DNA from: Rikenellaceae bacterium
GTDB taxonomy: Bacteria; Bacteroidota; Bacteroidia; Bacteroidales; Rikenellaceae
Length of the DNA: 64,000 nucleotides
NCBI GenBank assembly: GCA_020859685.1
Contig: JAJBVT010000098.1
Location: 1 to 64,000 of the forward strand
Reading direction: 5' to 3'
Both the position numbers and the translations under genes were made by a program. The notes below the pieces were generated by a model, which made no database searches, was not told the DNA's origin, and was given only the letters and a program-made list of their open reading frames with translations. How positions within the stretch are numbered: position 1 is the first letter of the stretch; each line of letters starts with the position of its first letter. Below are positions 1 to 64,000 of the stretch, in pieces.

Positions 1-184
1 ATACGGATGCAACCCCGATTCCTGGAACGATGTGGCCTACTTCCTCCGGAGGAAGGGCGACCCGGAATACCTTGCCGATGACGCGGTAAAATGCGGACGG
101 TTCAACGGCAGCGGACAGACGTTGGCATTCGTGAGCGACGTACTCTCCCGCTACGACACCTATTGCGCAACGGTAGCCAGATAA
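1..184 (+). CDS. MltF-like lytic transglycosylase, C-terminal end (partial)
   Basis: Only the last 60 codons are present, in the frame that starts at base 2 and stops at TAA 182-184. The visible tail has an asparagine-aspartate-tryptophan stretch (NPDSWNDVAYFL), then DDAVKCGRFNG and a closing VSDVLSRYDTY. From memory this spacing matches the end of MltF-type (GH23) lytic transglycosylases, where the tail reads roughly PVVKYGYCRGTE...YVxEILxRYxxY. These enzymes cleave the glycan strands of peptidoglycan in the periplasm. The catalytic glutamate and any substrate-binding domain lie outside the window. A strong hairpin follows 38 bases after the stop. The family call rests on a short tail, so it is probable, not certain. 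Confidence 0.6.
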   Translation, partial: YGCNPDSWNDVAYFLRRKGDPEYLADDAVKCGRFNGSGQTLAFVSDVLSRYDTYCATVAR

Positions 185-221
185 GAATAAAACCGGCCTC
201 GGCAACGGCTGGTTTGCCGAA

Positions 222-257
222 ATATAGCAGGCGGTCTTCCCGGACCGTCTGCTATAT
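222..257 (+). terminator. Rho-independent terminator after the transglycosylase
   Basis: A 15-base stem (222-236 with 243-257, one G-T wobble) with a 6-base loop is followed by TTAATATAAAA. It lies just after the stop at 184 and ends the plus-strand transcript. Confidence 0.75.
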
Positions 258-751
258 TTAATATAAAAAGAAATTGCCGAAAAACATGCTATGGTAAGCA
301 AACGGAACTGTAATCAATTATTCCTTTTCTCCGTTTTGGTACGGAAAAAACCGTAAATAACCGATATTCGACGCACTGATTTCCCTGTATCGGCATCTAC
401 TTTTTCGAATCTTTTAATAAAGAAGCCCCAACGGCAAAATGATTGTTTAGCGTAGGAATTGACTCGGTTCTTTCGGTTAAATTTCCGGCCTATATATGGT
501 ACCAGCTTGAAGAAAAAAGAAATAATAATTCCCGAAAAATTACCTAAGGTGTTGTTCATAGCATCAGCATAACCCAAATAAATACTAACCGAAATGCTTT
601 CATGCACTTCGGACAGCATTATCGGGGGCCACAAATAAATGCTACGAAACTAAACGGTAAATAAGCCCATCAATTAACAGATGGTAATATAGTAATAAAT
701 ACGGACCAAACAATACTTCGTTGTTAATTGTGCCAGAAATACCATGAATAT
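258..751. other. Gene-poor AT-rich gap
   Basis: This stretch is clearly more AT-rich than the genes on either side. An open frame on the minus strand (314-634, 106 codons) starts MWPPIMLSEVHES and resembles no family I know; its composition is that of the gap, and no promoter box sits before it. I regard it as doubtful. A perfect 12-base palindrome, ATGAATATTCAT, lies at 744-755 over the stop codon of the next gene. I see no RNA gene here. Confidence 0.4.
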
Positions 752-1240
752 TCATTCCTCCTCACACCCCCTGAAGGTGAAATATTTCTGCATCAGGTAG
801 CTGTAAACCGTAACTATTATATTTATAACGGCTTTGGAGGGGGTGGGATAAAAGTGGAACGTTTCGACAAACAATTTCATCAGGGCATAATTTATCAGCA
901 GCGCCCCGGAGACCGACAAACCGTAGCGGAACAGTTGCACCCGCCCCCTCAAAGGAGACTTCCGGAACGCCACATACCTGTTGAGCAGGAAACCGTTGAA
1001 GAACGTAATCGGGAAAACCACGCACAGGGCCGCGATATATGGTGAAACCACCACAAACCCGAGGTCGATTAACTGTTTTTGGAATATGAAATGGAATGCT
1101 ATAAAATATAGAACCGTGTCGAGCACGAGGTTAAGACCGCCGCTGACCCCGTACCGAAACGTCTGCAATGGTATGAATTTGCGGAACGGCTTGTAAAAAA
1201 AGTCAATTAACCGGGTAAGCAGGTGGAAGAACGAACTCAT
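752..1240 (-). CDS. GtrA-like membrane protein
   Basis: A 162-residue protein with four hydrophobic segments (about 38-58, 67-88, 101-120 and 133-150), the size and layout of the GtrA/DPMS family. GtrA proteins help move polyprenyl-linked sugars across the inner membrane for modification of surface polysaccharides. The FRYGVSGGLN stretch near residue 29 and the LNRYVAFRK motif after the second helix fit the family. Its start ATG overlaps the uvrB stop by four bases (ATGA), so translation is probably coupled and the gene shares the uvrB transcript. No partner glycosyltransferase is visible, so the substrate is unknown. The pairing with uvrB gives no functional hint. Confidence 0.8.
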   Translation of the reverse strand: MSSFFHLLTRLIDFFYKPFRKFIPLQTFRYGVSGGLNLVLDTVLYFIAFHFIFQKQLIDLGFVVVSPYIAALCVVFPITFFNGFLLNRYVAFRKSPLRGRVQLFRYGLSVSGALLINYALMKLFVETFHFYPTPSKAVINIIVTVYSYLMQKYFTFRGCEEE

Positions 1241-3255
1241 TTCTTTCTCATTTCGTCCAACCTCTCCTGCAGGGCATACATCAGATCGCGGTATTTCGCG
1301 GCTTCCATAAAATCGAGTTCCCTCGCCGCCTTCTCCATCATTTCACGGGCTTTGGCTATGCCGGTCTCCACAGAATGTATATCGTTGTAACCCGCCTGTA
1401 ACTCGGCTGCGAGCGAAACAGGTGCACCGGTCGGATAGAGAACGTTTGCGGAATCGGCTCTCTCGGCCCCGAGTACGGAACGGGTGCTTTTATGAGCGGC
1501 CCGGGGAATCATGTTGTGATTCATGTTATAGGCTATCTGCTTCTCCCGGCGGCGGTTACTCTCCATAATGGCCATCGCCATCGAGTCAGTCCGCTTCTCC
1601 GCATACATTATTACGTTACCGTTGGCATGCCGGGCAGCCCGGCCGGAGGTCTGTGTAAGCGAGCGTTCGCTGCGCAGGAATCCCTCTTTATCCGCATCCA
1701 TGATAGCGACGAGCGATACCTCCGGGAGGTCGAGGCCTTCACGCAGAAGGTTCACCCCTATCAGTACGTCGAACAGGCCCGAGCGCAGGTCGTCGAGAAT
1801 CTGCACCCTTTCGAGGGTCTCGATATCGGAATGTATATAGCGGTTGCGGATACCGATCCGGTCGAAATATTTCGAGAGTTCCTCCGCCATCCGTTTGGTA
1901 AGGGTCGTGACGAGTACCTTCTCCTCGACTTTGACCCGCCGGTTAATCTCCTCCATAAGGTCGTCTATCTGGTTGTCGGTAATACGGACCTGAAGGGGCG
2001 GGTCGATGAGGCCGGTCGGGCGGATAAGCTGTTCCACCACGGCGCCTTCCGAGCGTATGAGTTCGTAATCGGCGGGTGTGGCGCTTACGTATATAGTATC
2101 GCCCATCAGTGCCTCGAATTCGTCGAATTTTAGCGGCCGGTTATCGATTGCCGCCGGGAGCCTGTAACCGTATTCCACGAGGTTCTCCTTTCGCGAGCGG
2201 TCGCCGCCGTACATGGCCCTTATCTGCGGAATGGTAACGTGACTCTCGTCGATAACGAGCAGGTAATCGTCCGGGAAGTAATCGAGCAGGCCGAACGGCC
2301 GGGTGCCCGGCGGGCGGCCGTCGAAATAGCGCGAGTAGTTCTCTATCCCCGAGCAATACCCCAGTTCCTTTATCATTTCGAGGTCGAATTCGACCCTCTG
2401 CTTTATCCGGCGGGCTTCGGCCGTTCGGCCTGATTTCTCGAAGAAGTCGATTTGTTTACCGAGGTCGTTCTGTATCTGCGCAATCGCTGTATTTATCCTC
2501 TCCTTGGTCGTAACGAACATATTGGCCGGATAGACGATTGCCCGCTCCACGACTCCCGTGCGGTTACCGTTTACGGGATCGATAGTATAGATAGCCTCGA
2601 TTTCATCGTCGTAGAACATTACCCGGTAGCACATATCCCCGTAGGCCAGACGGATATCGAGGGTCTCGCCGTTTAACCGGAACGTACCCCTTTCCAAATC
2701 GTTCTCGGTACGGGTATACAAACCCTCCACCAATTGATACAGGACTTTTTTACGGCCTATCACCTGCCCCTGCTCGAGCTTGACCGAGGTAGCATGGAAA
2801 TCCTGCGGATTCCCTATGCCGTAAAGGCAGGAGACGCTGGAAACTACGATTATATCCCGGCGGCCAGAGAGCAGGGAAGAGGTCGTTTTAAGCCGCATCT
2901 GCTCGATCTCTTCGTTTATCGACAGGTCCTTTTCAATATAGGTGTCGCTGGATGGAATGTAAGCCTCGGGCTGGTAATAGTCGTAATAGGAGACGAAGTA
3001 CTCCACCGCGTTTTCAGGAAAGAAGCCTTTGAACTCGCCGTATAACTGTGCCGCAAGGGTTTTATTGTGGCTGAGCACGAGCGTGGGACGCCGGAGATCC
3101 TCGATTACGTTTGCGACGGTGAATGTCTTACCCGAACCCGTAACACCCAGCAGAGTATTGTGCCCGCTGTGACCCCTTATCGAGGAGACGAGTTCCGCAA
3201 TGGCTTCGGGCTGGTCGCCCGTCGGTCTGTAATCTGAAACCAGCTTAAAATCCAT
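1237..3255 (-). CDS. uvrB: Excinuclease ABC subunit B
   Basis: UvrB is the damage-verifying helicase-like subunit of nucleotide excision repair. It is loaded by UvrA and recruits UvrC for incision. The 672 residues have the normal family length. Visible features are Walker A GVTGSGKT (lysine 43), the beta-hairpin YYDYYQPEAYIP near residue 92 that is inserted between DNA strands, the VIDESH Walker B motif near residue 336, the helicase motif QTSGRAARH in the second RecA domain, and a C-terminal UVR motif (about 630-668) that binds UvrC. The start ATG lies only four bases after a TAACTTTG promoter box, so the message may have almost no leader. gtrA follows in the same transcript. Confidence 0.98.
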   Translation of the reverse strand: MDFKLVSDYRPTGDQPEAIAELVSSIRGHSGHNTLLGVTGSGKTFTVANVIEDLRRPTLVLSHNKTLAAQLYGEFKGFFPENAVEYFVSYYDYYQPEAYIPSSDTYIEKDLSINEEIEQMRLKTTSSLLSGRRDIIVVSSVSCLYGIGNPQDFHATSVKLEQGQVIGRKKVLYQLVEGLYTRTENDLERGTFRLNGETLDIRLAYGDMCYRVMFYDDEIEAIYTIDPVNGNRTGVVERAIVYPANMFVTTKERINTAIAQIQNDLGKQIDFFEKSGRTAEARRIKQRVEFDLEMIKELGYCSGIENYSRYFDGRPPGTRPFGLLDYFPDDYLLVIDESHVTIPQIRAMYGGDRSRKENLVEYGYRLPAAIDNRPLKFDEFEALMGDTIYVSATPADYELIRSEGAVVEQLIRPTGLIDPPLQVRITDNQIDDLMEEINRRVKVEEKVLVTTLTKRMAEELSKYFDRIGIRNRYIHSDIETLERVQILDDLRSGLFDVLIGVNLLREGLDLPEVSLVAIMDADKEGFLRSERSLTQTSGRAARHANGNVIMYAEKRTDSMAMAIMESNRRREKQIAYNMNHNMIPRAAHKSTRSVLGAERADSANVLYPTGAPVSLAAELQAGYNDIHSVETGIAKAREMMEKAARELDFMEAAKYRDLMYALQERLDEMRKK

Positions 3256-3259
3256 TCTG

Positions 3260-3267
3260 CAAAGTTA
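3260..3267 (-). promoter_or_regulatory. uvrB promoter -7 box
   Basis: On the minus strand this reads TAACTTTG, a full match to the Bacteroidota TAnnTTTG box. Only CAGA lies between it and the ATG, so transcription should start at or very near the start codon. I find no clear TTTG element 19 bases upstream. Confidence 0.55.
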
Positions 3268-3554
3268 TAAATTGCTTCGGGAAAAAGAGTGGGCGGCCGG
3301 ATACAAATTCCCAGGATAAGGTATCCGGCCTTGAAACTGTAAGAACACCGGCGCCACCCGGACTGATAATCACTACAACCGGGCTTACCTCCAACGAATT
3401 GAATATTTTATCGGACCTGATTATCTATTATTGCCGGGTTATATCCGGCATTATAATTGGGGTAATAGCCGGGGATATAATATTGAGAATCAATAACGGC
3501 AAAAAAGAAGCCAGAAAAGATAAAGGATTTTCATGTTTATTGTATTTTTTATTA

Positions 3555-3562
3555 TAATTTTG
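3555..3562 (+). promoter_or_regulatory. Promoter -7 box ahead of the nested hairpin
   Basis: TAATTTTG fits TAnnTTTG exactly and lies in an AT-rich tract. Start of transcription is expected about five bases downstream, which is where the outer arm of the hairpin begins (3566). The upstream -33 element is not clear. Confidence 0.45.
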
Positions 3563-3565
3563 CCT

Positions 3566-3651
3566 TTGCGAAAAATCCTATCATGACGCCGTTCGGAGGA
3601 AATAAATATCCTCCGGTATAGCTGGTTGCGGCGTCTGGGGATTTTTCGCAA
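3566..3651 (+). ncRNA. Putative structured small RNA (nested hairpin)
   Basis: Three nested perfect stems are visible. The outer stem is 13 bp (3566-3578 TTGCGAAAAATCC with 3639-3651). The middle stem is 7 bp (3585-3591 GACGCCG with 3629-3635). The inner stem is 7 bp (3594-3600 CGGAGGA with 3609-3615) closing an 8-base loop. Interior loops are uneven (6/3 and 2/13 bases), which is more like a folded RNA than a simple terminator. A TAATTTTG box stands just before the 5' arm and a T-rich stretch (ATTTTCT) follows the 3' arm. I do not recognise the class. It does not fit 6S RNA (too short), SRP RNA (no conserved loop) or tmRNA. It could also be a mobile palindromic element. Confidence 0.4.
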
Positions 3652-3892
3652 TTTTCTCTACTGCCTCACCGGCTTACCGGAGGTTACTTTCATCGACACG
3701 ACAATTTCCCGTAACCTTCATTGCCCTCCTCCCTCTCAGACCCCAAAATTAACCACTTAGGCCTAAATTCCGGCATCCGGTGACCTACTAAATATTTTTA
3801 TTGCAATATTAGCCACTGGCTTAACCCCGGCGTATCGTCTAATGGAACAATTTTATGGCACTCCGGAGGATAGGGCTTAGTCAACTTCTTGC

Positions 3893-3900
3893 TATCTTTA
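3893..3900 (+). promoter_or_regulatory. dnaG promoter -7 box
   Basis: TATCTTTA is a near match to TAnnTTTG, nine bases before the dnaG ATG. The nine-base leader ends in CCTGTT, as it also does at smpB (8875-8883). Confidence 0.5.
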
Positions 3901-3909
3901 CATCCTGTT

Positions 3910-5919
3910 ATGATCGACCGTTTGACAGTAGACCGGATTTATTCGGCCGCCGACATTGTGGAGGTGGTCAGCGACTTCATATCGCTGCGAAAGAAGGGGT
4001 TAAATTATCAGGCCTGCTGCCCTTTCCATAACGAGAAAACTCCTTCGTTCGTGGTCTCGCCCACCAAAGGACTATTCAAGTGTTTCGGATGCGGCAAAGC
4101 CGGCAACGCGGTCACGTTCGTCATGGAGCACGAGGGGATGAGTTACCCCGAAGCGCTGAAATACGTCGCCAGAAAATACGGCATCGAAGTACAGGAACGG
4201 GAACTCAGCCCCGAAGAGGAGAAGCGCAACGACGACCGGGAAAGTATGATGGTCGCCACTTCGTTCGCAGCCGATTGGTTCCGCAAAACCCTATGGGAGA
4301 GCGATGAAGGACGGAGCGTAGGATTGGGATACTTCCGCCAAAGGGGACTGTCGGACGAGACAATTACAAAATTCGGCCTCGGTTACTGCCCGTCCCGGGG
4401 CGATAAGTTCGCCACCGCTGCCAAAGCGGCCGGTTATAAGGAATCGTTCCTGTTATCGACCGGGTTGTGCGGTCAAAGGGAAAACGGGACGCTTTACGAC
4501 CGGTTCAACGACCGGGTTATCTTCCCGGTCCACTCGGTGAGCGGGCGAGTGATAGCGTTCGGGGGCAGGACGCTCCGAACCGACAAGAAAGTAGCCAAGT
4601 ATGTAAACTCGCCCGAAAGCGAGATATACCATAAAAGTAATGTTCTTTACGGCCTCTTTTTCGCCAAGAAAGCCATCACGCAGGACGATTGCTGTATTCT
4701 GGTAGAGGGGTACACCGACGTTATATCCATGCATCAGGCCGGGGTGGAGAATGTGGTGGCCTCGTCCGGTACTGCCCTGACGGTGGAACAGATACGGTTG
4801 ATATCGCGGTTTACCCGGAACATAACGGTAATCTTCGACGGCGACAGTGCCGGTATCAAGGCCTCGATGCGGGGTATCGACCTTATCCTGAATGAAGGCA
4901 TGAACGTGCGTATCGTCCCCCTTCCGTCCGACCAGGACCCGGACTCTTTTGCCCGCAGCCATTCCGCCACGGAGCTAAAAGATTATATCCGGTCGAACGA
5001 AGAGGATTTTATAACGTTCAAAACCCGCGTGCTGCTCGAAGGGGCGGGTAACGACCCTATAAAAAAAGCGGGATTGATTAACGAAATAGTCGCCTCGGTC
5101 GCGGTTATTCCCGACCCTATTATGAGGTCGCTCTATATCAAACAGACCGCCGTAAGTATGGACGTACCTCACGATGTCCTCGCATCGGAGGTAGCCCGTA
5201 AACGGATGTCGCACGACACCGACCGGCAGACCCGCGAGTTCATCCGCCGTCACGAGCAGGTAAGCCGCATCGAGGAGAGGTTAAACTCACTACCCGATAC
5301 CCCGTCGCATCAAACCGGAACCGCCGGAAGCGGAATTGAGGAACTGGAAAAGGAACTGGTCAAATATTTACTGAAATACGGCGGCAAATTCTTCGATTAC
5401 AAGGAGGGTCGTAACGTGGTAAAGTTCAACGTGGCCGAAACGATAATAAACGATATTGAAGCGAACGGACTGGTTTTCCGCGACACCCGTTACCGGAAGC
5501 TGTATGAAACGTATCTCGACCTTTATAACCGGGCGAGGCTCGAAGCCGAGGAGAACGACCGCGACGACGATGAAGTTCCGTCCATCGGGATGCATAATTT
5601 CATAAACCATCCCGACCCGGCGGTCTGCAACGCCGCAGTGGATATTCTAACCGATAGCGACAATTATATCGTCAGCAAGCTGTGGAAAAAATTCGACGTG
5701 ATAGTGGAGAGTGAAGAGGACAAGTTGTCGGAATCGGTACCGCGGACCGTTATCCTCTATAAATCCAAAGCTATCGAGAACATTATTGCCGAGCTTCGCG
5801 GCAAACTCTCCGACGAGTCGCTGTCCGACCAGGAACTTTCGGAACTCACCTTTCGGATAACCACGCTCAACAAAGAAAGAATGGCGATTGCCCGGAAACT
5901 GTCAAGGTTGATTCTATAA
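3910..5919 (+). CDS. dnaG: DNA primase
   Basis: DnaG makes the RNA primers for lagging-strand and origin DNA synthesis. The 669 residues show the N-terminal CHC2 zinc finger (Cys37, His40, Cys58, Cys61), the primase core, and a TOPRIM fold with the catalytic VEGYTD (Glu266) and FDGDSAG (Asp310, Asp312) motifs. The C-terminal part from about residue 440 is the less conserved helicase-binding region. I chose ATG 3910: an in-frame TTG at 3889 would start inside the promoter box TATCTTTA, and the protein from 3910 begins MIDRLTVDRI as is usual for DnaG. It is followed 73 bases later by the patatin gene, with only a weak hairpin (5924-5953) between. Confidence 0.97.
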   Translation: MIDRLTVDRIYSAADIVEVVSDFISLRKKGLNYQACCPFHNEKTPSFVVSPTKGLFKCFGCGKAGNAVTFVMEHEGMSYPEALKYVARKYGIEVQERELSPEEEKRNDDRESMMVATSFAADWFRKTLWESDEGRSVGLGYFRQRGLSDETITKFGLGYCPSRGDKFATAAKAAGYKESFLLSTGLCGQRENGTLYDRFNDRVIFPVHSVSGRVIAFGGRTLRTDKKVAKYVNSPESEIYHKSNVLYGLFFAKKAITQDDCCILVEGYTDVISMHQAGVENVVASSGTALTVEQIRLISRFTRNITVIFDGDSAGIKASMRGIDLILNEGMNVRIVPLPSDQDPDSFARSHSATELKDYIRSNEEDFITFKTRVLLEGAGNDPIKKAGLINEIVASVAVIPDPIMRSLYIKQTAVSMDVPHDVLASEVARKRMSHDTDRQTREFIRRHEQVSRIEERLNSLPDTPSHQTGTAGSGIEELEKELVKYLLKYGGKFFDYKEGRNVVKFNVAETIINDIEANGLVFRDTRYRKLYETYLDLYNRARLEAEENDRDDDEVPSIGMHNFINHPDPAVCNAAVDILTDSDNYIVSKLWKKFDVIVESEEDKLSESVPRTVILYKSKAIENIIAELRGKLSDESLSDQELSELTFRITTLNKERMAIARKLSRLIL

Positions 5920-5992
5920 AATTCGACGGGGTGGATAAAGGGTCGCCCCGTTGACAATACCTTTATAAAGCCCCGATATAACAAATATTATT

Positions 5993-8185
5993 ATGAAAAA
6001 AATTATCCGTATCTCCGCCCTATTGATTGCCTGCCTGATTACGTTCAACGGAGCTTCGGCCCAGCGGAAGAAAGTAGGCGTGGTCCTGAGCGGTGGCGGG
6101 GCGAAGGGGGTAGCCCATATATCCGCGCTCAAAGTTATCGAGGAGGCGGGAATACCGATAGACTATATCGCCGGAACGAGTATGGGCGCAATCATCGGGG
6201 GGCTGTATGCGGTCGGATACGACGTTCATACACTCGACTCGATGGTACGCACCCAGAACTGGACCGAACTGCTCAGCAACCGGGTGTCCCGGCGCAACCT
6301 GTCGTTTTCTGCAAAGGAACTGTCCGAAAAGTATATAATTACTATCCCGCTTACGAATCAGAAAAGGTTCCAACTCCCTTCCGGGCTGGTGGGCGGGAAC
6401 AACGTCTACAACCTGCTGACCGAGTTAACCATCGATTACCACGACTCGATATCTTTCAATACCCTTCCCATTCCCTTCTACTGCGTGGCTTTCGATATGG
6501 TTTCGGGTAACACCGTGACCCTCGACCGCGGGTACCTCGCCCGTTCCATCCGGGCGAGCATGTCCATACCGGGCGCTTTCGAACCGGTCCGTTTAGATGA
6601 AATGGTATTGATAGACGGCGGGATTACCAACAATTACCCGGCGGATGTGGTCAGGGCTATGGGTGCCGAAATCATAATCGGGGTGGACGTTACGGCCGGG
6701 GGCCGGACAGCGGAGGAGATTGTTACCCTCGGCGATATGTTCAACCAGCTTACCTATTTTACCGGGGTGGATGCGTATGAACAAAACGTACCGCTTGTGG
6801 ACGTCAATATAAAACCCGACATAAAAGGTTATGGTGCCGGTAGTTTCAATGCCAAGGCCATCGACTCCCTGCTTGTACGCGGCGAAAGGGCGGCTTACGA
6901 GAAGTTCGGGGAATTGATGGCCCTGCGTCCGGTAATCGGTTTGGAGCCGGGTTATACACCTCCTGAACGGGAGCCGATCGAACTCGACCGGGAGTTACCG
7001 CTAAATGTCATAAAATTCGAAGGTCTCCAGTACCAGAAGGAGAAGGCCCTGCGGCGGCTGGCCGGGCTGAAAGACAGCACTTTGGTAAAGCCGAGCGAAA
7101 TACAGTCGGCCGTCGAAAAACTTCAGGGTACCGGTACGCTGACCGAAGTGAATTACCGGCTCGACGGCAATGCCCCGTACGACCTTATCTTTATGGTTAA
7201 GGAGAGCACCCGCAACTCTATAAGCCTCGGGTTCAGATTCGATACCGAGGAGATGGCGGCCCTTCTGCTTAATGTCAAGCTGGCGGCAAACCAGATGTCG
7301 AACTCCCACTTCGATTTCACCGCCCGCCTGAGCGAGAACCCATATATAAAGGGTTCCTATATCCTGGGCAACGAGACCGAGCGGAAGATGACCCTGTCGT
7401 ACATGTTCAAATATAACAGTCTTAACCTTTACCGCAACGGAGACAAACTGAGTAACCTCGATTTCGACCAGCACATCTTCGACCTCAACTTTTCCAATAT
7501 ACAGTTGAGCAACTTCAAAATAGGCGCCGGGGCACGCTATGAATATTTCAATCTTCGAAATGCGCTCAGCGTACCCGATTTCGAATTGCATGCCCGTTCC
7601 GAGGGAATATTCCATTATTACGCTTCCGCCCAGTTCGAGACCCTCGACCGGCGCTACAATCCCAACCGCGGTATAAGTTTCACGGCGGACTATACCATTT
7701 TCACCTCCAACCTCGTCAATTACCACGGCGACCCACTGTTCAGTGCGGTGCATGTCGATTTCTTCGCCCCGTGGTCGATGAATCGCCGGGTAACATTTAT
7801 TCCGGGGGTCTTTTCCCGCGTGCTAATCGGGAATAATGTGGCTTTCCCCGCGGCCAACGTACTCGGAGGTTCGGTTGCCGGACGATACCTTGCCCAGCAA
7901 ATGCCCTTCATCGGGATACAGCGATTCGAAACTTTCGAAAACGCCGTTCTCGGCGCCCGGTTCGATATCCGGGGAAGAATCGGACCCAAATACTTTATAT
8001 CACTGAAATCCAACTATTTGAAAGAGGCGGGCAGCTTCTTCGATATCCTAAAAGGCCGCGATGTATGGGGTGTAGGTATCGCAGGGTCCGTCAATACTAT
8101 CGTCGGCCCTATTGACTTGGTTATCGACTGGTCGAACCGGACGAACAAGGTCGGGATATACGCTAATCTCGGGTACTATTTCTGA
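5993..8185 (+). CDS. Patatin-like phospholipase with outer-membrane barrel (PlpD-like)
   Basis: A 730-residue exported protein. Residues 1-23 are a signal peptide ending in NGASA. A patatin domain follows: the oxyanion loop SGGGAKG (33-39), the nucleophile motif GTSMG (Ser63) and the DGG motif (Asp208), so the Ser-Asp dyad is complete. After it, about residues 335-400 look like a POTRA-type domain, and the last roughly 300 residues have alternating aromatic and polar strands ending in a terminal tyrosine-phenylalanine, typical of Omp85/BamA-like 16-strand barrels. This order is that of type Vd autotransporters such as PlpD. The lipase would be carried to the cell surface or outer membrane. 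Substrate is likely phospholipid; this is inferred from the family. Confidence 0.85.
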   Translation: MKKIIRISALLIACLITFNGASAQRKKVGVVLSGGGAKGVAHISALKVIEEAGIPIDYIAGTSMGAIIGGLYAVGYDVHTLDSMVRTQNWTELLSNRVSRRNLSFSAKELSEKYIITIPLTNQKRFQLPSGLVGGNNVYNLLTELTIDYHDSISFNTLPIPFYCVAFDMVSGNTVTLDRGYLARSIRASMSIPGAFEPVRLDEMVLIDGGITNNYPADVVRAMGAEIIIGVDVTAGGRTAEEIVTLGDMFNQLTYFTGVDAYEQNVPLVDVNIKPDIKGYGAGSFNAKAIDSLLVRGERAAYEKFGELMALRPVIGLEPGYTPPEREPIELDRELPLNVIKFEGLQYQKEKALRRLAGLKDSTLVKPSEIQSAVEKLQGTGTLTEVNYRLDGNAPYDLIFMVKESTRNSISLGFRFDTEEMAALLLNVKLAANQMSNSHFDFTARLSENPYIKGSYILGNETERKMTLSYMFKYNSLNLYRNGDKLSNLDFDQHIFDLNFSNIQLSNFKIGAGARYEYFNLRNALSVPDFELHARSEGIFHYYASAQFETLDRRYNPNRGISFTADYTIFTSNLVNYHGDPLFSAVHVDFFAPWSMNRRVTFIPGVFSRVLIGNNVAFPAANVLGGSVAGRYLAQQMPFIGIQRFETFENAVLGARFDIRGRIGPKYFISLKSNYLKEAGSFFDILKGRDVWGVGIAGSVNTIVGPIDLVIDWSNRTNKVGIYANLGYYF

Positions 8186-8213
8186 GAAAACATCATACAA
8201 TCACTTTGAAAAT

Positions 8214-8801
8214 ATGCAAAATAAGAAAGTATTAGTGTTTCTGGCAAAGGCATTTGAAACTATGGAATTTTCTGTTTTTATAGATATTCTTGGTTGGGCG
8301 AGAGTTGACTATGGGCATCATTTATTCGTTGACACGTGTGGTTTTACTAAAATAGTTTTAAGCACTTTTGATGTGCCTGTAATAGTAGATAAAACTATTG
8401 AGGAAATAAACGTAGACGAATATGATGCCTTGGCAATACCTGGTGGATTTGGAGAATTCGGTTTTTATGAAGAAGCCTATGATGAAAGATTCTTAGAATT
8501 AATCAAGGAATTTGACGCAAAGGGTAAAATCATTGCGACAGTTTGTACCGGGGCACTGCCTTTAGGAAAAAGTGGAATCCTTGAGAATCGGAAAGCAACA
8601 ACCTACCATTTAAATAACGGCTCCAAGCAAAAAGAACTGGAGGAATTTGGAGTGAATGTCGTGAATGAACCAGTTGTAATTGATGGTAATATTATAACGT
8701 CTTATTGTCCGGAGACAGCGCCAAAAGTCGCATTTGAATTATTAAAAATGCTGACTTCGGAAGAAGAAATGACTGCAATAAAAAAGGCAATGGGATTTTA
8801 A
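8214..8801 (+). CDS. DJ-1/PfpI family protein (AT-rich, probably acquired)
   Basis: A 195-residue protein of the DJ-1/PfpI superfamily. It carries the nucleophile-elbow region IIATVCTGALPLGKSG, whose cysteine sits in the family position, and the IPGGFGEFGFYE stretch that supplies the partner acidic residue. Family members include protein and glyoxal deglycases, chaperones and amidases, so the exact activity is open. The ATG at 8214 gives a normal DJ-1 start (KKVLVFLA). Its base composition is strikingly AT-rich (many AAA, ATT, TTA codons) against the GC-rich neighbours, which points to acquisition by transfer. It sits 28 bases after the patatin stop and may share its transcript. Confidence 0.85.
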   Translation: MQNKKVLVFLAKAFETMEFSVFIDILGWARVDYGHHLFVDTCGFTKIVLSTFDVPVIVDKTIEEINVDEYDALAIPGGFGEFGFYEEAYDERFLELIKEFDAKGKIIATVCTGALPLGKSGILENRKATTYHLNNGSKQKELEEFGVNVVNEPVVIDGNIITSYCPETAPKVAFELLKMLTSEEEMTAIKKAMGF

Positions 8802-8866
8802 AAGAATATTATTTTACGCCTCGGCAGCAGCTTTCAGTATAAATTCTAACGTTACATAATTTTAGC

Positions 8867-8874
8867 TATCTTTG
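8867..8874 (+). promoter_or_regulatory. smpB promoter -7 box
   Basis: TATCTTTG matches the Bacteroidota consensus. It is nine bases from the ATG at 8884, the same spacing and the same CCTGTT ending as at dnaG. Confidence 0.6.
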
Positions 8875-8883
8875 CGCCCTGTT

Positions 8884-9339
8884 ATGCCGGACTACCGTAA
8901 CATAAATATAAAGAACAAACGCGCCACGTTCGATTACGAGATTCTCGAAACGTGGACGGCCGGCATTGTGCTTACCGGGACAGAGATAAAATCCCTTCGA
9001 CTGGGCAAAGCCTCTATGGTCGACTGTTACTGCTATGTCGACCGGGGTGAAATCTTTATCCGCGGACTGAACATTTCAGAATACCATTGGGGTACATATA
9101 ATAACCACCAGCCTAAACGTGACCGAAAACTCCTCCTGCAAAAAAGGGAGATATCCAAAATCACCCGGGCGCTTCAGGATAAGGGCCTGACCGTGGTCGG
9201 AATGCGGGTTTTCATAAATGAGAGGGGGTTAGCCAAAGTGGTTATCGGACTGGCCCGAGGTCGCAAGAGCTTCGATAAACGTGAATATATCAAGGAAAAA
9301 GACGTCAAACGCGAACTCGACCGGGCATTTAAGAAATAA
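8884..9339 (+). CDS. smpB: SsrA-binding protein
   Basis: SmpB binds tmRNA and places it in the ribosomal A site to rescue stalled ribosomes. The 151 residues have the family length and the expected landmarks: [29 protein letters not shown] at the N-terminal half, the [14 protein letters not shown] stretch near residue 79, and the basic C-terminal tail ending in RELDRAFKK that enters the mRNA channel. A TTG at 8872 is in frame but lies within the promoter box, so ATG 8884 is preferred. The tmRNA gene itself is not in the window. Transcription is stopped by the bidirectional terminator at 9489-9531. Confidence 0.97.
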
Positions 9340-9488
9340 CCATAAAGCATCTATATTACCAGATGTTTTTTAATACTCCATTTTCGTCCGTCCGGGTCTC
9401 CATATTAACTGTCTTCCGGCCCCATAAACAGTTTCTGCAAAAGGTACAAATAACCGGTCTGCCGAATTTGGAATACCCAACCAACCAT

Positions 9489-9531
9489 AAAAAACCAGCC
9501 TGCCCCCATTAAACGGGCAGGCTGGTTTTTT
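9489..9531. terminator. Bidirectional terminator between smpB and the PpiD-like gene
   Basis: A 17-bp perfect stem (9489-9505 with 9515-9531) has six As on the left and six Ts on the right, so it can stop transcripts from both sides. The flanking genes converge. Confidence 0.9.
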
Positions 9532-9546
9532 ATCTGCACAGCGCTA

Positions 9547-11601
9547 TCAGAAATACCTCACACGGTTGTCCTTAACATTCGCACCTTCACCCATTGCCTG
9601 AGCGAGACGCTCGCCAAGGTATGATGTTGATGCCGCTTCGAGGCGAATCCGTTCGCTCTCCTCGTTGGCATCCTCGGCCACGGTCATATCCGTAATTTCA
9701 TAGAGGTAAACACCCGAATCACCCCGGACAGGTTTGGAAAGTACACCCGGACGGCCTGCCGTGATGGCGCCAACAAGCCGGTAATCGACACCGATACCGT
9801 CCAAAAGGAAGGTCCCGAACGAGACTCCTTCGGCTTCGGTCGGTTCGCTGCCGAACTCCGATGCCACTTGATCGAGCGTAGAGCCGTTTATCCCGGCAAT
9901 TATCGCGTCGGCTTTCTTCTCCTTAATCAACGACTGGCGAATCTGGTCCGCAACTTCTTCCGGCTTGGCATACTCGTCGTTCCGCACCTCGGTAAGGGCC
10001 GCGATGATATAATCGCCGCCGCCTATCTCCTTGATATCCGACACTTCGCCCTTCTTGCTTTCGAAGGCCCATCTTACCAACTCGCGTGAGTCGTCGAGCC
10101 CGTTAACGGACCGGTCGGTCATGGTTACCCTGCGGGCTATTCTTACCGATAGGGCACCTTCCGTGGCCGCCTTCTTGAAATTATCGTACGAACCGGCAGC
10201 ATTCGACAGGAACCTGCTCGCTTCCGCATATATCGCATTTTGTGTCGACTGGCTCGGGTCCACCTTGTATCTGATGGTCGCTATCTGCGCTTTGCGCACC
10301 GGTTCGCTCTTTTTGGTAAGCTGAACCACGTGTATCCCGAAATCGGTATCCACCGTAAATACATCACCCACCCGGGCGTCCATGAGAGGATTGCTGAACT
10401 CCGGCACCATCTGCTCCGGAGCAAACTCCCCGAGGTCGCCGCCGTTCATTCGTGCGGATGGGTCCATTGAGTATTCGTAAGCCAGCATCTCGAAATCCGC
10501 GCCCTGCCGGATAGCCTGCACAAGGCTGTCGGCGAGGTCCCTCTGCCCATAGCTTAACAGGATATGTTTGGCACCTATCTCATCCGGCATCATTCTGGAA
10601 TCGGCCAGCCTTGCCATTGTGTACACGTCGCCGCTGAGTTCCGGACCGTACATCGCATCCGGATTATTGAATACCGCGGCGGCGATAGCACCGTCTATCT
10701 GCGACTCTTTCAGATACATCTGGTTCGGTGTAACCTGCGAGTTCAAGAGCGCATACTGCATCGGGTTCTCATCGACTGCAAACTCCTCGGCCAAAGTGGT
10801 GATAAACTTCTCGGCGTCGAGATAGTCCTGGTCCGAAGGTAGCATGTCGAAAACGACATATTCGATATCCCTCGAAGGTACCTGTTTAAACCGCTCCTTA
10901 TGTGCATTGTAATAAGACCGTATATCCGCAGAGGTTACCGTTACCAGATTGTCGTCAACACTCGAGTAGTCCTTGCCGACAATCCTCGCATCGAAACTGT
11001 TGTTGATTGCCGAAATTCCGGCTTCTACCTCCAAATCGGTAATATAAACGCCTTGTTCGACCAGTGCGAAATATTTATTCATAGTCCGCTGGTCGTTCAT
11101 CTGTTCCTTCGTGTAATTCCAGAAGTTCTGTAAACGGCCTGTCGGGTCGTACGCTATCCTCTCTATAAAATTGCTCAGGATAGCCGGTTCGTACAACCCC
11201 GTCTGCTGGTTGATGAAATTTCCGGTGATAATCGGCGAAAGATACTCACCCGTAACCATATCAATCTGCTCGGCCTCCGAATTGTTCAGCCCCAGTTTTT
11301 TCAGACCGGGACGGTAGGCGTATTTGGCTATAAGGGATTCCCAGGCCATATTCCTTGCCACTTCAGTCTCCTCGGTAGTAAGGGCTTCCTTACCGAGCAT
11401 CGACTGGGAGATCTGTATATATTCCTCAGCATGGAAGAAAAACTCTTCATAACTGATTTTGTGGCCGTCTATCGAACCGACGGTAACATCCGAACAACTG
11501 CGCGGCACAAAATCCCCCATAAGGAACGCTATCAGAGCAATACCTATAACGACAGAAATGATTATACCGCCCTGAGTCCGTAACGTGTTTAAACTTGCCA
11601 T
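9547..11601 (-). CDS. PpiD-like periplasmic foldase (SurA_N / rotamase)
   Basis: A 684-residue membrane-anchored peptidyl-prolyl isomerase. A single N-terminal transmembrane helix (about 12-30, with GIIISVVIGIALIAFLMG) leaves the bulk in the periplasm. Residues about 35-230 are SurA-type N-terminal helices. A parvulin/rotamase domain follows near 340-435, with EIGAKHILLSY at its start and GGDLGEFAPEQMVPEF in its core. A second, more divergent PPIase-like region is plausible near 460-600. This is the order of PpiD proteins, which assist folding of secreted proteins leaving the Sec channel. It is transcribed alone from a TATCTTTG box about 100 bases upstream. Confidence 0.88.
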   Translation of the reverse strand: MASLNTLRTQGGIIISVVIGIALIAFLMGDFVPRSCSDVTVGSIDGHKISYEEFFFHAEEYIQISQSMLGKEALTTEETEVARNMAWESLIAKYAYRPGLKKLGLNNSEAEQIDMVTGEYLSPIITGNFINQQTGLYEPAILSNFIERIAYDPTGRLQNFWNYTKEQMNDQRTMNKYFALVEQGVYITDLEVEAGISAINNSFDARIVGKDYSSVDDNLVTVTSADIRSYYNAHKERFKQVPSRDIEYVVFDMLPSDQDYLDAEKFITTLAEEFAVDENPMQYALLNSQVTPNQMYLKESQIDGAIAAAVFNNPDAMYGPELSGDVYTMARLADSRMMPDEIGAKHILLSYGQRDLADSLVQAIRQGADFEMLAYEYSMDPSARMNGGDLGEFAPEQMVPEFSNPLMDARVGDVFTVDTDFGIHVVQLTKKSEPVRKAQIATIRYKVDPSQSTQNAIYAEASRFLSNAAGSYDNFKKAATEGALSVRIARRVTMTDRSVNGLDDSRELVRWAFESKKGEVSDIKEIGGGDYIIAALTEVRNDEYAKPEEVADQIRQSLIKEKKADAIIAGINGSTLDQVASEFGSEPTEAEGVSFGTFLLDGIGVDYRLVGAITAGRPGVLSKPVRGDSGVYLYEITDMTVAEDANEESERIRLEAASTSYLGERLAQAMGEGANVKDNRVRYF

Positions 11602-11704
11602 TTTTTATTTACGATTATATTTATTCAATCCGTTCAGGTTACAACCGGGCACCACCTTCCCTCCCGCAGACCGACCATACACGGCCCCGGCCGCTGTCAA
11701 CTGC

Positions 11705-11712
11705 CAAAGATA
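11705..11712 (-). promoter_or_regulatory. Promoter -7 box of the PpiD-like gene
   Basis: Reads TATCTTTG on the minus strand, about 100 bases before the start codon. A TTTCG lies near the expected -33 position. Confidence 0.5.
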
Positions 11713-11829
11713 GGTAAAATTCCCGACTGCCGAAATACTTTACCATCTTTCTTACAAGAAGCACCGGTTAACTTTTTTGATTGCCAGCCTTTTATTTACC
11801 AGGCTTCCATTCCTATCAAAAAAAGCAAA

Positions 11830-11852
11830 GGCGGCCAAACAAATTGGCCGCC
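11830..11852 (-). terminator. Terminator of the propionate operon
   Basis: A 9-bp stem (GGCGGCCAA at 11830-11838 with 11844-11852) is followed on the minus strand by TTTGCTTTTTTT. It ends the operon just after the sodium pump gene. Confidence 0.8.
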
Positions 11853-11877
11853 CCTCCCTATTTGTTAAAATAAAATA

Positions 11878-13047
11878 TCAGGTTAGGAATCCCAACAGGA
11901 CCCCGGCAGCAACCGCACTTCCTATCACACCGGCCACGTTTGGACCCATGGCGTGCATTAGCAGGTAATTCGTGCGGTCGTATTTAAGGCCGACATCCTG
12001 CGAAACGCGCGCTGCGGCAGGAACCGCGGATACACCGGCATTCCCTATAAGCGGGTTAATCTTGTTACCCGGCTTGAGGAACAGGTTCATAAATTTCACC
12101 ATCAGCACCCCGCCCATCGTAGCCACGAAGAAAGAACAGGCACCGATAAAGAATATGAACAGTGATTTTGGTGTAAGGAACGTCGTGGCCTGTGTCGAGG
12201 CGCCCACCGTAAGGCCTATAAGTATGGTGACGATGTCAATCATAGGGCCGCTGGCTGTTACAGCCAACCGTTTGGTCACCCCGCTCTCCTTCAGAAGGTT
12301 ACCCAAGAAAAGCATCCCGAGCAGCGGTATGGCCGTAGGCACGATGAAGGTGGTGAGGAGCACCCCGATTATCGGAAAGAATATCTTTTCTCTCTGCGAT
12401 ACCGGACGGGGCGGCTTCATCTTAATAACACGCTCGTTTTTGGTAGTGAATAGCCTCATCACTATCGGCTGGATAAGCGGTACCATCGCCATATACGAAT
12501 ATGCCGAAATCGCCACCGCACCGAGAAACTCGGGAGCCAGTTTCGAGGTGAGGAAGATTGCCGTCGGGCCGTCAGCACCGCCGATAATTCCTATCGAGCC
12601 CGCCTCTGCCGCTGAAAAGCCCATACCCAGAGCGGCTGCGTAGGCAGCGAATATTCCTATCTGGGCAGCGGCCCCAATCAGCATCAGCTTCGGATTTGAG
12701 ATAAGTGCCGAGAAGTCGGTCATGGCCCCGATACCGAGGAATATCAACGGCGGGTAAACCCCCTTTATAACCCCGAAATAGAGGTAATTCAGCACCGTAC
12801 CGTCCTCATAAATGCCCACCTCCGTGCCGGGAACAAACGGGATGTTCCCCAGCACGATACCGAAACCTATCGGCAGGAGCAGCATCGGCTCGAACTTGTA
12901 GCGAATGGCGAGGAAGATAAAAAATATCCCTACCACTATCATTATAAGGTGCCCTGCGGTAATATTGGCGAAACCCGTCAGGTTGATAAATTCCCTGAAA
13001 TTATCGAGTAAGAAAGATGTCCCGCTGGTCGTAACTTCTGCAAGCAT
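11878..13047 (-). CDS. Sodium-pumping decarboxylase subunit beta
   Basis: Integral membrane subunit (389 residues) of the oxaloacetate/methylmalonyl-CoA decarboxylase family. It removes CO2 from carboxybiotin and couples this to export of Na+. About nine to eleven hydrophobic segments are visible, with the diagnostic GGADGPTAIFLTSKLAP stretch near residue 155 that holds the conserved aspartate of the ion path, and GNAGVSAVPAAARVS near residue 340. Length is typical of OadB/MmdB. It is the last gene of a minus-strand operon, two bases after the biotin carrier. The epimerase and carboxyltransferase upstream point to methylmalonyl-CoA as substrate rather than oxaloacetate. Confidence 0.94.
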   Translation of the reverse strand: MLAEVTTSGTSFLLDNFREFINLTGFANITAGHLIMIVVGIFFIFLAIRYKFEPMLLLPIGFGIVLGNIPFVPGTEVGIYEDGTVLNYLYFGVIKGVYPPLIFLGIGAMTDFSALISNPKLMLIGAAAQIGIFAAYAAALGMGFSAAEAGSIGIIGGADGPTAIFLTSKLAPEFLGAVAISAYSYMAMVPLIQPIVMRLFTTKNERVIKMKPPRPVSQREKIFFPIIGVLLTTFIVPTAIPLLGMLFLGNLLKESGVTKRLAVTASGPMIDIVTILIGLTVGASTQATTFLTPKSLFIFFIGACSFFVATMGGVLMVKFMNLFLKPGNKINPLIGNAGVSAVPAAARVSQDVGLKYDRTNYLLMHAMGPNVAGVIGSAVAAGVLLGFLT

Positions 13048-13049
13048 AT

Positions 13050-13487
13050 CTATTCAATGGTTAAGAGAAGGTTACCTTCGAGCACCGAATCGCCCTTAGA
13101 GACATTTATCGATTTAACTACACCTTCACGGTCGGAATCTATATTGTTCTCCATCTTCATGGCCTCCAGCACCAGCAGATGCTGGCCGACCTTGATGGTA
13201 TCGCCCACATTGACCCGGATATCGAGTATTACACCCGGCAGGGGGCTTTTGACCCCGCTCGCCGGTGCTGATGCAACGGCCGGTTTAGCCACCTGCGGAC
13301 GCTCTGCCGGTGTGGAATTCGGTATAGGTGCGACCTGGGTCAATTTTTCCTGTCTGGGCTTGCCTTCACCTTCGAACTCTACGCTGAAGGAGGCTCCGTT
13401 CACCATGACTTCGGCGTTCGTGTCGTCTACTTTCTCGATGGAAACATGGTACTCGTTCCCGTTTATCCTGAAATTATATTCTTTCAT
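13050..13487 (-). CDS. Biotin carrier subunit of the decarboxylase
   Basis: A 145-residue biotin/lipoyl-attachment protein. Residues 1-40 form a small beta-rich domain, 45-78 are an Ala/Pro-rich flexible linker, and 80-145 are the biotinyl domain with the VLEAMKMENN motif (biotinylated Lys111). It shuttles CO2 from the carboxyltransferase subunit to the membrane subunit encoded directly downstream. Such Pro/Ala linkers are normal in this family. The operon lacks a biotin carboxylase gene, which agrees with a decarboxylase that only removes CO2. Confidence 0.94.
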   Translation of the reverse strand: MKEYNFRINGNEYHVSIEKVDDTNAEVMVNGASFSVEFEGEGKPRQEKLTQVAPIPNSTPAERPQVAKPAVASAPASGVKSPLPGVILDIRVNVGDTIKVGQHLLVLEAMKMENNIDSDREGVVKSINVSKGDSVLEGNLLLTIE

Positions 13488-13502
13488 ACCCGGTAAATAT
13501 CT

Positions 13503-14417
13503 TTATTTTTTATTGAACTGCCTGAGCCCGTATATTTTCGAACTCCACGGTGAGTAGGCCCTCGCTACGCGGTTGATGGTAAGCACGGAAGATTCCCTGT
13601 CGTGAAGCTCCTCCCTATACATCTGGAGGGCCATCGCTATGGCCGCAATCTCGTCAGCCGTGTTGGGACTGTCGTAACTCCTGCCGTCCTCCGTTTCTGC
13701 CGAACCGGCCTTGGCCGCCTTGGAGGCCTTGTCCTTCCTGCGGGCCACACCTATCATATAGTTGCCGAGCAGTTTAAACAGGATGAACAGGCACATTAGC
13801 ACCGATATCACTATTACCACTGCGCTGAAGGCCATTACCAGACCGTACGGGTCCATCTGCCGGAACCGTTCGTGGCGGGCCATTACCGGTTCGGTATCGT
13901 TCGTGGCATTGGGTGTAGTGCGCGGCAAGGTTATAAAACGCTCCGTACCGTCGGTCGTAGTCATATAACCGATGGAAACGTCCGGTTGCTGGGAATTATA
14001 GTCCAGCTCCACAACATCTATCGGGGTTCCTTTGCCGCTGGAGTTCAGTAAGGCAACAGAGCGTATGTCCTCCAGTGTGAAGTTGGTGTAGAGCGTACCC
14101 TTGGTGCCCGTTCCTTCGCAGAAAAAAACGAGGTAGCCGAGCGGGGTTATTCTGGTTTTAGGGTCCCCCGTCGGTATCCGGTACATAACGGTATCGACAG
14201 AGGTAATGGCCCTCAGATAATACCCCCCGAGGTCGAGTGTCGAATGGCTTCCGTTGTAAATCTCTATCCAGGATGGACGGTGGCCGTAGTCGTCCACATA
14301 ATTGTCGACGTTCTTTACCAGTATTTCGTTTATCCTCAGTTCCGAGTTATGCTGTGCCGATACCCCAAGGGCCGCAAACATGAGCGGGACGGAGGTCAGT
14401 AATTTCCTTGCCATCAT
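13503..14417 (-). CDS. OadG-like subunit fused to a lamin-tail domain
   Basis: A 304-residue protein in the slot where OadG/MmdD (gamma or delta subunit) is expected. Residues 1-21 are a signal peptide (ending GVSAQ). Residues about 23-170 read as a lamin-tail-type immunoglobulin fold: LRINEILVKN, then the WIEIYNGSHSTLDLGGYYL core and GYLVFFC. A transmembrane helix spans about 191-217, and the last 85 residues are charged and cytoplasmic, with a DEIAAIAMALQMYREE helix typical of OadG tails, which bind the carboxyltransferase. So the assembly subunit has gained a large extracytoplasmic domain. I recall similar fusions in Bacteroidales, but the function of the outer domain is unknown. Confidence 0.75.
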   Translation of the reverse strand: MMARKLLTSVPLMFAALGVSAQHNSELRINEILVKNVDNYVDDYGHRPSWIEIYNGSHSTLDLGGYYLRAITSVDTVMYRIPTGDPKTRITPLGYLVFFCEGTGTKGTLYTNFTLEDIRSVALLNSSGKGTPIDVVELDYNSQQPDVSIGYMTTTDGTERFITLPRTTPNATNDTEPVMARHERFRQMDPYGLVMAFSAVVIVISVLMCLFILFKLLGNYMIGVARRKDKASKAAKAGSAETEDGRSYDSPNTADEIAAIAMALQMYREELHDRESSVLTINRVARAYSPWSSKIYGLRQFNKK

Positions 14418-14419
14418 CG

Positions 14420-15982
14420 TCAGAGCGGGATATTATCGTGTTTCTTGGCCGGGTTAACTACACGTTTTGTCGCCAGAGACTGGAGCGCCCGGATTACCCG
14501 GAAGCGGGTATTTCGAGGTTCTATCACGTCGTCGATATAGCCGTATTTTGCCGCATTATACGGGTTGGCGAACTGCTTGCGGTACTCCTCCTCCTTCTCG
14601 GCTATAAGCGCGGTCTTCTTTTCGGTGTCCTCCACGGCGGCAATCTCTTTGGACGAGAGTACCTCGATTGCACCCGAGGGTCCCATAACCGCTATCTCGG
14701 CCGTCGGCCATGCGTAGTTCAAATCACCGCGCAGGTGTTTTGAACTCATCACGCAATATGCACCTCCGTAAGATTTACGCAGGGTCACCGTCACTTTAGG
14801 CACGGTGGCCTCGCCGTAAGCGAACAGCAGTTTGGCCCCGTGGATAATCACGCCTCCGTACTCCTGCCCGGTCCCCGGGAGAAAGCCCGGGACGTCCACC
14901 AGCGTCACCAGCGGTATATTGAACGCATCGCAGAACCTTACGAACCTCGCCGCCTTGCGCGAGGCGTTGATATCGAGCACACCCGCCAGATACTTGGGCT
15001 GGTTTGCCACAATACCCACGCTCTGCCCGTTGAAACGCGCGAAGCATGTTATGATATTCGGTGCGTACGCCTTCTGAGACTCGAGGAAATCTCCGTTATC
15101 CACGATAGCCTTTATCACCTCGTACATATCGTACGGCTTATTCGGATTATCGGGTATAATCTCGTTCAGCACGTCTTCCGCGCGGTCTATCCTGTCGGTG
15201 CAGATCGCCAGCGGGGCATCCTCGCAGTTGTTCTGCGGCATGTAGCTGATAAGTTTGCGGATAACCTGCATACCTTCTTCCTCCTCGTCGACAACGAAGT
15301 GGGTAACGCCCGATTTGGTGGAGTGAATTGAAGCTCCGCCCAACTGCTCCTGAGTCACATCCTCTCCCGTAACGGTTTTTACCACTTTCGGGCCTGTGAG
15401 GAACATGTAGCTGGTATTCTTTTTCATCAGGATAAAGTCGGTCAGAGCCGGCGAGTAGACCGCTCCGCCCGCACAAGGGCCGAGAATTGCGGAAATCTGC
15501 GGAATCACACCCGAAGCGAGGATATTACGCTGGAAAATCTCCGCATAGCCCGCAAGGGCATTTACCCCCTCCTGGATACGCGCACCGCCCGAATCGTTAA
15601 GGCCGATAACCGGGGCGCCGTTCTTCATGGCCATATCCATCACCTTGCAAATCTTGCCCGCCATCGTTTCCGACAGGGAACCGCCGAATACGGTGAAATC
15701 CTGCGCGTAGACATATACCAACCTTCCGTCGATGGTCCCGTAACCGGTCACCACTCCGTCTCCGAAATAGCTCTCGCCGTCGATACCGAAATTGGTGCAC
15801 CGGTGCGTCACGAACATATCGAACTCTTCGAAACTCCCCTCGTCCAGAAGCATTTCGATGCGCTCGCGGGCCGTATATTTACCTTTATTATGTTGTGAAT
15901 CGATCCTTTTCTGCCCTCCACCGAGTTTGGCCTTCTCGCGGTGGTCGATCAATTCCTGTACTTTATCCAGATTGTTGCTCAT
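14420..15982 (-). CDS. mmdA: Methylmalonyl-CoA decarboxylase alpha (carboxyltransferase)
   Basis: A 520-residue acyl-CoA carboxyltransferase. It moves the carboxyl group of (S)-methylmalonyl-CoA to biotin, giving propionyl-CoA. The two crotonase-like halves are visible: [19 protein letters not shown] near residue 130 with [16 protein letters not shown] near 168 (first oxyanion region), and [23 protein letters not shown] near 377 followed by the second glycine pair [15 protein letters not shown]. It is full length. The neighbouring epimerase, biotin carrier and sodium pump make the decarboxylase role far more likely than propionyl-CoA carboxylase, though the two are close relatives. Confidence 0.92.
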
Positions 15983-16070
15983 TATATATTTATGGTTTTT
16001 AATTCCTGCCCGTCAAACCGTATGCCGGGGCTTATGCCACGGTGCTTTAGGATAAAAAAGAAGAATGTTA

Positions 16071-16478
16071 CTAATTGTTGTCCTCACAAAGCTCTGTGAG
16101 CACACCGAAGGTGGACTTAGGATGAAGGAAGGCTATATCGAGACCCTCGGCACCCTTACGCGGAGCCTTGTCGATAAGCTCTACGCCCTTTTCACTTACT
16201 TCCGCCAGCGCCCTCTCTATTCCATCTACCGCAAAAGCCACATGATGTACACCTTGCCCGCGTTTCTCTATAAATTTGGCGACCGTACCGTCTTCCGAAG
16301 TAGACTCGAGCAATTCGATTTTAACGTCGCCGACCTTGAAGAATGCCGTCCTTACCTTCTGGTCCGCCACCTCCTCGATGTTGTAACACTTCAGGCCCAG
16401 TACGTTTTCATAATAGGGTATGGCCTCGTCGAGGCTTTTGACTGCTATACCGATGTGTTCGATGTGAGAGACTTTCAT
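16071..16478 (-). CDS. mce: Methylmalonyl-CoA epimerase
   Basis: A 135-residue vicinal-oxygen-chelate protein that interconverts (R)- and (S)-methylmalonyl-CoA. The repeated beta-alpha-beta-beta-beta modules are visible, with metal ligands in HIEHIGIAV (N-terminal), HHVAFAV (about residue 83) and the closing GVLTELCED glutamate. It leads the minus-strand propionate operon, 88 bases before mmdA, and feeds it the right stereoisomer. A TACTTTTG box lies 62 bases upstream of its ATG. Confidence 0.95.
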
Positions 16479-16786
16479 TTTATAATTGAATTTATTATTG
16501 ATTTACCAGGAATTTCCCGCCTGTAACGGCAGCTAATCCACAAAAGTACAATCTATTTTCGAGATTATTTTAATTTAGCGTGAATTTTTTAACAACAAAT
16601 CCGGCCTTCGGGACAACCTGTATCCCGGCCTGCTCCGTGCCACTACGACATACGGCCGCAACGCACCCTGCATAACTGACGACAGCATACCGGAACGTTA
16701 AATATATTTTCATATCTTCGCATTGATAACAAACCTGTCCGGGGAGTGCCCGGCCAAACCCCTTACCCGAACAATGGAGGCTGTTT
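16479..16786. other. Divergent promoter region of mce and the thioredoxin-like gene
   Basis: No gene is seen in these 308 bases. The minus-strand promoter of the propionate operon (16541-16548) and a plus-strand box TATCTTCG (16713-16720) point outward. An interrupted repeat of CCGGCC/GGCCGG type near 16600-16670 has no clear role. Confidence 0.45.
16541..16548 (-). promoter_or_regulatory. Promoter -7 box of the propionate operon
   Basis: Reads TACTTTTG on the minus strand, a full TAnnTTTG match, 62 bases before the epimerase ATG. The -33 element is not recognisable. Confidence 0.45.
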
Positions 16787-17242
16787 ATGAAGAGACTTAC
16801 TATCCTTTGCGCCGCACTTCTATGCACAGTGTGGGCAAGTGTACAGAATCTCGTTATAGGAGAAAAAGCGCCGGATATCCGGGTATCCCAATGGCTTTGG
16901 GACCACTCTCCGGCCGACAATAAGGCGCGGCTTATTGAGTTCTTCCACTCCGGAAGCCCTCAGTGTACGGTAAGGCTCTCCGAAATAGAGTCCACTGCCA
17001 GACGGTACGAAGCGAACCTTTGCGTTATCGTCCTTGCGAAGGAACCTGCACCCGGGGTGATGCAGGCACTCGGCACGCGCGGCACCTATTTTGCCGCAAT
17101 CGACGAAGGCAGCCGCACGTTCGACGCCTTCGGGGTGAGGTATGTACCTTTCTGTGTCCTTATCGACGGGCGGGGGAAGGTCCTCTGGTTCGGCAATCCG
17201 TCGTCACTTACGTCCGACGAGATAACGCGGCTGCTGAATTAA
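16787..17242 (+). CDS. Thioredoxin-like protein with degenerate active site
   Basis: A 151-residue exported protein with a signal peptide (1-18). The rest reads as a TlpA/AhpC-like thioredoxin fold: GEKAPDIRV (25-33), a strand ending LIEFFHSG, then the active-site loop, and the cis-proline strand YVPFCVLID (Pro121). The usual WCxxC is replaced by GSPQC: the first, nucleophilic cysteine is Ser57, while Cys60 remains. Two other cysteines (79 and 123) lie elsewhere. A standard dithiol exchange is therefore unlikely; it may be a monothiol, a binding protein or a degenerate copy. It precedes meaB by 102 bases on the same strand, with no obvious link. Confidence 0.7.
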   Translation: MKRLTILCAALLCTVWASVQNLVIGEKAPDIRVSQWLWDHSPADNKARLIEFFHSGSPQCTVRLSEIESTARRYEANLCVIVLAKEPAPGVMQALGTRGTYFAAIDEGSRTFDAFGVRYVPFCVLIDGRGKVLWFGNPSSLTSDEITRLLN

Positions 17243-17344
17243 TTTCCCGGAAGAAAGGTACTCCATACCGGATTAATTTCGGTATTGGTTGTAAATGTTT
17301 CCGGCACGTTCCGTCTGCAGGGTTACGGCATTAACGTTAGTTGT

Positions 17345-18454
17345 ATGTTCACGAAGATTGACCATTTCAAATTACACCATAAGGACGAGCACCACGACAG
17401 CGCGCTCGATGTGGCGCAGGGGGTGGAGGATGCACCCACCGTCAGCCCCTATTTCCGGAAAGTCCGCAAAAAAGAGTTGTCGGTGGACGACTTCGTAACG
17501 GGAATCACCGGCCGGGACATAACCATTCTTTCCCAAGCCATCACCCTTATAGAGAGCCAGAATCCGGTCCATTACGGCAAGGCACAGGAAATTATAGAGC
17601 GGTGCCTGCCCTATGCCGGGAAGTCGGTCCGGATTGGCATTACGGGTGTTCCGGGTGCCGGTAAATCCACTTTTATCGAAGCAGTCGGCGGTAGGGTCGA
17701 GAATATGGGCCATCGGTTGGCCGTCCTTGCAATCGACCCGAGTTCTCAGCGCAGCGGCGGTTCGATACTCGGCGATAAGACCCGGATGGAAAGCATCTCG
17801 GCCAATCCCAATATTTTTATCCGTCCTTCGCCGTCGGCGGGGTCTCTGGGCGGTGTGGCGCGTAAGACACGCGAAACGATAGTCCTCTGCGAAGCTGCGG
17901 GTTTCGACGTGATATTTATCGAAACGGTAGGTGTGGGACAGTCCGAAACGGCCGTCCACTCGATGGTCGATATGTTTATGATGTTGCAGATATCGGGTGC
18001 CGGGGATGAGTTACAGGGCATTAAGCGCGGAATTATGGAAATGGCCGACCTCGTTGTAATCACCAAAGCCGACGGTGCCAACAAACACAAAGCCGATCTG
18101 GCAAAGGCCCAGATACGCAACGCCCTGATGCTGTTTCCACTGCCCGAGTCCGGTCGCAGGCCAAACGTGGTGACCTGCTCTTCTGTGGAAGGCACCGGAC
18201 TCGACGAAATATGGTCCGATATCGAAGATTACGTGGCTTTTACCCGTTCGAACGGTTACTTCGACCGCAACCGCCGCCGCCAGAATAAATACTGGATGTA
18301 CGAAACTATCGACCAAGCCCTTCGGGAGAATTTTTTCCGTAATCCGGCAGTTGAGTCGTCTCTCGGCATATACGAAAAAGAAGTGGACGAGAATAAAACC
18401 AGCCCTTTCACCGCGGCCCGCGAGCTGTTAGAGAACTATTTCAAAGGAAAGTAA
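17345..18454 (+). CDS. meaB: Methylmalonyl-CoA mutase-associated GTPase
   Basis: MeaB (ArgK family) is a G3E GTPase that guards the B12 cofactor of methylmalonyl-CoA mutase and gates its loading. The 369 residues carry Walker A GVPGAGKST (near 102), the IDPSSQRSGGSILGDKTRM stretch (about 136), the ETVGVGQSE switch (about 202) and the base-recognition motif TKADGAN (about 240). The N-terminal arm and C-terminal dimerisation helices are present. I chose ATG 17345; an earlier in-frame TTG (17285) would add 20 residues unlike the family. The mutase genes it serves are not in the window, but the epimerase and decarboxylase of the same pathway lie just upstream on the other strand. Confidence 0.93.
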   Translation: MFTKIDHFKLHHKDEHHDSALDVAQGVEDAPTVSPYFRKVRKKELSVDDFVTGITGRDITILSQAITLIESQNPVHYGKAQEIIERCLPYAGKSVRIGITGVPGAGKSTFIEAVGGRVENMGHRLAVLAIDPSSQRSGGSILGDKTRMESISANPNIFIRPSPSAGSLGGVARKTRETIVLCEAAGFDVIFIETVGVGQSETAVHSMVDMFMMLQISGAGDELQGIKRGIMEMADLVVITKADGANKHKADLAKAQIRNALMLFPLPESGRRPNVVTCSSVEGTGLDEIWSDIEDYVAFTRSNGYFDRNRRRQNKYWMYETIDQALRENFFRNPAVESSLGIYEKEVDENKTSPFTAARELLENYFKGK

Positions 18455-18554
18455 TAGCGACTTTAATTCCTTACGATATTATCTACCTCTTTTCAGAGTG
18501 CATATTTGTGTGAAGAAAAGTACCTAACGCCGTTTACGGGAAGATTGCCATATA

Positions 18555-18583
18555 GATTCTTCGCTTCGCTCAGAATGACAAGG
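18555..18583. repeat. REP-like dispersed repeat unit
   Basis: A short unit with ends ATTCT (18556-18560) and AGAAT (18572-18576) around TCGCTTCGCTC, followed by GACAAGG. I recall near-identical units scattered in many bacterial genomes. It lies in the intergenic gap between meaB and kdsA. Only one copy is seen here. Confidence 0.4.
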
Positions 18584-18625
18584 TTATGTTTGTATGATAA
18601 CAAACTTTCTGCTCCTCGAAACTAA

Positions 18626-19393
18626 TCAGCGGACCAACTCCCCGACAAGCCCGGAGAGCTCCGAAAGCGGAAGCATATTGGGTCCGTCGCTGAGGGCGTG
18701 GTCCGGGTCGGGATGAACTTCGAGGAAATACCCGGTCGCTCCGAACGCCTTTGCCGCCAAAGCCATCGCAGGCACAAAACGGCGGTCACCGCCGGTCTTC
18801 CCGTCCGCACCCCCGGGACGCTGTACGCTGTGGGTGCAATCCATAACAACACGGGAAGCGTAGGGCCTCATATCGGGGATATTGCGAAAGTCCACCACAA
18901 GGTTGTTATACCCGAAACTGTTACCCCTCTCGGTAAGCCATACCTCCGCGCCGCCCGATTCCCGCACTTTAGCGGCCGGGTATTTCATATCCTCGCCCGA
19001 GAGGAATTGCGCTTTCTTTATATTTACGATTTTACCGGTCCGGGCCGCTGCCACGAGCATGTCGGTCTGGCGGCAGAGGAACGCCGGAATCTGTATTACA
19101 TCGACCACCTCTCCCACCGGCCCCGCCTGCCATGCCTCGTGAATATCGGTGGTGAGCCGCAGAGAGTAGCGCTCCGCCATATCGGCCATCATGCGCAGCC
19201 CCTCCTCCAGACCCGGCCCGCGAAACGAGCGGAGCGAAGTGCGGTTGGCCTTATCGAACGAAGCCTTGAATATTATATCTACTCCCCGCTCTTTCCTAAT
19301 CCGGACAAGCTCCCGGGCCACGGTATCGAGCAGTTCCTCCGACTCTATCACACACGGGCCTGCAATGATTACCGGCGTTGTATCCATGTCCAT
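18626..19393 (-). CDS. kdsA: 3-deoxy-8-phosphooctulonate synthase
   Basis: KdsA joins PEP and arabinose 5-phosphate to make KDO 8-phosphate, the first step to the KDO of lipopolysaccharide. The 255 residues form the DAHP-synthase-type TIM barrel. Landmarks are IIAGPCVIES (9-18), FKASFDKANRTS (about 42), DVIQIPAFLCRQTD (about 98), NIKKAQFLSG and the late MDCTHSVQRPGG metal-site region. The residue after NIKKAQ and the cysteine in IAGPC are as in metal-independent or metal-dependent forms respectively, and I cannot decide between them. It stands alone, transcribed toward meaB. Presence implies a Gram-negative envelope with KDO. Confidence 0.95.
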   Translation of the reverse strand: MDMDTTPVIIAGPCVIESEELLDTVARELVRIRKERGVDIIFKASFDKANRTSLRSFRGPGLEEGLRMMADMAERYSLRLTTDIHEAWQAGPVGEVVDVIQIPAFLCRQTDMLVAAARTGKIVNIKKAQFLSGEDMKYPAAKVRESGGAEVWLTERGNSFGYNNLVVDFRNIPDMRPYASRVVMDCTHSVQRPGGADGKTGGDRRFVPAMALAAKAFGATGYFLEVHPDPDHALSDGPNMLPLSELSGLVGELVR

Positions 19394-19543
19394 TTCTTCA
19401 GATTTTTATGGTGTAAAGATACTCAAATAGTACAAATAAACGTATCCCGTGGAGGCCAGCCGTCGGACTGCTCTCACCCGTCAGCAGCCCGGATAGCCGT
19501 TACCGAACCCGGTCCTCCCCGCCGACCGTTTAAACCCAAATAG

Positions 19544-19571
19544 AATAAGGCGCTCCGATGGGCGCCTTATT
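19544..19571 (-). terminator. Terminator of pckA
   Basis: A 10-bp stem (AATAAGGCGC at 19544-19553 with 19562-19571) with an 8-base loop, followed on the minus strand by CTATTTGGG. It lies 21 bases past the pckA stop. Confidence 0.75.
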
Positions 19572-19592
19572 TGAGGTATATTAACCGAATAA

Positions 19593-21203
19593 TTACAATT
19601 TCGGACCTGCCGCAACCAGCTTCTTACCGGTTTCGTTGCCGCAGAACTTCTCGAAGTTCTTTGTAAACCTCTGGGCGAGGTCTTTAGCCTTGGTATCCCA
19701 CTCGGCCGCATCGGCATAGGTGTCGCGCGGGTCGAGGATTGCCGGATCTACACCCGGAAGGGCGGTCGGCACTTCGAAATCGAAGTAAGGAATCTTCTTG
19801 GTTTCGGCCTTGTCGATAGAACCGTCGAGGATAGCGTCGATGATACCGCGGGTATCTTTGATAGAGATACGTTTGCCGGTACCGTTCCAACCGGTATTCA
19901 CCAGATAAGCCTTCGCTCCCGATTTCTGCATCCTTTTCACCAGCTCCTCACCGTATTTGGTGGGGTGAAGCGAAAGGAACGCCGCACCGAAACAAGCCGA
20001 GAAAGTCGGGGTAGGCTCGGTGATACCGCGCTCCGTACCTGCCAGCTTGGCGGTGAAGCCCGAGAGGAAATAGTACTGGGTCTGTTCCGGGGTCAGGATA
20101 GAAACCGGAGGCAGCACTCCGAACGCATCGGCAGAGAGGAAAATAACCTGTTGAGCGGCCGGGCCTTTGGACACGGGCTTAACAATATTTTCGATATGGT
20201 CTATCGGGTAAGAGACACGGGTGTTCTCCGTAACGCTCTTGTCACTGAAATCGATTTTGCCGTTGGCGTCCACCGTTACATTTTCGAGGAGTGCGTCGCG
20301 GCGGATTGCGTTCCAGATATCCGGTTCGCTGTCCTTGTCGAGGTTGATCACCTTGGCATAACAGCCGCCTTCGAAGTTGAAGACCCCGTCATCATCCCAT
20401 CCGTGCTCGTCGTCACCGATAAGTTTACGTTTCGGGTCGGTCGAGAGGGTTGTTTTACCCGTACCCGAGAGGCCGAAGAATATAGCGGTGCTCGATTCGT
20501 CCATATTGGTATTGGCCGAGCAGTGCATCGAAGCGATGCCCTGAAGCGGAAGCAGGTAGTTCATGTAAGAGAACATGCCCTTCTTCATCTCGCCCCCGTA
20601 CCATGAATTGAGGATAATCTGGATTTTTTCCGTCAGGTTGAAAACCACCGCGGTTTCGCTGTTCAGGCCGAGTTCCTTATAGTTGGCCGGAGCCTTAGCC
20701 TTCGATGCGTTCATAATAACGAAATCGGGTTCGCCGAAGTTGGCCAGCTCCTCTTCCGTCGGGCGGATGAACATATTTTTTACGAAGTGGGCCTGCCATG
20801 CAACCTCCATAATGAAACGGAGTTTGAGGCGTGTGTTTTCGTTGGTGCCGCAGAATGCGTCCACAACGTAGAGCCTTTTGTTAGAAAGTTCGTCGGTCGC
20901 TATATCCTTGAGGATTTTCCACGTATCCTGCGAGAGCGGTTTGTTGTCGTTCTTGTAATCTTCCGAGGTCCACCATACGGTATCGCGGGTGGTGTCGTCC
21001 ATCACGAAGAATTTGTCTTTGGGTGAACGTCCAGTATATTCGCCGGTCATAACGTTCACAGCACCCATCTCGGTAACCTGACCTTTTTCGAAACCTTCGA
21101 GGCCCGGTTTGGTTTCTTCCTGGAAAAGCTGGTCGTAAGACGGGTTGTGTACGATCTCGGTAACTCCCGTGATGCCGTACTTGCTCAAATCGATTGTAGA
21201 CAT
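19593..21203 (-). CDS. pckA: Phosphoenolpyruvate carboxykinase (ATP)
   Basis: PckA interconverts oxaloacetate plus ATP with PEP plus CO2 and ADP. In fermenting Bacteroidales it often runs toward oxaloacetate, fixing CO2 on the way to succinate and saving ATP. The 536 residues include [12 protein letters not shown] (substrate arginine, about residue 57), the kinase-1a loop [13 protein letters not shown] (about 244), the metal motif [23 protein letters not shown] and the late adenine-binding stretch [17 protein letters not shown]. The protein is full length. A well-formed promoter (TTTG, 19 bases, TAACTTTA) lies about 165 bases before the ATG, leaving a leader of about 160 bases in which I see no riboswitch. 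Confidence 0.97.
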
Positions 21204-21370
21204 AAATTGCTATTTTTAGTTAATACATCCCAAAATTGGTGCCCTGCGCTATTGTTTCTCCCTCATTGAAAGACAGTTTCTCCGTATCCGGACACGACCG
21301 GTCCATCCCTTGCAAAAGCCCTGCCGGAGCAGGTATACGGCGGCCGGATTTCGGCAGGCGCAAAACAGTA
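21204..21370 (-). other. pckA leader region
   Basis: About 160 bases between the pckA promoter and its start codon, GC-rich with CCGG-type repeats but no riboswitch class I know. No gene is visible in the whole 21204-21519 gap. Confidence 0.4.
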
Positions 21371-21401
21371 TAAAGTTAGCGAAATTTTTTATTGTTACAA
21401 A
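21371..21401 (-). promoter_or_regulatory. pckA promoter
   Basis: On the minus strand TTTG (21398-21401) is followed by exactly 19 bases and TAACTTTA (21371-21378), one of the best matches to the Bacteroidota promoter in the window. Confidence 0.7.
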
Positions 21402-21519
21402 AATAACAACCCTAAAAGAGATGGGCTGTGCAAATATTTAAAATTAATTTAAAAATGAACTTCCGGGGTAGACCTACCGTCCGCGGGTAATTAGTAACTT
21501 GCGGCTCAAAACCTGACCC

Positions 21520-22635
21520 GTGGCCGGTATTTATTTACATATCCCGTTCTGTAAACGCAAATGTATCTATTGCGATTTTTACAGTACGGCGCAGTTCGGA
21601 CTGTACGGCGGGAAATTTCTCGAGGCGGCTTTCCGGGAAGTGCGGACTCAACGTGGATTCCTTGCCGACCCGGTCGACACGGTCTATTTCGGCGGCGGCA
21701 CACCATCGCTATACGCTCCTTCGGATATACGGTATTTACTGGAAACGGTATCCGATAATTTTAACACGTCCCGTCTCAGTGAGGTTACACTCGAAGCCAA
21801 CCCGGAAGATCTGTCCCCGCCCTACCTCAACGCACTTGCTGCGGCCGGAATTAATCGTCTTAGTATCGGAGTCCAGTCCTTCGACGACGGCCTGCTGACT
21901 TTTATGCGGCGCAGGCACGACGCGGCTCGGGCGGCCGAGGCTGTGAGACATGCCCGGAGCGCAGGTTTCGGCAATATAAGTATCGACCTGATTTACGGGA
22001 TACCCGGCATGACGGCAGGCATCTGGGAAGAAACTCTCCGGGAAGCCGTGGCACTTCGGCCCGAGCATATTTCGGCCTACCACCTGACCTTCGAATCTGG
22101 CACCACGCTCGGCAAATGGAAAGAGAAGAAGAAGATATCGGAGGTTCCGGACGAGGAAAGCCGTGAGCAATTCCTCGCACTCCACCACACCCTTACCGAA
22201 GCAGAATACGAACATTACGAGGTTTCGAACTTTGCCCTGCCGGGCTACCGGTCCCGTCATAACAGCTCCTACTGGACGGGGGAGCCGTACCTCGGTATCG
22301 GTCCTGGCGCGCACTCCTACGACGGCACCGTCCGCCGATTGTGCGACATGACGGTTAAAGATTATGTTGCGGCGGCGGAGCCGGTATACGGCCGGGAGCA
22401 ACTGACGTCTGACGACCGGTACAACGAAATCGTAATGACATCGCTCCGCACTTCCGACGGCCTGCATCTTTCAAGGATCCGCAACAAAGTCGGCGACTGT
22501 TTTTCCGAGTTGTTCATCGAAACCGCCCGTCCGCTGGTGGAACGGGGACATCTCCGGCAGAACGGGGAGCGGTACTGGATTGAACCTGCCGATTTCCTCA
22601 CCTCGGACTCCGTAATCGCATACTTATTTGTATAG
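21520..22635 (+). CDS. hemW: HemW-like radical SAM protein
   Basis: A 371-residue radical SAM protein of the HemN/HemW family. The CX3CX2C cluster motif is in HIPFCKRKCIYCDFYS near residue 10. FGGGTPS (about 67), the EANPEDL stretch and the NRLSIGVQSFDD motif (about 114) follow, with a C-terminal HemN-type domain including LGIGPGAHSY. It lacks the N-terminal extension of true coproporphyrinogen dehydrogenase HemN, and its cluster motif with PFC fits HemW, a heme chaperone. Databases often call it coproporphyrinogen oxidase. The start is a GTG at 21520, right after a TAACTTG-like box, because no ATG lies before the cluster motif. Confidence 0.87.
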   Translation: MAGIYLHIPFCKRKCIYCDFYSTAQFGLYGGKFLEAAFREVRTQRGFLADPVDTVYFGGGTPSLYAPSDIRYLLETVSDNFNTSRLSEVTLEANPEDLSPPYLNALAAAGINRLSIGVQSFDDGLLTFMRRRHDAARAAEAVRHARSAGFGNISIDLIYGIPGMTAGIWEETLREAVALRPEHISAYHLTFESGTTLGKWKEKKKISEVPDEESREQFLALHHTLTEAEYEHYEVSNFALPGYRSRHNSSYWTGEPYLGIGPGAHSYDGTVRRLCDMTVKDYVAAAEPVYGREQLTSDDRYNEIVMTSLRTSDGLHLSRIRNKVGDCFSELFIETARPLVERGHLRQNGERYWIEPADFLTSDSVIAYLFV

Positions 22636-22707
22636 CCCGAAACTTCTATGGTACCCTAATCCGGAAAATTTTCTAAATTGCCGCCTATTATACTTTACCG
22701 CAAAATC

Positions 22708-23499
22708 ATGGACAGGAGGGAAGCGCTTAAAAAAATGGGGTATTCCGTATTGGGGGTCACCGCCGGTTGGCTTGGGCTCGATACGTACCTACTCAAGTCT
22801 TCCGCCGCGGCTGATACGGCCGCGTCAGGCAGGGTAATTGCCGGTAATACGTCCGAAAATAAAACTACAAACAATATGAAAGTCCTTCTTATCAACGGCA
22901 GTCCCAACAGGGAAGGCTGCACATTCACCGCACTGGCTGAGGTTGCCGGGGCGCTCGAAGCCGACGGTGTGGGTGCTGAAATCCTTTGGCTCGGTAAAAA
23001 CGCAATCAACGGTTGCGTCGGATGCGGAGCCTGCCGCAAACTCGGCAAATGCGTCATTGACGATATCGTGAACGAAACCCTCGAACGGGTGGTCTCATTC
23101 GACGGCTTCGTCGTTGGTTCACCGGTCCACTACGCCGCGGCATCCGGTTTCATCACCCCGTTTATGGACAGGCTTTTTTATGCGGGCAGCGGCCGAATGC
23201 AGTATAAACCCGGTGCGGCAATCGTAAGCTGCCGCCGGGCGGGTTCCACCGCCGCCCTCGACCAGCTCAACAAATATTTCACCATTAACAATATGCCGCT
23301 CGTATCATCTCAGTATTGGAATATGGTCCACGGCAATACACAGGAGCAGGTGCGGCAGGACCTCGAAGGCATGCAGATAATGCGCACGCTCGGCCGCAAT
23401 ATGGCATGGCTCGTAAAATGTATCGCGGCAGGCCGGACCGCCGGAGCAGAAGCACCCGGCCCGGAACAACCCCGTGCGGTAACCAATTTCATAAGGTAG
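22708..23499 (+). CDS. Tat-signal iron-sulfur flavoprotein (FMN reductase family)
   Basis: A 263-residue protein. It opens with a twin-arginine motif, RREALKK (3-9), and a hydrophobic run, so Tat export is likely. From residue 57 it is a flavodoxin-like FMN-binding domain: VLLINGSPNREG with the phosphate loop, then Cys103, Cys106, Cys109 and Cys115 in CVGCGACRKLGKC. That C-x2-C-x2-C-x5-C spacing is the one known from iron-sulfur flavoproteins, where it holds a 4Fe-4S cluster. GSPVHYAAASG is the second flavin loop. Electron partner and role are unknown. An in-frame ATG at 22876 (codon 57) would give a cytosolic form without the signal. Confidence 0.8.
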   Translation: MDRREALKKMGYSVLGVTAGWLGLDTYLLKSSAAADTAASGRVIAGNTSENKTTNNMKVLLINGSPNREGCTFTALAEVAGALEADGVGAEILWLGKNAINGCVGCGACRKLGKCVIDDIVNETLERVVSFDGFVVGSPVHYAAASGFITPFMDRLFYAGSGRMQYKPGAAIVSCRRAGSTAALDQLNKYFTINNMPLVSSQYWNMVHGNTQEQVRQDLEGMQIMRTLGRNMAWLVKCIAAGRTAGAEAPGPEQPRAVTNFIR

Positions 23500-23563
23500 C
23501 CCGTTGTATAAGATTATTTTATTGGACGGTAACATAAAATGTTGCTCTCCCGTTAACAAAATA

Positions 23564-23585
23564 ACCCCGATTATCAAATCGGGGT
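23564..23585 (-). terminator. Second terminator-like hairpin downstream of the DUF2271 gene
   Basis: A 9-bp stem (ACCCCGATT with AATCGGGGT) is followed on the minus strand by TATTTTGTT. It may also slow plus-strand readthrough from the flavoprotein gene. Confidence 0.6.
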
Positions 23586-23653
23586 CAAGGCACGAATGTC
23601 CTAATCCCGGCCGGTGAAGCCCGGACCGGGAATGGAATCTCACATTAAATAAA

Positions 23654-23671
23654 TCACCGGGGCTCCGGTGA
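23654..23671 (-). terminator. First terminator-like hairpin downstream of the DUF2271 gene
   Basis: A 7-bp stem (TCACCGG with CCGGTGA) with a 4-base loop, followed on the minus strand by TTTATTTAATG. It starts nine bases after the stop of the DUF2271 gene. Confidence 0.6.
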
Positions 23672-23679
23672 GATTGAAA

Positions 23680-24249
23680 TTAGTTCCCCGGCCGGTATTC
23701 GGCATATACTTCCGTAATCATACCGCGGTTCTTCGACTCGTCCGAATTGAATTCCGCGGAAGCAGGTATCCGTACCACCCCGCCGCCTACGGTTACGGCG
23801 TTCCGGAACAACACCTGATTCTCACCCCAATACGTTCCCTCCACGACAAAATAGTAGGTCCCGGCGTCCACTGGCGAACCTGCGTCGTCTTTCAGGTCCC
23901 ATGTATAATGTTGTAGTCCCGACTGCGGCGTGGAGCCCGAGAAGACATCGATCCGGTCCGCTGACATTTCTGCCACCCGGGATTTGTTGACCCACATCGG
24001 GGTGCAGGTCGGTCTGCGTACATAGCCGCCGTCCGCCGTAAATTTCGTTACATAAAGCGTCCGGACTATTTCTCCCCCCTCGTCCTCGATATAGACTGCA
24101 TACTGGTTACTGCCCGGACCGTCCTGCCGCTCGTAGGCAACCGATATAACGAGTTCACCACTGGCAGCGGAATTTCCGGCGGCTATTGCGGTAAGCACCA
24201 TTACCCCGGACAATAGGATAGCCGATAATAAAAACCATGTCTTTTTCAT
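23680..24249 (-). CDS. DUF2271 secreted protein
   Basis: A 189-residue exported protein with a signal peptide (1-24). The mature part matches what I know of DUF2271: GSNQYAVYIEDEGGEIVRTLYV, KFTADGGYVRRP, a DVFSGSTPQSG turn and LQHYTWDLKDDAGSPVDAGTYYFVVEG, which is a FlgD-like immunoglobulin strand pattern. Proteins of this type often sit beside flavin-linked redox membrane proteins such as PepSY or ApbE families, but here the neighbours are an FMN reductase-like protein on the other strand and an OmpA/TPR lipoprotein. Function is not known. It appears to be a single-gene unit ended by two hairpins. Confidence 0.75.
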   Translation of the reverse strand: MKKTWFLLSAILLSGVMVLTAIAAGNSAASGELVISVAYERQDGPGSNQYAVYIEDEGGEIVRTLYVTKFTADGGYVRRPTCTPMWVNKSRVAEMSADRIDVFSGSTPQSGLQHYTWDLKDDAGSPVDAGTYYFVVEGTYWGENQVLFRNAVTVGGGVVRIPASAEFNSDESKNRGMITEVYAEYRPGN

Positions 24250-24396
24250 AAAATATACTTTTGTGAATAATTTGGTTCCCGGTCTAAATTAATTCATTTT
24301 TCCCTGATTCCTCCCCTTCCGGTCGTAAGAGCGGATAAATACGTCTTAGAAGGTAACCGGCAGGCATACAAACCGGAGTCGGCTATAAACATAAAA

Positions 24397-24424
24397 ACCC
24401 CGGCCTCCAGATGGAGGCCGGGGT
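24397..24424 (-). terminator. Terminator of the OmpA/TPR lipoprotein gene
   Basis: A 12-bp perfect stem (ACCCCGGCCTCC with its complement) and a 4-base loop, followed on the minus strand by TTTTTATGTTT. Confidence 0.88.
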
Positions 24425-24447
24425 CCTGTATCGGTTAACACCTTCCG

Positions 24448-26118
24448 TTAGATAGCGTTAAATTCAGAGGTACCGTGCAGGCGGTGGAATTCCACGTCAC
24501 GAGCTGCGCGGGCCTTAATCTGGTCGCATTTAGAAGATGCGGTCTTCAGATTTGCGATGGCACCGGTGCTGTCGCCTTCACGCATTGCGATAACCGCACG
24601 CAGGTAGTCTGCGCAGGGGCAGGTGCTGCTTCCGAGAGCCGTTTTGGCTGCGGAAAGGTTACCGTTGCAGAACTCGGCCACAGCAAGGTTGTAACCGCTA
24701 AGACCGCGTACGGCGGTAGAGTAATCACCTTCTGCAAGAGCTACAAGCGCCTTGTTGGCTTGTGCGTCCGCACTGTTGAGCGGCGAAAGGTAGCGTTTGG
24801 CTTCGGCCACATCGCCCTGCGCGAGAGCTATTGCACCGAGGTTATTGCTGATTTCGGGAGCGGACTGCATACCGGCGGCCCTGTCGAACTGCCTTTTTGC
24901 TTCCGCGTACTGGCCCTGTTTTGCAAGCGCAACTCCATAGTTGTTGTAGGCCCTTACGTCGTTGTATTTATCGGCAGCAGCCTTATAGATACGTGCCTTT
25001 TCGGCGTTATCGTCTACCAGAGTAGCTGTGAACAGCATCTCTTCGACCGTAAGTGAGTTGATATCGCTCTTGCTTGCGGCAACCAGTTCGGCATCGGTCT
25101 TACCGGTGATATCGGCCGAAGCCACGAGCTGGGTACGGCGGAGCTGCGGAAGGATATCCCTCTTCAGCACTTCAAACACCTGAGACATGTTGTGGATTTC
25201 CTGGTCCCTCTGTACCGGTGAATTGTACATGTTCAGCACCTGAAGGATAAGATTCTTGTCGGGAATATTCGACTGCTCCACGAGGGCTTTGAAACCTTCC
25301 CAGTCCTCACCGTAAGCCGCAGCGTCGAAGCCAGTGTTAACATCGGAAAGTATCTTGCTGATGGCCTCTTTACCGGTGTTGGAACGGTTACGTGAAAGTT
25401 CGTCGTTGAACTGTACCGGACCGTCCGGCGACGCGTAACCTTTCGCCTGGATATTGCCCAGCTCGGTGCGGTCTTTAGCTTCGTGTTCGCGTACGAACTC
25501 TTCGAACATCCTTATCTGTTCGCTGGTCAGGGCGACAGGACGTACCTGCGCACTGTTGATAAGGTAAACCAGATCGGCCGATTCGCTTATGGTAGTCACC
25601 CGGCGGAAGTTGTCGGGCATGATGGACAGATTGGCTGTCCAGTCCGCACTGTTCTGCACGGTGCTGACACCTTTAGCTACCGGGATAGTGGCAATACGGA
25701 GGTAATCACCGTTCTTGCACTTCACTTCTATGCGAAGCTCGAGCGTCGACAGGTCAGCCCTCTGGTCGTAAGGAATGCTAACGGCCTGGGTATACGAACC
25801 GCCGAAAGTTTTGGAAATAACCGTGTAGTTATCCTTAACCTTTTCGCCCTGAAGGTACTTCGGAGTACCGGCGATTTCGCCTTCGTCGAATACCAGCACC
25901 GGAGTCGCCCTCATGGTAGCCTTCTTATGGAAATAGCCTGCCGGGAATGTAACCGTAATATCGGTATTGACAGTCGATCCTTTTAGAGTCACCAGTTCGG
26001 GGTTGGCGGATGCCTTTACCTCGTCGATTTTCTTGGTCATCTTGTTATAGCAGTTACAACTGCTCATGGTGAGGGCTATAACAGCGAGCATAGCACCTAC
26101 CTTCACCAATCTTTTCAT
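24448..26118 (-). CDS. OmpA-like lipoprotein with TPR repeats
   Basis: A 556-residue lipoprotein. The signal peptide ends in a lipobox TMSSC near residue 21. The first 180 residues are beta-rich (TLKGSTVNTDITVTFPAGYFHKKA). About 205-330 is an OmpA-C-like domain: VREHEAKDRTELGNIQAKGYASPDGP, then ELSRNRSNTGKEAIS, the usual peptidoglycan-binding region. From about 375 to 500 tetratricopeptide-like repeats appear (AYNNYGVALAKQGQYAEAKRQF, EISNNLGAIALAQGDVAEAKRY). It is a family widespread in Bacteroidales, probably anchoring the outer membrane to the wall and holding protein partners. I use the second methionine (26118), which sits better before the basic MKRLVK signal; MIM would add two residues. 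Confidence 0.8.
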   Translation of the reverse strand: MKRLVKVGAMLAVIALTMSSCNCYNKMTKKIDEVKASANPELVTLKGSTVNTDITVTFPAGYFHKKATMRATPVLVFDEGEIAGTPKYLQGEKVKDNYTVISKTFGGSYTQAVSIPYDQRADLSTLELRIEVKCKNGDYLRIATIPVAKGVSTVQNSADWTANLSIMPDNFRRVTTISESADLVYLINSAQVRPVALTSEQIRMFEEFVREHEAKDRTELGNIQAKGYASPDGPVQFNDELSRNRSNTGKEAISKILSDVNTGFDAAAYGEDWEGFKALVEQSNIPDKNLILQVLNMYNSPVQRDQEIHNMSQVFEVLKRDILPQLRRTQLVASADITGKTDAELVAASKSDINSLTVEEMLFTATLVDDNAEKARIYKAAADKYNDVRAYNNYGVALAKQGQYAEAKRQFDRAAGMQSAPEISNNLGAIALAQGDVAEAKRYLSPLNSADAQANKALVALAEGDYSTAVRGLSGYNLAVAEFCNGNLSAAKTALGSSTCPCADYLRAVIAMREGDSTGAIANLKTASSKCDQIKARAARDVEFHRLHGTSEFNAI

Positions 26119-26188
26119 AATCAAAAAGTTAAATGAATTAATCGTATTTATATTGTTAAATCGTTTTCAATTCGGGTTAAAGCATTAA

Positions 26189-26196
26189 CAAATATA
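26189..26196 (-). promoter_or_regulatory. Promoter -7 box of the OmpA/TPR lipoprotein
   Basis: Reads TATATTTG on the minus strand, a full consensus match, about 70 bases before the start codon. No TTTG at the expected upstream position. Confidence 0.45.
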
Positions 26197-26568
26197 TGAA
26201 TAAAATTTAAATCCCGTTCCTTCTGCGGTTTAATAATTGCCTTTTTGGATATCCCGGCGCGCAAATTGTCTCACATTCCGACCAAAATTTCCACTTGCGG
26301 CCCCGCCGTAATCCACATCCCCGTCTGCTGTTACAACATGGATAGTTCCGGAAAATAGCGGAATGGATTCAACACAGGTAAAAAGTTAATCATTTTTTCC
26401 GGTATAAAATAAAATAATTCCGCTTTTGTATAATTATTCATCCGTAAGTGCGAATAAAAAACCCATTGTGGTTACGAAACTCACAAAAAATGCACATGGT
26501 GTCCAAATATATAACCCTAAGTTTATACTCAACGTTATTATTTAAATAAAATTACGTCGGGGGCAAAA

Positions 26569-26605
26569 AATCCGGCGTCTACGTGATTGACGTAAGCGCC
26601 GGATT
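26569..26605 (-). terminator. Terminator of pnp
   Basis: Stem AATCCGGCG (26569-26577) with 26597-26605, extended by an inner TACGT/ACGTA pair and a GATTG loop. On the minus strand it is followed by TTTTGCCC. It lies 20 bases past the pnp stop. Confidence 0.82.
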
Positions 26606-26624
26606 CGTATGGGTAGTCCCCGTA

Positions 26625-28757
26625 TTACTGGTTCTTCGGGAGAAGCGCTTTACGCGACAGCTTGAGTTTGCCGCTCTTGGGGTCGATACCGATAAGCTTT
26701 ACCTGTATCTTGTCGCCCTCCTTTAGACCTGTCTGATCCATAGTCTCGAACCTCTTATGGTCGATTTCCGAGATGTGGAGCAAGGCATCCTTACCGGGAA
26801 GTATTTCGATAAATGCGCCGAAGGCCACGATTGTCTTCACTTTACCGTCATAGACCTCACCCACTTCGGGTACGGCAACGATAGCCTTGATACGGTTCTG
26901 AGCTATATCGAGCGCATCCTTGTCGTTCGAGAAGATATCCACGATACCGATTTGCAGTTCTGTATCTTCGGTGATGGTAATGGTGGCTCCCGAAGTTTTC
27001 TGGATATCCTGAATTATCTTGCCGCCCGGACCAATAACCGCACCGATAAATTCTGACGGTATACGCATCTGCACTATGCGCGGCACGAACGGACGGAAGT
27101 CCGCCCTCGGTTCGGAGATAGTCTCCATCATCTTGTCCATGATATGGAGCCTACCCTGACGAGCCTGCTCGAGAGCTTTGGCGAGAACTTCGTACGACAG
27201 GCCGTCCACCTTGATATCCATCTGGGTGGCCGTGATACCGTCACGGGTACCCGTCACTTTGAAGTCCATATCGCCGAGGTGGTCCTCGTCGCCGAGTATA
27301 TCCGAAAGCACGGCATATTTACCGTTAACCGTATCGGTAATAAGACCCATCGCAATACCGGATACCGGTTTTTTCAGTTTAATACCGCAGTCCATCAATG
27401 CCAGCGTACCGGCACATACCGTAGCCATCGACGACGAACCGTTGGATTCCAGAATATCCGATACGATACGCACCGCGTACGGATTCTCTTCACCGAGGGG
27501 TACCACGTTTTTCAACGCCCTGTAAGCGAGGTTACCGTGGCCAATCTCCCGACGGGAAGTCCCGCGAGAAGGACGGGCATCTCCGGTCGAAAACGGCGGG
27601 AAGTTGTAATGCAGCACGAACTGCTCACTGCCCTGCACCAGCACTTCGTCTATCTGCTTCTCGTCCATCTTCGTTCCGAGCGTCACGCTCGTGAGCGACT
27701 GTGTTTCACCGCGGGTGAAAACTGCCGAGCCGTGAGCCGCGGGCAGATAACCCACTTCACACCATATCGGTCGTATCTCGTCTGTCCGGCGACCGTCGAG
27801 ACGTATACCTTCGTCGAGTATCATATTGCGCATCGCCTTCTTCAGAACGTCGTCGTGGAAGTACCTCTTTACGAGCGGCAGCTTCTCGGCCAGTTCCTCT
27901 TCCGGAATCGTGGCTATGAATTCTTCTTCTATCGCGTCGAATTTCGCCGCGCGCTCGTGTTTGGCGCTCATACTCTTGGCTACTTCGTATGCCTTGTCGT
28001 ATGTGGCTGCTATAACCTGCCGGCGGAGCTCCTCGTCGTTGTTCTCATGGCAGTAGGTGCGTTTAACATCTTTACCGAGTTCCTTCGACAACTCCATCTG
28101 CACCTGACAGTGTTTCTTTATCTCTTCGTGGCCGAATTTTATCGCTTCGAGCATTTCGGCCTCCGATACCTCCTTCATTTCACCCTCCACCATCAGGATA
28201 TTGTCGTAGGTGGCACCTATCATTATATCCAGATCGGCATGTTTCATCTGCGGAAAGGTGGGGTTAACCACGAACTCTCCGTTTACGCGCGCTACCCTCA
28301 CTTCGGATATGGGACCGGCGAACGGGATATCCGAGACCGCAAGGGCGGCCGATGCTGCAAGCCCTGCAAGCGCATCCGGCTGGGTATCCTTGTCGGCGGA
28401 AATCAGCGTAACATTCACGAACACTTCGGCATGGTAATCGTCCGGGAAAAGGGGACGCAGGGCACGGTCGATAAGCCGGGCCACCAAAATTTCACTGTCG
28501 TTCGGACGGGCCTCCCTCTTGAGGAAACCGCCCGGATAGCGACCGGCGGCGGCATACTTCTCCTTGTAGTCGACCGAGAGGGGCATAAAATCCACATCGG
28601 GTTTTGCGTCCTTGGCGGCAACGACCGTGGCCAGAAGCATAGTATCTCCCATCTTTACCACGACGGCACCGTCAGCCTGTTTGGCAAGTTTTCCGGTTTC
28701 GATGATTATCTCGCGACCGTCCGCGAGAGTTATCACCTTCGTTGTTGGATTGATCAT
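26625..28757 (-). CDS. pnp: Polyribonucleotide nucleotidyltransferase
   Basis: PNPase degrades RNA from the 3' end with phosphate and is a core part of RNA decay. The 710 residues show two RNase PH domains: the first with [17 protein letters not shown] near residue 76, and the catalytic second with FTRGETQSL (about 350), FPPFSTGD, and [19 protein letters not shown] (about 437). A KH domain ([12 protein letters not shown], about 565) and an S1 domain ([21 protein letters not shown], about 625) bind RNA. The likely start is MINPTT at 28757; MTM would add two residues. It lies downstream of rpsO with a hairpin between, the classical rpsO-pnp arrangement. Confidence 0.97.
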
Positions 28758-28879
28758 CGTCATATTTTCTTTTTCCTCTTGTGTGTCTATCGTTTATGCA
28801 GGCGCGGGCCTATTCCCGGCTGCATCCCTGTTCTTATTCCTCCCGGCCCGTGTGCTGTATCCCCGGTCTGCTAAAGCGA

Positions 28880-28921
28880 ATAAAGGCAATACACCGCTCA
28901 TGAGGGGGTACTTGCCTTTAT
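28880..28921 (-). terminator. Hairpin between rpsO and pnp
   Basis: A 10-bp stem (ATAAAGGCAA with TTGCCTTTAT) encloses a 22-base loop that contains the palindrome CTCATGAG. On the minus strand a short T-rich tract follows. It probably terminates part of the rpsO transcripts or serves as an RNA processing site ahead of pnp. Confidence 0.6.
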
Positions 28922-28945
28922 CCGTTTGTTTTGTGTTTTACAGTT

Positions 28946-29218
28946 TTATTTCCTGAGGTTCAGCGCCTTGATAATTGCCCTGTACCTCTCTATATCAACC
29001 TCTTTGAGGTATTCGAGAAGACGGCGGCGTTTACCCACCAGTTTCAGTAGCGAACGCTGGGTGCCGAAATCGTGTTTGTTCTTTTTAAGGTGCTCAGTCA
29101 GGTGTGCGATACGGTAAGAGAACAGCGCCACCTGGCTCTCGGGAGAACCTGTGTCGGTGTTGGACTGCCCGTATTTTCCGAAAATTTCCTGTTTTTTTTC
29201 AGGCGTTAAATAACTCAT
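28946..29218 (-). CDS. rpsO: 30S ribosomal protein S15
   Basis: S15 binds 16S rRNA in the central domain early in 30S assembly. The 90 residues match the family: KQEIFGKYGQSNTDTGSPESQVALFSYRI, LTEHLKKNKHDFGTQRSLLKLVGKRRRLLEYL and the closing YRAIIKALNLRK. I chose ATG 29218 (MSYLTPEKK); an upstream in-frame start at 29284 would begin at the promoter. A strong promoter (TTGG, 19 bases, TACCTTTG) stands about 60 bases upstream. pnp follows in the same direction. Confidence 0.98.
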   Translation of the reverse strand: MSYLTPEKKQEIFGKYGQSNTDTGSPESQVALFSYRIAHLTEHLKKNKHDFGTQRSLLKLVGKRRRLLEYLKEVDIERYRAIIKALNLRK

Positions 29219-29281
29219 ATCCTTAATTTTACACTCTACTTTACGACAGATCGGACTATTCCGGTGCTGCCAAAGCGTGGG

Positions 29282-29312
29282 CAAAGGTAAATTATTTTTA
29301 TTTAGTAACCAA
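29282..29312 (-). promoter_or_regulatory. rpsO promoter
   Basis: On the minus strand TTGG (29309-29312), 19 bases, then TACCTTTG (29282-29289). The match and spacing are good, as expected for a ribosomal protein gene. Confidence 0.68.
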
Positions 29313-29374
29313 TACTTTATCGAAATTTTTGGCTACCCGTACCGCCCGTTTGTTCACAACGGTACGATTTATTA

Positions 29375-29382
29375 TATATTTG
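29375..29382 (+). promoter_or_regulatory. nfeD promoter -7 box
   Basis: TATATTTG, full consensus, 50 bases before the ATG at 29433. A TTTG lies at 29349-29352, with a spacer of 22 bases, slightly long. Confidence 0.5.
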
Positions 29383-29432
29383 TCTATTGAACGGAAAATC
29401 CTATTCAATATTCTCTTATTAACCGAGCATTT

Positions 29433-30980
29433 ATGAAAAAAATATTTGCCGCAACCTTTATCCTGCTCGCTTGTGTAGGCCTTTTAACTGCAGCCGGGCA
29501 GGGACCGGATTCGGAAAGAGTGCAAGAGACGGATGTGACCGCCGTGGAGGCCGACGAGGCAGACAGCTCCGGGTACTATATTACCGACGACGGGGACGGG
29601 GTGAGCGAAGTAATTACGGTCGGCAAGGTGGTGGATTTACCGGTTTCCGACCCGGTGGTCTATATCTTCCCCATCCGCGAGTCCATAATGCCCGCAACCG
29701 TGCGGCTGGTGGACAAGTGTATCCGGGAATCGCGGGAAGTCGGTGCCGACTACATTATAATAGATATGAACACCTACGGCGGGCTGGTGGACGCTGCCGA
29801 TTCCATACGGACTCGCATTCTCAACCACGACAAACCCATCTACATGTTCGTCAACAACCAGGCGGCCAGCGCGGGGGCGCTAATCTCCATTGCGGCCGAC
29901 CGTATATATATGCGTGAAGGTGCCAGTATGGGAGCGGCCACCGTGGTAGACCAGACCGGGGCGCAGGTGCCGGATAAGTACCAGAGTTTCATGCGCGGCA
30001 TGATGCGCTCCACCGCCGAGGCCCACGGCAAGGTAGTGGACCGCATTGAAAGGGGCGACACCATGTGGCGCTGGTATCGTGACCCGCGGATAGCCGAGGC
30101 AATGGTAGACCCGTCGGTAGTCGTACCGGGGCTTATCGGTGAAGATAAAGTTCTCACGTTCTCGACAGAAGAGGCTATCCAGTGGCATTACTGCGAGGGC
30201 AAAGCCTCCTCGATAGAACAGGTTCTTGCCGAGGCGGGAATCGTGAATCCGACCATATACGAATATGAAGCCACCCGGACGGACAAACTGATGGGTTTCC
30301 TCACAAATCCGGCTTTTCAGGGAATACTGATAATGCTTATCATAGGCGGTATCTATTTCGAACTCCAGACCCCTGGCATCGGCTTCCCGCTGGCAGTCTC
30401 GGTTGCGGCTTCCCTGCTCTATTTCGCACCGCTTTATATTGAAGGGATGCTGGCGAACTGGGAGGTTATCGTCTTTATCCTCGGAATAATTCTGATACTG
30501 GTCGAAATATTCGTCACGCCGGGGTTCGGGGTGCTTGGCATCGCCGGAGTCGTGGCTATAATAATCGGACTGTCGTTCGCCATGGTGGATACCGAACTAC
30601 TGAAATACATCCCCGACGGGCAGATTCCGGCGGGTTATATCGTCCGGCCGGTGGCGCTGGTGATAATAGCCGTCACGGCATCGCTGATAATCAGTATAGC
30701 GCTCGGTAAACGGCTGTTGACCACCGGGTCCGCCGTGGGCCGCCGGGTGGTATTGGCCTCGGAGATGACCGCCGAGGAGGGTTACGTCTCCCGTGAGAAG
30801 GACCGCGGGCTGGTAGGCCGCTTCGGCATTACGACCGTACCTTTGCGTCCGTCCGGCAAGGTCCTTATCGACGACCGGATATACGAAGCGGCCGGGGCGC
30901 ACGGTATGTTTATCGAGAAAGGCAGGGAAGTGGAAATAATACGCGACGAGGGCGGGGTACTCTACTGCCGCCCTGTCTGA
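29433..30980 (+). CDS. NfeD-family membrane serine protease
   Basis: A 515-residue protein of the long NfeD (1510-N) type. A signal peptide (1-20) is followed by an acidic stretch, then a ClpP-like periplasmic protease domain at about 75-260: IDMNTYGGLVDAADSIR, the NNQAASAGALIS stretch with the probable nucleophile serine, and the ASMGAATVVDQTGAQVPDK loop with a candidate catalytic lysine. Three to four transmembrane helices follow at about 288-425 and the protein closes with an OB-fold NfeD domain (about 445-515). Such proteases usually pair with a stomatin/SPFH protein; none is visible here. apbE starts six bases after the stop, so the two are cotranscribed. Confidence 0.88.
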   Translation: MKKIFAATFILLACVGLLTAAGQGPDSERVQETDVTAVEADEADSSGYYITDDGDGVSEVITVGKVVDLPVSDPVVYIFPIRESIMPATVRLVDKCIRESREVGADYIIIDMNTYGGLVDAADSIRTRILNHDKPIYMFVNNQAASAGALISIAADRIYMREGASMGAATVVDQTGAQVPDKYQSFMRGMMRSTAEAHGKVVDRIERGDTMWRWYRDPRIAEAMVDPSVVVPGLIGEDKVLTFSTEEAIQWHYCEGKASSIEQVLAEAGIVNPTIYEYEATRTDKLMGFLTNPAFQGILIMLIIGGIYFELQTPGIGFPLAVSVAASLLYFAPLYIEGMLANWEVIVFILGIILILVEIFVTPGFGVLGIAGVVAIIIGLSFAMVDTELLKYIPDGQIPAGYIVRPVALVIIAVTASLIISIALGKRLLTTGSAVGRRVVLASEMTAEEGYVSREKDRGLVGRFGITTVPLRPSGKVLIDDRIYEAAGAHGMFIEKGREVEIIRDEGGVLYCRPV

Positions 30981-30986
30981 ACGGAT

Positions 30987-32039
30987 ATGACGAAGAATAA
31001 TACCATGCGGGCCTCACGGCCTTCCGGATGGAGAGGCGGTGTAATTTTCGCCACGGTAGCCGTCGCGCTCTTAGCGGGGGGTTGCATCGACCGCGGCGGG
31101 ACGGAACCGCAATATCATGTTTACGACGGGTTCGCCCTCGGGACGACGTTCCACATAATAGCCGCCCTAACGGATACTGCCGGTTGGCGGGGGGCGGTGG
31201 ACCGGCTGTTCGAAGAGACGAGCGCCTCGATGTCTGTTTACGACCCGGCCTCGCTCCTTAACCGACTCAACCGGAACGAGACCGATTCGGTAGACCGGTA
31301 CATCGCCGACTGTATCGCCGTCGCCCGCATAGCAAGCGAGGCCAGCGGCGGAGTCTACGACATAACCGTAAAACCGGTGACCGAGGCGTGGGGCTTCACC
31401 GGCCACGACCCGCAGCATAAGCCACGACTCGACTCGCTGCTGCAATACGTGGGATACGAAAAGATTCGTGTCGTGGATGGCAGGCTTATTAAGGACGACC
31501 CCAATATACAGCTCGAATTGAACTCCGTGGCCAAGGGCTATATCGTCGACCTGCTCGGCGGGTTGATGGAGGATTTCGGCAGCGGGGATTATATCGTGGA
31601 GGTCGGCGGCGAGGTGGTTTGCCGCGGCCGCAACCGGCAGGGCCGCGACTGGGTTATCGGCATCGACACCCCGGAGGAGGGCAATATGATACCGGGTTAC
31701 AACCGCCACTCCACCCTATCGTTCACCGACCGGGGATTCGCCACCTCAGGAAATTACCGGAAATTCTACACCGACGCCGAGGGCAACCGCGTGGTCCACA
31801 CCGTTAACGCCCTTACGGGCGAGAGCCGTCCGAGCAACCTGCTCTCGGCCAGCGTACTGGCCCCGACATGCGCTCTTGCCGACGCCTACGGTACTATGTT
31901 CATGGCTCTGGGGCTGGAAGCCTCGGCCGCCTACCTCGAAGGGCACCCGGAGATACTCGGATACCTAATCTACGACGACCAACAGGGAGGTTACGCCGTT
32001 TGGCACAGCCCCGGCATGGAATATATGATAGGCGAGTAA
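30987..32039 (+). CDS. apbE: FAD:protein FMN transferase
   Basis: ApbE attaches FMN covalently to threonine residues of exported flavoproteins such as the NqrB/NqrC and RnfG/RnfD subunits. The 350-residue protein is a lipoprotein: hydrophobic run then lipobox ALLAGGC near residue 33. Family motifs include the YDGFALGTTFHI strand, EASGGVYDITVKPVTEAWGF (about 115), LELNSVAKGYIVDLLGGLMEDFGSGDYIVEVGGEVV (about 170), and the TSGNYRKF and HTVNALTGESRP stretches near the metal site. It is full length and follows the NfeD gene by six bases. No flavinylated target is encoded in the window. Confidence 0.94.
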   Translation: MTKNNTMRASRPSGWRGGVIFATVAVALLAGGCIDRGGTEPQYHVYDGFALGTTFHIIAALTDTAGWRGAVDRLFEETSASMSVYDPASLLNRLNRNETDSVDRYIADCIAVARIASEASGGVYDITVKPVTEAWGFTGHDPQHKPRLDSLLQYVGYEKIRVVDGRLIKDDPNIQLELNSVAKGYIVDLLGGLMEDFGSGDYIVEVGGEVVCRGRNRQGRDWVIGIDTPEEGNMIPGYNRHSTLSFTDRGFATSGNYRKFYTDAEGNRVVHTVNALTGESRPSNLLSASVLAPTCALADAYGTMFMALGLEASAAYLEGHPEILGYLIYDDQQGGYAVWHSPGMEYMIGE

Positions 32040-32100
32040 GTTTCAGAACGGTTTTTGTATATTCGCCCCCTAAACAGCCCCGACCCGGGCCTACCCATCT

Positions 32101-33000
32101 ATGCGTAAAGTAAAATTTATCTATAACCCATCCTCCGGTGAAAATCTCGCAGGAGACCAGATCGACGACGTTATCGCGCTCTATCAGGAACGGGGATTCA
32201 TGCTCGTTCCGCACCGGCTCGATTTCCGGTCCGACTCGGCCGAAGCCCTGCGGGATATCGACGCGTCGTACGACCATGCCCTTATAGCCGGAGGCGACGG
32301 TACGGTGAACTACATCGTGGACCTTTTGAAACAACTCGGTATCAGCATACCGCTCGGAATTTTGCCCGCAGGTACGGCCAACGACTTTGCAACGGTCCTC
32401 GGTATTCCGCCCCGCACGGGTCTGGTGGAGGCATGCCGTTCACTGCTTGACGGTCACGTTTCGCCGGTGGACGTAGGTAAAGCCAACGGGCACTATTTCG
32501 TCAACGTGTTCAGCTGCGGACTGTTCACGGATATTTCGCAGAAGACGCCCACACTGATGAAGAATACGTTCGGGAAACTGGCCTACTACGTGGGCGGTCT
32601 CGGCGAACTCTCCCGGTTCCGGAGGCTCGGTATCTCCATCGAGTCGGACGGCGGAAATTTCGACGGCGAATGTATAATTTTCTTCGTCTTCAACGGGCGC
32701 ACGGCGGGTAACCTGAAGATAGCCTACCTCTCGGAGATAGACGACGGCCTGCTGGACGTGCTTATCGTGAAGAGCGGCAGCCCGATAACGACCATCCAGA
32801 CCCTGCTGCACTACCTGCCGTTCCCCGGCAAGCATATTCACTATCCGCCCGGTATCGAGCATTTCCGCTGTTCACGGCTTACCGCGCGGTGCCGCACGAA
32901 CGAGACCACCGATATAGACGGGCAGCCCGGCCCGGCGTTCCCCGTTACCATCGAATGCGAAAAAGGCGGACTCAATATACTTATACCCAAAACAGAATAG
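32101..33000 (+). CDS. YegS/DgkB-like lipid kinase
   Basis: A 299-residue member of the diacylglycerol-kinase catalytic family. The motifs seen are IYNPSSGENLAGD at the N-terminus, the nucleotide-binding GGDGTVNYIVDLL (about 63), LPAGTANDFATVLGIP (about 88) and a conserved aspartate-rich beta domain further on. Bacterial relatives phosphorylate diacylglycerol, phosphatidylglycerol or undecaprenol, so the lipid substrate is not settled. It follows apbE by 61 bases on the same strand, and is followed by a structured gap ahead of the aconitase promoter. Confidence 0.85.
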   Translation: MRKVKFIYNPSSGENLAGDQIDDVIALYQERGFMLVPHRLDFRSDSAEALRDIDASYDHALIAGGDGTVNYIVDLLKQLGISIPLGILPAGTANDFATVLGIPPRTGLVEACRSLLDGHVSPVDVGKANGHYFVNVFSCGLFTDISQKTPTLMKNTFGKLAYYVGGLGELSRFRRLGISIESDGGNFDGECIIFFVFNGRTAGNLKIAYLSEIDDGLLDVLIVKSGSPITTIQTLLHYLPFPGKHIHYPPGIEHFRCSRLTARCRTNETTDIDGQPGPAFPVTIECEKGGLNILIPKTE

Positions 33001-33110
33001 ATATCCGTCTTTCCGTAGCAGCCATTGTTCAGTTACCGGAAAACCCCGCATTTTATTCCTCGGCCGCAATCGGCCCACGGGAAAAGTGCGATATCATATC
33101 AGGGACCGTT

Positions 33111-33157
33111 AATACCCTTATACCTCATAACTCCCTGAAGGGGTTGGAATGGGTATT
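33111..33157. other. Hairpin ahead of the aconitase promoter
   Basis: Outer arms AATACCC (33111-33117) and GGGTATT (33151-33157) enclose an inner AACTCC/GGGGTT pairing. Lies 110 bases after the lipid kinase gene and just upstream of the aconitase promoter; it could terminate the upstream operon, but no clear T-run follows. Confidence 0.35.
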
Positions 33158-33179
33158 GTATTGAAAACAAAACCTTCAG

Positions 33180-33209
33180 TTGCTTTTTTTAACAATTTGT
33201 TTATCTTTG
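33180..33209 (+). promoter_or_regulatory. Aconitase operon promoter
   Basis: TTG (33180-33182), 19 bases, then TATCTTTG (33202-33209). The transcript would start about 12 bases before the ATG at 33226. A small GCAC/GTGC hairpin (33209-33222) overlaps the expected start. Confidence 0.68.
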
Positions 33210-33225
33210 CACTGCTTTGTGCAGA

Positions 33226-35505
33226 ATGGATATTTATAACTTTGCGGCGGATATGTTCGATCTGGAAATGATAACGAAGGTGTACGGGGAGTTTGCGGGG
33301 CGTGTGGACATGGCCCGGAAGGTTCTCGGGCATCCTATGACCCTATGCGAGAAAATACTTTATGCCCACCTGAGCGACCCGGAGGGAGTAAGGGAATTTG
33401 CCAAGGGGGAAGATTATGTAAATTTCGACCCGGACCGGGTAGCGATGCAGGACGCGACGGCCCAGATGGCCCTGCTGCAATTTATGAATGCCGGTATGGA
33501 GCGGACCGCTGTGCCTTCTACGGTGCACTGCGACCACCTCATCACGGCCGATAACGGCGCGGGACCGGATATGAAGGCGGCCCTGAGCGAGAATAGCGAG
33601 GTTTATGAATTTCTCCGTTCGGTATCCGACCGTTACGGTATCGGATTCTGGAAACCGGGGGCCGGCATTATTCACCAGATAGTTCTCGAAAACTACGCGT
33701 TCCCCGGCGGGATGATGGTTGGCACCGATTCGCATACACCCAATGCCGGAGGGTTGGGGATGATAGCCATAGGCGTGGGCGGTGCCGATGCCGTGGATGT
33801 TATGGCTGGGATGCCGTGGGAGCTGAAGATGCCCCGGATAATAGGGGTAAAACTCACCGGCCGATTCACCGGCTGGGCATCGCCCAAGGACCTGATACTG
33901 AAACTCGCCGGATTACTTACCGTCAAGGGCGGTACCAATGCGATAATAGAGTATTTCGGTGAGGGTGCGGATACGATTTCGGCGACCGGCAAGGCCACGA
34001 TATGTAATATGGGGGCAGAGGTCGGAGCTACCTGTTCCATCTTCCCGTACGACGAAAATATGGCCGCATACCTGCGGGCCACCGGGCGCGGGCAGTTAGC
34101 GGATATGGCAGACGGACTGGCGGCAGCGGGCCTGTTTTCGGCCGACGCGGAGACCACCCTCGAACCCGAAAAATATTACGACAGACTTATTGAAATCGAC
34201 CTCGGCTCCATAGAACCCTATCTCAATGGACCTTTCACACCGGATGCGGCACACCGTATTTCCGACTTCGCCCGTGAGGTGGAAGCAAACGGGTGGCCGT
34301 ATAAGATGGAGGTCGGACTGATAGGCTCGTGCACCAACTCCTCTTATGAAGATATGGGCCGGGCGGCCTCGGTTGCCCGGCAGGCTGCGGCCAAAGGACT
34401 CAAGGCACGGGCTGAATTTATCGTAAACCCCGGCTCCGAACAGGTGTACCGCACCGCGGAACGGGACGGTTTAATCGATGCGTTCGATAACATGGGCGCG
34501 GTAATAATGACCAATGCCTGCGGCCCGTGTATCGGGCAGTGGAAACGCCACACGGACGATAATACCCGGCCCAACTCGATAGTGACTTCGTTCAACCGTA
34601 ATTTCGCCAAACGGGTCGATGGCAACCCGAATACCTGCGCTTTCGTGGCCTCGCCCGAAATAGTGACCGCGCTGGCTATTGCAGGCGACCTGCGGTTCAA
34701 CCCGCTTACCGATACGCTCACAAACGACAAGGGCGAACAGGTAATGCTCGAAGCTCCCGCGGCGGATGCCCTGCCCGCATGTGGCATGGCTGGCGGAGGG
34801 GGGTATGTTGCGCCTTCGGCCGACGGCCGCGGGGTGGATGTGGTCATCGCTCCCGGCTCCAAACGGTTGCAGAGACTGGAACCGTTCGCACCGCTCGACG
34901 CGGCCTCGTTCCGGGATATGCCGCTGCTTATCAAAGCGGAAGGTAAATGCACGACGGACCATATCTCGATGGCCGGGATGTGGCTGCGGTACCGCGGTCA
35001 CCTCGAGAATATCTCCGAAAACCTGCTGATGGGGGCCGTCAATTCGTTTAACGGCGGGACCAACTATGTGCTAAACCAGTTGGACGGCACTTACGGCAAG
35101 GTGTCGGAAGTGGCCCGCGTATACAAGGAGGCCGGTATCGGCTCGGTAGTTGTGGCCGAAGAGAACTACGGCGAGGGTTCGTCGAGGGAGCATGCGGCAA
35201 TGGAACCGCGTTACCTGAACGTAAAGGCTGTCCTCGTCAAATCGTTCGCCCGTATCCACGAGACTAACCTCAAGAAGCAGGGTATGTTGGCTCTGACGTT
35301 CGCCGACAAGTCCGACTACGACCTTATCCGGGAGGACGACCGGTTTACAATAGAAGGCGTCGGAGATATGGAGCCTGACCGCCCTCTGACGGTTCGCCTC
35401 CGACACTCCGACGGCACGGAGGACCGCATCGAAGCCACGCACACCTACAATCGGTTGCAGATAGAGTGGTTTAAGGCGGGGTCGGCACTCAACTACAAAG
35501 GCTAA
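33226..35505 (+). CDS. Aconitate hydratase
   Basis: Aconitase isomerises citrate to isocitrate through a 4Fe-4S cluster. The 759 residues resemble the mitochondrial-type enzyme in length and order. Cluster cysteines are in [11 protein letters not shown] (near residue 366) and [10 protein letters not shown] (near residue 430). The [12 protein letters not shown] stretch (about 165) and the C-terminal swivelling domain with [15 protein letters not shown] (about 650) are present. The ATG at 33226 gives [12 protein letters not shown]; an upstream TTG at 33217 falls on the expected transcription start. It leads an operon with isocitrate dehydrogenase and citrate synthase, the oxidative branch to 2-oxoglutarate. 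Confidence 0.95.
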
Positions 35506-35625
35506 GACTACTAACGGATCGGAAGATCCACCATATCCCGGCCTTTTAATAAGTACCGGGATACAATATTATATGGATAAGACCGTCTCATGATAACAAG
35601 GGCGGCGGAAATAAAAAAGGAAATA

Positions 35626-36897
35626 ATGGCAAAGATAACCATGTCGGGCGGAGCGCCCGTGGTGCCGGACAATCCCACGATACCGTTTATCGAGGGTGAC
35701 GGCGTCGGAGCCGAGGTGACCGCCTCGATGCGGAGTGTCGTAGACACAGCCGTGGCGAAGGCTTACGGCGGGAAGCGCGCAATCGAGTGGACCGAGGTAC
35801 TCGCGGGCGGCAAAGCATTCGACCGGACCGGCAGTTGGCTGCCGGACGAGACGCTCGACGCATTCCGTGAATATCTCGTAGGAATCAAGGGACCTCTTAT
35901 GACTCCGGTGGGCGGCGGTATACGCTCCCTCAATGTGGCCCTGCGGCAGACGCTCGACCTGTACGTATGCCTGCGCCCGGTCCGGTGGTTCCGGGGTGTA
36001 GCTTCACCGCTCAGAGAGCCCCAGAAAGTAGATATGGTCATCTTCCGCGAGAACACCGAGGACATCTATGCAGGTATCGAGTGGCAGGCAGGCACCCCGG
36101 AAGCCGCGAAATTCTTCGGCTTCCTGAAAAACGAAATGGGAGTCGATAAGGTCCGGTTCCCGGAGACCTCATCGTTTGGGGTCAAGCCCGTTTCGCGGGA
36201 AGGCACACAAAGGCTCGTCCGCGCGGCCCTGGAATATGCCGTGGGCAAGGGATTGCCTTCTTTGACACTCGTACATAAGGGGAACATAATGAAGTTCACC
36301 GAGGGAGGGTTCCGCACATGGGGTTACAAACTGGCCGAACAGGAGTTCGCCGACAGGGTCTATACCATGCGGCAGTACAACCGAACCGCCGAAACCTCAG
36401 GCCGCGATGCGGCCGATACGGAGCTGGCCGCGGCCAAGACAGCCGGACGGGTTATCGTAAACGACGTGATTGCGGACGCTTTTCTCCAGAACACCCTGCT
36501 AACACCGGAAAAATATTCGGTTATAGCCACCCTCAACCTCAACGGAGACTACATTTCGGACCAACTTGCCGCCATGGTGGGCGGAATCGGGATAGCACCG
36601 GGGGCCAACATAAATTACGACACGGGTCACGCGGTATTCGAGGCCACCCACGGCACCGCGCCGGACATCGCCGGGCAGGACTCGGCGAACCCATGTTCCC
36701 TGATACTCTCGGCCGTGATGATGCTCGAGTATATGGGCTGGGACGAAGCGGCGGCGGATATCACCCGCGCCATCGAATACTCTTTCGGCCGCGGCAGGGC
36801 CACAGGCGACCTGGCCCGTTTCATGGACGGGGGAACCGCACTCACCACCTCCGCCTTTACCGCCGGACTGGTGGAAATAATCGAATCCGGAAGCTGA
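35626..36897 (+). CDS. icd: Isocitrate dehydrogenase (NADP+)
   Basis: Icd oxidises isocitrate to 2-oxoglutarate, providing NADPH and the carbon skeleton for glutamate. The 423 residues carry [16 protein letters not shown] (N-terminal), the substrate loop [23 protein letters not shown] (with the serine that is phosphorylated in E. coli), the metal-site stretch [21 protein letters not shown] and the coenzyme motif [16 protein letters not shown] start at ATG 35626 (MAKITM), which follows an AAGGA stretch and matches the family N-terminus; the earlier ATG 35590 would add 12 residues. It sits 120 bases after aconitase and 54 before citrate synthase. Confidence 0.95.
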
Positions 36898-36951
36898 ACA
36901 TCCTCCGGCAAACAGTAAATTTAAGTATACAACATAACAATCGGATGCCTT

Positions 36952-38346
36952 ATGAAAACAAGTAAAAAGACGAAAGAAGCGAACGAAAGGAGAGAGAGGA
37001 TTGATTGCCTCCTCCGGAAACTGTCGGACTCGATACGTACCACCAGCAGTATCGACCAGGAGCTGTTCGTCCGATACAACGTTAAGCGGGGTCTCCGTAA
37101 CGAGGACCACTCCGGCGTACTGGTGGGCTTAACTACCATCGGTGACGTGGTCGGCTACCAGCGCGTCGAGGGACAGCCTATCAGGGCCATACCGGGAAAA
37201 TTGCTTTATCGCGGGGTGGACGTGGAGGATCTGGTGCACGGCCTTTTCAGGGAAGAACGGTACGGCTTCGAGGAGACCGCTTTCCTGCTGATGTCGGGCT
37301 ACCTGCCCAACGAGGAGGAGTACGGTACCTTCTGCCAGATGCTTAACGACGAGATGCACCTTGCCCCGCAGATGAAGCTCAACATGCTCGAACTGGAGGG
37401 CCACAATATTATGAATATCCTCGCGCGGTGCGTTATGGAGTTATACATTTTCGACGACAACCCGGACGATACGTCGCATGACAATCTTATACGCCAGTCG
37501 ATAAACCTCATAGCCAAGTTCCCGACCATCATTGCCTACGCATATAACGCTTACCGCCACAACCTCAAAGGCAAGGCCCTGCATATCCACCACCCAAAAA
37601 AAGACCTCTCGCTGGCCGAGAACTTCCTCTATATGCTGAAGGGCCGCTATACCGAACTCGAGGCCCGCGTTCTGGACCTGTCACTCATACTTCATGCCGA
37701 GCACGGCGGGGGTAACAACTCCTCGTTTACTGTGCGGGTGACCAGTTCGTCGGGGACGGATACCTACTCTTCGATTGCGGCAGCCATCGGTTCGCTGAAA
37801 GGGCCGTTGCACGGGGGTGCCAACCTTGCGGTAATCGACCAGTTCCACCACCTTAAGGATGCGATTTCCGACTGGAACGACATTGCGGAAGTGGACGCCT
37901 ACCTGATGCGGATGCTCCGCAAAGAGGTTTACGACAAGAAGGGGCTTATATACGGTATCGGCCACGCCGTGTACACGATATCAGACCCTCGCGCACTATT
38001 GCTCAAGGAGATGGCCCGCAAGCTGGCCCAAGAGAAGGGACGCGAGAAGGAGTTCGCCTTCCTCGAGCTGCTCGAGGAGAGGGCAATCGAGAATTTTATG
38101 GCATTCAAAGGCAACCAGGTTAACAAACGCGTCTGCGCAAATGTCGATTTCTATTCGGGATTCGTATACGAAATGATAGGCCTGCCGAGGGAAGTATTCA
38201 CCCCCTTGTTCGCAATGAGCCGTATAACCGGCTGGTGTGCCCACCGTATCGAGGAGCTGAATTTCGAGAGCCGCCGCATTATCCGCCCGGCGTACAAAAA
38301 CGTTATAGAGAACCCGATAAAATTTACACCTATATCCGAACGGTAA
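36952..38346 (+). CDS. Citrate synthase
   Basis: Condenses oxaloacetate and acetyl-CoA to citrate. The 464 residues form an all-helical citrate synthase with the catalytic motifs LHAEHGGGNNSSFTVRVTSSSGTDTYSSIAAAIGSLKGPLHGGAN (about 247-290), GIGHAVYTISDPRA (the His-containing loop, about 340) and a late NVDFYSGFVYEMIGLP (Asp, about 394). The 60-residue N-terminal extension and inserted helices are the type I recall from Bacteroidales citrate synthases, which differ from the gltA of E. coli. 2-methylcitrate synthase activity cannot be ruled out from sequence, but the operon context with acn and icd supports citrate. Confidence 0.93.
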   Translation: MKTSKKTKEANERRERIDCLLRKLSDSIRTTSSIDQELFVRYNVKRGLRNEDHSGVLVGLTTIGDVVGYQRVEGQPIRAIPGKLLYRGVDVEDLVHGLFREERYGFEETAFLLMSGYLPNEEEYGTFCQMLNDEMHLAPQMKLNMLELEGHNIMNILARCVMELYIFDDNPDDTSHDNLIRQSINLIAKFPTIIAYAYNAYRHNLKGKALHIHHPKKDLSLAENFLYMLKGRYTELEARVLDLSLILHAEHGGGNNSSFTVRVTSSSGTDTYSSIAAAIGSLKGPLHGGANLAVIDQFHHLKDAISDWNDIAEVDAYLMRMLRKEVYDKKGLIYGIGHAVYTISDPRALLLKEMARKLAQEKGREKEFAFLELLEERAIENFMAFKGNQVNKRVCANVDFYSGFVYEMIGLPREVFTPLFAMSRITGWCAHRIEELNFESRRIIRPAYKNVIENPIKFTPISER

Positions 38347-38364
38347 GGCCATGTTTAGGATATA

Positions 38365-38400
38365 AAAAATAAACCCGCGTCAGCCCGCGGGTTTATTTTT
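38365..38400. terminator. Bidirectional terminator after citrate synthase
   Basis: A 15-bp stem (AAAAATAAACCCGCG with its complement) and a 6-base loop with A-run and T-run at its feet, between two converging genes. Confidence 0.9.
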
Positions 38401-38413
38401 ATATCCTGATGTT

Positions 38414-39085
38414 TTATTCACCGAGCATCTCCTGGTTATACCGGGACGATAGCAGGCGGATATCTTTGGCCTCGTAAACTTTTTTATCGGAGGTCGTGAG
38501 AGCGGCTTCAATCATTGCGGCTGCGACCGTACGGGCATGAATGGGACGGCGGCCCTTCATAACTCCCAATCCGTTGACAAATTTCATAAATGACAAGGCT
38601 CTCTCTTCGTTCCTGCGAACCCGCTCCCTGTCGCCGTACAGTTGGGTCGGACGAAGAATCGAAATACCCTCGAAGGGGAGCCGCAGGACCTTCTCCTCGA
38701 GTTCATCCTTTATCCGAGGGTAGAAGAATATCGAACTGTCGTCGGCCCCTGCCGTGGAGACGAGCACATAACTGCCGACACCGTTCCCGGCCGCGGCCGT
38801 GGCGAAATTTAGCTGGTAACTGTAATCCACCTCATATTGTGCAAGTTTACTGCCTGCCTGCTTGAGGGTTGTACCCAGAGTCGAGAATAACACGTCCCCC
38901 TGGACAAGTTCCCTCCATGTGGACGGATCGCCGAAATCCACCATATGTTCCACCAGTTTGCCGCCTGCCCGACCCGTACTCCTGCGGGTAAAGACCGCCA
39001 CCTCGTCGAACCGCTCGTCGGCCAATAAAAGGTCGAGCAGCTGCCTGCCGACAAGGCCGGTTCCTCCAATCACTAACACTCTCAT
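38414..39085 (-). CDS. NAD(P)-binding Rossmann protein
   Basis: A 223-residue short-chain-like protein. The Rossmann motif GGTGLVGRQLL (7-17) opens it, followed by an AVFTRRST strand that could read NADPH phosphate through its arginines, and VLVSTAGADD near residue 105. The YPRIKDELEEKV stretch gives a Tyr-x3-Lys-like arrangement. The family is close to TIP30/HTATIP2 and YbjT-type oxidoreductases. Reaction and substrate are unknown. It is a single minus-strand gene between two terminators. Confidence 0.78.
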   Translation of the reverse strand: MRVLVIGGTGLVGRQLLDLLLADERFDEVAVFTRRSTGRAGGKLVEHMVDFGDPSTWRELVQGDVLFSTLGTTLKQAGSKLAQYEVDYSYQLNFATAAAGNGVGSYVLVSTAGADDSSIFFYPRIKDELEEKVLRLPFEGISILRPTQLYGDRERVRRNEERALSFMKFVNGLGVMKGRRPIHARTVAAAMIEAALTTSDKKVYEAKDIRLLSSRYNQEMLGE

Positions 39086-39219
39086 ATCAATGTATTAATC
39101 CACAGCCCTTCCCGTAAACTACGGGAGTGGAACAGCAACAGGTAACCTGACGGCGAATTACAGGTCGTTGCATATTCCGGGCAAAGAGAGCGCAATTTAA
39201 AAAAATTTAACCTTAAAAT

Positions 39220-39253
39220 AAAATACCCTGCCTCGCAAGGGGCAGGGTATTTT
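39220..39253 (-). terminator. Terminator of the DUF3108-like gene
   Basis: A 13-bp stem (AAAATACCCTGCC at 39220-39232 with 39241-39253) with an 8-base loop, about 110 bases beyond the stop codon. It is symmetric (A- and T-rich feet). Confidence 0.82.
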
Positions 39254-39364
39254 CATGGTCCGCTTTATCTCCGGACCGTGTATTTGTATCTACTGGAAGG
39301 CCCTACACCACCGCGTCCTCCTACGGACACCCATTTCCGCACGGTACAGAGTAAGCATGGACCG

Positions 39365-40069
39365 TTATTTCGAAATGGAAGTAAGAACAGTATAATCCTG
39401 AAGGTTATGGTGAGCGTCGTAAATTTCCGACCTCACGATACCGGCGCCTGCCGAATACCATTCCATACCGTGGTAAGTTCTTTCAGCGCCGTTGTCGACC
39501 ACGTCAACCATAAAAGATATTTTGGTAGCGTCAAATTCACCGGCGGGAGTGCTTATCTTTTCGGTACCTTTGATTTCCCTGTTGTAAACGCGCACGGAAG
39601 CGATTACCTGCTTACTGTCGGCCGAACGGATTTGGAACTCGCCTCCGTCCATATCGAACTCCTGTTTCAGCATCCACGGGTCGGGAAAGAGGTTGGGATA
39701 ATCGAGGAAATCGCCGGAGAGTTCGGTAGACATACTTATGTACTGACCGATGGTGGGCGACAGGGCGTGGCTCTTCATATCGAGGTAGAAATTACCGTCG
39801 ATATACTGAGCTTCGATGGCACCCTGATTGATGGTATTACCCACGGCGTCCTGCATCAGGTAATTGATGTCGAGCTGCTGACCGTCGTAATACTCGTAAT
39901 TATTCGCGATTGTGAGGGTCAATGTTCCCTGAAGCGCATCGTTAGCGTCGTAACTCTTGCTGATTATCTGGGTCCCCTCCTTATTGGGGAAGAATTGCAA
40001 GAGGTTATCCTGTGCTTTGGCGCCGAACGCCAGTGCGGCGACACATAATGTCGTTAATAACTTTTTCAT
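39365..40069 (-). CDS. Secreted DUF3108/TapB-like protein
   Basis: A 234-residue exported protein with a signal peptide (MKKLLTTLCVAALAFGAKA). The mature part is beta-rich, with a GEFDATKISFMV strand and a late GMEWYSAGAGIVRSEIYD motif. These recall DUF3108 and the TapB family, where a similar PAGxFxxxKI...YYxxGVGxVK pattern is found, and these in turn resemble lipoprotein-binding half-barrels. No function is established. I use the second methionine (40069), which puts the lysines at the very start of the signal peptide. It lies 58 bases upstream of the ABC ATPase gene on the other side, with no shared strand clue. Confidence 0.6.
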   Translation of the reverse strand: MKKLLTTLCVAALAFGAKAQDNLLQFFPNKEGTQIISKSYDANDALQGTLTLTIANNYEYYDGQQLDINYLMQDAVGNTINQGAIEAQYIDGNFYLDMKSHALSPTIGQYISMSTELSGDFLDYPNLFPDPWMLKQEFDMDGGEFQIRSADSKQVIASVRVYNREIKGTEKISTPAGEFDATKISFMVDVVDNGAERTYHGMEWYSAGAGIVRSEIYDAHHNLQDYTVLTSISK

Positions 40070-40133
40070 AGCCAATTAAATTATATTGTTATTTCCGGCT
40101 ATAAAAAAGCAAAAACCCGACCAAAGGGGATAT

Positions 40134-41559
40134 TTACCGGCCCAGCCGTTTGACTTTATCGACCACGCGGGGTATTTCCCCGCGGTAATGTGTCACGTAG
40201 ATAAGCGTGACGGCGTATTTGCCGGAATATTCCTCAATAATTTTTTTAGCCCTTTCGCGCATTCCGGCGTCCAGACCGTGCATGGGTTCGTCAAGGATAA
40301 GCACCGGCGGCCGTTTTACGAATGTGCGGGCAAGCATTACCAGCCGCTGCTCGCCGAACGACAGCCGGACGAACTTCCGGTCGGTAAGGTGCCCGGCTCC
40401 GAACGCATCGAGCCACTCTCGTGCCGCAGCTAAATGCCCGTCCGTACCGGCGCTGTAAAGGCCCACGGTGTCGTAAAAGCCTGACAGGACCACCTCGATG
40501 GCCGTAATATCTTTTAGGTAGAAAGAATGGATATCTGAATTCAGAAATCCTATCCGCCGTTTGATGTCCCAAATGCTCTCCCCGGTGCCGCAGCGACGGT
40601 CGAACAGCGTTATACGGTTGGCGTAGGCCTGCGGGTTATCGCCGTAGAGGAGGCTGAGAAGCGTAGATTTACCGCTGCCGTTGGGACCGAGTAAGGCCCA
40701 CTTCTCCCCGCGAAGGACCTCCCAGTCCACCCCGTCCAGCACCGTCTTGTCTCCGTACTTTACCGTCACCCCGTCCAGAAGGGCGACCGTCCGGTAATCG
40801 TCCCCGGCAGGGATTAGAGGCCCGGGTATATTACCCGTTTCCCCTACCGGCGGGAATAATTCATCCCTCAAACGGTGGTCGTCCCGGAAACCTGCGGCCG
40901 GAAGTGGCGGCAAAACCTCCATACGGCGTACCGGAAGGACCATATCGACCCAGCCCGGTATTTCTCCGGGGTCGGGAATAAGCAGAATAAACTGTACCTT
41001 CCCGCCGCGGGCCAGTTCGCCGAGCATATCCGACAACTCCCCGCGCGATTCCTTGTCCAGGCCTACGAACGGGTTATCTATCACAAGGATTTCAGGGGAG
41101 GCGCAAAGCGCCCGGATTACCAGCAACTTCCGCAGTTCGCCGCTCGAAAGGGATACTATATGCTTATCGGGCGCCCCTTGCAGCGAGAAACGGTCGAAGA
41201 GATTAAGGGCAATATCGTCCGGCCCGTCGGGGAAGAGCGAACCCGCAAGGGGCTGCCCGCCCGTCGGCATTCCACCGCTGCTGGTAATACCCCTCGCGGC
41301 TGTCTATTATGGAGTAGATATCCCTGAATCCAATCATGCGGACCGCCTCGTAGGGTGTCCTATCCGTCCGTACCTCCACCCTTCCTTCCTTCAACGGGAT
41401 TCGCCGCAGGAGCAGGTCTGCAAGCATGGTCTTCCCGGCGCCGTTCGGCCCCACCACGGCCCAGTTCTCCCCTTCGGCAATCCGCCAATCCACGGGATGT
41501 GCGAACCGGAACTCAGCGAAAAGGGGTACTGCGCCGCAAATCTCCGCTTTCAACCCCAT
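40134..41559 (-). pseudogene. Tandem ABC ATPase (ModF-like), interrupted by a frameshift
   Basis: Two half-products are seen. From ATG 41559 a frame runs to a stop at 41203 and holds the first Walker A (GPNGAGKT, Lys43) and a Q-loop-like stretch up to YYQQRWN. A second frame, open from 41270 to 40134, holds the first domain's LSSGEL signature and VIDNPFVGLD Walker B, then a complete second ABC domain (GPNGSGKST, LSFGEQ, ILDEPMHGLD). Together they form one tandem ATPase like ModF/PhrA-type proteins without membrane domain. The switch needs a one-base shift between about 41205 and 41271, a G/C-rich stretch. It could be a true mutation, a sequencing error or, less likely, programmed frameshifting. 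The start overlaps the GH43 stop (TGATG). Confidence 0.75.
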
Positions 41560-42551
41560 CAGAACACGTTTACGGGAGCGTACAGTATCCGGCCGGTATC
41601 CTCGAGCGTGGGCCAGCCGTCCCCGTCCATATAGACGGGATAGATATTGAGCAGCGACTGCCCGTCGACCGAGCGGTCGTACCCGTGGTAAACGATATAG
41701 GTAACCCCGTTCTCGGTAAAGAATCCGTTATGGCCCCGGCCCGGCTGCTGGTCGTTTCCCTCCATAAACATGGTGAAGTGGTTATCGACCCAACTCAGAC
41801 CCTCCCTATTAAGATACGGCCCCGTAATATTTTCGGAGCGGCCCATCACCACATGGTAGTCGCTGTCCAACCCCGCACAGCACTTGCCGCGAGAGGCGAA
41901 GATATAGTAGTACCCGTCCGCTTTAATCAGGTAGACTCCCTCGCCGAGCGAAGTGGTAAGAACCACCGGTTCCGAAAACCCTTCCGGCATTTTCCCGGTC
42001 TGCGGGTCGACTTCCACCATACGCAGTCCTGCCCGGTACGAGCCGTAAAGGAGCCATACTCTGCCGTCGTCGTCAACGAAAATGTTGGGGTCGATACAGT
42101 TTACCCCTTCGCTGCCGTTGCGGAAATCTATCACCTTGCCGTGGTCCACCCAGCGGTAATCGGGCGACGAGCGGTCGAGAGTCACGTTGGTGGCGTACCC
42201 TATCGAACTGTCAAAGTTCATCCATGCAGACACGGAGTAGTACAAGTGGTATTTACCGTCGCGGTAATGGATATCAGGCGCCCAAAGGTGGCCGTTCTGG
42301 TCGGGAATATCGTCCCGGTGCCACGCAGGAAGCTCATCCCGGGAAAACACGCTCCCCGCATGCTCCCAATTAAGACGGTCGGTGGAGGTCTTGATATCGA
42401 TACCGTTACCTGTACAGAATACGTAATAAATACCGTTCTCCTCTATCATCACCGGGTCATGGACACGGATATTAAAAGTCTGGGCACCAAGCATACACGG
42501 TAACGACAAATAAGCGATAAGAAAAATACGGATAAGGGATTTCCGGTTCAT
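41559..42551 (-). CDS. GH43 family glycosidase (arabinanase-like)
   Basis: A 330-residue secreted five-bladed beta-propeller enzyme. A signal peptide (1-23, ending MLGAQ) precedes the propeller. The GH43 catalytic trio is visible: base Asp32 in VHDPVMI, Asp154 in NCIDPNIF and acid Glu204 in LGEGVYLI. The WAPDIHY motif (90-96) and the glycine-rich blades fit endo-alpha-1,5-arabinanases, and the late GHNGFFTENG holds a likely metal histidine. No SusC/SusD pair or other carbohydrate gene is adjacent; instead its stop codon overlaps the start of the ABC ATPase gene. It has a good promoter (TTTG, 20 bases, TATATTTG) about 50 bases upstream. Confidence 0.87.
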   Translation of the reverse strand: MNRKSLIRIFLIAYLSLPCMLGAQTFNIRVHDPVMIEENGIYYVFCTGNGIDIKTSTDRLNWEHAGSVFSRDELPAWHRDDIPDQNGHLWAPDIHYRDGKYHLYYSVSAWMNFDSSIGYATNVTLDRSSPDYRWVDHGKVIDFRNGSEGVNCIDPNIFVDDDGRVWLLYGSYRAGLRMVEVDPQTGKMPEGFSEPVVLTTSLGEGVYLIKADGYYYIFASRGKCCAGLDSDYHVVMGRSENITGPYLNREGLSWVDNHFTMFMEGNDQQPGRGHNGFFTENGVTYIVYHGYDRSVDGQSLLNIYPVYMDGDGWPTLEDTGRILYAPVNVF

Positions 42552-42602
42552 AACGGGTTATTTTTAAGTTGTTGGTTACAGGACGGTTTGGACGGCACCC
42601 AA

Positions 42603-42634
42603 CAAATATATAAATTTAACCACGTCATATCAAA
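42603..42634 (-). promoter_or_regulatory. Promoter of the GH43-ABC unit
   Basis: On the minus strand TTTG (42631-42634), 20 bases, TATATTTG (42603-42610). Start expected about 45 bases before the GH43 ATG. Confidence 0.68.
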
Positions 42635-42725
42635 TCCGCCGAGCTCCGGTCCAACCGCACATGTACCCCACCGTGGGCACCGTATTTGCATACGACGCAG
42701 GCAAACAAACCTGACGGCAACCGGC

Positions 42726-45700
42726 ATGCGGAAGAAAATATTAAAGGTCGCGCTCACGGTGATCCTCTCGGTCGCCGGGCTGTTGCTATTGGTTGCAATA
42801 CTGATTTACCTGCCCCCGGTTCAACGGTTTATCAAAGACAAGGCGCTGGCCTCTATCTCTCGGAGTACGGGTATGGCCGTGACTATCGACAACTTCCGGA
42901 TGAGGTTCCCGGCCGTTCTGCGGCTGGACAACGTAATGGTCATCGAGGCCGACGGGGACACCCTGCTGCGGAGCGCGTCGGTCGGGGCGCGTATCGCGTT
43001 GCTTCCGCTGGTGCGGAGTAATGTCCGGGCCAGCGGATTGGATTTGCAAGATACGTTTATCGACTACGCGGATTCAGCAGGCTCGGTCCGCCTGCGCGGC
43101 TCCATCCAAAGCCTTACGATACCGCATGCGCTTGTAAACCTTAAACGAACCGACGCGGATATAAGCGAACTGGATATCGATGGACTGCATGCCTCCATGA
43201 CCCTCGGGGACAGCCCGCCGGACGAATCGCCGTCCGATACCTCCCGGTGGAAAATACGACTCGGGACCGCAACCCTTACCGATATAGTATTCGATATGGA
43301 CGGCACGGGCGGCACCCTTGCCGCCGACCTGCGGCATACAACCATATCGGATGCCGCCGTGTCTCTTCCCGACCAGACAGTCACGGTGGGCAGGGTTACC
43401 CTCGATACGGCAAGGTACAGCTATTCCCCGCCCCGGCAGGTTGACCTGCCCGACGAACCGTCCACTCCTGCGGACGATGCCACAGAACCGTGGACCGTAA
43501 ACGTAGCCTCGGTCTCCCTTACCGATAATTACGCCCGTTACTACACCGCCGATACAGTCGCCCGCCGGGCCGGGTTCGATGCGGACGATATTCTGCTGGA
43601 GGGTCTCGACCTGCGGGCCGATTCGGTTTACAACCGCGGCGGGGATGTACGACTACGGCTGGCGGCACTCTCGTTCCGGGAAGGTTCCGGCCTCGAGGTG
43701 CGGGAGGGTACGGGTACTTTCGCCATGGACTCGTCCGGACTGCGGCTGGCGGATTTCAGTCTTCTTACCGCCGGGTCTTCAATCCGGGCGGAAGCCACGG
43801 CAGGCGGGGGTATTTTCACCGGGGACCCTGCCGCACCGGTAACCGTTTCGGTAAGCGCGCAGGCGGACGGTGACGAACTGATTCTCTTCGTTCCCCTCGA
43901 CGCGCAATCGGCCGCCGCCGTATCGGGGCGGACCATAACGCTGGATGCGACCGCCGACGGCACACTTTCCCGGCTGTCGGTCCGGAGTCTGGAAGCTGAT
44001 ATCCCGGGCATGCTGCAACTGACGGCCGAAGGCACACTCACCTCTCTCCAAGACCCGGCCCGGCTCGGCGGAGACCTTGATATTCGCGGACGGACTGGCG
44101 ACCTCCGCCCCATTAAAGGCATCATTACCGATACCTCCCTGCGCAACCGAATAGATATCCCTCCCGGTATGACCCTCCACGGCCGCATAGCCTTTTCCCC
44201 CGGCTCCTACATTCCCGACCTGACCATTGCAGTGGACGACGGTACCCTCCACCTTTCCGGGAACTTAAATACTGCCGCCGAGCGGTACGCCGTGAATCTC
44301 GAAACAGTTACGTTTCCGCTCTTCCGGTTTCTGCCGCGCGACTCTCTCGGGGTAGCGACCCTTACGCTCGATGCCGAGGGTTCCGGGTTCAAACCCCTTT
44401 CAGCCGATGCGGTCGCCGATATTTCACTGGTAATAGACCGGTTCGACTACTACAACTACCCGTATACGGATATAACCCTGAAAGCCCTGCTGTCGGGCGG
44501 CAGGCTGGAGGGGGACATTCATAGCGGCAGCCGGCCCTTCGCCACCGACCTGCATATAGAAGGTACGACGGGCGACTCGCTCTATGCCCGCGTCACCGGA
44601 AGGGTCGGTAATGCCGACCTCGGCGCGCTCGGCCTGTCTGATACACCCCTTGCTGTCGCCGGACTGCTCGACGCCACCGTACGGTTCTGGCCCGATACCG
44701 CCTATGCCGCGGCTCTAGTTATCGACACCGTGCGGATAAATTACGGCGACCGCACCGACCGCTTTACCCATGCAGAATTATATGCACGGGCCGGACAACA
44801 CACGGTAACAGCCCGGGCCAAATCGGGCGACCTCGACCTCGAATTTATGGCCGCTGTACCCCTCGACTCGATAGGGGCGCGGATTACAGCGGCCGGAAAC
44901 GAGTTCGGCAGGCAGTTCGCCGCCCGTTCCCTCGATATGGAGAGGCTTCAGCAGGTATTGCCACCGCTGCGGCTCGACCTTCATGCGGGTAATAATAATA
45001 TGCTTCACGGCCTGCTGCTCGACAACGGCTACGGCTTTTCGACCCTCGACGTATCGGCCTCGACGCTGGACAGCGAGCAGTTCCGGGCGTCGGTCGTGGC
45101 CAAGGGTTTTCAGACGTCGGGCCTGACGCTCGATACGCTCAACGTCTGGCTGCGCCGCAGCGACAAACGGCTCGAATACGCTGTACGCCTGCGCAACCGG
45201 CCGGGCAATATCGACCGGATGGCGCTGGTGCGGGCCCGTGGTTACATCGAGGACAACGATGCCGAACTCTCCCTTCTCCAGCGCGACCGGGCCGACAGCG
45301 TGGGTTTCCGGTTCGGCCTGAAGGCGGAACTGCTCGACACGGCCGTAACCGTTAGGATGGTACCGGACGACCTTATATTCGGGTACCGCCCGTGGACGGT
45401 TAACACCGACAACTACGTCACCTACGATTTCGACCGGGAACTCTATGCCGACCTCCGCCTCGACGGCGACGGCGAGCATGTTTACATAACCTCAGCCGAA
45501 CTGGACGGAATACCGAGAGGGGCGGTACGGCTCGATATGGGAGGGGTGGATATCGCCGCAACCCTCGGGTTGTTCCCCTCCCCGCCCCCGGCAGGCGGCA
45601 CCCTCTCTACCGACATGCGGTTCGGCATGGCAGGTCCGCTGATGGCCGTGGAAGGAGAGATAAAAGTCGATTCCGCTACATGGGACGGCCGCAAGATAGG

Positions 45701-47573
45701 CGACCTCGACCTTTCGGCCGACCTGCGAACCGACAGCACGGGCAGCACGGGCAGCCGCCTCAACGGTATACGGATGAGTGTGGACGGTACGGAAGTCCTC
45801 ACCGCGGACGGTACGCTCGGTAACGGCGTCACCGATATCGACGCCCGGCTCATTTCCCTGCCGCTGACGGCCGTGAATCCTTTCCTGCCCGAAGATGCAC
45901 TCCAGATGGGTGGCCGCGCCAACGGGGAACTGAACCTCCGGTCGGAACAGGGAGGTCTCGATATCGAGGGGAGGCTCGGGTTCTCCGAAGGAACCCTTAC
46001 GGTACCCGTGGTGGGAACGTCATACGACCTGCCGTCCGACTACATCGTATTCCGGCAGGGTCAAGCCGTTTTTGACAGTTATGCCGTAACTTCACCCAAC
46101 GGCCAGCCGCTCACCATCGACGGTACTCTCGACATATCCGACCTCTCGGCCCCCGGAGCCGACCTTACCGTCGAGGCCCGCAACTTCGAGGTGGTAAACT
46201 CCCAGCGAAGCGACGGTTCGGACGTCTACGGCCGGGCGTTGGCCGATATCGACATAACGGCTGAAGGAAGCCTTAACGCCCTGCGTGTACGGGGCGATAT
46301 ATCGGTCCTGACCGGCACCGATGTAACATATACCCTGCCGGACAATAACCTCGACGTGCGCGACGAGTCGCAGGACATCGTTACCTTTATCTCCTTCGCA
46401 GACACCACGGCGGTATTCGCTGCCGATTCAGCCGCCCTTTTACGGGTGTGGGGTATGGATATGCTCGTTAACGTGGATATACAGGACAACGTAAAGGTTA
46501 CGATAAACCTGTCGGCCGACGGTAACAACCGCGCCGAACTGACCGGTGACGGTACCCTGACCTATACCATGAATTCACAGGGGGATTCGCGTTTCACCGG
46601 GCGCTATACCCTGTCGGGCGGTACGGTGGTCTACAATCCGCCGGTGATTTCGGCCAAGACGTTCACGGTTAACGACGGCAGTTATGTGGAATGGACCGGC
46701 GATGTCGCCAACCCCTCATTCAACGTTACGGCTACCGAGAGCCTGCGTACCAATGTGGAATCGGACGGTTCCACCCGCAGTGTAACGTTCGAAATAACGG
46801 TAAGCATCCGCAATACGCTCGAGGAACTCGCACTGGTCTTCGACCTGGCTGCACCCTCGGACCTTGCCATACAGAACCAACTGCAATCCCTCTCGGCCGA
46901 GGAGCGTTCGCAGCAGGCCATCGCCCTGCTGGTATACAATACATATACGGGTCCGGGCACCACGGCCAAGGTCGATGCCAACAACCCCCTGAACAGCTTT
47001 ATCGAGAAGGAGCTGAACCAATGGGCGCGCAACAGCCTGCCGGGGGTCGACCTGTCGCTGGGGGTCAACTCGGTTACCGACTCCGACGGCAGCCAGCATA
47101 CCGACTACTCCTACCGCGTATCCAAATCGCTGTTCGACGACCGGGTGCAGGTAACGGTCGGAGGAAGTATAAACCCGGACGCGGGCACCAACGAGAACCT
47201 GCGCGATAATTTCGTGGACGACATCACACTCGAATACCGCCTCTCCAACCGAGACAATATGTTCCTCAAGGCGTACCGGTACAATACGCAGGAGAGCATA
47301 CTCGAAGGGGAGGTCACCGAGACCGGTTTCGGTTTCGTAGCCCGCAAGAAACTGAACAAACTGAAAGAACTTTTCCGGCTTAAGCGCAGTCCCGAGCAGA
47401 AGGCTTACCGACGCAGCCGCAAGGAGGTAAAACAGCAGGTCCGGAAGGCAGAGAGGGACTCGGGTACGGACCCGGCCCGTGAGCAGCGGCAGGACGATGC
47501 GGCCACTCTGGGTAACAGCGACAACGAAGCAGTGGAGCGTAGAGATGAGCCGGACGGCAACGGCGGATTATAA
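42726..47573 (+). CDS. tamB: TamB family translocation/assembly protein
   Basis: A 1615-residue AsmA/TamB-like protein. An N-terminal transmembrane helix (about 7-28) anchors it in the inner membrane. The long middle is repetitive beta-structure, as in the bridge-like tunnels thought to carry phospholipids or assist outer-membrane protein assembly. The C-terminal DUF490 domain is at about 1150-1530, with SRFTGRYTLSGGTVVYNPPVISAKTF and NQLQSLSAEERSQQAIALLVYNTY, followed by a highly charged 60-residue tail. The ATG at 42726 comes before the MRKKIL lead; earlier in-frame codons would add an unlikely leader. tamL follows 17 bases later, the usual pair. Confidence 0.93.
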   Translation: MRKKILKVALTVILSVAGLLLLVAILIYLPPVQRFIKDKALASISRSTGMAVTIDNFRMRFPAVLRLDNVMVIEADGDTLLRSASVGARIALLPLVRSNVRASGLDLQDTFIDYADSAGSVRLRGSIQSLTIPHALVNLKRTDADISELDIDGLHASMTLGDSPPDESPSDTSRWKIRLGTATLTDIVFDMDGTGGTLAADLRHTTISDAAVSLPDQTVTVGRVTLDTARYSYSPPRQVDLPDEPSTPADDATEPWTVNVASVSLTDNYARYYTADTVARRAGFDADDILLEGLDLRADSVYNRGGDVRLRLAALSFREGSGLEVREGTGTFAMDSSGLRLADFSLLTAGSSIRAEATAGGGIFTGDPAAPVTVSVSAQADGDELILFVPLDAQSAAAVSGRTITLDATADGTLSRLSVRSLEADIPGMLQLTAEGTLTSLQDPARLGGDLDIRGRTGDLRPIKGIITDTSLRNRIDIPPGMTLHGRIAFSPGSYIPDLTIAVDDGTLHLSGNLNTAAERYAVNLETVTFPLFRFLPRDSLGVATLTLDAEGSGFKPLSADAVADISLVIDRFDYYNYPYTDITLKALLSGGRLEGDIHSGSRPFATDLHIEGTTGDSLYARVTGRVGNADLGALGLSDTPLAVAGLLDATVRFWPDTAYAAALVIDTVRINYGDRTDRFTHAELYARAGQHTVTARAKSGDLDLEFMAAVPLDSIGARITAAGNEFGRQFAARSLDMERLQQVLPPLRLDLHAGNNNMLHGLLLDNGYGFSTLDVSASTLDSEQFRASVVAKGFQTSGLTLDTLNVWLRRSDKRLEYAVRLRNRPGNIDRMALVRARGYIEDNDAELSLLQRDRADSVGFRFGLKAELLDTAVTVRMVPDDLIFGYRPWTVNTDNYVTYDFDRELYADLRLDGDGEHVYITSAELDGIPRGAVRLDMGGVDIAATLGLFPSPPPAGGTLSTDMRFGMAGPLMAVEGEIKVDSATWDGRKIGDLDLSADLRTDSTGSTGSRLNGIRMSVDGTEVLTADGTLGNGVTDIDARLISLPLTAVNPFLPEDALQMGGRANGELNLRSEQGGLDIEGRLGFSEGTLTVPVVGTSYDLPSDYIVFRQGQAVFDSYAVTSPNGQPLTIDGTLDISDLSAPGADLTVEARNFEVVNSQRSDGSDVYGRALADIDITAEGSLNALRVRGDISVLTGTDVTYTLPDNNLDVRDESQDIVTFISFADTTAVFAADSAALLRVWGMDMLVNVDIQDNVKVTINLSADGNNRAELTGDGTLTYTMNSQGDSRFTGRYTLSGGTVVYNPPVISAKTFTVNDGSYVEWTGDVANPSFNVTATESLRTNVESDGSTRSVTFEITVSIRNTLEELALVFDLAAPSDLAIQNQLQSLSAEERSQQAIALLVYNTYTGPGTTAKVDANNPLNSFIEKELNQWARNSLPGVDLSLGVNSVTDSDGSQHTDYSYRVSKSLFDDRVQVTVGGSINPDAGTNENLRDNFVDDITLEYRLSNRDNMFLKAYRYNTQESILEGEVTETGFGFVARKKLNKLKELFRLKRSPEQKAYRRSRKEVKQQVRKAERDSGTDPAREQRQDDAATLGNSDNEAVERRDEPDGNGGL

Positions 47574-47590
47574 TAAGCCATGGTGAAAAT

Positions 47591-49891
47591 ATGAGACCTT
47601 ATATACGACATATTATAGTTTCCGCGACCGCTCTATTACTGGTATCCTGCTCCACAACCAAACGGCTCGCGGACGGTGAGGTTCTTTATACCGGAGTTAA
47701 GAAGATAAAGATCGAAGCCCCGGACAGTCTCGACGTGTCCTCCGCGGTGGCATCAGCCGTAAAAGACCCGCTGTCGGTAAAACCGAACAATCCGTTAATA
47801 AGTCCGTACGTCCGCACGCCGCTGCCTATCGGGTTATGGTTCTGGAACTACTTCTACACGGAACGCACCACCGGGTTCCGGGCCTGGATATACCGTACAT
47901 TCGCAAAGCAGCCCGTGCTGGTCTCCGACCTGCGCCTCGAACCCCGTATGGGGCTAGTGGAGGATATTCTGGATAATTACGGTTATTTCGGCTCGTCGGC
48001 CGATTATGAAATCCTGCCAAAGAAGAATCCGAAAAAGGCGCGGATAAGTTACGATGTGCATATAGCCCCGCCGTGGTACTACTCGAGCGTCGAATTTCCG
48101 GACAGCGTTTCCGGGGTTACGGCAGCGATAGATTCTCTCCGGTCCACCTCTCCGCTCGTACCGGGGGCCCAATACAATATCGACACCCTTACCAACGAGA
48201 GGATACGCATAACCAACTACCTGCGCAACCGAAGCTATTACTATTTCCGTCCCGACTACATCGAATACCTCGCCGACACCACCCGCGCCCGGTACGAGGT
48301 GGACCTCCGTATGAGGCTCGCGCAGGGCACCCCGGAGGATGCTCTCCGGCCTTACGATATAGGCGATATCACGGTCGAACTTTTCAACCCCGTCTCCGTC
48401 GGCCGGGATTCCATGATGCTCGGGAATGTGCAGGTGAATTACGATACCCCACTGCGGATACGCCCGCGGCTGCTTCGCAGGCTGCTCGAAATCCACGAAG
48501 GCGACCCCGCTGACGTAACCGCCATAAACAAGACCCTCGATAACCTCACTACTCTCGGCATATTCCGTTATGTAAACCTCGGCGTTACTCCGCTCGATTC
48601 CATAAAGGGCGGAGATACCATAGACATGACCCTTTCAGCCGGATTCGACAAACCGATAGATGCCGAATTCGAAGTCGATTTTTCAAGTAAATCGAACAGT
48701 TTTATCGGCCCTGGGGCCACGTTCGCCGTGCGCCATAAAAATCTGTTCCGCGGGGGCGAAGTCCTGTCGGTACGGCTAAACGGCTCGTACGAATGGCAGA
48801 CCGGCAACACCAGTTCCCAAGTCAACGCCGGTTCGATAAATTCGTATGAATTCGGATTAAACGCCTCCCTGACCTTCCCCCGCACCCTGGCGCCGAAATT
48901 CATTCCGCGGCCACGGAAATACCCTTCCCGCACCACATTCAATCTCGGGGCGAACATCCTCAACCGGCCCGATTTCTTCACAATGGCGTCCTTTAACTTC
49001 TACACCTCGTACGATTTCCAGACCTCCTCGTCCAGCTGCCACAACATAACCCTCTTCCGGTTCGTCTACAATCACCTGCTGCGTACCACCATTGCATTCG
49101 ACAGCACTATGAATAACAATCCGGCCATCGCCGAGAGCTTCAAGAACCAGTTTATACCCTCGGCTTTCTACACCTTCACGGCCGACCGCCGGGTGGGCCG
49201 CCGCGACCGCGACCGCCTTATCTGGCAGACCACGGCAACGACGGCGGGAAATATCTTAGCCGCCGCATGGGGCGCCACGGGCCACCACCCGCCCAAGAAG
49301 ATATTCGGCAACCAGTTTTCACAGTTCATAAAGGGGGTAAGTGAGTTTAAGTTTTACAAAGCCGTCGGTACCTCATCCACCATTGCCAGCCGGGTGGTGT
49401 TGGGAGTAGGTTATGCTTACGGAAACTCGTCGGTAATGCCGTACAGCGAGCAGTTCTACGTAGGAGGTGCCAACAGCATCCGTGCCTTTACGGTACGCTC
49501 AATAGGCCCGGGCAGTTATATTCCCGATACGGAGGATATTTACGGCTATTTCGACCAGACGGGCGATATTCGTTTCGAAGCGAACGTCGAATACCGTTTC
49601 AAAATAGCCGGGGGATTGAACGGTGCGGTATTCCTCGACGCGGGCAATATCTGGCTCGTCCGCCGGGACGACACCCGGCCGGGGGGACGGTTCCGCTTCA
49701 GGAACTTCCCGCGCGAACTCGCCACGGGCACCGGGGCGGGACTGCGGTACGACATCAGTTACCTCGTTATACGGGCGGACCTCGGTGTGGGTATCCACCT
49801 GCCGTACGACACCGGCCGGAGCGGATACTACAATATCCCCCGGTTCAAGGACGGTCTCGGTTTCCACCTCGCTATCGGTTACCCGTTCTGA
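47591..49891 (+). CDS. tamL: BamA/TamA-like outer-membrane lipoprotein (TamL type)
   Basis: A 766-residue Omp85 protein. It starts with a lipoprotein signal (lipobox LLVSC, Cys20), unusual for BamA but known for the TamL form of Bacteroidota. Residues about 25-320 contain three POTRA-like modules. The last 400 residues form a 16-strand barrel, including the GPGATFAVRHKNLFRGGE strand and the conserved EQFYVGGANSIRAFTVRSIGPG loop of the lid/RF region, and end in a terminal phenylalanine. It works with TamB in outer-membrane biogenesis. The gene starts 17 bases after tamB and is surely cotranscribed. Confidence 0.92.
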   Translation: MRPYIRHIIVSATALLLVSCSTTKRLADGEVLYTGVKKIKIEAPDSLDVSSAVASAVKDPLSVKPNNPLISPYVRTPLPIGLWFWNYFYTERTTGFRAWIYRTFAKQPVLVSDLRLEPRMGLVEDILDNYGYFGSSADYEILPKKNPKKARISYDVHIAPPWYYSSVEFPDSVSGVTAAIDSLRSTSPLVPGAQYNIDTLTNERIRITNYLRNRSYYYFRPDYIEYLADTTRARYEVDLRMRLAQGTPEDALRPYDIGDITVELFNPVSVGRDSMMLGNVQVNYDTPLRIRPRLLRRLLEIHEGDPADVTAINKTLDNLTTLGIFRYVNLGVTPLDSIKGGDTIDMTLSAGFDKPIDAEFEVDFSSKSNSFIGPGATFAVRHKNLFRGGEVLSVRLNGSYEWQTGNTSSQVNAGSINSYEFGLNASLTFPRTLAPKFIPRPRKYPSRTTFNLGANILNRPDFFTMASFNFYTSYDFQTSSSSCHNITLFRFVYNHLLRTTIAFDSTMNNNPAIAESFKNQFIPSAFYTFTADRRVGRRDRDRLIWQTTATTAGNILAAAWGATGHHPPKKIFGNQFSQFIKGVSEFKFYKAVGTSSTIASRVVLGVGYAYGNSSVMPYSEQFYVGGANSIRAFTVRSIGPGSYIPDTEDIYGYFDQTGDIRFEANVEYRFKIAGGLNGAVFLDAGNIWLVRRDDTRPGGRFRFRNFPRELATGTGAGLRYDISYLVIRADLGVGIHLPYDTGRSGYYNIPRFKDGLGFHLAIGYPF

Positions 49892-49973
49892 GACTCAAAC
49901 TGCCTGTTTCGTCATTTGCTGCCGAGGTTACGGTTTTGTATCTTGGTCCCCGACCCTAAATGCCTCGACCGTG

Positions 49974-50278
49974 ATGAAAAAACCATTATCGCTGCTGCTG
50001 TTCATGCTCTTTATATCCGCCTGTTCGAAAGACAGCGACACCCCCGGCACCTGCAATTCAGCGCCGAACGGGAAACTTATGGTGCGTTAAGAAGTACCGA
50101 CGATGAAGCCGATGTACTCTTCAACGGTTACACTGACGGATTTACTTTGGAACTCCAAAAGGGAGAATACCGGATAGCCTGCGGCACCGGGATAGCTTTC
50201 GACGAAGTCTTCCCAATCAAATCCGGACGCACAACCAAAGTGCACTATCTCGGCAGCGGGGATTACGAATTCGATTAA
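49974..50278 (+). pseudogene. Small lipoprotein gene with a frameshift
   Basis: From ATG 49974 a signal peptide and lipobox (FISACSKDSD) are read, but the frame stops at 50088-50090 after NGKLMVR. Another frame, open across the same stretch, continues LRSTDDEADVLFNGYTDGFTLELQKGEYRIACGTG to a stop at 50278. Joining them near 50060-50090 gives a natural lipoprotein of about 100 residues. One base lost or two gained would do this. It follows tamL by 82 bases. I recognise no family. A short real peptide of 38 residues is the other option. Confidence 0.5.
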
Positions 50279-50299
50279 CCGTACCGTAACTCACAAAAA

Positions 50300-50323
50300 A
50301 TCCCGCTACTCAAGTAGCGGGAT
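50300..50323. terminator. Terminator between converging genes at 50.3 kb
   Basis: A 10-bp perfect stem (ATCCCGCTAC with GTAGCGGGAT) with a TCAA loop; on the minus strand it is followed by TTTTTTGTGAG, so it mainly serves the Ser/Arg-rich gene. Confidence 0.85.
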
Positions 50324-50345
50324 CGTCAACTTATCCGGCGGCCTG

Positions 50346-51089
50346 TCATCTCTTACTGGCCCAGTCACGGATAGTGTTGCTCTTGAGCTCTACCCCGTAT
50401 TTTTTGGCTTTGAGCATTATGCGGTGCGCCAGCATCGGTTTTTCCTCCGACGGAGCGTAACGGAAATACGCTTCCGCGGCGCGAACATGCGTTGCATCCG
50501 GCATCGGAAACTCCCTTTTTTCGGGTATCCCGAAATCGGAACTGCGAAGCTTATCGCGCTGTTCGGCACTCAGGTTGAGGTGCGAACCTTTCATCCTGCC
50601 ACCCGATCCGTTCGACGAACCTCGCGATGAAGAGCCCGAGTTACCGCGCGCAGACGAACCGGATTTAGAAGAACCGGACTTCGAAGCGGAAGCAGTCGAA
50701 CCCTTCCGTGCAGAGGACCCTGATTTGCTCTCCGACGACGACGATTTACCACGTGAGGTACGGGTTGCAGTGGCCGTTGCCGTGTCGCCGCGAGAAGACT
50801 TCGACGATCCTTCCCTGCCCGATTCACCGCGTGAGGACGACCTCGCGGAACCACTTTTAGCGGACGTACCCCGTGTGGAACGCGAAGAGTTGCCGCTCTC
50901 CGAACCGCGGCGGGACGACCTCGACGAGGTCTCCTTTTCAGACGAGTTGCGGGAAGATTTCGCCGACTCCTTACCTTCGGTCCTCGAAGACGACGATTGA
51001 CCCCGGGAAGAACCTGCATTTTTACCGCGGGAAGTTCCTCCGGACGCCGTGGTTGTTTTCCTTGTCTTTTGTTTAGTAGATGTTGCCAT
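50346..51089 (-). CDS. Ser/Arg/Gly-rich protein with DUF6582-like C-terminal domain
   Basis: A 247-residue protein with two very different parts. Residues 1-165 are almost only Ser, Arg, Gly, Lys, Thr and Ala (SSR, SGS, RGS units), with no hydrophobic core, so surely disordered and strongly basic. Residues 166-247 form a compact domain with LSAEQRDKLRSSDFGIPEKREFPMPDATHVRAAEAYF, which I relate to DUF6582-type domains known from phage-like and general bacterial proteins. There is no signal peptide. A role in binding nucleic acid is a guess from the charge. It forms a pair on the minus strand with the GlsB-type gene 108 bases upstream. Confidence 0.7.
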   Translation of the reverse strand: MATSTKQKTRKTTTASGGTSRGKNAGSSRGQSSSSRTEGKESAKSSRNSSEKETSSRSSRRGSESGNSSRSTRGTSAKSGSARSSSRGESGREGSSKSSRGDTATATATRTSRGKSSSSESKSGSSARKGSTASASKSGSSKSGSSARGNSGSSSRGSSNGSGGRMKGSHLNLSAEQRDKLRSSDFGIPEKREFPMPDATHVRAAEAYFRYAPSEEKPMLAHRIMLKAKKYGVELKSNTIRDWASKR

Positions 51090-51137
51090 ATTGGTATTTA
51101 ATTAATTTTAACCTGCCGCAATACGGGGCGGTCCACC

Positions 51138-51175
51138 GCCTGCCCGGGTGAAAAACCCGTCGGCAGAGGGCAGGC
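51138..51175 (-). terminator. Hairpin between the GlsB-like and Ser/Arg-rich genes
   Basis: GCCTGCCC (51138-51145) pairs with GGGCAGGC (51168-51175), with an inner GGGT/ACCC pairing around AAAA. No clear T-run, so partial termination at most. Confidence 0.4.
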
Positions 51176-51197
51176 AGCCCCGTACTTACGACAACCA

Positions 51198-51446
51198 CTA
51201 AACGCGGCGGCGTGTGAAAAGGCTTACTATCAGGAGCAGTACGATAGCACCGACGGTAGCGGTGATAAGGCTTCCGAGCATACTGGTGGTTCCCAGACCC
51301 ATAAGGCCGAATATCCATCCACCGAGGAGACTGCCGATAACACCTATCACAAGGTTGAGCAGCAGGCCCGAACCGTTGCCTTTAACCACGAGGCTACTGA
51401 GCCATCCGGCTACCAGACCGATTAGTATATACCATAACCAAAACAT
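51198..51446 (-). CDS. GlsB/YeaQ/YmgE family membrane protein
   Basis: An 82-residue protein with three transmembrane helices (about 3-22, 28-48, 54-76) and glycine-rich GLVAGWLSS and GVIGSLLGGWIFG motifs. This is the transglycosylase-associated or GlsB/YeaQ/YmgE family, small stress-linked membrane proteins of unknown mechanism. It is intact and closes with a TRRR tail. No promoter box of the TAnnTTTG type is clear in the 270 bases upstream (51447-51720), where I see nothing else. Confidence 0.88.
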   Translation of the reverse strand: MFWLWYILIGLVAGWLSSLVVKGNGSGLLLNLVIGVIGSLLGGWIFGLMGLGTTSMLGSLITATVGAIVLLLIVSLFTRRRV

Positions 51447-51720
51447 AACTGAAAAATTTTATAGTTAATAAACGTGTTTCCACTTCCGGTCCCGTTTCGC
51501 CTTATGCCGCGAGCCGAAGCTCACCGCAAACCGGTTATCCGCGCCGCCTTAACTTTATTTTGCAACGGGAAAGACCATTTGTGACATAAACCGATTCAAT
51601 AGTCGTGCCGTTCGCGCACAGAACACGGATAAACTCCGGTTTACACACGGACAGAGACGGGACGGGTTCCCTTCGGGAAAAGTGACAATACGAACAGAGA
51701 GAACGGGGTTAAGGGAACGG

Positions 51721-52461
51721 TTAACCCCAATAATACGACAGTATAAGGATTACAACCAAAGCAGGCAACATATTTACAACATTGACCTCCTTTACTTTCA
51801 GGATATTGACGGACAACCCTATAAGCATTATTCCGCCTACTGCCGTAAGGTCGTCAATCATGGCCTGGCTCATCAATGTAGATACATAATATGCCAACAG
51901 GGTAAGCAAACCCTGATAAACCAGCACGGGTATGGCCGACAACATTATTGCAATTCCGAACGAAGACGCGAGTATTATAGAGGTAACCCCGTCCATAATG
52001 GATTTTGTATAAAGCAGGTTCGGAGTCAGGCCCATCCCGTCCTCTATGGCACCCAGGATGGACATGGAACCGACGCAGTAGAGCATCGTGGCCGTGATAA
52101 AACCTTCGGTAAATACCGACGACCCTGATACGGCAGGCACGGCACCCGGCAGCGGCGGGGTTTCGACTGCCGCTACCGGCACACGGTCCCGTTTGGCAAT
52201 GGCGTGGAGGTAACCGGAAAACCTGTCGAGCCTCTTGTCTATTCGCATCCACTGCCCGAGCAGCGAACCTCCTACTATGCTCAATATAATAAGAAGGAAT
52301 CTGTCGGAACTCAGCGACATCGAAACGCCGAGCGCAAGTGTAAACAGCCCGATACCCTGAAACACTATATCCACGGCCCGCCTCGACAGGCGCGACCGGA
52401 GGATTATCCCCAGCAGGCTGCCGGCAATTATCGTTGCGGTATTAACGAGGGTACCGGTCAT
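51721..52461 (-). CDS. DUF554 membrane protein
   Basis: A 246-residue protein of the DUF554 (YqgA) family with seven to eight hydrophobic segments and glycine-rich ends (TATIIAGSLLGIILR, GLTPNLLYTKSIMDGVTS). Related proteins are predicted transporters of unknown substrate. A hydrophilic, Pro-rich loop of about 30 residues (about 90-120) is the only oddity. Transcribed alone, away from the PfkB gene, from a TAATTTTG box near 52487. Confidence 0.9.
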   Translation of the reverse strand: MTGTLVNTATIIAGSLLGIILRSRLSRRAVDIVFQGIGLFTLALGVSMSLSSDRFLLIILSIVGGSLLGQWMRIDKRLDRFSGYLHAIAKRDRVPVAAVETPPLPGAVPAVSGSSVFTEGFITATMLYCVGSMSILGAIEDGMGLTPNLLYTKSIMDGVTSIILASSFGIAIMLSAIPVLVYQGLLTLLAYYVSTLMSQAMIDDLTAVGGIMLIGLSVNILKVKEVNVVNMLPALVVILILSYYWG

Positions 52462-52486
52462 CGGTCATACGGTTAGTTTATGGCTA

Positions 52487-52494
52487 CAAAATTA
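52487..52494 (-). promoter_or_regulatory. Promoter -7 box of the DUF554 gene
   Basis: Reads TAATTTTG on the minus strand, 26 bases before the ATG. A TTTG lies 15 bases upstream, closer than usual. Confidence 0.45.
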
Positions 52495-52587
52495 TTATTT
52501 TTCCTTTCACAAATTAACCTTTGGGGCCGTTTTTAATTACGATTCCAAAGAGCGGCACCGGCTTCCGGCTTTGTCTTTTTTAATTCC

Positions 52588-52595
52588 TATATTTG
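52588..52595 (+). promoter_or_regulatory. Promoter -7 box of the PfkB gene
   Basis: TATATTTG, full consensus, about 67 bases before the ATG at 52663. A TTTG stands 14 bases upstream, a short spacer. Confidence 0.5.
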
Positions 52596-52662
52596 TTCCG
52601 CCGGTAGGCTAGCCCGGACCCGGCAGACCGACCGACAGGAGAAACTACAACTCGAAACTGAA

Positions 52663-53664
52663 ATGAAAAGGATAATAGGTATCGGCAACGCGCTGACGGA
52701 TATACTGGTTAACCTCCGGGACGACCGGGTGTTGGAAGAGTTCGGCCTACCCAAAGGGAGTATGAGCCTTGTGGACGCACCGCTCCAGCGGCAGATATCC
52801 GAGGCCACGGCCGACCTGCCCCATACTCTTTCACTGGGCGGTTCGGCCGGTAACACCATCCGGGCCATGGCCAAACTCGGGTGCAGCGCCGGTTTTATCG
52901 GTAAGGTGGGACTCGACAGCACGGGCGATTTCCTTATACGGGCGCTCGAAAATCTCGGTATCGAACCGAAGGTGTACCGTGGACTGAACCATTCCGGGAG
53001 GTGCGTGTCGCTGGTGTCGCCGGACGGGGAACGGACCATGGCGACTTATCTCGGTGCAGCTCTCGAAATGACGGCGGAGGATATACCCGCAGGAATATTC
53101 GACGGTTACGACTGCCTCTATATAGAGGGTTATCTTGTGCAGAACCACGGGCTTATAACCCGGGCGGTAAAATACGCCAAGGAGTGCGGACTTAAGGTCG
53201 CCATCGATCTTGCCAGCTTCAACGTGGTGGAGGAGAACCTCGGGTTCCTGCGCGACCTTGTCGGAAATTACGTCGATATTATTTTTGCCAACGAGGATGA
53301 GGCCAAAGCGTTCACCGGAGAGGAGGACCCGTTGAAAGCCCTCGATGTAATCGCTGCGAAATGCGACCTTGCCATAGTAAAAATCGGTATCAAAGGCGCT
53401 TACATTAAACATAACAGAGAGACGACCCATGTCGGCATTCTGAAAGCCGCCACGAGGGTGGACACCACCGGTGCGGGCGATTTTTACGCTGCCGGATTCC
53501 TGTACGGCCTCTGCAACGGGCTCTCCTTACGCCAGTGCGGTACGGTGGGTGCAATCGCGGCAGGAAAAGTGATAGAGGTTATCGGTACCACCTTCCCCGA
53601 GGAGGTCTGGGACGAAATAAATTCACTGATAAAACAGGTTAAATCGCAGAAGTACCTATTCTGA
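52663..53664 (+). CDS. PfkB family sugar/nucleoside kinase
   Basis: A 333-residue ribokinase-type kinase. The N-terminal GNALTDILV strand, the GGSAGNTIRAMAKLG motif (about 66-80), a long middle lid, and the C-terminal signature DTTGAGDFYAAGFLYGL (about 267) with its catalytic aspartate are all present. The sequence is closest in feel to adenosine kinase-like PfkB proteins found in Bacteroidales, but substrate could be another nucleoside or sugar. It leads a plus-strand group with folB (41 bases on) and then nrdJ. Confidence 0.9.
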   Translation: MKRIIGIGNALTDILVNLRDDRVLEEFGLPKGSMSLVDAPLQRQISEATADLPHTLSLGGSAGNTIRAMAKLGCSAGFIGKVGLDSTGDFLIRALENLGIEPKVYRGLNHSGRCVSLVSPDGERTMATYLGAALEMTAEDIPAGIFDGYDCLYIEGYLVQNHGLITRAVKYAKECGLKVAIDLASFNVVEENLGFLRDLVGNYVDIIFANEDEAKAFTGEEDPLKALDVIAAKCDLAIVKIGIKGAYIKHNRETTHVGILKAATRVDTTGAGDFYAAGFLYGLCNGLSLRQCGTVGAIAAGKVIEVIGTTFPEEVWDEINSLIKQVKSQKYLF

Positions 53665-53705
53665 GGGCCTTCCGCATAAAGCGACGCCCGATTAAATCAA
53701 CCGTA

Positions 53706-54077
53706 ATGAAGCCACAGGAGAAGACCATCGCAACCATAGAACTCGAAAATATGGAGTTCTACGCCCGCCATGGGTGTTATAGGCTTGAGAAAGAGGTCGG
53801 GAACCGGTTTAACGTTAACGTATCTATTACCTACGACGCCACGCAAGCGGCTGCCGCGGACGATATTACCCGGAGCGTCAATTATCTGGAGGTGTATAAT
53901 GTGGTTCGCGAGCAAATGGAACTTACCTCGGACATCCTCGAAAACGTCGCAAAACGCATTGCCGACTCACTAAAGGAACGATTTCCCGCCATCCAAAAAC
54001 TGACCGTCCGCGTTTCGAAAATAGCCCCTCCCCTGGGCGGCAAAGTGGAACGGGTTTCGGTAACTGTCACACTCTGA
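53706..54077 (+). CDS. folB: Dihydroneopterin aldolase
   Basis: FolB cleaves 7,8-dihydroneopterin to 6-hydroxymethyl-dihydropterin and glycolaldehyde in folate synthesis. The 123 residues fit the family: IELENMEFYARHGCYRLEKEVGNRF (conserved His/Glu region), the VNYLEVYNVVREQM stretch with the substrate-binding tyrosine, and a late LTVRVSKIAPPLGGKVERVSVTV with the catalytic lysine. Other folate genes are not nearby. It is followed by a 184-base gap ahead of the ribonucleotide reductase. Confidence 0.92.
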   Translation: MKPQEKTIATIELENMEFYARHGCYRLEKEVGNRFNVNVSITYDATQAAAADDITRSVNYLEVYNVVREQMELTSDILENVAKRIADSLKERFPAIQKLTVRVSKIAPPLGGKVERVSVTVTL

Positions 54078-54099
54078 AAACACCTGCCCCGACTGTTGA

Positions 54100-54117
54100 T
54101 AATTTATTGATAAATTA
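54100..54117. promoter_or_regulatory. Perfect palindrome upstream of nrdJ
   Basis: TAATTTAT-TG-ATAAATTA: 8-base arms with a 2-base centre, 36 bases upstream of the probable nrdJ promoter box. It could be an operator site or just a weak hairpin after folB. It is not a NrdR-type box. Confidence 0.3.
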
Positions 54118-54152
54118 AAACGGGGGCATCGGTTTCTGCGCGAAAGATGTTG

Positions 54153-54160
54153 TAAACTTG
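54153..54160 (+). promoter_or_regulatory. nrdJ promoter -7 box
   Basis: TAAACTTG, one base off TAnnTTTG, about 100 bases before the ATG. No clean -33 element. Confidence 0.4.
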
Positions 54161-54168
54161 CAGGTAAA

Positions 54169-54194
54169 TGACGCCCGATGTGAAATGGGCGTCA
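54169..54194 (+). promoter_or_regulatory. Leader hairpin of nrdJ
   Basis: TGACGCCC (54169-54176) pairs with GGGCGTCA (54187-54194), followed by ATCTTTT. It lies within the expected leader of nrdJ and looks like a terminator or attenuator. No cobalamin riboswitch boxes are found. Confidence 0.45.
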
Positions 54195-54261
54195 ATCTTT
54201 TGGCACTACCCGGCCAATCCACTCAGCACCATAAAGTTACAACAACACTATACATTGAGAA

Positions 54262-56847
54262 ATGCCTGAAACCAAGAAGAAAGACAGGACCGTGTCGTCC
54301 CCTGCCATGACCGAATACAGTTATGGTGACGCGGTCGAGGCAGCGAAGGAATATTTCCGTGGCGACGAACTGGCCGCCACGGTCTGGGTCAGCAAATACG
54401 CATTGAAGGATTCGTTCGGAAAGATATACGAAAAGTCGCCCGAACAGATGCACGAGAGGATAGCTTCGGAGATTGCCCGCATCGAGGCAAACTATCCCGA
54501 CCCGATGAGTAAATCCGAGGTGCTCGACCTTCTGCGGGACTTCCGGTACGTAATCCCGCAGGGAGGCCCGATGACCGGCATCGGCAATAATCTCCAGATA
54601 GCGTCCCTGTCGAACTGTTTCGTAATCGGCCACAAGAACCCGGCCGACAGTTACGGCGGGATTATACGTATCGACGAGGAGCAGGTGCAGCTTATGAAAC
54701 GGCGCGGCGGCGTGGGGCACGACCTTTCGCATATCCGCCCGACGGGCAGCCCGGTATTGAACAGCGCCCTGACCTCCACAGGCATCGTACCGTTTATGGA
54801 GCGCTATTCGAATTCTACGCGCGAGGTGGCGCAGGACGGTCGGCGCGGCGCGTTGATGCTCTCGCTCTCCATCAAACACCCGGACGCGGAGAACTTTATC
54901 GACGCCAAGGTAGAAACGGGGAAGGTGACCGGCGCCAACGTCTCTATTAAAATCGACGACGAATTTATGCGGGCGGTAAAGGATGGTAAGAAGTATCACC
55001 AGAAGTTTCCTATAAACTCACCCGAACCGCTTTATGAAAAAGATATAGACGCGAAGGCCCTGTGGGATAAGATAATTCATAACGCATGGAAGTCTGCCGA
55101 ACCGGGGGTCCTCTTCTGGGATACAATAATCCGCGAATCGGTGCCTGATTGCTATGCCGACCTGGGGTTCACCACTGTGTCCACCAATCCGTGCGGCGAG
55201 ATACCGCTCTGCCCGTACGACAGCTGCCGCCTGCTGGCGATGAACCTCTACGGGTATGTAAACGAGCCGTTCACCGAACGGGCCAGGTTCGATTTCGACA
55301 AGTTCCGCGACCATGTGCACAAGGCCATGCGTATGATGGACGATATAATCGACCTCGAGCTGGAGAAGGTGGAGGCCATAATAGCTAAAATCGAGGGCGA
55401 CCCCGAGGACGACGATATCCGCAGCGTGGAGCGCAAACTGTGGGAGAAGATACGCGAAAAGGCCATGCAAGGGCGCCGTACCGGCCTCGGTATCACGGCC
55501 GAGGGGGATATGCTCGCGGCTTTGGGTCTTCGCTACGGCACCAAAGAGGCTATCGAGTTTGCCGTGGAGGTACAGAAGACACTTGCTTTGGAGGCGTACC
55601 GTGCATCGGTCGATATGGCTAAGAAGAGGGGGCCGTTCCCTATATACGATACAGCAAAGGAACTGGCCAACCCGATGATAGAGCGTATAAAGCAGGCCGA
55701 CCCGGAGCTTTACAAGGAGATGGCCGAACACGGCCGCCGGAATATCGCCATGCTGACCATCGCGCCGACCGGGACTACGAGCCTTATGTCTCAGACCACC
55801 TCGGGCATCGAGCCGGTATTCCGCCCGGTCTATAAACGGCGCAGGAAGGTGAATCCGAGCGACCAGGACGTTAAGGTAACCTTTGTGGACGAGGTGGGCG
55901 ACTCATGGGAAGAATACAACGTTTACCACCACAAGTTTATCACCTGGATGGAGGTGAACGGCTACCCTACCGACAATCTCGAACACATGCCGGACGAGGA
56001 ACTCGACAGAATCGTGTCGGCATCGCCCTACTACAAGGCGACGGCCAACGATATAGACTGGGTGAGTAAGGTCAAGATGCAGGGCGCGATACAGAAATGG
56101 GTGGACCATTCCATCTCCGTAACGGTAAACCTGCCCAACGAGGTCACCGAGGAGCTGGTGGCCAAAGTCTACCTCACGGCATGGGAACACGGTTGCAAGG
56201 GTGTCACGGTCTACCGCGACGGTTCCCGCGCGGGGGTACTGGTCGACACCAAGAAAAAGAAGAAGGCCGAGGACGGTGAGGAGAAGAACCCGACAGGTTA
56301 CAAGCCGCCCAAGCACCGCCCGACGGAACTGGAAGCCGATATCGTCCGTTTCAAAAACGGAGACGAGGACTGGATTGCTTTCGTGGGTATCTACAACGAC
56401 CGGCCCTACGAGATTTTCACCGGTAAAATCGAGGAGGACGCCATGTTCATTCCCAAAAAGGTGAAAAAGGGAACAATACTCAAAGTTGTGGAACAGGACG
56501 GCCAGAAACGGTACGACTTCCAGTACAAGGATAAGTACGGTTACACGAACACCATCGGCGGTATTTCACGCCTTTTCGACGCCTCTTTCTGGAACTATGC
56601 CAAACTCATTTCGGGTGTCCTCCGCATCGGGATGCCTATAATCGACGTGGTGAACCTCGTGGAATCGCTCCAGCTCGACAGCGACTCTATCAACACATGG
56701 AAGAACGGGGTGGCACGGGCGCTGAAAACCTACATCAGCAACGGCACCAAAACCAAAGAAATCTGCCCCGAATGCGGCGAGGACACATTGGTATATCAAA
56801 ACGGCTGCCCGGTGTGTATGTCGTGCGGCCACTCAAAATGCGGATAA
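54262..56847 (+). CDS. nrdJ: B12-dependent (class II) ribonucleotide reductase
   Basis: Reduces ribonucleotides to deoxyribonucleotides using adenosylcobalamin to make the radical. The 861 residues contain the class II landmarks: ASLSNCFVIGH with a redox cysteine, MKRRGGVGHDLSHIRPTGSPV, NPCGEIPLCPYDSCRL with the radical-site cysteine (near residue 315), and the LTIAPTGTTSLMSQTTSGIEPVF loop. The C-terminal region carries a TSCPD-like domain (IVRFKNGDEDWIAFVGIY) and a cysteine-rich tail (CPECGEDTL...CPVCMSCGHSKC) that resembles a zinc ribbon and may hand electrons to the active site. No small subunit is present, as expected for class II. No cobalamin riboswitch precedes it. Confidence 0.95.
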   Translation: MPETKKKDRTVSSPAMTEYSYGDAVEAAKEYFRGDELAATVWVSKYALKDSFGKIYEKSPEQMHERIASEIARIEANYPDPMSKSEVLDLLRDFRYVIPQGGPMTGIGNNLQIASLSNCFVIGHKNPADSYGGIIRIDEEQVQLMKRRGGVGHDLSHIRPTGSPVLNSALTSTGIVPFMERYSNSTREVAQDGRRGALMLSLSIKHPDAENFIDAKVETGKVTGANVSIKIDDEFMRAVKDGKKYHQKFPINSPEPLYEKDIDAKALWDKIIHNAWKSAEPGVLFWDTIIRESVPDCYADLGFTTVSTNPCGEIPLCPYDSCRLLAMNLYGYVNEPFTERARFDFDKFRDHVHKAMRMMDDIIDLELEKVEAIIAKIEGDPEDDDIRSVERKLWEKIREKAMQGRRTGLGITAEGDMLAALGLRYGTKEAIEFAVEVQKTLALEAYRASVDMAKKRGPFPIYDTAKELANPMIERIKQADPELYKEMAEHGRRNIAMLTIAPTGTTSLMSQTTSGIEPVFRPVYKRRRKVNPSDQDVKVTFVDEVGDSWEEYNVYHHKFITWMEVNGYPTDNLEHMPDEELDRIVSASPYYKATANDIDWVSKVKMQGAIQKWVDHSISVTVNLPNEVTEELVAKVYLTAWEHGCKGVTVYRDGSRAGVLVDTKKKKKAEDGEEKNPTGYKPPKHRPTELEADIVRFKNGDEDWIAFVGIYNDRPYEIFTGKIEEDAMFIPKKVKKGTILKVVEQDGQKRYDFQYKDKYGYTNTIGGISRLFDASFWNYAKLISGVLRIGMPIIDVVNLVESLQLDSDSINTWKNGVARALKTYISNGTKTKEICPECGEDTLVYQNGCPVCMSCGHSKCG

Positions 56848-56935
56848 AGAGTCTGTCACGCCGGGGCGTCCGGGAATAGTATTCCGGTACCCGTGCGGAT
56901 AACACGGAGCTCATCCATTAATCCCATACTTACAG

Positions 56936-56968
56936 AAAACCGGTCCTGTACAATTACGGGCCGGTTTT
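56936..56968 (+). terminator. Terminator of nrdJ
   Basis: AAAACCGG (56936-56943) pairs with CCGGTTTT (56961-56968), with an inner CCTGTA/TACGGG pairing after a one-base bulge, then a T-run. About 90 bases past the stop. Confidence 0.82.
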
Positions 56969-57003
56969 TGCATCCCGTCCCTGCGGTAAACCGGCGGAAT
57001 AAA

Positions 57004-57034
57004 TTGCACGACGCCGATACTATTTATAAATTTG
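57004..57034 (+). promoter_or_regulatory. Promoter of the DUF4377 lipoprotein gene
   Basis: TTGC (57004-57007), 19 bases, TAAATTTG (57027-57034). Both elements and spacing fit well. The start should lie some 20 bases before the ATG at 57059. Confidence 0.65.
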
Positions 57035-57058
57035 CATACACAAAGACGGTACTTTTCT

Positions 57059-57412
57059 ATGAAACATTTGTTGGCCTTACTATTTTTTCCACTCCTCCTG
57101 ACGGCTTGCAATAAGGACCGTCCGGAACAGGTTACGGTCACGCTGGCCTCACGCCTGTGGACGGACCCTGACCAGACGGCAGAGAACAGGTACCGGTACT
57201 ATGTCAAATGGGGCAGCGCGATGGAGTGGACCGTGGGAATGGCTGACGGTACCATCGCCGGATTCGAATACGAAGAGGGCTACGAGTGGCTCCTGAAACT
57301 GGATATGTGGCCCGTCGACGACGTCCCCGGCGACGGTATTTCGGCGGAATACAAACTGAAAAAAATACTATCCAAAGATAAGAAGGAGTCGGAAGGCTTA
57401 CCCATAAATTAA
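57059..57412 (+). CDS. DUF4377 lipoprotein
   Basis: A 117-residue lipoprotein. The signal peptide ends in a lipobox LLTAC (Cys17). The mature domain contains GTIAGFEYEEGYEWLLKLDMW, which matches the GFEYExGYxYxLxV core of DUF4377, a small beta-domain seen in exported proteins and inhibitors such as META-linked proteins. Function is unknown. The C-terminus is lysine-rich (KKILSKDKKESE). I start at ATG 57059; a TTG at 57032 lies inside the promoter. Single gene between two terminators. Confidence 0.78.
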   Translation: MKHLLALLFFPLLLTACNKDRPEQVTVTLASRLWTDPDQTAENRYRYYVKWGSAMEWTVGMADGTIAGFEYEEGYEWLLKLDMWPVDDVPGDGISAEYKLKKILSKDKKESEGLPIN

Positions 57413-57431
57413 ATTATATCCACCCACCTAT

Positions 57432-57470
57432 AACAAAGGGCCTGCATTCTTGCGATGCAGGCCCTTTGTT
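57432..57470. terminator. Bidirectional terminator between converging genes at 57.4 kb
   Basis: A 16-bp perfect stem (57432-57447 with 57455-57470) and a 7-base loop, symmetric, between the DUF4377 gene and the converging glycosidase-like gene. Confidence 0.92.
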
Positions 57471-57500
57471 ATTATGCACGGGATCTATCCCGCAAGCTAC

Positions 57501-60500
57501 CTATCTTTGGAGAGTCACCCCCATAAGACCGATAACCACTTCGTTGGCTATTGTCTCCACGGTCATCTCTTTCAGCTCTTTTCCCGCGTTGAGTTCGATA
57601 TCCAGCAGCAGGGCCGCACCGCACTCTATATCGGGGAAATAGACGATACCCGGGTCACGAGACAGTGTCTGAGCCACTTTACCGTCCTTGAGGTGAAGCC
57701 TGTACGGCCGCGGGCCGTCCACCCGGAATGCGTAATCGTCCACATAAAAATCCTGTTCGATGGGGCACCAGGTATAGGGATTAGTTAGCTCGAATATCCG
57801 GGTGCTTCCGTCCGTGTAGGTGAAGGTCACGGTACCGTTCAGGATACGCGACTGCATCTGATTAGTGCTGCCTGCCATCAACAGGTATGCCCGTGAGGCT
57901 TTGCCGTCGAGTGGTACGGAAATCCGGTCGGGATAATTGTCCCACAGGGAGGTATAGGCGATATTGTTCCCGTCGCCCGGAGAGCGGAACGGAACGCCCA
58001 GACTTGTTTCCAGCACTCCGTCACGGACCAGCGAACGAAGCCCGCTGTCGTCGATAACGGCCGTAAAAGTCGCATGACACCACTCGCCGATACCCTGCGT
58101 CGGTATCTGCAAGGTAGTGTAAGGCGAACGGGGCGTTAGGTATTCGTTAGTGAAAATATCCGCTACCGACGAGTTCCAGAGGTTATCCATCGGTACCGGT
58201 TCGCACCGCCCTTCCACAACATTTTCAAATAGTCCCGAATACTCCACCGGCTCCGGTTCCACGGTGTAATGTGCAGCCTTCCACCAGCTCATATCGCCCT
58301 GGGTAACCTGTTCGAATCTTGTCCGGTTACCTGTTACGGGTTCGGTTACTATCGGGTCGCCCGCCCATTCGATAGTTACCTCATACTTCATACCCGGTTT
58401 TGTCGGGAAGAATACGGACACCAGCGGATACCCGGCCACGGCATCCGAGAGGGTCCATTCCACGGGTTGTCCGTTTACGGTAACCTGCCGGATACGGTCG
58501 TGGTAAGCCCTCACCCTGAGATCGACGCTCTGCGCGAAACCGAGGTTATGCGTAATGGTGTATACATCTCTGCCGTCGTCGGCACCCCGGACGAAGCTGT
58601 AACTTACGTCGGTCGTTTCGAGCGAAGCGTGCGGCCACTCCGAGGGAAATCCGGGCCGGATTACAAGCCTGTCGTTCAGCGCATCGGGATTGATGCCGTA
58701 GAGCCCCTGTATAAACACCCGGGAAGCCACACCCACTGGGTCGCCGAAATCGCGGTATGTTTCGCCGCGGGCCGCGTCGTAGAACGATATCTGCCCGAAG
58801 TTCCCCGGACTGTTGCCGATATACATACCGTCCAGCACCGAGCTCTTGAGCAGTTTGAACCCTTCGTCGTTTCTTCCGGCCTGAAAATAGGCCAGGGCCA
58901 TGTGCCAGACCTCGGCGAAGGCCACATTGTTTACGCTCCATGCGTAGGGCATCCAGTTGGTAGTCGAGATGGTTTCGTATCCGCCGTCCTCGAGTCCCGC
59001 GGCACGGACCGGGAAGTGGGGAATTTCCGAATCCACGTACCGGGTGGCCCGGTATGCCTGAAACGGGTCGGCGATGTCGCTGTCTATGGCATGGTATATT
59101 GTCCATATAGCGGAACTTTCGTGCAACCGCTGATGCCCAATAAAGTCTTGAAATTCCGCCCAGTGACCCTTATCTTCCATCCACAGCCGCGTGTTGATGG
59201 CGGCCAGAATTTTTTCCGCCTCCCTGCGGTAGGGTTCCGGGTCTTCACCTATCCGTTCGGCGATTTGTGCAGCCAGTTTGTTAGCGCGGTAGTTATAAGC
59301 CGATGACAGTGTCACCCCGCCCGAATTGTAATATACCGCGTCGCTCGCCCAGAAACAGGCGTAGGCGTCGTACAGGCCGTCGTCGTCCGGGTCGAAGTTG
59401 AGTTTTTCCCAAGCCAGATGGCGTTGCAGGACGGGCCACATTTCCCGGGCATATTCCCAATCCCCGGTCCACTGGAAGTGCCAAAGCAGTTCGTCTATAT
59501 AGGCGAGGTTCATATCGTAGTGGTTCATACCGGTGGGGTCGTTCGGTGTACGGGCTATATAGCCGTTACTATACATCGGGGTACCCCACTCTTTGATGGC
59601 ACGTGCAAGGTTCAGTTCGGGGTCCTGTGTCGGATGGGGAATGGTGTTCGGTACGTCAGTCACCTGGCTGGCCGCATAACCGTCGAAATGAATCTTCGCC
59701 CGGTCGTGCCATCCGAGGAAATTACCGGTATAAGCCGCCCTCCAGCCGGGAAGCGGCATCCGCCAGCCGATAGCTCCGTGGAGCCACACCTGCCCGTCCC
59801 ATATACCGTCGCCCGCGGCCACCAGCGCGCCGCCTATCGGGTTGATGTACGGGTCGGGCGTTTCGAAACGGACTCGCGAGACGAGCGCCTTTCGGGCTTC
59901 TTCCGTCCGGTCGTACAGGGCGGCACCCGCCGCCGGGGCCATCTCCGATATATCGAGATTCTCCAACAACATGTAAACGGTTCCGCTCCCGCCGACGTCC
60001 CATCGGCACACGGTGGAGTATACCGGATTTACCGGAGCTTCGAAAGAGTCGGCAGGGTCGGCGCCCATATCGCCGTTACGGTTGAGCCTTTCCGCCCGGA
60101 TACCGGTCAGCCCGGCCCAGAGTTCCGTGCCTTCCGGCATTCCGGTGGACTCGATTTTCCAGATACCCCCCTCGCTGTCGAAAAAAGCGAGGACCGATAT
60201 ATTGATTTCGCCGTCTCCCCATGATGGGTCGGTGAGGCGGTATGTTCGGCGGCCCGGGGTGTAGCGTGACTCGCAAAAAGCGGTGGAATCGAGCGCTACC
60301 GCCGCCTGCCCGGGAACGGCTACCCGAAAACTTATATTCTTATTCCGAACCTTCCCGTATGCGGCAAATACCGGCCTGTCGCTGGTTTCTATACGAAATT
60401 CGGTATGGCTGCCGTATAGCGCACGGGTATAACGGTTCTTGCCGTTCACCGCCACGAAATCCTCCCCGTCGGGGCGGTACTGGAGTGTACGGCTGTCGTA

Positions 60501-60629
60501 GGACTGCCTCTGGTTAAAAGTAAAACTGTCGATAACGTATCCCGGCTTGGGCGGCTGGGCCGCCATACGTGCGGGACCGGGAATAAAGGCCGTCAGGCCA
60601 AGTAAGGGTAATAGGAACTTAATGTTCAT
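57501..60629 (-). CDS. Secreted DUF4450-like six-hairpin glycosidase
   Basis: A 1042-residue secreted protein with a signal peptide (1-24). The first 250 residues are beta-rich (SRTLQYRPDGEDFVAVNGKNRYTRALYG), resembling DUF4450. The centre, about 280-660, reads as an alpha/alpha six-hairpin domain with DPTGMNHYDMNLAYIDELLWHFQWTGDWEYAREMWPVLQRHL and acidic candidates such as DDDGLYDAY and LEDGGYETIS. The C-terminal 350 residues return to beta-domains. Layout is near to alpha-L-rhamnosidase-like or GH63/GH78/GH95 enzymes. Exact activity cannot be read from sequence. No SusC/D genes or sugar regulators are close, so it is an isolated enzyme. Confidence 0.65.
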   Translation of the reverse strand: MNIKFLLPLLGLTAFIPGPARMAAQPPKPGYVIDSFTFNQRQSYDSRTLQYRPDGEDFVAVNGKNRYTRALYGSHTEFRIETSDRPVFAAYGKVRNKNISFRVAVPGQAAVALDSTAFCESRYTPGRRTYRLTDPSWGDGEINISVLAFFDSEGGIWKIESTGMPEGTELWAGLTGIRAERLNRNGDMGADPADSFEAPVNPVYSTVCRWDVGGSGTVYMLLENLDISEMAPAAGAALYDRTEEARKALVSRVRFETPDPYINPIGGALVAAGDGIWDGQVWLHGAIGWRMPLPGWRAAYTGNFLGWHDRAKIHFDGYAASQVTDVPNTIPHPTQDPELNLARAIKEWGTPMYSNGYIARTPNDPTGMNHYDMNLAYIDELLWHFQWTGDWEYAREMWPVLQRHLAWEKLNFDPDDDGLYDAYACFWASDAVYYNSGGVTLSSAYNYRANKLAAQIAERIGEDPEPYRREAEKILAAINTRLWMEDKGHWAEFQDFIGHQRLHESSAIWTIYHAIDSDIADPFQAYRATRYVDSEIPHFPVRAAGLEDGGYETISTTNWMPYAWSVNNVAFAEVWHMALAYFQAGRNDEGFKLLKSSVLDGMYIGNSPGNFGQISFYDAARGETYRDFGDPVGVASRVFIQGLYGINPDALNDRLVIRPGFPSEWPHASLETTDVSYSFVRGADDGRDVYTITHNLGFAQSVDLRVRAYHDRIRQVTVNGQPVEWTLSDAVAGYPLVSVFFPTKPGMKYEVTIEWAGDPIVTEPVTGNRTRFEQVTQGDMSWWKAAHYTVEPEPVEYSGLFENVVEGRCEPVPMDNLWNSSVADIFTNEYLTPRSPYTTLQIPTQGIGEWCHATFTAVIDDSGLRSLVRDGVLETSLGVPFRSPGDGNNIAYTSLWDNYPDRISVPLDGKASRAYLLMAGSTNQMQSRILNGTVTFTYTDGSTRIFELTNPYTWCPIEQDFYVDDYAFRVDGPRPYRLHLKDGKVAQTLSRDPGIVYFPDIECGAALLLDIELNAGKELKEMTVETIANEVVIGLMGVTLQR

Positions 60630-60774
60630 CGGATGGATATTTTAGGTTAGGTTTGCTCGTTCAGGATTAACGGGTAATAACGTAAACGGGTATTAATATA
60701 ACGGTTCAGGCGACCGTTTATTCCCCCCGCTGCGGAAACGGCGAAACAGGCCGGCAGAAAACACGGTCAATATA

Positions 60775-60782
60775 CAAAAATA
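60775..60782 (-). promoter_or_regulatory. Promoter -7 box of the DUF4450-like gene
   Basis: Reads TATTTTTG on the minus strand, a full TAnnTTTG match, about 145 bases before the ATG. The -33 element is unclear. Confidence 0.4.
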
Positions 60783-60906
60783 GGATAAGGGTTAATTAAA
60801 GCATTACACAATAACGACCCGTCTTTGTACGATATCGACATTCCGACCCGACAGGATGTTTAGTCGCCGGGAGGACCCGACAATACAAACTACCAGTCCT
60901 GCCAAC

Positions 60907-62100
60907 CTAGCGCCCGGCTTTATCGAGAGCTTCGGTAATCAGCGCGGCGCTCTCACGCACCTGCTCTTCGGTGATTGTAAGCGGGGGGGAGATGCGGAAG
61001 GCGGTATCGCAGAAGAGGAACCAGTCGCTAAGGATACCGAGCTGTTTGAACTGTTCCAAAATACGGAGCATCAGCTCGGAGGAACCGACCTCCACGGCGA
61101 GTAGAAGGCCGTTCCGACGCACTTCCAGGACCGCCGGATGGTCCGCCAACAGGAATTCATACTGCGCGCCCAGCGCGTCTGCCTTGCGGTGCAGGCCGTG
61201 GTCGAGCGTGTAGCGCAGGGCCGCCAGACCTGCGGCACAGCAGACGGGATGGCCGCCGAAGGTCGTTATGTGCCCCAGCACGGGGTTATGGGTCAGCTTA
61301 TCCATATTCTCCTTCGAGGCCACGAACGCTCCGAGTGGCATGCCGCCGCCCAATGCTTTGGCGAGGCAGACTATGTCGGGAACCACGCCGTATTTTTCGA
61401 ACGCGAACATTGTGCCGCAACGGCCCATACCGCTCTGTATCTCGTCGAATATGAGCATCGTACCGGTTTCGTCGCACCTCTCCCGCAGCGCTTTAAAATA
61501 TCCTTCGGCCGCGATGCGCACCCCGGCCTCGCTTTGCGACGGGTCGATAATTACCGCGGCTGTCCGGTCGGTAATCTGCCCGAGCGTTTCGAAGTCGTTG
61601 AACTCAAGTTGCGTTACGTCCGGCAGTAGGGGCCGGAATGCATTTTTGTACTCCTCGCCTCCCATCACGCTCAGCGAGCCGTGGGTGGAGCCGTGGTAAG
61701 CTCCCCGAAAGGATACCAGTCCGCTCCGGCCGGTACACCGCTTGGCCAGCTTCAGCGCCCCTTCGACTGCCTCGCTCCCCGAATTGAGGAAATAGACCGA
61801 GTCCAGCCCTTCAGGCATCAGCGACGTGAGTAGTGCGGCATACTCCACCTGCGGCCTCTCGACCATTTCACCGTAGACCATAATATGTGTGTACCTCCCG
61901 GCCTGTTCCCTGATGGCGTCCACTACGGCCGGATTGCCGTGCCCCACATTGCTCACGTTCACTCCCGATATCAGGTCGTAATAGCGCTTACCTTCGGGGG
62001 TATAAAAAAACACACCTTCGGCCCGGTCCACCTCTATCATAAGGGGCGATGGCGAGGTCTGCCCCACATGGGCGAGGAATTGTCTGCGAAGTAGATTCAT
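60907..62100 (-). CDS. Class III aminotransferase (acetylornithine/GABA type)
   Basis: A 397-residue PLP-dependent enzyme. Signature features are YLNSGSEAVEGALKLAKR-type motif (FLNSGSEAVEGALKLAKRCTG, about 106), FRGAYHGSTHGSLS (about 132), the aspartate of LIFDEIQSGMGRCG (about 218) that grips the pyridine nitrogen, and the Schiff-base lysine in CLAKALGGGMPLG (about 246). Acetylornithine, ornithine, 4-aminobutyrate and beta-alanine aminotransferases all share this pattern, and no adjacent biosynthesis gene decides among them. It heads a minus-strand run, downstream of an unknown secreted protein gene (39 bases away) and TrmH/RsgA. Confidence 0.87.
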   Translation of the reverse strand: MNLLRRQFLAHVGQTSPSPLMIEVDRAEGVFFYTPEGKRYYDLISGVNVSNVGHGNPAVVDAIREQAGRYTHIMVYGEMVERPQVEYAALLTSLMPEGLDSVYFLNSGSEAVEGALKLAKRCTGRSGLVSFRGAYHGSTHGSLSVMGGEEYKNAFRPLLPDVTQLEFNDFETLGQITDRTAAVIIDPSQSEAGVRIAAEGYFKALRERCDETGTMLIFDEIQSGMGRCGTMFAFEKYGVVPDIVCLAKALGGGMPLGAFVASKENMDKLTHNPVLGHITTFGGHPVCCAAGLAALRYTLDHGLHRKADALGAQYEFLLADHPAVLEVRRNGLLLAVEVGSSELMLRILEQFKQLGILSDWFLFCDTAFRISPPLTITEEQVRESAALITEALDKAGR

Positions 62101-62139
62101 CTTGTGTCTGTCCGAATTTTAATGAGGCCTTATGAGTCT

Positions 62140-63105
62140 CTATTCTGATGGCCGTTCTTCCTTGAGATACTCTATATCTATAAGGCCTGAGTTGGTATAT
62201 ATCAGATGCTCCATCCGATACCTTCGGTGTGCCTCGCACGCGCTGGCATCGCAGTGCATCCTCTCCAATATAAACGGGTACAGGTCCTGCATCCGGGAAT
62301 CGCCGCTGTAATATGCACTGTGCAGCCTGAGGAATATTTCGAAATCCTCCATATTTCCGAAGCTCCTCCAATAGCCCGATTCATCCCTTCCCGCGGCTTG
62401 GTAGCTTCGCCTGAACTCCTGCGCCTCGGCTATGGCCTCTTCGACCTCCCATTGCGCGTAACTTTCTGGTGTGAAAAGGTCGACGGGCGTTACCGAAAGG
62501 CAGGTGCGGCCGGCGGGGGTACGGATAAAGGAGAACAGGCCCTTCTCGTCCTGTATAACCACCCTTCCGGGATAGACCGAGACTCGCACCCAGCAGCCCG
62601 GTTGTTCCCAATCCCACAGTTCCTTTCGGTCCGGGTCCCGCTCCGCCGCATGGTAGGCGTTCGCTCTTTCTACCGAAATGAAAGTCGCAGGAGCCCCAGG
62701 GCTGTAGTTAGGCTGCTTGGGCAGGCCCGCCGCACCGAAAGGTTCCAGGTTTAGAATAACTTCTGGCACGTCTATTCCGGCGACGAACTTCCAGTAGTGT
62801 CGGTCGTACCTGAAATAACTCTCCCTCAGGTCGGCCGAAGGCCCTTCGGGCAGGGCGCGGAGCCTCGATGAGTGCACCCACCCGACCCCGGAGAAATCCG
62901 TCCCGATAATCTCCGTCCAGTCCCCTTCCGACCGGCCCGTACGTACTATCTGCAGTGAGTAGAGCGTATCCGTCACGGGCGACCGGACCCCCGGCTCCTC
63001 CCTCATAAAAGCGAAACAGTCCTCGTCATATACGAAGCTGAATTCCTGCCCATAAGCCGTAAAGCCGCAGGTAGAGACATAAATCAACAATAACAGCCTT
63101 TTCAT
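62140..63105 (-). CDS. Secreted protein of unknown function
   Basis: A 321-residue exported protein with a signal peptide (1-19, ending TAYGQ). The first 65 mature residues recall an SH3-like module (VYDEDCFAFMREEPG, DWTEIIGTDFSGVGWVHSSRLRALP), of the kind that binds cell-wall or polysaccharide. The rest, including WDWEQPGCWVRVSVYPGRVVIQDEKG and a helical YRRSYQAAG region, matches nothing I know. Two Cys (near 280-285) may pair. It lies between the methylase and the aminotransferase genes on one strand, with gaps of 35 and 39 bases, so it is part of the same operon. Confidence 0.65.
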   Translation of the reverse strand: MKRLLLLIYVSTCGFTAYGQEFSFVYDEDCFAFMREEPGVRSPVTDTLYSLQIVRTGRSEGDWTEIIGTDFSGVGWVHSSRLRALPEGPSADLRESYFRYDRHYWKFVAGIDVPEVILNLEPFGAAGLPKQPNYSPGAPATFISVERANAYHAAERDPDRKELWDWEQPGCWVRVSVYPGRVVIQDEKGLFSFIRTPAGRTCLSVTPVDLFTPESYAQWEVEEAIAEAQEFRRSYQAAGRDESGYWRSFGNMEDFEIFLRLHSAYYSGDSRMQDLYPFILERMHCDASACEAHRRYRMEHLIYTNSGLIDIEYLKEERPSE

Positions 63106-63140
63106 CGTCCTGCTATATTTTTTGGTGGTGCCATCCCTGC

Positions 63141-63839
63141 CTACTCCTCGAATTTGGTGAGCAGGGTCTCGGCATTTTTCACCGAACTCATCATCCAGTC
63201 GAACATCAGCTCCCGCTTCTCATCTTCCGACAGCCCCCACCCGATATCGCTCTCCCGAAGTCGTTTGGACAGGTTATAGAGTATTATCGCCGCGCATGCC
63301 GACACGTTCAGGCTCTCCACGAAACCCCACATCGGAATGCGGATAAACCCGTCGGCCTCCTCTTTGACCTTTTCGCTGACTCCTTCGTGCTCAGTCCCGA
63401 ATACCACGGCGAACGGCCCGGCATGTACGTCGAACTCCTCCGGCGGGCAGTCCCCCTCGTTGGGAATGGTCGCAATTATGCGATAGCCCCGCCGGCGCAG
63501 TCCCGCAAGGGCGTCCTCCGTGCGGAAACTGCGGTGGAACGTCACCCACTTGTCGGTACCTTTGACAATATTGGTGTTAGGCCTGAACCGGCATATCTCC
63601 TCCACGGTGTGGAGATCCTGTATCCCGAAAGCGTCGCAGTGGCGCACCAGCGCCGAAGCGTTCTGCGGATGGTAGATATTCTCGAGGCAGATTGTCATGT
63701 AGCGGGTGCGCTGCCGGAGCACATTCCGCAGCCGGGCAGTTCTCGCTTCGGTGGTAAATTGCGAGAGAAACTCTATCCGCTTCTCGAAGTACGCCGCATC
63801 CGGCAGCTCCCGGTCCGGCCTATTTCCTGTATTTTTCAT
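63141..63839 (-). CDS. TrmH-type tRNA/rRNA 2'-O-methyltransferase
   Basis: A 232-residue SPOUT methylase. The knot motifs are visible: [31 protein letters not shown] (motif 1, about 50), [16 protein letters not shown] (motif 2, about 146) and [25 protein letters not shown] (motif 3, about 170). It has the short N- and C-terminal arms of TrmH, which makes Gm18 in tRNA. That specificity is likely but not proven from sequence. The start ATG overlaps the end of rsgA by 20 bases, so translation is probably coupled. Confidence 0.9.
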
Positions 63840-64000
63840 CGTCTTCGAGTATCTTCAGGTAACTTATATAACGGCTCTCCGAGATATCTCCGGCTTCAAC
63901 CGCTTCGGTAACCGCGCACCCCGGCTCGTGCACATGGGTACAGTTATAGTAACGGCATCCGGGCGCGTGGCGCATTAGTTCCGGGAAAAACCGGTACAAC
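63820..64000 (-). CDS. rsgA: Ribosome biogenesis GTPase RsgA, C-terminal end (partial)
   Basis: The last 60 codons are visible on the minus strand (stop TAG at 63820-63822). The residues [26 protein letters not shown] form the C-terminal zinc finger (Cys, Cys, His, Cys) that marks RsgA/YjeQ, followed by the usual helix [21 protein letters not shown]. RsgA is a circularly permuted GTPase that checks late 30S assembly. The GTPase and OB domains lie beyond the window. The stop overlaps the next gene's start by 20 bases. Confidence 0.9.

Follow-up and report, generated by a model that had tools for sequence, protein, structure and literature searches.

A candidate small RNA, proposed in the initial annotation, is located in the uvrB-dnaG gap of a gut-type Rikenellaceae bacterium, near the start of the 64,000-nucleotide stretch of DNA that was analysed (the window). 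Comparison with related genomes supports this assignment, in that the fold is present in three congeners, the element is single copy, its stems show compensatory changes, its promoter box is fixed and it matches no Rfam family. A central segment of the hairpin, identical in four species, has a second conserved partner downstream, which suggests that the RNA has two states, with this core exposed in one and hidden in the other.

The gap (3256-3909) of about 650 bases separates uvrB (1237-3255, - strand) from dnaG (3910 onward, + strand), which are DNA-maintenance genes that are transcribed divergently. As initially described, this stretch is gene-free: no conserved small ORF lies within the element, and the absence in the four species of a shared ORF of at least 10 aa across it speaks against a small-protein gene. 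The sequence TAnnTTTG corresponds to the -7 element of the Bacteroidota primary sigma factor (PMC7366714), and the features of the gap, all but the first on the + strand, are as follows.

3260-3267, - strand: uvrB promoter box, TAACTTTG, adjoining the uvrB start.
3555-3562, + strand: TAnnTTTG (-7) box of the element, TAATTTTG, the third box within the gap, with the hairpin directly 3' of it.
3566-3578, + strand: 5' arm of stem P1; one pair shows an A-U to G-C double change, and the remaining core P1 pairs are invariant.
3585-3591, + strand: 5' arm of stem P2, GACGCCG; one pair shows a G-C to A-U double change, and 0 of 7 pairs are broken.
3594-3600, + strand: 5' arm of stem P3 (segment 1), first partner of the core; pairs with 3609-3615 in all four species, with one G-U in G003.
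3610-3627, + strand: invariant core (segment 2), CCTCCGGTATAGCTGGTT (= CCUCCGGUAUAGCUGGUU), identical in four species; P3 3' arm plus an 11-nt bulge.
3629-3635, + strand: 3' arm of P2, pairing with 3585-3591.
3639-3651, + strand: 3' arm of P1, followed by a U-rich tail that may be a terminator (T1).
3669-3683, + strand: segment 3, CCGGCTTACCGGAGG, complementary to the core and its alternative partner (pseudoknot).
3684-3691, + strand: T-rich run after segment 3, TTTTTAGG in G002 and ATTTTTGG in G003, a possible second terminator (T2).
3893-3900, + strand: dnaG promoter box, TATCTTTA, near the dnaG ATG and conserved in four species.

The three nested perfect stems of 13, 7 and 7 bp were confirmed at the coordinates first given. 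The view that such a fold is unlikely by chance also stands, since the minimum free energy of 3555-3660 is -45.9 kcal/mol as compared to -23.8 +/- 3.1 for shuffled sequences (z -7.1; 0 of 200 as stable), and the z-scores in the other three species are between -5.5 and -6.9. In terms of raw energy the hairpin ranks about 14th among the non-overlapping 106-nt stretches of the window, and those ranking above it are nearly all GC-rich (54-74%, versus 44% for the hairpin), the exceptions being two terminator-like hairpins at 44-45% GC. As the raw energy is unexceptional in the window, the case rests on the composition-corrected stability and on the cross-species comparison. Elsewhere in the window, two strong hairpins with AT-rich arms (38360-38408 and about 220-260) look like ordinary bidirectional terminators. 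Among the 12 bases 3' of P1 there are 6-8 T, and a terminator pattern search, the loop limit of which is 8 nt, made no call there.

The orientation of the element is indicated by the fold and by the box. The + strand fold is more stable than that of the - strand in all four species, and G-U pairs, summed over these species, number 12 in the + strand fold as compared to 2 in the - strand fold. The box that had been noted ahead of the outer arm ends three bases from it, and its position is kept in all four species, where it reads TAATTTTG, TAATTTTG, TATTTTTG and TACTTTTG. Given that it lies at a constant distance of 5-6 bases from GCGAAAA in each of them, the RNA should begin at the foot of P1, with an expected start at about 3566-3568 in the P1 5' arm. 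A -33 TTTG motif is not evident ahead of the element. The TAnnTTTG at a conserved position in four species is consistent with the own promoter expected of an intergenic sRNA gene, and because uvrB and dnaG each have a box of their own, the element need not be a leader. Two further features were observed in the gap: a TAATTTTG box on the - strand (3744-3751) that points toward the RNA and could yield an antisense transcript, and, upstream of the RNA, a small hairpin of 8 bp with a T-rich tail on the + strand (3432-3450; TGCCGGGTTATATCCGGCA). Similar features were seen in G004, and neither was evident in G002 or G003.

A homologous fold in relatives, which had been expected of a genuine RNA, was found at the same uvrB/dnaG site in three congeners (G002, G003, G004). 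Three of the six congeners (G001, G005, G006) are without the element, and in G005 uvrB and dnaG are still neighbours although the RNA is missing; this narrow phylogenetic range was overlooked in the initial annotation. The hairpin shows 71-91% identity overall, namely, 91% for the close pair formed by the present genome (G000) and G004 and 71-80% for more distant pairs. In these distant pairs the outer flanks show 35-40% (3260-3520) and 40-57% (3701-3880) identity, the corresponding value for the close pair is 74-79%, and identity at uvrB fourfold-degenerate sites is 38-51%. Hairpin identity is thus far above that of the flanks and the fourfold sites, which indicates strong constraint on the hairpin. 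Compensatory base changes, anticipated for an RNA, were also seen: of 19 pairs counted in P1 and P2, 16 are invariant, 2 show a double change (A-U/G-C, one per stem) and 1 has an unpaired cell, so that double changes account for both pairs whose type varies. The outermost P2 pair has an unpaired cell only in G000, is U-A in G004 and is readable as C-G in G002 and G003 after a gap shift. Pairing was lost in a control in which the partners were slid. The two clean double changes split the same two species pairs and thus reflect few independent events, and the covariation evidence, from four sequences, is suggestive and short of formal proof. Taken at sequence level, a conserved RNA-like fold at an orthologous place is present, as expected for an intergenic sRNA gene.

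The initial annotation had named many copies elsewhere in the genome as evidence against an RNA gene. The element is single copy in the genome, and the multiple dispersed copies typical of a mobile repeat or REP-like palindrome were not found. The statement that it fits no common RNA class was borne out by Rfam 15, no family of which (including 6S, SRP, RNase P, tmRNA and riboswitches) matched at its gathering score, and a search with E up to 10 gave nothing credible. A covariance-model search covering 268 genomes from the family and 393 from the order, a heuristic first look that may miss distant members, retrieved no further member; DNA similarity searches of plasmids and phages gave no homologue, and the exact core motif, the only query used there, had no match in viral contigs. 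Several other candidates were discarded. A second DNA-search match in G002 (L013) is without hairpin context and looks coding, and it was not considered a paralogue, while weak model matches in G238 and G033 are unrelated hairpins. Core-motif matches with 1-2 mismatches in other Rikenellaceae look coding, many of them in the same gene, and none has the hairpin context. Cesiribacter, an acidobacterium and a chloroflexi contig each have an exact core match; these were attributed to chance, the Cesiribacter sequence being the one inspected, and across the family the P1-arm pattern occurred in the four species and in one stretch of G010 that looks like chance.

In several relatives of other genera, the uvrB-dnaG gap measures about 60-170 bases. 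Comparison of these short gaps with the about 650 bases found here suggests that the RNA arose as the gap widened in the ancestor of the four species. The uvrB-dnaG gaps of G005 and G017 (L019 and L025) contain repeats, each roughly 75-85 nt long and of the type CAAAGATAGTGAAAGCCGAGAG...CATCCTGTCTTCTA, that resemble a hairpin repeat dispersed among the intergenic regions of Rikenellaceae.

The core is the most conserved stretch of the element; its first bases form part of the P3 3' arm and the rest a one-sided bulge. Its downstream partner at 3669-3683 was absent from the initial account. The word CCGGAGG is conserved 26-29 bases past P1 in the four species, and the complementarity between segment 3 and the core extends over roughly 13-16 bp and is kept where the neighbouring sequence has drifted. 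The duplex energies are -28.5, -27.4, -25.3 and -21.8 kcal/mol in the four species, values that were matched by at most 1 of 1000 shuffles. When CCGGAGG was held fixed, pairing of the bases upstream of it exceeded that of shuffled bases in three species (p 0.001, 0.003 and 0.007), and the value for G003 was not significant (0.21). As the core is invariant, its pairing with segment 3 cannot show covariation.

Maintaining P1 and P2 and replacing P3 by the helix of core and segment 3 produces an H-type pseudoknot, for which the linkers appear to be long enough. The energies of the hairpin and pseudoknot forms, with the loop penalty left out, are -53.4/-59.0, -55.5/-59.8, -46.9/-57.5 and -49.1/-54.3 kcal/mol, so that, before the pseudoknot penalty, the pseudoknot is favoured by 4-11 kcal/mol in summed energy. 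Such penalties usually amount to several kcal/mol, and once one of this size is added, the two forms would be of similar energy. A core with two mutually exclusive conserved partners, the P3 5' arm and segment 3, is as expected for a switching RNA.

The best explanation, which we consider evenly poised, is an independent small structured RNA gene with two states set via segment 3 and with the bulge as working site. The + strand would be transcribed from the element's own TAnnTTTG promoter, starting at 3567 or one to two bases off, and the RNA would be about 90 nt long if it ends past the hairpin, or about 125-135 nt if it ends past segment 3. The invariant core UAUAGCUGGUU, which bulges out on one side between P2 and P3, would be the site at which a target RNA or a protein is engaged. 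When the RNA is long enough to include segment 3, this segment would invade P3 and base-pair along the full core, forming an H-type pseudoknot that covers it. The active site would consequently be accessible in the hairpin and inaccessible in the pseudoknot. The sequence basis for this model comprises the conserved fold, its orientation, the promoter box, the invariant core and its two exclusive conserved partners; transcription, the RNA ends, switching and action on targets are what we infer from it.

A possible, though somewhat unlikely, alternative is a stable sRNA without a switch, in which the finished hairpin ends at its own U-rich tail and uses the 11-nt bulge to bind a protein or RNA, with segment 3 lying outside the transcript or forming only a weak second terminator. 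The T-rich run directly 3' of P1 in all four species is in line with this, as are the nested folding model, which strongly favours the hairpin, and the capacity of CUCC/GGAG to pair locally inside segment 3. However, segment 3 retains about 13-16 bp of complementarity amid drifted neighbours and at near-constant spacing. An improbable possibility is that of a dnaG leader or attenuator, in which alternative folds would set read-through from 3567 into dnaG: the element shares its strand with dnaG, segment 3 ends 226 nt upstream of the dnaG start, and three segments that pair exclusively, with T-rich runs, are reminiscent of attenuators, but dnaG has its conserved box beside the ATG, adjoins uvrB in G005 without the RNA and is preceded by a region (3701-3880) that is mostly unconserved except in the close pair G000/G004. 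We consider it very improbable that the element acts at the DNA level, as a cruciform or inverted-repeat operator serving the divergent promoters. The long inverted repeat within a divergent gap, the good folding of the - strand as well and the inverted repeat CCTCCGGTA/TACCGGAGG would be compatible with this idea, whereas the G-U pairs fall on the + strand fold, the conserved bulge and the fixed promoter box are each one-sided, and the distances to the uvrB and dnaG starts are about 300 and 260 bp, respectively, with several relatives having gaps of 60-170 bp. A mobile palindrome, degenerate transposon end or plain terminator, suggested by AT-rich arms like those of ordinary terminators elsewhere in the window, is largely excluded by the single copy, the plasmid, phage and viral searches without match, the lack of an upstream + strand gene needing termination and the constraint on core and stems.

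As for the targets of the proposed two-state RNA, among the loci read, no site complementary to a 13-nt stretch of the core (CCAGCTATACCGG, up to 1 mismatch) is common to all four genomes beyond the element itself, and seed-target matches were fewer than with a reversed-pattern control. The separate boxes of uvrB and dnaG and the relatives without the RNA make a role in cis less likely than one in trans. With moderate confidence, we favour an RNA that acts in trans, its bulge being the working site and its 3' segment the cover.

The element is best filed, on present sequence comparisons, as a narrow new sRNA family of a known general kind. It shares with attenuator leaders a central segment with two exclusive partners and a T-rich run after each hairpin, but differs from them in that there is probably no dependent gene directly downstream, dnaG having its own promoter box. 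It resembles 6S RNA and 6S-Flavo (RF01685) as a long imperfect hairpin that probably has its own promoter; however, it has no Rfam match to E 10 and is without a large symmetrical central bubble. Its length is about half that usual for 6S RNA. Bacteroidales-1 (RF01693; PMC2864571) is another structured RNA candidate from Bacteroidales, but it spans 179 positions, gave no above-cut-off match in the genus (seven genomes, G000-G006) and is not the same element. GibS of Bacteroides thetaiotaomicron (PMC7366714) is, as the element appears to be, a genus-restricted intergenic Bacteroidales sRNA with its own promoter, although GibS is about 145 nt long, largely unstructured and has a 5' seed, whereas the present element is a nearly fully paired hairpin from its probable 5' end. 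The likeness to RydC of Enterobacteriaceae (PMC4337610) concerns a stand-alone small regulatory RNA with a conserved pseudoknot that, when disrupted, gives way to an alternative stem-loop form. RydC is Hfq-dependent, has no known sequence relation to the element and presents a seed at its 5' end; the conserved core of the element, by contrast, lies internally, and formation of the pseudoknot would conceal it. No obvious Hfq homologue is present in Bacteroides (PMC7366714). If the switch model holds, the element would act in a somewhat RydC-like manner, probably without Hfq. That it represents a kind of two-state sRNA undescribed in Bacteroidota, with a promoter-proximal hairpin of ~30 pairs, an invariant one-sided bulge gated by the RNA's own 3' tail through a pseudoknot of 13-16 bp, and activity set by a ligand or by whether termination is early or late and hence where the 3' end falls, is a doubtful proposition.

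No report on sRNAs of Rikenellaceae was found in the open-access literature, and small-RNA work in the Bacteroidota comes mainly from Bacteroides. The element is seemingly a selected, lineage-specific RNA gene that arose in an often-short gap, and as such it would be a clean case for the birth of sRNAs. It also bears on the possible use of self-gated RNAs by bacteria in which no Hfq is obvious, and, because its two pairings are conserved and exclude one another, the proposed switch can be tested directly.
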